The notes under the pieces are model-generated. The model saw only the letters and a program-made list of their open reading frames with translations, ran no database searches and was not told the DNA's origin. The position numbers and the translations under genes were made by a program. A stretch of 21,721 nt of DNA from Desulfobacterales bacterium (GTDB lineage: Bacteria; Desulfobacterota; Desulfobacteria; Desulfobacterales; JAHEIW01), in contig JAQYWI010000090.1 in assembly GCA_030145015.1 (NCBI GenBank), positions 1 to 21,721 of the forward strand, given 5' to 3'. Positions 1 to 21,721 of this stretch are shown piece by piece. Position 1 is the stretch's first letter. Every line of letters begins with the position of its first letter.

Positions 1-154
1 ATCGCGAAAGCATGATTGATTTTTCATGAAGCCAAAGTAGCATATTATCGTAATTATTACAATTGGTTAATTGATATTTTGTAGTAAAACTTGTTCGGAT
101 AAGTTCTCCGACAAGCTCCTAGGGGCAGTTTAATAATATAGAGAGCTAAAAATT

Positions 155-355
155 TCAGAGCTGCACTTCAACTTTACGGTATTCGCCCGGCCTCAGTCCA
201 TAGTGCTTTGGCAAGGGGCCAATAATCCCATAATCGAAACCACCGGCGTAACAGTACTCGCCATTGTCTGCTTTGGGTTTGAGTGCATAGAGGTATGTTT
301 TCTTTTCACCTTTCGCATCTCTCGCCAACCATAGAGTCAGTTTCATGTTAGCCAC
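155..355 (-). CDS. Small hypothetical protein, 66 aa
   Basis: I do not recognise this protein. It opens with GTG at 355. An ATG three codons in (346) is an equally good start, and neither has a convincing ribosome binding site. The product is a mixed polar/aromatic small protein with no membrane segment, signal peptide or metal-binding motif; it has several Tyr and Gly residues around its middle (YCYAGGFDYG). It stands alone with no partner gene, in an AT-rich stretch. Composition looks coding, but the length is close to what chance gives, so it is a plausible gene rather than a firm one. Confidence 0.35.
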   Translation of the reverse strand: MANMKLTLWLARDAKGEKKTYLYALKPKADNGEYCYAGGFDYGIIGPLPKHYGLRPGEYRKVEVQL

Positions 356-492
356 GCCTGCCTGTTTAAAATAGACCCGCCATAAGTGGATCCAATAAAT
401 AAAATTCGGTGATAAGCTGCAAATTATCCATCTACACTCAACGACCTCCTATCTATGTTCTGATTAAAGCTATAATATGATTTAATAAGAAG

Positions 493-600
493 TTATTTTT
501 TACTTTTTTTTCGTTCTTTTAGGATTATTAATATCATGACAATAATCACTCCAAAGAGTGCAAAATGAAATACAGTGATTGCCACCTCCATGCTTAGCAT
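493..600 (-). CDS. Tiny single-pass membrane protein, 35 aa
   Basis: ATG at 600 is preceded by a purine-rich AGGGGGTG about 7 nt upstream on the minus strand, a good ribosome binding site. The product has a short N-terminus, one hydrophobic helix (about residues 6-27, rich in Val, Ile, Phe and Leu) and a strongly basic tail (KERKKSKK). By the positive-inside rule the C-terminus would face the cytoplasm. Its start overlaps the stop of the preceding tiny ORF (594-707), which suggests translational coupling. The architecture recalls small accessory subunits of membrane transporters, but I cannot assign a family. Confidence 0.4.
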   Translation of the reverse strand: MLSMEVAITVFHFALFGVIIVMILIILKERKKSKK

Positions 601-707
601 TCAAACACACCCCCTTGGATAAGATGGCTGATTTTCGAAATAGGAAATGGCTGAACCTTCAAAACCTTAAATAGGAAAAAACCCGCATAGGCTAAGCCGA
701 TTAACAT
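594..707 (-). CDS. Tiny membrane protein, 37 aa, upstream partner
   Basis: ATG at 707 gives a 37-residue product with a hydrophobic segment (about residues 1-16) and an amphipathic remainder (VLKVQPFPISKISHL). Its stop overlaps the ATG of the 493-600 ORF. The start is uncertain: a good GGAGGTGGG lies too far upstream (about 24 nt), and the frame stays open upstream (TTG at 713 and beyond) to a TAG near 812. It could therefore be a slightly longer small protein or the tail of a decayed membrane protein. No homologous family is recognised. Confidence 0.3.
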   Translation of the reverse strand: MLIGLAYAGFFLFKVLKVQPFPISKISHLIQGGVFEC

Positions 708-1118
708 CCACAAAATTTTACTTGAAATCCCACCTCCGACGATGGAACCAAACCGGCAAGCTTGCAGCCGATCACTTGATGTGAAAGGAGGAGATAGAAG
801 CCTGCCAGGCTATATCTATCAACAGCAATACCTGTGCCAAATTATGATAATAGTGAAATTCTCTATAGAATCATATAGACACAGTGGAAGCCAGGGAATC
901 GCAAAACACTTGAGAAGTGAAAATAAATCGCTAATTTTGGGGTAGGAATTTCTTAATACAAAAGTACTAGGAGGAAAGTCTTAGAACGGTCCATATGATG
1001 GATAATTGGTCTTATCAGCCGATTACCGATAGATTGAGATTACATGCATTTTGGCAAAATTGCAGATATGATATGGATATCTCCGTATGATGGGTTCCAT
1101 CTTAACTATTAACTTTTG
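708..1118. other. Intergenic region without a supported gene
   Basis: No convincing gene. A 67-residue plus-strand frame (742-945) has a cysteine-, serine- and arginine-rich chance-like composition and no domain. A 31-codon frame starting at 995 has an AGGAGG only about 20 nt upstream, too far for initiation. No terminator hairpin was found after the molybdenum hydroxylase stop at 1119. Confidence 0.5.
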
Positions 1119-3251
1119 TTAGGCCTGCTTCATCGCGGCCTTGACCCTTGCGGGTGTCATGGGGAGTTGAAACACCGCAGCACCGACGGCATCATATATG
1201 GCCGTTGCAATCACCCCGCCCATGCCGATGATGGCGGGCTCCCCACCTCCCTGGGGCGCGAGGTTCGGGTTTTCTAAAATAACGGTTTCGATTTTGGGCA
1301 GCCACGAAAACTTCGGCAGGGTATAAGTGTCGAAATTAAGATCAAAAATCTCTCCATCCTTAAAGTGAATTTCTTCGGTGAATGCATATCCCAACCCCAT
1401 GGTGATGCAGCCTTCCATCTGCGTGGTCGCCCCCTCGGGGTTAACCACAACCCCCATATCCTGAGCACAAACCACCCGCTTGACGTTCACATTGCCACTA
1501 GCCCTGTCCACTTCCACTTCCGCCATAAATGCCACATAGGTGCCGGCATCGATTCCGCAGGCAATGCCATACCCCCGGCCGCTGGGCGTCTTTAGGGCCT
1601 GCCATCCGAACTTCTTTGCCGCGGCCTGCAAGACGTTGATCATGCGTTTGTCCTTGAGGTGCTCGAGGCGAAATTGAAGCGGATCCGCCCCCGCTTTGGA
1701 AGCCATCAGGTTCAGATGCAAGTCGCGGGCATAGACATTGGTGTTGTTGGCCGGTGCCCGCCATGGGCCGATACCGAAAGGATGATATCTTCCGGCGCTG
1801 CCGCGCCAGCGCCCGTGGACCATCTCTTTGTGATGGGGAATCTCGTAGAACTGTTTGCTTCCCCGCATGCCCGCGTAGTATACGTTATAATCCCAAAAGG
1901 TAATCCGGCCGGAGCTGTTGAGCCCGGATTTAATCTTAACAATGGCTGCCGGCCGAAAGGTGTCGTAAAAAAACTCTTCCGCTCGGCTCCAGGCCACCTG
2001 CACCGGTTTTCCGAGGCGTTTCGCCAAACGGGCGGCTTCCAAAGCCTGCCGGGAGGCCGATTTCCCGCCAAAGGCGCCCCCGACATAAGGCGCGATAACG
2101 CGGACATTATCCGCAGGCAGGCTTAAGCGCTCTGCGATAAACTCTTTAACCCTAAAGGGGGTTTGGGTGGAAGCCCAAACCGTGAGTTTCTTTCCATCAA
2201 AATCGGCGGCGGCCGTGTGCGGCTCCATGGGCGCATGGGCCACATAACTGTTCAAATACGTTTCTTCTATGACAGTTGAAGCCAGTTTTTGACCGGTTTT
2301 AAGGTTTCCGCCTTGAGAAGCGATTTCCGGATCCGGGGCCGATTTGAGCAAATGATCAAAAATAGTCTTGTCGTCGACACCGGTTTTGGGCCGGTCGAAT
2401 TGGGCTTTGATTTGTGCCAGTCCCTGTTCGGCGACATCGGGATGTTCGTGCAGAACGGCGACAAAATCGCCTTCTTTGACAATCTGAATGCCGTCTATAT
2501 TTTTGGCCGGATCGGTATCCGCCTTTACCAATTTAGCCCCATGGGCCGGCGGCCTGAGTATTTTGGCGTAGAGCATCCCCGGCGGCCGGATGTCACCTGA
2601 AAATTTGGCAGCGCCGGTCACCTTTTCGAGCGCATCCCGCCGTGGGAATGATTTTCCCATGGTTTCAAACTCCGCAGACAGTTTTAAAGGCGGCACATCT
2701 TTTAAGTGTTTTTCGATAATGTTACCTTTGGTGAGTTCCCCGTAACTAATTCGGCGGCCGGGGTTTGACGGGTCGTAGACGGTTCCGTTTTGGGTAGCCA
2801 GACGACCAATGGGGGATTTCAGCTGCTCTGCTGCCAATTGCATCAATACCCCTCTGGCCTCGCCCGCAGCCTCGCGCAGAAATACCCCGAAATGGCGGAT
2901 CGAAAGGGAGCCGAAGGTTCCGGCATCCCACGGGCACAGATCGGTATCGCCCATCACAATATCCACCGCGTCATAATCCACATGGAGTTCTTCGGCCAGC
3001 AATTGGGGAATAGACGTCATGGCACCCTGACCCATCTCTATCTTTCCGGTATAAAGGGCGACCCGGTTATCAGCCCCGATTCTCAGAAAGGCATTGAAAT
3101 CGGTGGGGATTCCGCCGTCGAGGAAACCGGTGCGCGGCCTGCGGGCCCATGCCTGGCGATCCAGGGTGTTGAAGCCGATAATGATCCCTCCGCCTAAAAC
3201 ACCCATACGCTTCAGAAATTCACGACGATTCATAGAGGAAGACGGCATCAT
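1119..3251 (-). CDS. Molybdopterin-binding subunit of a xanthine dehydrogenase-family hydroxylase (IorB-like), Tat-exported
   Basis: Large catalytic subunit of a molybdenum hydroxylase, 710 aa, which is normal for the isoquinoline 1-oxidoreductase beta/aldehyde dehydrogenase branch. The N-terminus holds a twin-arginine motif NRREFLKRMG (residues 8-17) followed by a glycine-rich hydrophobic stretch, so the folded holoenzyme is probably exported by Tat. Cofactor motifs are GGAFGGK (391-397) and the C-terminal GGGEPAI, whose Glu671 matches the family's catalytic base. WRAPANN in the middle is also typical. Its ATG overlaps the stop of the 2Fe-2S subunit by 4 nt, behind a GGAGGG site. The substrate (N-heterocycle or aldehyde) cannot be read from sequence. 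No XdhC-type maturation gene or FAD subunit is adjacent. Confidence 0.9.
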   Translation of the reverse strand: MMPSSSMNRREFLKRMGVLGGGIIIGFNTLDRQAWARRPRTGFLDGGIPTDFNAFLRIGADNRVALYTGKIEMGQGAMTSIPQLLAEELHVDYDAVDIVMGDTDLCPWDAGTFGSLSIRHFGVFLREAAGEARGVLMQLAAEQLKSPIGRLATQNGTVYDPSNPGRRISYGELTKGNIIEKHLKDVPPLKLSAEFETMGKSFPRRDALEKVTGAAKFSGDIRPPGMLYAKILRPPAHGAKLVKADTDPAKNIDGIQIVKEGDFVAVLHEHPDVAEQGLAQIKAQFDRPKTGVDDKTIFDHLLKSAPDPEIASQGGNLKTGQKLASTVIEETYLNSYVAHAPMEPHTAAADFDGKKLTVWASTQTPFRVKEFIAERLSLPADNVRVIAPYVGGAFGGKSASRQALEAARLAKRLGKPVQVAWSRAEEFFYDTFRPAAIVKIKSGLNSSGRITFWDYNVYYAGMRGSKQFYEIPHHKEMVHGRWRGSAGRYHPFGIGPWRAPANNTNVYARDLHLNLMASKAGADPLQFRLEHLKDKRMINVLQAAAKKFGWQALKTPSGRGYGIACGIDAGTYVAFMAEVEVDRASGNVNVKRVVCAQDMGVVVNPEGATTQMEGCITMGLGYAFTEEIHFKDGEIFDLNFDTYTLPKFSWLPKIETVILENPNLAPQGGGEPAIIGMGGVIATAIYDAVGAAVFQLPMTPARVKAAMKQA

Positions 3252-3727
3252 TTCATCCCTCCTTTCATCTCCCGGGAAGCGGTTTCAATGGCCGCAACGA
3301 TCCGGGTATGGGCGCCGCATCGGCACAGGTTTTCATCCATACCGTCGATGATTTCTGCCCTCGACGGGGTGGGATTATCAGCCAGCAGGCTGTAGGCTTT
3401 GAGGATCATGCCGGGTGTACAATAGCCGCATTGGAAACCGACATGCCGGATAAACGCTTTTTGAAGCGGATGCAATCTGCCGTTCTGAGCGAGCCCTTCG
3501 ATGGTTGTGATCTCACTGCCGGCGACGTCCTTTATCGTTTTCTGACATGAAAGCACGGCGACATCGTCGGCAAGCACCGTACAGGCGCCGCACAACCCTT
3601 CGCCGCAGCCGTATTTGGGTCCGGTCACGCCCAGATCGGTGCGTAAAACCCACAACAGCGTCCGCTCACCGTCTACTTTCAGGCGCACCGGACGACCATT
3701 CAGTTTAAAACGAATCGTTGCGATCAT
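3248..3727 (-). CDS. 2Fe-2S subunit of the molybdenum hydroxylase (IorA/CoxS-like)
   Basis: Small electron-transfer subunit, 159 aa from ATG 3727, chosen because AGGAGG sits about 6 nt upstream; a longer frame to 3745 lacks a site. Domain order is an N-terminal plant-type ferredoxin fold with the YGCGEGLCGACTV cluster (Cys41, 46, 49, then Cys61), followed by a four-helix [2Fe-2S]-binding domain with CGYC (Cys100, 103) and CRC (Cys135, 137). All eight cluster cysteines are present. It should pass electrons from the molybdenum site of the co-translated large subunit to an external acceptor. It has no signal of its own, so export would be as a complex with the Tat-tagged partner, as known for IorAB-type enzymes. 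Confidence 0.93.
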   Translation of the reverse strand: MIATIRFKLNGRPVRLKVDGERTLLWVLRTDLGVTGPKYGCGEGLCGACTVLADDVAVLSCQKTIKDVAGSEITTIEGLAQNGRLHPLQKAFIRHVGFQCGYCTPGMILKAYSLLADNPTPSRAEIIDGMDENLCRCGAHTRIVAAIETASREMKGGMK

Positions 3728-3847
3728 AAAGAGCCTCCTGTCCAATAAAGGGACGAAGAAAGAATAACGGGAAATAAGCAGTAAGATAATTCTAATTTTC
3801 GGATAAGTCCATCAAAAGGTTCAAGGTTATTCGATTGCGGAATTTTA

Positions 3848-3914
3848 TTAGCCACAGACCAGTCTTCGCTCTGGCGAGCTACGCCTCGGCACGCCCACAC
3901 GGACAGACACAGAC
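3848..3914. repeat. Dispersed TTAGCCAC-type repeat carrying a 34-bp internal insertion
   Basis: TTAGCCACAGAC (3848-3859) and CCCACACGGACAGACACAGAC (3894-3914, one mismatch) match the two halves of the uninterrupted repeat at 13811-13842. They are separated here by 34 bp (3860-3893) absent from that copy. The inserted stretch is GC-rich (CTCTGGCGAGCTACGCCTCG within it). Confidence 0.6.
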
Positions 3915-4102
3915 AGTCAAATTTTCGCTTGAGCACAGCTTGCGTGTCAAAAATCGGTGTAATTTTTAAACCGCCTAATTGTGAAGCAAATTACCCAATT
4001 CTTGATTAATTTTTTACCGTATTTAACTCGTTTTTATTCATAGATCAAAATAAGCATCTGAAATTTAAGCAATATATTTTTATTTCCGCCCGTGCAGTGA
4101 TT

Positions 4103-4118
4103 TAGCACGATCTTTGCA
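4103..4118 (+). promoter_or_regulatory. Sigma-54-like -24/-12 promoter
   Basis: TAGCACGATCTTTGCA matches the RpoN consensus TGGCACGRNNNTTGCW at every position but one (A for the first G of the -24 element), with exact spacing between the -24 and -12 boxes. Transcription would start near 4129, giving a leader of about 210 nt before the PilX-like gene at 4339. RpoN control of type IV pilin genes is well known. The call is from motif and spacing only. Confidence 0.5.
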
Positions 4119-4278
4119 ATATTCAAATTGGGAGGTTAATAATCAGCTAGATATCTTTTATAAGACCAAATTACCGCCTAAGGAATTCAATTAAACAGTT
4201 CCATATTTACGCTCAATCAAACCCGCCGACATTTTACCTTAACACCCTATATTTTTATGCTTTACCAAGGTTAGACGC

Positions 4279-4302
4279 CGAATCGCTTTTATAAGCGTTT
4301 CG
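4279..4302 (+). other. Leader hairpin upstream of the PilX-like gene
   Basis: CGAATCGCTT pairs with AAGCGTTTCG (9 of 10 positions) around a TTAT loop, ending about 36 nt before the start codon and upstream of the GGAGG site. No poly-U follows, so it is not a simple terminator. It does not fit the c-di-GMP (GEMM) riboswitch pattern. Role unknown. Confidence 0.35.
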
Positions 4303-4338
4303 AGGACGAGTATAGATATAAAAAACGGAGGAAAAGGG

Positions 4339-5457
4339 ATGAGTGTTAGAACTTTCCACGGGATCGACGAGAAAGGGTCAACTGTAGTGCTCGCGATATT
4401 GTGTCTATTTCTTTTAACGATATTTGGAATTTCCAGTTTAAGTACCAGTATCTACGAGTCAAATATCGTCAGAAACTATTCAATTGCAACGCAGGCTTTT
4501 TACTCTGCTGATAGTGGCATTTCCGCCGCTTCAGTGAGACTCAAAGAAGTTGCAATCGATTCGAATCCAGAATGGAGAACATTCATAGGAGACCCGGATA
4601 TATGTGGAACTTTAGGGTATAACCCGGAGAATTCGAATCACGGTCTCCTGCCAAGAAACCAGGATACTGTATCATATGATATCGCCATTAAGCATCAGCT
4701 TGATGGGGAGGGTAACACTCTATTGTGGGGAGATGTCGATGGAGATTATCTTAACGAAATCAATACCTCCATTGGAATACCGATTGAGATTGTTCGTAGT
4801 AGAGGAAAATATCGCGGCGGCATATCAATTGTTGAAGCCGTGATGCGCAGCTCACCGCTTTTCTATGAACCTGGAGCAGCATTGTTCGTTGGCGGAAATT
4901 TACAGAACAACGGAGTTTCAGGAAGTGCCGAAGGGGAGTATAACTTTGCCTGCGAACCGGTGGCGGATATAATCACAACGCCTCTAGCGGATTTAGATAT
5001 GCAAGCGACTGATTATACCGGTGATACGGGTTTAGTACCTTTATTAATAAACGACGGCACACCCTATCCCATTGCCATGATATTGGAATATTTAGGGAAT
5101 AATAGAACCCAACTCATTGAATCAGGAAATAATCAGGTTTTTGGAAGCGAATCCGATACTGGCGGGATCTATTTTTGTGAAGGAGATTTCACGGGAAATA
5201 ACATAAGTGGTTACGGGATCCTTGCCGTTTCCGGAAACCTGGTAACCGCAGGTAATATTACCTGGCATGGACTCGTTTTTGTAGGCGGAAACAGCGTTTA
5301 CAGTGGCGGTGGTTCAAAGCAAGTTTATGGTGCTACCCTGGTTAATGGCGACGTCTTAATTAATGGCACAGTTGATTTCAAATACGACTGTCAAATTGTA
5401 AAGGACATTTTTGATTTACACTCAAAATATAAAATACTCTCCTGGAAACAGTTGTGA
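4339..5457 (+). CDS. PilX-like type IV pilus minor pilin/assembly protein
   Basis: 372 aa, ATG at 4339 with ACGGAGGAAAAGGG directly upstream. The N-terminus matches the PilX N-terminal domain. A short basic leader and G13-S14 precede a hydrophobic helix (about residues 15-38), followed by the typical NYSIATQAFYSADSGI stretch. The C-terminal part (about residues 265-350) repeats short Gly/Asn/Val turns (GNLVTAGNITWHGLVFVGGN), suggesting a beta-helix or stacked-strand domain. Such proteins sit in the inner membrane or pilus tip and modulate assembly or adhesion. It stands alone here, with no other pilus gene in the window, behind a sigma-54-like promoter and ahead of a terminator. The PilX assignment is good; its exact role is not known. 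Confidence 0.75.
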   Translation: MSVRTFHGIDEKGSTVVLAILCLFLLTIFGISSLSTSIYESNIVRNYSIATQAFYSADSGISAASVRLKEVAIDSNPEWRTFIGDPDICGTLGYNPENSNHGLLPRNQDTVSYDIAIKHQLDGEGNTLLWGDVDGDYLNEINTSIGIPIEIVRSRGKYRGGISIVEAVMRSSPLFYEPGAALFVGGNLQNNGVSGSAEGEYNFACEPVADIITTPLADLDMQATDYTGDTGLVPLLINDGTPYPIAMILEYLGNNRTQLIESGNNQVFGSESDTGGIYFCEGDFTGNNISGYGILAVSGNLVTAGNITWHGLVFVGGNSVYSGGGSKQVYGATLVNGDVLINGTVDFKYDCQIVKDIFDLHSKYKILSWKQL

Positions 5458-5469
5458 CATCAAAAAAAA

Positions 5470-5501
5470 AGAGGGCAAAAACATTTCGGTTTCTGCCCTC
5501 T
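5470..5501. terminator. Shared intrinsic terminator between convergent genes
   Basis: AGAGGGCAAAAAC pairs with GTTTCTGCCCTCT (12 of 13 positions) around a short ATTTCG loop. Nine A residues (5462-5470) flank the left side and become a U-tract for minus-strand transcripts of the FG-GAP gene. The plus-strand side has a weaker TAATTTAA tail. It therefore serves the minus strand best and probably also the PilX-like gene. Confidence 0.8.
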
Positions 5502-5525
5502 AATTTAATGAACTTTCAAACGGCT

Positions 5526-7330
5526 CTAACCGTGAAGACTCAAACACATGGCCATTTTTTTTAGGAATTTCTGTAATTTTTTATCTGCTTTGTACGGCTT
5601 GTCCTTCTGTAAGACCTTGTCCTTTTGGTCCAGCTTTTGTTTTATGCGCGGCTCTACGGTTCGTATCTTGCCGGCGCCTTCAAAGCTCATCGATCCCGCA
5701 TTGCCCTGCGACAGCATGCTTTGAACATGCAATCTGCCTTGAACATGCAATGTTTTCACTCCGGAAGGACCTGAGAGGGCTGCCAAAAGCACCTGCCGGT
5801 CAAATTTCACTTTAAGCAGGCGGACGCCTTTCTTTTTGAAGCGCTTTTTGAATTTTTTCCATTTATGATCTACATGCGCATAAACCACAGGCGTTTGATT
5901 TTCAACGATACACAAACTGTTGGGATCAATCTGGGAGGCGTCATAACCTTTGGGCAGCCAGATGGTCGCCTGCACCCATTTGCCCTTGCTTTTGGGGTTG
6001 AGGGCATAGGGAGTGAACGTAATCTTCACTTCCAGGGGTTTTACGCGAACCTGAGCCTGGACGCTATTTGTGGCGCCCTTGTCATCGGTTACGGTCAACG
6101 TGACCGTATAAAGCCCGGTTTCATAGAAAACGTGCTGGGCTGAAACGCCTTCGTTTAAACTTTGCGTCCTGGAAATTTGCGTGCTGGAAAGGCTTTGTTC
6201 TCCGAAGCTCCACGTATAACTGACAACTTCGCCGTCCTCATCATAGGAACCTTCGCCGTCAAAAAATATGGTTCCACCGGCCGTGATCTCCTGATAGGCA
6301 GGGTCAATTACGGCAACAGGGCTCTTATTCTGCACATAAGGCGGCGCTGCGATTGCATAGCGATCGTCAACGCTTCCCCCAAAATACGTGTATGCATGAT
6401 TGAACTGGCCTTCACCATCTCCCAGGAGAAGGCCAACGCCCTGCTTTCCTCCGTATCGTCCAATAACAATATCCTGAATCTGGTCGCCGTTAAAATCATA
6501 GTTGTCCACCGGCGCATAGCGATAAACACCGGAATCTTTAATCACATGGCCCCAATCAAATGTACCATCACCAACGCCAAGGTAAACATCGATAATGCCT
6601 TGACTTGTTGCAGCTAAATCTGCAATTCCATCACCATCGAAATCGCCGGCGGCGACTCCCCAGTATGTGGTATGCTCATAAGTCCTGACTTCAATAGTCG
6701 TAAATGTCCCGTCTCCTTGGCCCAGATTAATATAGAAATATTCAGAATCATCATAAGACATGTAAGTGGCAACCACAAAATCAACATGGCCGTCATTGTT
6801 AAAATCAGCGGCATCGGCACCAATAGAATATTTAGGGGCAGAGTCGGGTATCACCGAGCGTGTAAATCCGAATTGACCATCGCCGGCAAACAGCACACAG
6901 TCGATGGTATTGTATTGAGGATAAAGTCGAGGTTGCCATCTTCATTGAAATCGGCAACGGCGATATCCATGGGGAGATTACCTTCATCCCATATGCCCAC
7001 CGCCAGCGGTGAATTAAAGTGATTGCCGGGACCGAGTTTTTCGAAAAGATATACTGAACCCGAATTATAGCCACTAGCGATGATATAATCCAGGTCACCG
7101 TCATTATCGAAATCCCCGATTCCGTTACCGTAGCTGTAGCCACTCACGCTACTAAGGAATTCCTGGGGTGTGAACTGCCCTTCACCTGAACTTTCCATAT
7201 AATTGCTAACACCGCGACTGTCCAGGACAATCACAAACACTTCGGTATCATCAGATGCAGAAACGATTGGCGGGACCGCGACCAGAAAACAGATTAAGAA
7301 ACTCAATACCGCAAAAGCATTCGATTTCAT
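5526..7330 (-). pseudogene. Exported FG-GAP/VCBS repeat and PKD domain protein, frameshifted
   Basis: One gene split into two frames. The first (from ATG 7330, GAGGGGGG site upstream) begins with a signal peptide (residues 1 to about 25) and has Ca-binding FG-GAP repeats (DFDNDGDLD, DFNEDGNLD). The second frame continues with more repeats (DFNNDGHVD, DFDGDGIAD, DFNGDQIQD), a PKD domain (SPVAVIDP to TLTVTDDKG) and a very Lys-rich tail. The break lies at a perfect 5-bp tandem duplication (GTATT twice on the plus strand, 6907-6916). Removing one copy joins the frames as LNTIDCVLFAGDGQF, exactly as the other repeats read, giving about 599 aa. Likely a cell-surface or secreted adhesin-like protein. 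It may be dead, reversible by slippage, or a sequencing error. Confidence 0.8.
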
Positions 7331-7778
7331 AATTTACCCCCCTCTGTTTTCAAGGGCCTCCTACCCCTGGCAATTTTTGGCTAAGCGATTGAAAAGCTAT
7401 ATAAAGTTTCAAGAAATGTCATTCAATTTTCATATCCGTATTTCGGTCCGGCCATTTATTTCCCGGTATGGGTTTTGCGACCGCCCGGGCTCACCCATAG
7501 GCATTTCGAATTTAGGGCTTAACCGTTTAGATACAATAATGATGCCAGGCGAAGCATTTGAGGGGTATATTTGTATTTATAAATAAAATCAGTATATTAT
7601 TTGATTTCTCGCGGCAGAAATTGCCGGCAAAATGCAAAAATTCCGCCCATTTTTGTCAAATGGCATTACATTTTTTGGCAGAAAATATAGGGGTCATAAA
7701 TGAAGTGGCGCACGCTGCATGGCGCACAGGATATTGGTGAAAGGTTGATGTATATAAATAAGGTTCAGGGTTCAAGCT
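7331..7778. other. Intergenic spacer without a supported gene
   Basis: AT-rich spacer between the FG-GAP gene start and the end of the heptose operon. Plus-strand frames of 127 and 60 codons here have no ribosome binding site, no domain and biased, chance-like composition. It holds a small inverted repeat (CGGCA-GAAAT-TGCCG near 7613-7628) and, at its end, a copy of the GGTTCAGGGTTCAA repeat. No clear terminator for the heptose operon was seen. Confidence 0.5.
7762..7775. repeat. GGTTCAGGGTTCAA dispersed repeat, copy 1
   Basis: GGTTCAGGGTTCAA is the exact reverse complement of the stretch at 14017-14030 and lies within a longer, looser similarity (both neighbourhoods also carry AAACCCTA/TAGGGTTT). 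It sits directly after the end of the 51-aa ORF on the minus strand. Confidence 0.45.
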
Positions 7779-7934
7779 TTAGGGTTTATAAAATTCTCTG
7801 GGCTTGAGTTCATCATAAGCGGCGCTGGAAACGAGATATTTGCGAATATCCGAACAGCGGTGGCATTTCGACACATAACCTTCGCCTCGCTCCGGATAGC
7901 CCATATCTAAAACAAAGTTTAAAAGCCCTTTCAT
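7779..7934 (-). CDS. Small CxxC protein, 51 aa, last gene of the heptose operon
   Basis: ATG at 7934 overlaps the gmhB stop in the form ATGA, the mark of translational coupling, and the frame ends in TAA at 7779. The product carries a Cys-X-X-Cys pair in GYVSKCHRCSDIRKYLV (residues 20-36) and ends in DELKPREFYKP. This pattern looks like the C-terminal cysteine region of some radical SAM proteins, so it could be a remnant of such a gene. The exact overlap with gmhB and intact start argue for a real small, perhaps metal- or thiol-binding, protein. I do not know its function. Confidence 0.6.
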   Translation of the reverse strand: MKGLLNFVLDMGYPERGEGYVSKCHRCSDIRKYLVSSAAYDELKPREFYKP

Positions 7935-8479
7935 TTTAATAGCCATTGGGCGGCATCATATAGATCGTTGGCTATATAATCGGTGGAGAGACCCGCTTCG
8001 GCCAAAATGGGCTCAGCATCCTTGCCGTTTCCGGTTCGAACCAGGATGGATTGTCCGCATCCGGCATTGAACCCGCATTGGATATCCTTGACACTGTCTC
8101 CGATCATCACCGAAGCTGCGAGATCAATATCGTATTTGCTTTGAGCTTGATAAATTAAGTCCGGTGCGGGTTTGCGGCAAGCGCACCCATCTGAAGGCAA
8201 ATGCGGACAGATGAAAATATCAGTTATCTTTCCGCTCTTTGATTCGATAACTTCTTGCATCTTCGAATGAACATGTTCAAGTTCTTGCGGGGATATTAAC
8301 TTGCGGGGGACAGCCGATTGGTTTGTGATGATGATGATCGTAAACCCACTGCGCGTGAGATCTCTTACAGCATCGACGCTGCCGGAGATAAAATCAAATT
8401 CAGACCAGCCTTTGATGTAATCAGGTGAGTCCTGGTTGATAACTCCGTCTCTGTCTAAAAATATGACATTGCGTAACAA
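7931..8479 (-). CDS. gmhB: D-glycero-D-manno-heptose 1,7-bisphosphate 7-phosphatase
   Basis: HAD-superfamily phosphatase of 182 aa that removes the 7-phosphate during ADP-heptose synthesis in the cytoplasm. Motif I DRDGVIN holds the nucleophile Asp9 and acid/base Asp11. The Zn-binding loop CPHLPSDGCACRKPAP supplies Cys91, His93, Cys99 and Cys101, diagnostic of GmhB. The late acidic motif IGDSVKD has Asp128 and Asp132. The start is a TTG at 8479 with GGAG about 10 nt upstream; no ATG or GTG fits before the catalytic motif. It follows hldE by 72 nt and overlaps the next small ORF by 4 nt. Anomer preference cannot be told from sequence here. Confidence 0.93.
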   Translation of the reverse strand: MLRNVIFLDRDGVINQDSPDYIKGWSEFDFISGSVDAVRDLTRSGFTIIIITNQSAVPRKLISPQELEHVHSKMQEVIESKSGKITDIFICPHLPSDGCACRKPAPDLIYQAQSKYDIDLAASVMIGDSVKDIQCGFNAGCGQSILVRTGNGKDAEPILAEAGLSTDYIANDLYDAAQWLLK

Positions 8480-8551
8480 GTCAATGCGCTCCGCTTGCCT
8501 TTTGAAATGATGGAAAAATGGAAGGCTGAAATGCTATTTTTGTAAAATGCT

Positions 8552-9991
8552 TTATTTGGGCTTTATGGATTCGATGACTTTGGTGGTGCTGACCCCATCG
8601 ATCAAAGGAACGATAACCACTTTGCCGCCGGCTTGTTCGACGATTTCATGCCCAACGACCTGCGCGGGGGTGTAATCACCACCTTTTACAATGATGTCGG
8701 GTTTAAAGCTGCGAATCAGCTCCACCGGTGTTTCTTCCTGGAAAAAAACCACCAGATCGACACCTGTAATGCTCGATAACAGTGCGGCGCGTTCTGCCTC
8801 TGGGACAATGGGTCTGGAATCACCTTTGAGCTTTTTGACCGAAAGATCCGAATTCAACCCGATGACCAGCTTGTCGCCTTGATCGGCAGCTGCATGCAGC
8901 AGTTTGATATGTCCGATGTGAAGGATATCAAAACAGCCATTGGTAAAAACGATTCGTTGGCCATTGCGCTGCCAGCCCGCAATCAGATCCCGGGCCTGGT
9001 CTTTGGAAACAATTTTATTCACGCCATCTATGGTTTTGCTCCAAAGGGCCTGCTTCAATTCGCTTTCTAAGATGGGCTGGGTGCCGACCTTTCCGATGAC
9101 GATGCCGCCCGCAATGTTTGCCAGCGCGGCGGCTTCAGACATTTTGAGACCGGATCCGAATGCAGCCGACAGCGATGCGATGACCGTATCTCCCGCTCCG
9201 GAGACATCGTATACTTCCCGGGCGTGGGTCGCAATGTGAATGGCCGGCCGGCCATTTCGGAAAAGCGCTATGCCTTTAGGCCCGCGCGTAACCAGCATAT
9301 AGTCTAAATCATATTTCGCGATCACCTTGCCTGCCTGGCTTTCAAGTATGGTTTCATCGTCTTCAGGGAAAGGTGCAATCAGGTTTAGTTCCGCTGTATT
9401 CGGCGTTACACAGGTGGCACCGCTATAGCGTTCCCAGGAAACACCTTTTGGATCAACAAATGTCGCCACCTTTTTTGACCTGCAGCGCTTGATGATATGT
9501 TGGACCGCATCGAAATTGAATATCCCTTTGCCGTAATCTGAAATGATGACCACATCGGCTTCGGGTAAAGCTTTGTCAAAGTTGTCGAGCAGTTCCTTCA
9601 GGATTTTTTTGGGTATTTCTTTCGAATTTTCTTCGTCCAGCAGCAGGAGCTGTTGATTTTGACCGAGTATCCGGGTTTTCGTCGTTGTGGGATGGCTTTT
9701 TAGAGGGATCAAAACGTTTTTGATGCGCTCTTTTTTTAAAATATCCTGTAAAGACGCGCCATTGGAATCATCGCCCTTTACGCCCAATAGAATCTGCTTA
9801 CAGTTTAACCCCTTTAGATTCTTGGCCACATTACCGGCTCCGCCGAGGGTCAAGGTCTTTTCATTCACCCTCACAACCGGCACCGGTGATTCAGGAGAGA
9901 TCCGCCCAACATCACCCCAGAAATAACGGTCCAGCATAACGTCACCAATAACGAGGACGGTGCAATTGGCAAAATCAGGATAGGCGATCAC
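8552..9991 (-). CDS. hldE: Bifunctional heptose 7-phosphate kinase / heptose 1-phosphate adenylyltransferase
   Basis: 479 aa, the usual length of fused HldE. Residues 1 to about 320 form a PfkB/ribokinase-type kinase, with an N-terminal GDVMLDRYFWGDV signature and the anion-hole motif SGAGDT (catalytic Asp268) that phosphorylates heptose 7-phosphate at C1. The C-terminal third is a nucleotidyltransferase with TNGCFDILHIGHIKLL (HIGH at 358-361) that transfers AMP to heptose 1-phosphate. The start is GTG, and GTGA overlaps the gmhA stop by 4 nt with AAGGA upstream, so the two are coupled. The order kinase, phosphatase (GmhB), adenylyltransferase steps is fully covered by neighbours. Confidence 0.96.
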   Translation of the reverse strand: MIAYPDFANCTVLVIGDVMLDRYFWGDVGRISPESPVPVVRVNEKTLTLGGAGNVAKNLKGLNCKQILLGVKGDDSNGASLQDILKKERIKNVLIPLKSHPTTTKTRILGQNQQLLLLDEENSKEIPKKILKELLDNFDKALPEADVVIISDYGKGIFNFDAVQHIIKRCRSKKVATFVDPKGVSWERYSGATCVTPNTAELNLIAPFPEDDETILESQAGKVIAKYDLDYMLVTRGPKGIALFRNGRPAIHIATHAREVYDVSGAGDTVIASLSAAFGSGLKMSEAAALANIAGGIVIGKVGTQPILESELKQALWSKTIDGVNKIVSKDQARDLIAGWQRNGQRIVFTNGCFDILHIGHIKLLHAAADQGDKLVIGLNSDLSVKKLKGDSRPIVPEAERAALLSSITGVDLVVFFQEETPVELIRSFKPDIIVKGGDYTPAQVVGHEIVEQAGGKVVIVPLIDGVSTTKVIESIKPK

Positions 9992-10560
9992 GATGATTCC
10001 TTTCCCCCGGTTAAGGTTGATTCAATCATTTCAGCCCAGAAATGAAGGATGAAAATATGTGCTTCCTGAATGCGGGCGGTAATATCAGAGGGGATCATGA
10101 TTGCGATATCCGCATGCTCAATCAGTTCTCCGCCTTTATTCCCGACCAGGGCAATGGTTTGCATTCGTTTTTGCTTGGCTTGAATTGCGGCCTGGATGAC
10201 GTTCTTTGAATGCCCTGAGGTTGATATGCCGATCAGGATATCACCCGAAAGACCTAAAGCTTCAACCTGCCTTGAAAATACTTCACTATAGCCGTAATCA
10301 TTGGCTATTGAAGTGATAATGGAAGTATCTGTACTTAATGCCACCGCCGGCCAGGCGCTTCTTTCTCTTGTGAATCTCCCCACAATCTCGGCTGCAAAGT
10401 GCTGGGCATCCGAAGCAGATCCCCCGTTGCCGCAAATCAGGATCTTCTTGCCGTTTTCAATGGTATCGCTAAGCATTCTGCCGGCATTCGAAATCTCATC
10501 ACTGAGTTGCGTAAGTGATTTGAAAAACATTAAATGCTCGTTTAAAACACGATTAAACAT
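9988..10560 (-). CDS. gmhA: Sedoheptulose 7-phosphate isomerase
   Basis: SIS-domain enzyme making D-glycero-D-manno-heptose 7-phosphate, the first committed step of ADP-heptose synthesis. ATG at 10560 gives 190 aa, matching the family (about 190); the frame runs on to 10596 but an AAGGGA lies about 10 nt before 10560. Motifs are GNGGSASDAQHFAAE (about residues 44-58, with the metal ligand His54 and the active-site Glu58) and STSGHSKNVIQA, the sugar-phosphate-binding loop. A C-terminal HIFILHFWAEMIE helix closes the site. It lies 97 nt after hldD and overlaps hldE. Confidence 0.95.
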   Translation of the reverse strand: MFNRVLNEHLMFFKSLTQLSDEISNAGRMLSDTIENGKKILICGNGGSASDAQHFAAEIVGRFTRERSAWPAVALSTDTSIITSIANDYGYSEVFSRQVEALGLSGDILIGISTSGHSKNVIQAAIQAKQKRMQTIALVGNKGGELIEHADIAIMIPSDITARIQEAHIFILHFWAEMIESTLTGGKESS

Positions 10561-10657
10561 AGTAATGATTCCCTTCTTCGAATCAAACACACCCATTTGG
10601 GCGCAAGCAATGTTACAACAACACCATCAAGACGGTGATTTATATAAAATATTCAGG

Positions 10658-11626
10658 TTAGAGATATATATCTTTCTGCTGCAAAAAGTTTACGACGTAG
10701 TCATTGACCGCCTCTTCAAGGTTTGTGAAATGAACAGGCCACCCGGTTGCGGACAGATTCTCCACGTTCGCCCGGGTAAAGTACTGATAACGATCCCGTA
10801 ATTGTTCCGGCATATCAATATATTCTATCTTTAAGGGGAGTTCCATTGCCGAAAAAACAGCTTTCGCAAGGTCGTTCCATGACCTGTCATGACCGCTACC
10901 GACATTTAATACCCCATTGACCGATGGGTTTTCTACAAGCCACCAGATCAGATCCACACAATCCTTAATATAGACAAAATCGCGTCGCTGATCCCCATCC
11001 GCGTATTCCTTGCGATAGGATTTGAAAAGACGGATCCGGCCTGTTTCGCGGGCCTGATTAAAACCTTTATAGAAAAGACTGCACATATTGCCCTTATGAT
11101 ATTCGTTGGGGCCAAATACGTTAAAAAATTTAAGGCTTGCCAGCTGGTTCAGGAAATTCGATCTTAGCGCCCACATGTCGAACAGATGTTTTGAGTATCC
11201 GTACATGTTCAATGGCTTGAGGTTTTTCATGATTTCAACACTGTCTGAAAAGCCTGCCGAGCCGTCCCCATAGGTCGCGGCACTGGATGCATTAATGAAT
11301 CGAACCCTATTCTTAATGGCAAATTCCGCCAGAGAAACCGAATAATGAAAGTTGTTTTCCATTAAGAAATCAGCATCCTTCTCGGTAGTGGACGAACAGG
11401 CACCCATGTGGATGATGGCATCAATTTTATTGAATTTACCGCTGGCCAAAAACTTGAGAAAATCGGATTTGTGAATGTAGTCCGTGTATTGGCGGTTCAC
11501 AAGGTTTTTCCATTTCTCTGATTCTCCGAGATCATCGACTACCAGGATGTTATCCACCCCTATTGTATTCAGCTTCCATATCACTGCACTGCCGATAAAC
11601 CCGGCACCGCCTGTAACGACGTACAT
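10658..11626 (-). CDS. hldD: ADP-L-glycero-D-manno-heptose 6-epimerase
   Basis: Short-chain dehydrogenase/reductase of 322 aa that epimerises ADP-D,D-heptose to ADP-L,D-heptose, the last step before heptosyl transfer to LPS. The NAD(P)-binding motif TGGAGFIGS is at residues 5-13. The catalytic YGYSK has Tyr142 and Lys146, with serines of SSAATYG (114-120) completing the triad. FNVFGPNEYHKGNM matches the HldD-specific loop. ATG at 11626 follows GAGAGGT. It is the first gene of the operon, so the promoter should lie in 11627-11986. Confidence 0.95.
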   Translation of the reverse strand: MYVVTGGAGFIGSAVIWKLNTIGVDNILVVDDLGESEKWKNLVNRQYTDYIHKSDFLKFLASGKFNKIDAIIHMGACSSTTEKDADFLMENNFHYSVSLAEFAIKNRVRFINASSAATYGDGSAGFSDSVEIMKNLKPLNMYGYSKHLFDMWALRSNFLNQLASLKFFNVFGPNEYHKGNMCSLFYKGFNQARETGRIRLFKSYRKEYADGDQRRDFVYIKDCVDLIWWLVENPSVNGVLNVGSGHDRSWNDLAKAVFSAMELPLKIEYIDMPEQLRDRYQYFTRANVENLSATGWPVHFTNLEEAVNDYVVNFLQQKDIYL

Positions 11627-11986
11627 GTGAACCTCTCAATAATATTTTCAAAGGTTAAAGAATCACCCCTGTCCAACAAGGCGTATACGCTGTATGATAA
11701 CATATTTTAATTTGCAATTATTGTTAATAGAATAAAATATTTGCAAGACTTAGACAATTTTTCTGACGGGATAATGAATTAGATCGACCTGACCCTTTTG
11801 GAAGATTCGAAAATATCGGTGATGATAATATCAAATCTACGTTTGAGGCCTATGGGTAATATAAAGGCCAAACGAAGACCTGACCCCTATGATTTTTGTT
11901 GACCCCGAAGTTGGCGTTTTATATCTATCTTCAAATTCTCCTGATAAAGATCGAAACCGTCATATTAATTTTGGAGCCTTACATCC
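11627..11986. other. Divergent intergenic region between hldD and the CDF transporter
   Basis: About 360 bp without a gene, expected to hold the promoters of both flanking units. No box pair is strong enough to name. A 10-bp direct repeat GACCTGACCC occurs at 11786-11795 and 11877-11886; its role is unknown. Confidence 0.5.
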
Positions 11987-12913
11987 ATGGCATCCGCATC
12001 TTCTAAAAAGGTCATCTATGCTGCTTTAGCCGGTAATTTCCTGATCGCGCTGACCAAGTTTATTGCCTTTTTTGTGACCAAAAGCTCGGCCATGCTGTCC
12101 GAAGGGGTCCACTCGGTCGTGGATACCAGCAATCAAGTTCTATTACTTTACGGATTGCGCCAGGCCAAAAAGCCGGCCGACGCGCGATTTCCCTTTGGAC
12201 ACGGCAAGGAGGTCTATTTCTGGTGTTTTTTGGTTGCCATTATGATTTTTGCCGTCGGGGCCGCGGTCTCCATTTACAAAGGCGTGCATCATCTTCTGCA
12301 TCCCACCCCCATCCAAAACCCGATCATCAATTATGTTGTATTAGCCTTTGCGCTGCTGTTCGAAGGCGCCGCCTGGTATTTGGCCTTTACAGAATTTAAA
12401 AAAGCCAAAGGAAAATGGGGGTATCTCGAAGCCGTGCAGCACGGTAAAGACCCAACCATTTTTGTGGTTCTTTTTGAGGATTCAGCCGCCATGCTGGGTA
12501 TCCTGGCTGCTTTTGTGGGCATCTTTTTGAGCCAGCTTACCAACAACTCCGTTTATGACGGCATTGCCTCGATCATCATCGGACTGATTCTCGCCGGCAC
12601 CGCAGCCTGGTTGGCTTATGAGACGAAAGGTTTGCTTATCGGGGAAAGTGCCAATCCCAGAATCGTGAAGGGTATCAGAAATATTGCATCAGCCTACAGC
12701 AAAATCAAACACGTCAATGAAGTTTTAACCCTGCATATGGGCCCTGATTTTATCCTGTTGAATCTAAGCGTCGATTTTGCTGACAGCTTGTCGGCTGGAG
12801 ATATTGAAGATACGATTGCAAGGCTGGACAGACAAATCAAACAAGCCTATCCTAAAATCAAACGCATTTTTGTGGAGGCTGAATCCAGAGGGGTGAAGAC
12901 TGACAGTGTTTAA
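11987..12913 (+). CDS. Cation diffusion facilitator (CDF) transporter, SLC30A9-like
   Basis: Inner-membrane divalent-cation/proton antiporter of 308 aa with about six transmembrane helices (from residue 10) and a C-terminal cytoplasmic domain (from about residue 220). TM2 carries HSVVD (His42, Asp46), half of the transport metal site, followed by FPFGHGKE, the CDF signature. In TM5 the usual HxxxD is replaced by an acidic pair in LFEDSAAMLG (Glu164, Asp165), as in the SLC30A9/ZnT9-like subgroup. Zn or Mn export is possible; the metal cannot be assigned. ATG at 11987 has a modest GGAG upstream. Monocistronic, pointing toward smpB. Confidence 0.88.
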   Translation: MASASSKKVIYAALAGNFLIALTKFIAFFVTKSSAMLSEGVHSVVDTSNQVLLLYGLRQAKKPADARFPFGHGKEVYFWCFLVAIMIFAVGAAVSIYKGVHHLLHPTPIQNPIINYVVLAFALLFEGAAWYLAFTEFKKAKGKWGYLEAVQHGKDPTIFVVLFEDSAAMLGILAAFVGIFLSQLTNNSVYDGIASIIIGLILAGTAAWLAYETKGLLIGESANPRIVKGIRNIASAYSKIKHVNEVLTLHMGPDFILLNLSVDFADSLSAGDIEDTIARLDRQIKQAYPKIKRIFVEAESRGVKTDSV

Positions 12914-12960
12914 TTAACCGCAGATAAGCAAAGCTCAAGGCTGAAGGCTCAAAGGGTGGG

Positions 12961-13275
12961 TCCGCAGATTCCGCAGATTGCACCGATAAAAAAAATAAAT
13001 TATACTATCCACAGATGACACAGATGACACCGATTATTTAAATGAGCAGTCGGGGAGTTTTTTATTCAAAGCTTGTCGTTCCCGCGCAGGCGGGAATCCA
13101 GAAATGTTCTGCTGAAAAAGCTGGATGCCCGCCTGCGCGGGCATGACGGGAAAAACTCCCCGACCCCTCAATTAAATAAATCATAAAAATTCACTTATTA
13201 AGATAATGATCTGCTTAATTTGCTAATATGTTTTAAACTTTATTATAATCTGTGAAAATCTGCGGAATCTGCGGA
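12961..13275. repeat. Outer 19-bp inverted repeat pair
   Basis: TCCGCAGATTCCGCAGATT at 12961-12979 is the perfect reverse complement of 13257-13275. Each arm is itself a doubled CCGCAGATT. The pair encloses the hairpin element at 13037-13178. Confidence 0.75.
13037..13178. mobile_element. MITE-like palindromic element (about 140 bp), no coding capacity
   Basis: Three nested pairings share one axis. AT-rich ends (around 13037-13046 and 13168-13178) pair approximately. GTCGGGGAGTTTTT (13049-13062) pairs perfectly with 13151-13164. A 27-nt arm with the core CCCGCGCAGGCGGG (13075-13101) pairs at 24 of 27 positions with 13121-13147. The whole unit folds into one long hairpin with a 19-nt apical loop. 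This is the shape of a non-autonomous miniature inverted-repeat element or REP-like unit. No transposase or clear target-site duplication is visible. Confidence 0.6.
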
Positions 13276-13309
13276 TAAATATTTTCCCCATCAAGTTGTG
13301 TGCTAATCT

Positions 13310-13323
13310 GGGTCCGTGGCTAA
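13310..13323. repeat. TTAGCCACGGACCC repeat, inverted copy next to the smpB stop
   Basis: GGGTCCGTGGCTAA is the exact reverse complement of TTAGCCACGGACCC at 13811-13824. The two copies bracket smpB as inverted repeats, one just beyond its stop and the other just upstream of its start. Confidence 0.6.
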
Positions 13324-13324
13324 T

Positions 13325-13783
13325 TTAATAATTTTTTCTCTCGCGGTCCAACTCCCTTTGTTCATCGCGCCGCTTGATGGCATCACGCTTATCATACTTG
13401 CGCTTTCCTTTTACCAGGGCCAGCACGAGCTTGACTTTGCCGTTTTTAAAATAAAGGCGGAGGGGAATCAGGGTGTGCCCCTTTTCATTGACCTTTCCGT
13501 ACAGGCGCTTAATTTCGTGCTTGTGTAAAAGCAGCTTCCGTGGCCTTAAGGGGTCATGGTTATCAAAATAGGCAAAAGGATAGGCTGAGATGTGCAACTG
13601 GTATACGAACACTTCGCCATCTATTATCCGGGCATAGGAATCTTTCAGGTTGGCCCGGCCCAGCCTCAGTGATTTCACTTCGGTACCCTTGAGCACAAGC
13701 CCGGCTTCGTATTCAGCAACGATAAAATAATCGTGGCGGGCTTTGCGGTTCTGGGCAATTATTTTGATGTGATTTTCTTCCAA
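13325..13783 (-). CDS. smpB: SsrA (tmRNA)-binding protein
   Basis: 152 aa, standard for SmpB, which delivers tmRNA to stalled ribosomes for trans-translation. Family motifs are present: [14 protein letters not shown] near the N-terminus, [24 protein letters not shown], and the basic C-terminal tail [20 protein letters not shown] that enters the ribosomal mRNA channel. The start appears to be TTG at 13783; no ATG or GTG lies before the conserved N-terminal motif and the upstream site is only a weak purine run. It is flanked by inverted TTAGCCACGGACCC repeats. No tmRNA gene is seen in the window. Confidence 0.95.
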
Positions 13784-13810
13784 AGCAGTTATATTTCTTT
13801 CTTCTTTTAA

Positions 13811-13842
13811 TTAGCCACGGACCCACACAGACAGACACAGAC
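13811..13842. repeat. TTAGCCAC-type dispersed repeat, uninterrupted copy
   Basis: TTAGCCACGGACCCACACAG followed by ACAGACACAGAC. It matches the interrupted copy at 3848-3914, and its first 14 nt match inverted at 13310-13323. It begins 27 nt upstream of the smpB start. Confidence 0.6.
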
Positions 13843-14016
13843 TATTTCCTTATAAAGAACCGACGGGAGCGAAAAAGTGCAGGCCATGCGGGCGAATTAA
13901 TCGTATACAAGTATCTATTATCTGATTTCTAATGTCCGGCGACGAATGCGTATTACTCAGTCCTTATTTTTTCCTGACACCTGACACCCGGAACCCGAAA
14001 CCTAAGGGTTAAACCT

Positions 14017-14046
14017 TTGAACCCTGAACCCTTGAACCCTAAACCG
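14017..14046. repeat. Tandem GAACCCT low-complexity repeat
   Basis: Short near-tandem units of TTGAACCCT/TGAACCC lie between the ptsI stop and smpB; the first 14 nt are the reverse complement of 7762-7775. The stretch lies where a ptsI terminator would be expected, but it forms no stable hairpin with a U-tract. Confidence 0.45.
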
Positions 14047-14047
14047 A

Positions 14048-15814
14048 TTAATCAGAATACGTTTGTTCCGCAAGAATGCTGCCGTAAGTTGCCTTTATGA
14101 GTTCGAAGGTGTTCCTGGCTGTCCTCTGTTTAAGTACATCCTGCAGAAACGATCGGGCATCCGCAACGTTCAATGATCGGATGACCCGCTTAATATCCGG
14201 GATGGTTTGGGGATTCATGCTGAGCTCTTCCATTCCAAGGCCTAACAGCAGCGGGATGTGATGGGGTGTACCGGCCATTTCGCCGCACATGAAGATCTTT
14301 ATCTCTTTTTCTTTGGCCACATCGGCGACATGCTTGAGCATCCGGATAATGGCAGGGTCAAGGGGCTGGTACAGGTGGGAGACCTGTTCGTTGCCCCTGT
14401 CGATGGCAAGGGAGTACTGAATCAGATCATTGGTACCGATGCTGAAAAAATCAACTTTTTCTGCGATTACATCGGCCATAATCACCGCCGAAGGAACCTC
14501 AATCATGGCACCGATTTCAATATCGCGCTTATAAGGCAGTCCTTCTTTTTCAAGAGATTGGGCTGCTTCGTCTAAAATCCGATTTGCTTCACAGATTTCA
14601 AAATACGTTGAGATCATCGGAAACAGAATCCGCACGTTTCCAAAGGCGGCTGCCCTTAGAATGGCGCGAAGCTGGGCCTTAAAAATATCCGGTTTTTTCA
14701 AACAATACCGGATCGCACGCAGACCCAGGGCCGGGTTTTTTTCATCTGAGCCTACAGGGTTGGCCAGGGCTTTGTCGCCATTGATATCGAGGGTGCGGAT
14801 CGTGACCGGCCTGGGATCCATGACCTCGACAACGTCTTTGTATTTATCAAAAAGCTCATCTTCGCTCGGAAAATCAGGGCGGTTGAAATATTGAAACTCG
14901 GTACGGTAAAGACCAATCCCGTCACCACCATAATTAATTAACGCAAACACTTCTTCCGGCAGCTCAATATTGCCCATGACCTCCAAGCGGACGCCATCTA
15001 CCGATTCTGCCGGAACCCGGCTTTCGCGGGTTATGACAGCCTTATATTCTTCAAAATGGGTTTTGCGCTCTTCATACTGGACCAAAGTGTCTTCCGCCGG
15101 ATGGATAATGACATTGCCGGATCTGCCATCGACGATGATAAGATCATCACTTCGAATCGATGAGGTTGCACTTTTAAGTCCGACAACGGCCGGTATTTCA
15201 AGGCTGCGCGCGATAATTCCGGTGTGAGATGCTTTGCCGCCTCGATCGGTAATAAAACCCATAACCCGTTCGAGGTTGATCTGGCTGGTTTCAGCCGGGG
15301 ACAGGTCATGTGCAACCAGAATGACCCGTTTGTCGATGGCGGCAATATTGACCCTTTCAGCACCGACCAGGTTTCGCATGATACTATCGGCGACCTGAAC
15401 AACATCGCCGGACCGCTCCCTTAAATAGGGATCCGTCATCGTCTGGAAAATCTCACGTAAATTCGATACAATTTTTTTGAGCGCCCATTCAGCATTGACA
15501 CCCTCATTCTTGATGACTTCAATCGTGCTTCCATACAGCATTTTATCTTTGAGCAGGGCGATATGGGTTTCAAGGATATGGGCGTGCTGCAATTCTGCGG
15601 GGCTCTTCTCTACAATTTTACGGAGCTCATCTCTGGCTTTTTTAACGGCTGCTTTGAATCGCTTGATTTCGTTTGACCGCTTTTTGTCCGCGATCCGGTA
15701 TTTTTCGACGACCTCAACACCTTCCCGGTCAACCAGGTAAGCTTTTCCGATACAGACTCCCGGAGATGCACTGATTCCTTTAATTATGATTTCTTCAGCG
15801 GCAGTATCCATCAT
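14048..15814 (-). CDS. ptsI: Phosphoenolpyruvate-protein phosphotransferase (Enzyme I)
   Basis: Cytoplasmic Enzyme I of the PEP phosphotransferase system, 588 aa; it autophosphorylates from PEP and passes the phosphate to HPr. The N-terminal HPr-binding/phosphohistidine domain has GGKASHTGIIAR with His197 as the phosphorylated residue. The C-terminal PEP-binding TIM barrel has GIGLYRTEF, the FSIGTNDLIQY loop and FMCGEMAG with catalytic Cys510. Two ATGs in tandem (15814, 15811) follow a weak AGG. It lies 6 nt after ptsH, so it is co-transcribed. No sugar-specific EIIB/EIIC is nearby, so the pair may serve a regulatory or mannose-type system encoded elsewhere. Confidence 0.95.
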   Translation of the reverse strand: MMDTAAEEIIIKGISASPGVCIGKAYLVDREGVEVVEKYRIADKKRSNEIKRFKAAVKKARDELRKIVEKSPAELQHAHILETHIALLKDKMLYGSTIEVIKNEGVNAEWALKKIVSNLREIFQTMTDPYLRERSGDVVQVADSIMRNLVGAERVNIAAIDKRVILVAHDLSPAETSQINLERVMGFITDRGGKASHTGIIARSLEIPAVVGLKSATSSIRSDDLIIVDGRSGNVIIHPAEDTLVQYEERKTHFEEYKAVITRESRVPAESVDGVRLEVMGNIELPEEVFALINYGGDGIGLYRTEFQYFNRPDFPSEDELFDKYKDVVEVMDPRPVTIRTLDINGDKALANPVGSDEKNPALGLRAIRYCLKKPDIFKAQLRAILRAAAFGNVRILFPMISTYFEICEANRILDEAAQSLEKEGLPYKRDIEIGAMIEVPSAVIMADVIAEKVDFFSIGTNDLIQYSLAIDRGNEQVSHLYQPLDPAIIRMLKHVADVAKEKEIKIFMCGEMAGTPHHIPLLLGLGMEELSMNPQTIPDIKRVIRSLNVADARSFLQDVLKQRTARNTFELIKATYGSILAEQTYSD

Positions 15815-15820
15815 CCTAAC

Positions 15821-16111
15821 TTATTCCCCAAAACCAGTTTCAATCAGATTGACAATGTCTTCTAAAATGGGCCGATCGGCTTTATCTTCAATCATCAGCG
15901 TAATTTTAGATCCTTTTTCACATGCCAGTGTAAGGATATCTACAATACTGGAAGCATCCGCTTTTTCAGCGTCCTTTTTTACCCAGACCGCAGCTTTTGA
16001 ATTTTGGGCAAGCCCGGCGATTTTGGCGGCCGAGCGGGCGTGTAAACCCAGTTCGTTTACGATAACCACTTCCCTGGATAATTCCGGTGATAGATTGGTC
16101 AAATAAGTCAT
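15821..16111 (-). CDS. ptsH: Phosphocarrier protein HPr
   Basis: 96 aa from ATG 16111 (AGGT just upstream; a longer frame to 16144 has a hydrophobic, unlikely N-terminus). The phosphoryl-accepting histidine is His24 in NELGLHARSAAKIA. The second regulatory region KADASSIVDILTLACEKG aligns Ser55 with the HPr-kinase target Ser46 of Firmicute HPr. A Ser here fits HprK control, which many Desulfobacterota have; no hprK is in the window. A short N-terminal extension before the core (about 8 residues) makes it slightly longer than the typical 85-90 aa. It heads the ptsH-ptsI unit. Confidence 0.93.
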   Translation of the reverse strand: MTYLTNLSPELSREVVIVNELGLHARSAAKIAGLAQNSKAAVWVKKDAEKADASSIVDILTLACEKGSKITLMIEDKADRPILEDIVNLIETGFGE

Positions 16112-16124
16112 TAAACCTACAATT

Positions 16125-16151
16125 ATTATAAAAATTTTAATCAATTATCAA
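16125..16151 (-). promoter_or_regulatory. Possible promoter of ptsHI
   Basis: On the minus strand TTGATA (16146-16151) and TATAAT (16125-16130) are separated by 15 bp, shorter than the ideal 17. A TTGACA also lies further upstream, but without a matching -10. The leader would be very short. Weak call from motif only. Confidence 0.3.
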
Positions 16152-16291
16152 TATAACAATATATGTCAATTTGTAATTATTGACAAGATCGGAAATGGTT
16201 GTTAAGGTTTTGCAGGTCTTAAGCGCAACTGTCTGAAATTAAAATATATATTTATTAATATCAAACCCTTTAAGCATAGGAGGATGGCGCG

Positions 16292-16519
16292 ATGTCTGAA
16301 AAAGTATTGATATTCGGAAAAGATGCCTGACCGTATACGCGGGCAGCTCGTGAAGCTTATGCCGAAAAAGAAACGGAATTTGACTATATGGACGTGGTAT
16401 CAAATCCCGACCAGCTCGACGCCATGCTCGAACATTCCGATGGCGTGCGCAAAGTCCCGGTGATCGTTGAGGCCGGGGAGGTGATCATCGGTTTTGATGG
16501 GGGCACCTGAGGGGTGTAA
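16292..16519 (+). CDS. Glutaredoxin-like double selenoprotein (UXX-star type), 75 aa
   Basis: Read with UGA as selenocysteine, ATG 16292 (AGGAGG 8 nt upstream) runs to TAA 16517-16519. UGA 16328-16330 is codon 13 in GKDAUPYTRAAREAY, which replaces the first Cys of the glutaredoxin CPYT/CPYC motif. The rest is glutaredoxin-like: FDYMDVVSNPDQ, and VRKVPVIV holding the cis-Pro. UGA 16508-16510 is codon 73, giving the ending GGTUGV-stop. Conserved redox motifs on both sides of each UGA argue against a pseudogene. It matches what I recall as the UXX-star (seleno)protein family, small thioredoxin-fold proteins with a Sec three residues from the end. Probable cytoplasmic thiol/selenol redox protein; partner unknown. 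Divergent from ptsH. Automatic gene finding would miss it. Confidence 0.85.
16342..16363 (+). promoter_or_regulatory. Candidate bacterial SECIS for the first UGA
   Basis: Within the coding sequence, GGCA (16342-16345) pairs with TGCC (16360-16363) and GCT (16346-16348) with AGC (16354-16356). The loop is CGTGA and a 3-nt bulge lies on the 3' side. The loop starts 19 nt after UGA and has G in its second position, as bacterial SECIS elements usually do. Stability was not computed. Confidence 0.5.
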
Positions 16520-16547
16520 ATTATTCGGCCGGCGGCCGAATAATTTA
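16517..16547 (+). promoter_or_regulatory. Candidate SECIS for the second UGA, overlapping the stop codon
   Basis: A perfect 14-bp stem (16517-16530 with 16534-16547, top CGGCC/GGCCG) closes a GGC loop. The loop begins 21 nt after the second UGA with G first, fitting bacterial SECIS geometry. The stem begins at the first base of the stop codon and lies mostly in the 3' UTR. A weak T-containing tail follows, so it may double as an mRNA end or terminator. Confidence 0.6.
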
Positions 16548-16632
16548 GTTATCCGTAGCAAATTCTGGCTGAAAAATTAAAAAATCAACCTGCCCTCCTA
16601 CCTTATTATTCTCTTGACTAACATACATATAC

Positions 16633-16660
16633 ATTATAGCTAAAACGTTTTAGCTATAAT
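16633..16660 (+). promoter_or_regulatory. 28-bp perfect palindromic operator overlapping a -10 box, upstream of livG
   Basis: A perfect 28-bp dyad has the core AGCTAAAACGTTTTAGCT and is centred between 16646 and 16647. Its right end contains TATAAT (16655-16660), a consensus -10 box. A TTGACT lies at 16614-16619, with an alternative TATAGC 15 bp downstream inside the left arm. A repressor bound here would block either promoter. The central ACGT with A/T flanks resembles LacI-type operators, though TetR-type regulators also use long dyads. No regulator gene is adjacent. The site lies 91 bp before the livG ATG. Confidence 0.7.
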
Positions 16661-16751
16661 TCGCTCAATCAAATGAATTTAATTCATATTATTTCGATCC
16701 TTATGATTTGCAAAAAAAAGTTTGTTTCGATATCGGAAAAGTGTGTGCTGG

Positions 16752-17513
16752 ATGGCGACTTTAAACGTTAACGATGTCACGCTTGCATTTGGCGGTTTAA
16801 ATGCGCTGAGTGAGGTATCTCTCAGTATCGAACCGGAGCTGATCACCTCGATTATCGGTCCTAACGGGGCCGGCAAAACCAGCCTGCTGAACTGTATTTC
16901 CGGTTTTTACCACCCCACAAAAGGCAAGATCTTATACGGCGATCAAAACCTTTCCAAAGCCTCTCCACACCAGGTTTCCAGCCTGGGAATTGCGCGTGCC
17001 TTTCAAAATATCGAGCTATTCAGCGGTATGACGGTCCTGGACAACCTGCTGCTGGCCCGCCACCAGAACTTGAAATACAACATATTTCAAGCCGTTTTCT
17101 ATTCCGGGAAGGCATCTGATGAGGAAGCTAAAAATCGACAATATGTCGAGGAAATCATCGATTTTATGGAGCTTGAAGCGTATCGCAAAAAAACGGTCGG
17201 GAGTCTCAGCTACGGTATCCAAAAAAGCGTTGAAGTCGCCCGGGCGCTGACACTGGGTCCGGATTTGCTCTTATTGGATGAACCCATGGCCGGTATGAAT
17301 ATCGAAGAAAAAGAAGATATGGTGCGCTTTGTAATGGACATTCAAAAAGAACGCCATACCACCGTGGTGCTGGTCGAACACGACCTGGGCGTCGTGATGG
17401 ACATATCCGACTATGTGTACGTACTCGACTTCGGGCAATTAATTGGTGCCGGCCAACCCAATGAAGTCGCTGAAAATCCAAAAGTCGTTGAGGCCTACAT
17501 CGGGGAAGAATAG
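16752..17513 (+). CDS. livG: Branched-chain-type ABC transporter ATP-binding protein (LivG)
   Basis: 253 aa from ATG 16752. An in-frame TTG at 16722 would add ten residues, but the conserved family start begins at MATLNV. Its ribosome site is weak. ATPase motifs are Walker A GPNGAGKT (36-43), signature LSYGIQKSVEVARAL (from 152; the usual Q after LSYG is Ile here), Walker B LLLLDEP (Asp176, Glu177) and the H-loop VEHD. FGGLNAL and ARAFQNIELF are LivG-type. First gene of a tight operon with a synthetase and two permeases, controlled by the palindrome upstream. Substrates of such HAAT importers include branched-chain amino acids, amides, urea and aromatic or fatty acids. Confidence 0.92.
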   Translation: MATLNVNDVTLAFGGLNALSEVSLSIEPELITSIIGPNGAGKTSLLNCISGFYHPTKGKILYGDQNLSKASPHQVSSLGIARAFQNIELFSGMTVLDNLLLARHQNLKYNIFQAVFYSGKASDEEAKNRQYVEEIIDFMELEAYRKKTVGSLSYGIQKSVEVARALTLGPDLLLLDEPMAGMNIEEKEDMVRFVMDIQKERHTTVVLVEHDLGVVMDISDYVYVLDFGQLIGAGQPNEVAENPKVVEAYIGEE

Positions 17514-17518
17514 CCAGG

Positions 17519-19447
17519 ATGGAAGATAGAGACGCAGTACTGCAATATACGATTCCGCAACTGCTGAGGTGGCGGGTGCAGCAATCCGGCGATAAGGTCG
17601 CGTTGCGTGAAAAAGATTTTGGCTATTGGAATACGCTCACCTGGAAAGAATACTATGATTACGTTCACAAGACGGCGCTCGGACTGGAAAAAATCGGCTT
17701 AAAAAAAGAGGATAAGCTGGCCTTGATTACCGATAATATCCCTGAGATGCTGATTGTGTCCATCGGCGCCCAGGCCATTGGTGCGATTTCGGCCGGAATC
17801 TATCAAACCAGCCTGCCGGATGAAATCGCGGATATCCTTGATTATATGGATGTCAGCATCGTTTTCTGCGACGACCAGGAACAGGTCGATAAGCTGGTGG
17901 AAATCAGAGACCGCATCCCCGGGGTGAAAAAGGTCCTGTACGAGGATCCGCGCGGTATGCGCGACTATCGATCAGATGACTGGTTTATGTTCATCGATGA
18001 TCTATACGTGCTCGGAGAGAAGGCCCGCGCGGAAAATCCGGAGCGCTTTGATCAGCTGATCGATGCGGGCCACCCGGATGATGTCTGCCATTTTTGCCTG
18101 ACTTCCGGAACAACCGGTTTGCCGAAAGGCGCCATGCTGACGCACATCAACTACATCAACATGGGTCTTCAGCTGACCGAGGTTGATCACCTTGAAGCAG
18201 ATGATGAATACGTTTCATTCCTCCCGTTTGCCTGGATCGGGGAGCAGATGAATTCCTTCGGCGTGGCTCTGGCCACCGGAATTACGATCAATTTTCCGGA
18301 GTCGGTCGAGACCGCCATGGAGGATTTAAAAGAAATCGGCCCGCATTTTATGTTCGGCGCTCCGCGGATCTATGAAACCCTGCAGTCTCAGATCTGGCTC
18401 AAAATCGACGAATCCTACTGGCTCAACCGGCTTTTTTACCGGTACTTCATAAAGGTCGGCGAAAAAGCGGCCTCCTATCGCATGTCCGGCAAGGCCATGC
18501 CGTTTTCTTTGCGAATCCTGGCGTGGTTCGGCAAAAGCCTGGTATTCCTTCCTTTGATCAATCAGATCGGAATGCAGCGGCTGCGTAGAGCTTATACCGG
18601 TGGGGCCGCGTTGGGGCCTGATCTTTTTACCTTCTATCAGGCGCTGGGCGTTAACCTGAAACAGATTTACGGACAAACCGAAATCACGGGGATCGCCTAC
18701 ATGCACCGTGATGGTGACGTTCATCCCGATACGGTTGGAATTCCACTGCCCGGCACCGAGTGCAAGATATCGGAAGATGGCGAAATCCTCTCGTGTTCGC
18801 CCTCAGTGACCAAAGGGTATTATAAAATGCCGGAAAAAACGGCGGAGCTGCTGCAAGAAGGATGGCTGCGCTCGGGCGATGCGGGCTATATCGACGAAAG
18901 CGGGCATCTGGTCGTCATCGATCGTCTGTCCGATGTGATGCACAACAGCAAGGGCGAGATGTTCAGCCCCATGTTTTTGGAAAATAAGCTCAAATTCAGT
19001 CCCTATATCAAGGAAGCCGTTATTTTCGGTGACGGGCGGGAGTATATCGCCACCTTGATTAATATCGACCCGATTGTGGTCGGCAAGTGGGCTGAGGACC
19101 GGGGTATCTCCTTTTCGACCTTTATGGATCTTTCGCAAAGGCCCGAAATCGCCGATTTGATCAACAAACAGGTCGTCGAGTTCAATAAAAATGTCGAAAA
19201 GCCGCATTTTAGAATCAGGCGATTTGCCATTCTTTACAAACTGCTCGATGTCGATGACGGCGAGCTGACCAAAACCGGTAAAATACGCCGTAAATTTATC
19301 CAGGAAAAATATGAAGATCTTTACGATGCGCTTTATGATGAAAGCGTGAGTGAAAAAATGGTGGAAGCATTTTTTCAATACCAGGATGGTCAAACCGCGA
19401 CGGTGGAAACAAAACTAGAATTTTTCACGATGGAAGATGTCAAATGA
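17519..19447 (+). CDS. AMP-forming long-chain-type acyl-CoA synthetase embedded in the liv operon
   Basis: 642 aa, the length of FadD15-like long-chain acyl-CoA ligases. It activates a carboxylic acid with ATP and CoA through an acyl-AMP. Motifs are the P-loop TSGTTGLPKG (195-204), YGQTEITG (from 384), RSGDAGY with ATP-ribose-binding Asp454, DRLSDVMHNSKGE, and the late KTGKIRRKF with catalytic Lys588. It starts 5 nt after livG (ATG 17519) and overlaps livH by 4 nt, so it is fully co-translated with the transporter. The placement suggests that an imported carboxylate is trapped as its CoA ester by vectorial acylation. Whether the acid is fatty, dicarboxylic or aromatic is not readable. Confidence 0.92.
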   Translation: MEDRDAVLQYTIPQLLRWRVQQSGDKVALREKDFGYWNTLTWKEYYDYVHKTALGLEKIGLKKEDKLALITDNIPEMLIVSIGAQAIGAISAGIYQTSLPDEIADILDYMDVSIVFCDDQEQVDKLVEIRDRIPGVKKVLYEDPRGMRDYRSDDWFMFIDDLYVLGEKARAENPERFDQLIDAGHPDDVCHFCLTSGTTGLPKGAMLTHINYINMGLQLTEVDHLEADDEYVSFLPFAWIGEQMNSFGVALATGITINFPESVETAMEDLKEIGPHFMFGAPRIYETLQSQIWLKIDESYWLNRLFYRYFIKVGEKAASYRMSGKAMPFSLRILAWFGKSLVFLPLINQIGMQRLRRAYTGGAALGPDLFTFYQALGVNLKQIYGQTEITGIAYMHRDGDVHPDTVGIPLPGTECKISEDGEILSCSPSVTKGYYKMPEKTAELLQEGWLRSGDAGYIDESGHLVVIDRLSDVMHNSKGEMFSPMFLENKLKFSPYIKEAVIFGDGREYIATLINIDPIVVGKWAEDRGISFSTFMDLSQRPEIADLINKQVVEFNKNVEKPHFRIRRFAILYKLLDVDDGELTKTGKIRRKFIQEKYEDLYDALYDESVSEKMVEAFFQYQDGQTATVETKLEFFTMEDVK

Positions 19448-20337
19448 GTTATTTTTTTCAATTGGTGGCCAGTGGGATCGTGGTCGGCTCTATTTATGCG
19501 CTTTCCGGACTTGGGTTTGTCCTGATTTATAAATCCAGCCGCGTGCTGAATATTGCCCATGGACAGTTTATTGCGCTGGGCGCCTTCATTACTTACGCGC
19601 TGACCGTCGGGCTGCATATTCCCATCTACATTTCCTTTTTGCTGAGTCTGATCATCACCTTCCTGATTGCCATGAGTGTGGAACGCATCTTTTTGCGCCG
19701 TTTGATCGGCGAACCCATTATATCGGTGATTATGGTCACCATCGGGTTAATGTCGATTCTTGACGGGCTCATCTATCTGACCCCGTTTGGTACGGAGAAC
19801 TTCTCCTTTCCGGAGTTTTTGCCAAAAACACCGATCGCCTTGGGCGGGGTTTCGATTTCCTGGACCCAGTTTGTGGGCGTTATTATCACCGTCATATTAA
19901 TTGCCGGCTTTTCCTGGTTCTTTAAAAAATCGACCATCGGCATATCCATGCGGGCGGTTTCGGATGATCAACTGGCGTCGATGTCCATCGGGATTTCCAT
20001 TCCCCGGGTGTTCGGTTTGGCCTGGGCCGCCGCCGGCTTCAGCGCGGCAGCCGCGGGAGGCATTATCGCCAATATTACGGGGTTGAACTTCGACACTCTG
20101 GTTTCTTTCGGTATTATCGTGTTTCCCGTGGTGATTCTCGGCGGGCTGGATTCGATTTTCGGCGCGGTGGTCGCCGGTATCATTTTGGGGCTGATTCAGC
20201 AGTTTGCCGCCGGATACCTGGACGGTCTCTGGGGACTGTTCGGCACCGCCGACCTGTTGCCCTGGTTTATCCTTTTGATCATTTTATTAATCAAGCCTCA
20301 CGGCCTTTTTGGCGTACATGAAATTGAACGGGTGTAA
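19444..20337 (+). CDS. livH: Branched-chain-type ABC transporter permease (LivH)
   Basis: 297-aa inner-membrane permease with about eight hydrophobic segments. The N-terminus has the LivH signature SGLGFVLIYKSSRVLNIAHG (residues 21-40, with GQFIALGAF following). The central cytoplasmic loop FKKSTIGISMRAVSDDQLAS is the EAA-like ATPase contact. The C-terminal half carries the GGIIANITGLNFDT and FPVVILGGLDSIFGAVVAG stretches typical of the family. ATG at 19444 overlaps the synthetase stop in ATGA. It pairs with LivM to form the pore. Confidence 0.94.
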   Translation: MSYFFQLVASGIVVGSIYALSGLGFVLIYKSSRVLNIAHGQFIALGAFITYALTVGLHIPIYISFLLSLIITFLIAMSVERIFLRRLIGEPIISVIMVTIGLMSILDGLIYLTPFGTENFSFPEFLPKTPIALGGVSISWTQFVGVIITVILIAGFSWFFKKSTIGISMRAVSDDQLASMSIGISIPRVFGLAWAAAGFSAAAAGGIIANITGLNFDTLVSFGIIVFPVVILGGLDSIFGAVVAGIILGLIQQFAAGYLDGLWGLFGTADLLPWFILLIILLIKPHGLFGVHEIERV

Positions 20338-20340
20338 GTT

Positions 20341-21435
20341 ATGTCGCAGAATCGCTGGCTGGCAACCGGTAATTTTTTCACATCGCACAAGCAGGAACAG
20401 CGCATCTTCTTTACGCATCTGGACCGGTTGATCTTTATATGCTTTCTGGTTCTGGCGTTTGCCTGGCCGCTTTTTTTCAAGCTCGGCAATAAAAATATGC
20501 TGGTGATCGACAATATTCTGGTGGCCATTATTGCGATTTACGGGTTAAATCTGCTGACCGGTTATACCGGCCTGATTTCCATCGGGCATGCCGCCTTTGT
20601 CGGGGTGGGGGCTTACACCCTGGCGACCTTTTCGCGGATTCTGGGAGACAGCCACGTGTTGCTGACCCACGCCTGGCCCTTGATGATCCTGCTGGCCGGG
20701 GGGGTCGGTGCCGTGATCGGCGCCTTTGTGGGCCTGCCGGCCCTGCGGCTGAAGCATTTGTACCTGGTGATTGCCACCCTTTCCTTTCAGATGATCTTCC
20801 AGTGGGTCATCAATTTTTCGAAATTTTTTAATCAGGGCCAAACCATCGCCATCGGCCGGGTATTCTGGTTTGCCGGCAAAGTGACCCGCAGTCAGCATTA
20901 TTTGTTCTGGTATTATGTTGCCCTGATATTTGTGGTGCTTTTCGGATTTGGCGTCCGCAATTTGCTGCGCACGCGTTACGGAAGGTGTCTGGTGGCGGTG
21001 CGCGACAATGACCGCGCCGCCGATGCCATGGGCATGCACCCGGGATTCACCAAGGTGTACGCATTCGCGCTGTCCGGATTTCTTGCCGGTGTCGCCGGAG
21101 CGCTGCATGCCTACCTGTGGCGCGGCGTGGGCTTTGAATCGTTTACGCTGCATCACTCCATTAACTATCTGGCCATGGCGATTGTCGGCGGATTGGGCAG
21201 CCTGATGGGGTCATTTTTCGGACCCACGGCGATTTTCATGCTGGATGTCCAGGTCGAGCACCTTTCTGAATTCGCCAAAACATTGTTTCCGTCGGCGCTG
21301 GACCTGGCAACGGCATTGCGCCCGCTGTCATTTGGTCTGGTGATCGTCCTGTTTTTGATGTTTGAACCGCGCGGTATTGCCAACTGGTGGCGGATCCTGC
21401 GCAGCTATTTAAAACTCTGGCCATTTCGTTACTGA
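20341..21435 (+). CDS. livM: Branched-chain-type ABC transporter permease (LivM)
   Basis: 364-aa inner-membrane permease. After a polar N-terminal extension of about 30 residues come about eight to nine transmembrane segments. Signature stretches are GLNLLTGYTGLISIGHAAFV (LivM/LivH family N-terminal motif), LLRTRYGRCLVAVRDNDRAA (ATPase-contact loop) and INYLAMAIVGGLGSLMGSFF. ATG lies 3 nt after the livH stop, with only a weak GGGTG upstream, so translation is probably coupled. The LivF ATPase and periplasmic LivK/LivJ that complete the importer should lie beyond the window or elsewhere. Confidence 0.93.
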   Translation: MSQNRWLATGNFFTSHKQEQRIFFTHLDRLIFICFLVLAFAWPLFFKLGNKNMLVIDNILVAIIAIYGLNLLTGYTGLISIGHAAFVGVGAYTLATFSRILGDSHVLLTHAWPLMILLAGGVGAVIGAFVGLPALRLKHLYLVIATLSFQMIFQWVINFSKFFNQGQTIAIGRVFWFAGKVTRSQHYLFWYYVALIFVVLFGFGVRNLLRTRYGRCLVAVRDNDRAADAMGMHPGFTKVYAFALSGFLAGVAGALHAYLWRGVGFESFTLHHSINYLAMAIVGGLGSLMGSFFGPTAIFMLDVQVEHLSEFAKTLFPSALDLATALRPLSFGLVIVLFLMFEPRGIANWWRILRSYLKLWPFRY

Positions 21436-21721
21436 AATAGCCTGATTAACCATTGGCTGCAGTACCCGATGCCGGTTAAAAAATTGCTGCATAGCCTTGA
21501 ATAATATTTAAGAAATTGTATATAAAGCATTGTTTTGTGCATCATATGTTTGATTATGTGGCTAACCCCTTTAATTTAATACATTAAAGGCTAAAAAAGG
21601 CTTCTGCAAAATAGGGTTTTAGGGAGCATCGACTGCCCTTTGTAGCAGGGCTAAAGGAGGAAAAAGGAAATACAAAGAAAAAGTAAGTTTTAGACCGGCA
21701 ACTAATGCGCAGCTATGCCCG
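21436..21721. other. Downstream intergenic region, no gene seen to the window end
   Basis: A hairpin (CCTTTAAT/ATTAAAGG, 21569-21591) and a short GCCCT/AGGGC stem (near 21633-21650) lie after livM. A strong TAAAGGAGG (21652-21660) follows, but no ATG, GTG or TTG stands at a proper distance. The first ATG, at 21713-21715, is about 50 nt on. Confidence 0.4.

Follow-up and report, generated by a model that had tools for sequence, protein, structure and literature searches.

The closest described relatives of the gene considered here are the UXX-star selenoproteins, whose name we take to stand for U-X-X-stop. Family 1 of this group (NCBIfam NF041114, 'UXX-star selenoprotein family 1') is tabulated in a 2026 review (PMC13188914, Table 1) as 'Distant Grx-like protein 1' with the motif UxxT and two selenocysteines (Sec), family 2 is given one Sec and the motif GxGU, and the accessible part of the same source says that Sec in UXX-star proteins may serve as a metal ligand or act on unknown substrates. 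The accessible portions of the literature give no tested function for family 1. The bacterial SECIS model, as set out in the accessible part of that review (PMC13188914), calls for an apical loop of 3-9 nt with G in the first two loop bases, an upper stem of 4-16 bp, a position 16-37 nt from the UGA, and a minimum free energy of at most −7.5 kcal/mol.

The window, by which we mean the whole 21,721-nucleotide stretch of Desulfobacterales DNA that was analysed, contains a 75-codon gene (Table 1) with an ATG start codon at 16292, read directly. It scores 111.3 bits against NF041114 (curated cut-off 72) over the entire profile (1-70 of 70), and 87.1 bits against the subfamily model NF041212 (cut-off 66). 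The UxxT active-site motif of the family is present as U13-P-Y-T16, and both UGA codons expected of the family are found, the second followed by two residues (GV) and the stop. The initial annotation had reported two in-frame UGAs interrupting an otherwise intact frame with a good ribosome-binding site, the first in place of Cys in a UPYT motif and the second three residues from the stop, and had recognised a likeness to the UXX-star group; all of this holds in the sequence and in the NCBIfam search, and a Cys codon does occur at position 13 in some relatives. Its remark that two Sec in so small a protein are rare stands for selenoproteins in general but not within family 1, for which Table 1 of the review gives two Sec (PMC13188914). 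Its expectation that standard annotation would leave the region empty was right only in part, as NCBIfam has a dedicated model and most homologues listed from the databases had been predicted, with both positions given as Trp.

With TGA read as U the gene translates as MSEKVLIFGKDAUPYTRAAREAYAEKETEFDYMDVVSNPDQLDAMLEHSDGVRKVPVIVEAGEVIIGFDGGTUGV, followed by the stop. When the intergenic stretch is translated in six frames with TGA read as U, this 75-codon frame appears together with overlapping ones, the family scan being confined to the 75-codon frame. Codons 14-72 differ from those of the nearest locus (L001, from an uncultured Desulfobacterales metagenome-assembled genome, MAG) with a dN of 0.15 and a dS of 0.91 over 59 codons, and 27 of the 40 differences between the two UGAs fall at third codon positions, which argues that the frame past the first UGA is under purifying selection at the protein level. 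The two-UGA frame is not a product of chance: this is a real gene, broken twice by standard stop rules, and it can now be placed in a named family. We are highly confident that it encodes a 75-residue glutaredoxin-like protein of UXX-star family 1 in which both UGAs are recoded as Sec.

Table 1. Features of the UXX-star locus and its divergent neighbours (window coordinates; locus counts refer to the best 80 of 117 confirmed homologous loci)
Feature	Coordinates	Strand	Description and basis
PtsI (PTS enzyme I) gene	14048..15814	-	PF02896, PF05524, PF00391; conserved divergent neighbour
HPr (PTS phosphocarrier) gene	15821..16144	-	PF00381; divergent neighbour
AGGAGG ribosome-binding site	16278..16283	+	8 nt upstream of ATG; read in sequence
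UXX-star family 1 selenoprotein gene	16292..16519	+	75 codons plus TAA; NF041114, PF00462
UGA codon 13, predicted Sec13 of UPYT motif	16328..16330	+	TGA in 75/80 loci, Cys codon in 5
Weak in-frame SECIS-like hairpin for U13	16345..16357	+	stem AGCU/AGCU, loop CGUGA, 18 nt after UGA
UGA codon 73, predicted Sec73 of C-terminal UXX-stop motif	16508..16510	+	TGA in 80/80 loci
TAA stop codon, also first bases of SECIS core stem 5' arm	16517..16519	+	sequence, folding
Bacterial SECIS-type hairpin for U73	16517..16547	+	14-pair core stem, apical loop GGC, −18.1 kcal/mol; covariation

The database search returned 224 homologous proteins, 120 of which were listed. In 108 of these 120 there is a Trp at both positions 13 and 73; the tryptophans in these protein records presumably reflect gene predictors using a UGA=W code. 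The other 12 have Cys at position 13 and stop short of residue 73, which is what reading TGA73 as a stop would produce. At the DNA level the best 80 of 117 confirmed homologous loci were kept, giving 81 genes with that of the window. Among these 80 loci, position 73 is invariably TGA, position 13 is TGA in 75 and TGC or TGT in five, and all five Cys13 loci retain TGA73. Position 16 is Thr in the window and in 80/80 of these loci, in place of the second Cys of the CPYC motif that marks a classical dithiol glutaredoxin. In all 81 genes UXX is followed by a stop codon, and C/U13, P14, T16 and VPVIV are invariant in a 73-row alignment. The initial annotation had expected homologues with Cys at both Sec positions, and Cys is found at position 13 (5/80) but not at position 73, where none of the 80 loci kept has a Cys codon and where the 12 listed Cys13 proteins have already ended. 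Position 13 thus looks like a usual Sec/Cys site; the Sec that never varies is Sec73.

The gene neighbourhood says little about function, there being no partner gene common to all 80 loci. In 23 of the 80, a divergent ptsI gene is found upstream at a distance of up to 6 kb (flank lengths differ among the loci). The Pfam check covered nine window proteins, and the names SmpB, LivG/H/M, HldE and acyl-CoA synthetase are our own readings. The window and L001 have in common the gene order cation-efflux, SmpB, PtsI, HPr, UXX-star gene, LivG, acyl-CoA synthetase, LivH, with 72-87% protein identity for the seven flanking genes, and L001 has one extra regulator-like open reading frame (ORF) between the UXX-star gene and LivG. 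Elsewhere, judging from one scanned representative per type, the downstream gene encodes a TIGR00730-type protein in 14 loci and a PAS/GAF regulator in 8. In six Nitrospirota loci (L049, L064, L073, L074, L076 and L080, forming neighbour cluster 11) a thioredoxin reductase/AhpF-like flavoprotein is encoded within 5 kb, four of them on the same strand; the representative scanned, from L049, has an N-terminal thioredoxin-type domain. This flavoprotein gives a faint hint of a possible electron donor.

Other parts of the window have features of their own. Directly downstream of the UXX-star gene, the segment 16722-21435 encodes an ABC ATPase, an AMP-binding enzyme and two branched-chain amino acid-type permeases, which we read as a Liv-type transporter operon with an acyl-CoA ligase gene set within it. 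At 1119-3745, on the reverse strand, there is a molybdopterin-binding large subunit paired with a 2Fe-2S small subunit, of the molybdenum hydroxylase type. Between the cation-efflux gene and smpB, nested inverted repeats at 13034-13179 have 29-nt and 27-nt arms that are 89-90% complementary; in translation they give PRRRxS...LRGHD/LRGND on both strands, a pattern that we take to be that of widespread palindromic intergenic repeats. This palindromic repeat is flanked by perfect 19-nt inverted arms (TCCGCAGATTCCGCAGATT) at 12961-12979 and 13257-13275, 277 nt apart, which may mark the two ends of a small mobile element. The window yields no tRNA, and a search of plasmids gives no DNA match to it.

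The initial annotation had deduced a thioredoxin fold from a VPV cis-Pro motif, and the fold is borne out by three lines of evidence. The Pfam glutaredoxin family PF00462 matches with 37.8 bits (gathering score 22.9), with GST_N_3 barely above its cut-off (27.4 against 22). An AlphaFold model built with 73 relatives has a mean pLDDT of 85.3, a pTM of 0.68 and the order beta-alpha-beta-alpha-beta-beta. Its structural matches in the PDB are glutaredoxins and NrdH-type proteins, and also glutathione transferases and other thioredoxin-fold proteins. Among the 50 structure matches listed, the alignment to the model goes no further than residue 70 or 71, which leaves the UXX tail without a counterpart in the matched structures.

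Ordinary glutaredoxins continue into a last helix. The window protein would be a glutaredoxin fold that ends before this helix and carries a short GGTUGV tail instead. We propose that Sec13 of the UPYT motif is the attacking residue and, the usual second Cys of CPYC being replaced by Thr16, that the oxidised Sec13 is most likely resolved by the tail residue Sec73 through an intramolecular diselenide or selenosulfide relay. Because Thr16 stands in place of the resolving Cys and Sec73 is invariant, this is the most economical mechanism, and we give the relay chemistry a slight preference. Against it, Sec13 is replaceable, as the five Cys13 genes show, and U73 is not, an asymmetry that a symmetrical diselenide pair alone does not predict.

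The main rival to the Sec13-Sec73 relay retains the same selenoprotein and supposes that Sec13 and Sec73, together with the tail, serve to bind a soft metal or metalloid or to carry sulfur or selenium, in place of dithiol-type redox cycling. No Cys takes the place of U73 in any of the 80 loci kept, as if the task were one to which Cys is ill suited, and the window includes a cation-efflux gene at 11987-12913; both observations lean towards such a role. It is opposed by the conserved frame of a glutaredoxin active site, with C or U at 13 and P14, T16 and VPVIV unchanged through the alignment, and by the absence of mercury or arsenic families among the nine window proteins scanned with Pfam, and the thioredoxin reductase/AhpF-like neighbour in the Nitrospirota loci mildly favours redox chemistry. 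We consider a metal-binding or carrier role unlikely, if well worth keeping in mind.

Decoding of UGA73 would be helped by a strong hairpin whose conserved core runs from the stop codon into the 3' untranslated region. In the window the stem opens with the stop codon's first base and the loop of this hairpin begins 20 nt from the UGA. Loop (GGC), stem (14 bp), spacing and energy (−18.1 kcal/mol) all lie within the bacterial SECIS model. The coding-region location of a bacterial SECIS is not seen at U73: the core at 16517-16547 begins at the stop codon because U73 is the third residue from the protein end. The 40-nt fold after U73 has a z-score of −4.48, with 0/200 shuffles as good, and in a 53-nt fold (−23.2 kcal/mol, z −4.60) a few pairs are added from codons 74-75 under a small bulge. 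No SECIS or other noteworthy family came out of Rfam searches with the window at gathering threshold, with 16200-16700 at E values up to 10, or with L001, L003 and L007; the two matches in the 16200-16700 scan are far below their gathering scores.

The U73 hairpin recurs across the family. With the apical loop permitted at 16-37 nt from the UGA, the best hairpins of the 81 genes have a mean of −9.9 kcal/mol and 61/81 are at or below −7.5, compared with 15/81, 12/80, 6/79 and 8/79 in windows shifted by 40, 80, 120 and 160 nt (means −3.4 to −2.0 kcal/mol). In 80/81 genes the distance from UGA to loop is 16-25 nt, most often 18 nt, and the consensus from UGA73 to the stop is TGAGGnGTnTAA. RNAalifold, run on a sequence-only alignment, returns the same stem with changes on both sides in 6/6 pairs. 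In an eight-pair stem, 80.9% of the cells are paired, against 56.6% in shuffles (0/500 as high) and 23-43% when the stem is slid, and double-change cells number 196 against 76 in shuffles (0/500 as high); how many pairs show a double change at all (8/8) is uninformative, since 469/500 shuffles reach the same value. A G in the loop is conserved in at least 90% of the alignment rows. The covarying U73 hairpin, with its core at or past the stop codon and strong covariation, is a modest new point. The titles and abstract openings of the literature searched contain no mention of a bacterial SECIS beyond a stop codon, and the accessible literature on family 1 states neither this position nor the frequent UGA stop described below; we do not claim the position as unpublished.

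These observations bear on the possibility that codon 73 is a normal stop, with the protein ending at Thr72 and the downstream hairpin acting as a terminator, which we regard as very improbable. Standard gene callers do stop at this codon, as in the 12 truncated homologues among the 120 listed, but UXX with a stop codon after it is present in every one of the 81 genes, and the hairpin covaries, keeps a near-constant distance from the UGA and retains its loop G. We reject the terminator reading on the missing U-run pattern, of which none was found in the region against 0.7 expected from shuffles.

With UGA73 taken as a Sec codon, many relatives present a tandem of Sec UGA and stop UGA, which is a further modest new point. 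The stop after UXX in the 81 genes is TGA in 39 (for example in L003, L005 and L028), TAA in 36 and TAG in 6. In the 39, the stop UGA lies nine bases after the Sec UGA and ahead of the same hairpin; the window itself ends in TAA. Counting the window, 69 loci have three or more long ORFs; a TGA stop occurs here in 35 of them, against 21.4 (sd 3.4) expected from each locus's own ORFs with relatedness uncorrected, and UGA is therefore not avoided beside the hairpin. With the loop at its most frequent distance of 18 nt from UGA73, a UGA at codon 76 would be 9 nt from the loop, outside the range of 16-37 nt, so termination there would be expected. The fuller proposal, in which a Sec13-Sec73 diselenide relay works without glutathione and a SECIS past the stop sorts Sec UGA from stop UGA purely by spacing, joins this would-be sorting mechanism to the relay chemistry, and we advance it tentatively, as plausible but open to real doubt. 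The family offers a natural test of SECIS reach, with UGA73 apparently recoded and, in 39/81 genes, a UGA nine bases on at which translation apparently terminates.

The situation at UGA13 is different in degree, and its decoding may be helped by a weak hairpin within the coding sequence. In the window the local stem has −2.2 kcal/mol, the loop CGUGA lies at 18 nt with G as its second base, and the 53-nt fold shows no stability beyond that of shuffled sequences (z −0.14); of the 81 position-13 sites, 11 reach −7.5 kcal/mol. A small hairpin with a CGUGA or AGGUC loop at 18 nt is nonetheless common across these sites. In 73 of the 76 Sec13 genes, 85.7% of the stem cells are paired, against 76.5% in shuffles (0/500 as high) and 16.6-52.6% when slid. 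Double changes occur in 2/5 pairs, a value reached by 491/500 shuffles, and the number of pair types is reached by 265/500, so that neither exceeds shuffles, the comparison being confounded by coding constraint and clade structure. The closing pair and loop G are intact in 71/76 Sec13 genes and in 0/5 Cys13 genes (Fisher p about 1e-5, with relatedness uncorrected and the criterion picked after viewing the sequences), and 2-4 of the four stem pairs persist in the five Cys13 genes, where part of the stem thus survives. The natural control provided by the Cys13 genes is stronger than the pairing statistics, and this comparison among genes weakly suggests a role for the U13 hairpin.

Selenocysteine machinery was sought in the genomes of 16 of the 80 loci and in 14 control genomes. 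SelA is over its cut-off in 16/16 (controls 1/14), SelB in 16/16 (2/14), the selenocysteine tRNA (SelC) in 12/16 (5/14) and SelD in 12/16 (2/14). Four of the 16 genomes lack a tRNA-Sec over cut-off (G005, G007, G008 and G013) and four a SelD over cut-off (G004, G005, G007 and G016), which may be gaps in the MAGs. All four components are over cut-off in G001, the genome of L001, and 13/14 of the SelD matches over cut-off themselves contain an in-frame TGA. In 96 genomes from the order to which G001 belongs, the best match to the window protein encoded at 8552-9988 has 62% identity, and none of the 96 is thus nearly identical to the window. We infer that SelA, SelB, SelC and SelD would decode both UGAs as Sec in the organism of the window as well. 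A code 4 organism reading UGA as Trp, the residue given at both sites in so many database proteins, or TGAs that are sequencing errors or pseudogene lesions, can be rejected as having a negligible probability, as the same two TGA codons recur in 75/80 loci, position 13 alternates with Cys and never Trp in the 80, UGA is an ordinary stop that ends 187 of 598 ORFs of at least 200 codons in the window and loci, and SelA and SelB are over cut-off in all 16 of the locus genomes tested.

Among known systems, the glutaredoxins cGrx1 and cGrx2 (PDB 7c10, 7c12, 4tr0 and 4tr1) are found among both the sequence and the fold matches and share the glutaredoxin fold, but they have only about 22-26% identity to the window protein and no counterpart of the UXX tail. 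In thioredoxin reductases with a C-terminal Sec, the Sec tail serves a separate redox site; here the likeness is one of mechanism only, since fold and size differ, and we claim no homology. UXX-star families 2 and 3 (NF041211 and NF047338) and the HUGP/GUXX-star fusion (NF045501) are related models with weaker matches, and at 59.2, 47.4 and 46 bits the window protein does not reach the curated cut-offs for these models (100, 97 and 325). With family 1 it shares a score far above cut-off, the UxxT motif and two Sec, and the accessible descriptions of that family offer no feature that would set it apart; the window protein is a new member of an already catalogued family, not a new kind of selenoprotein.
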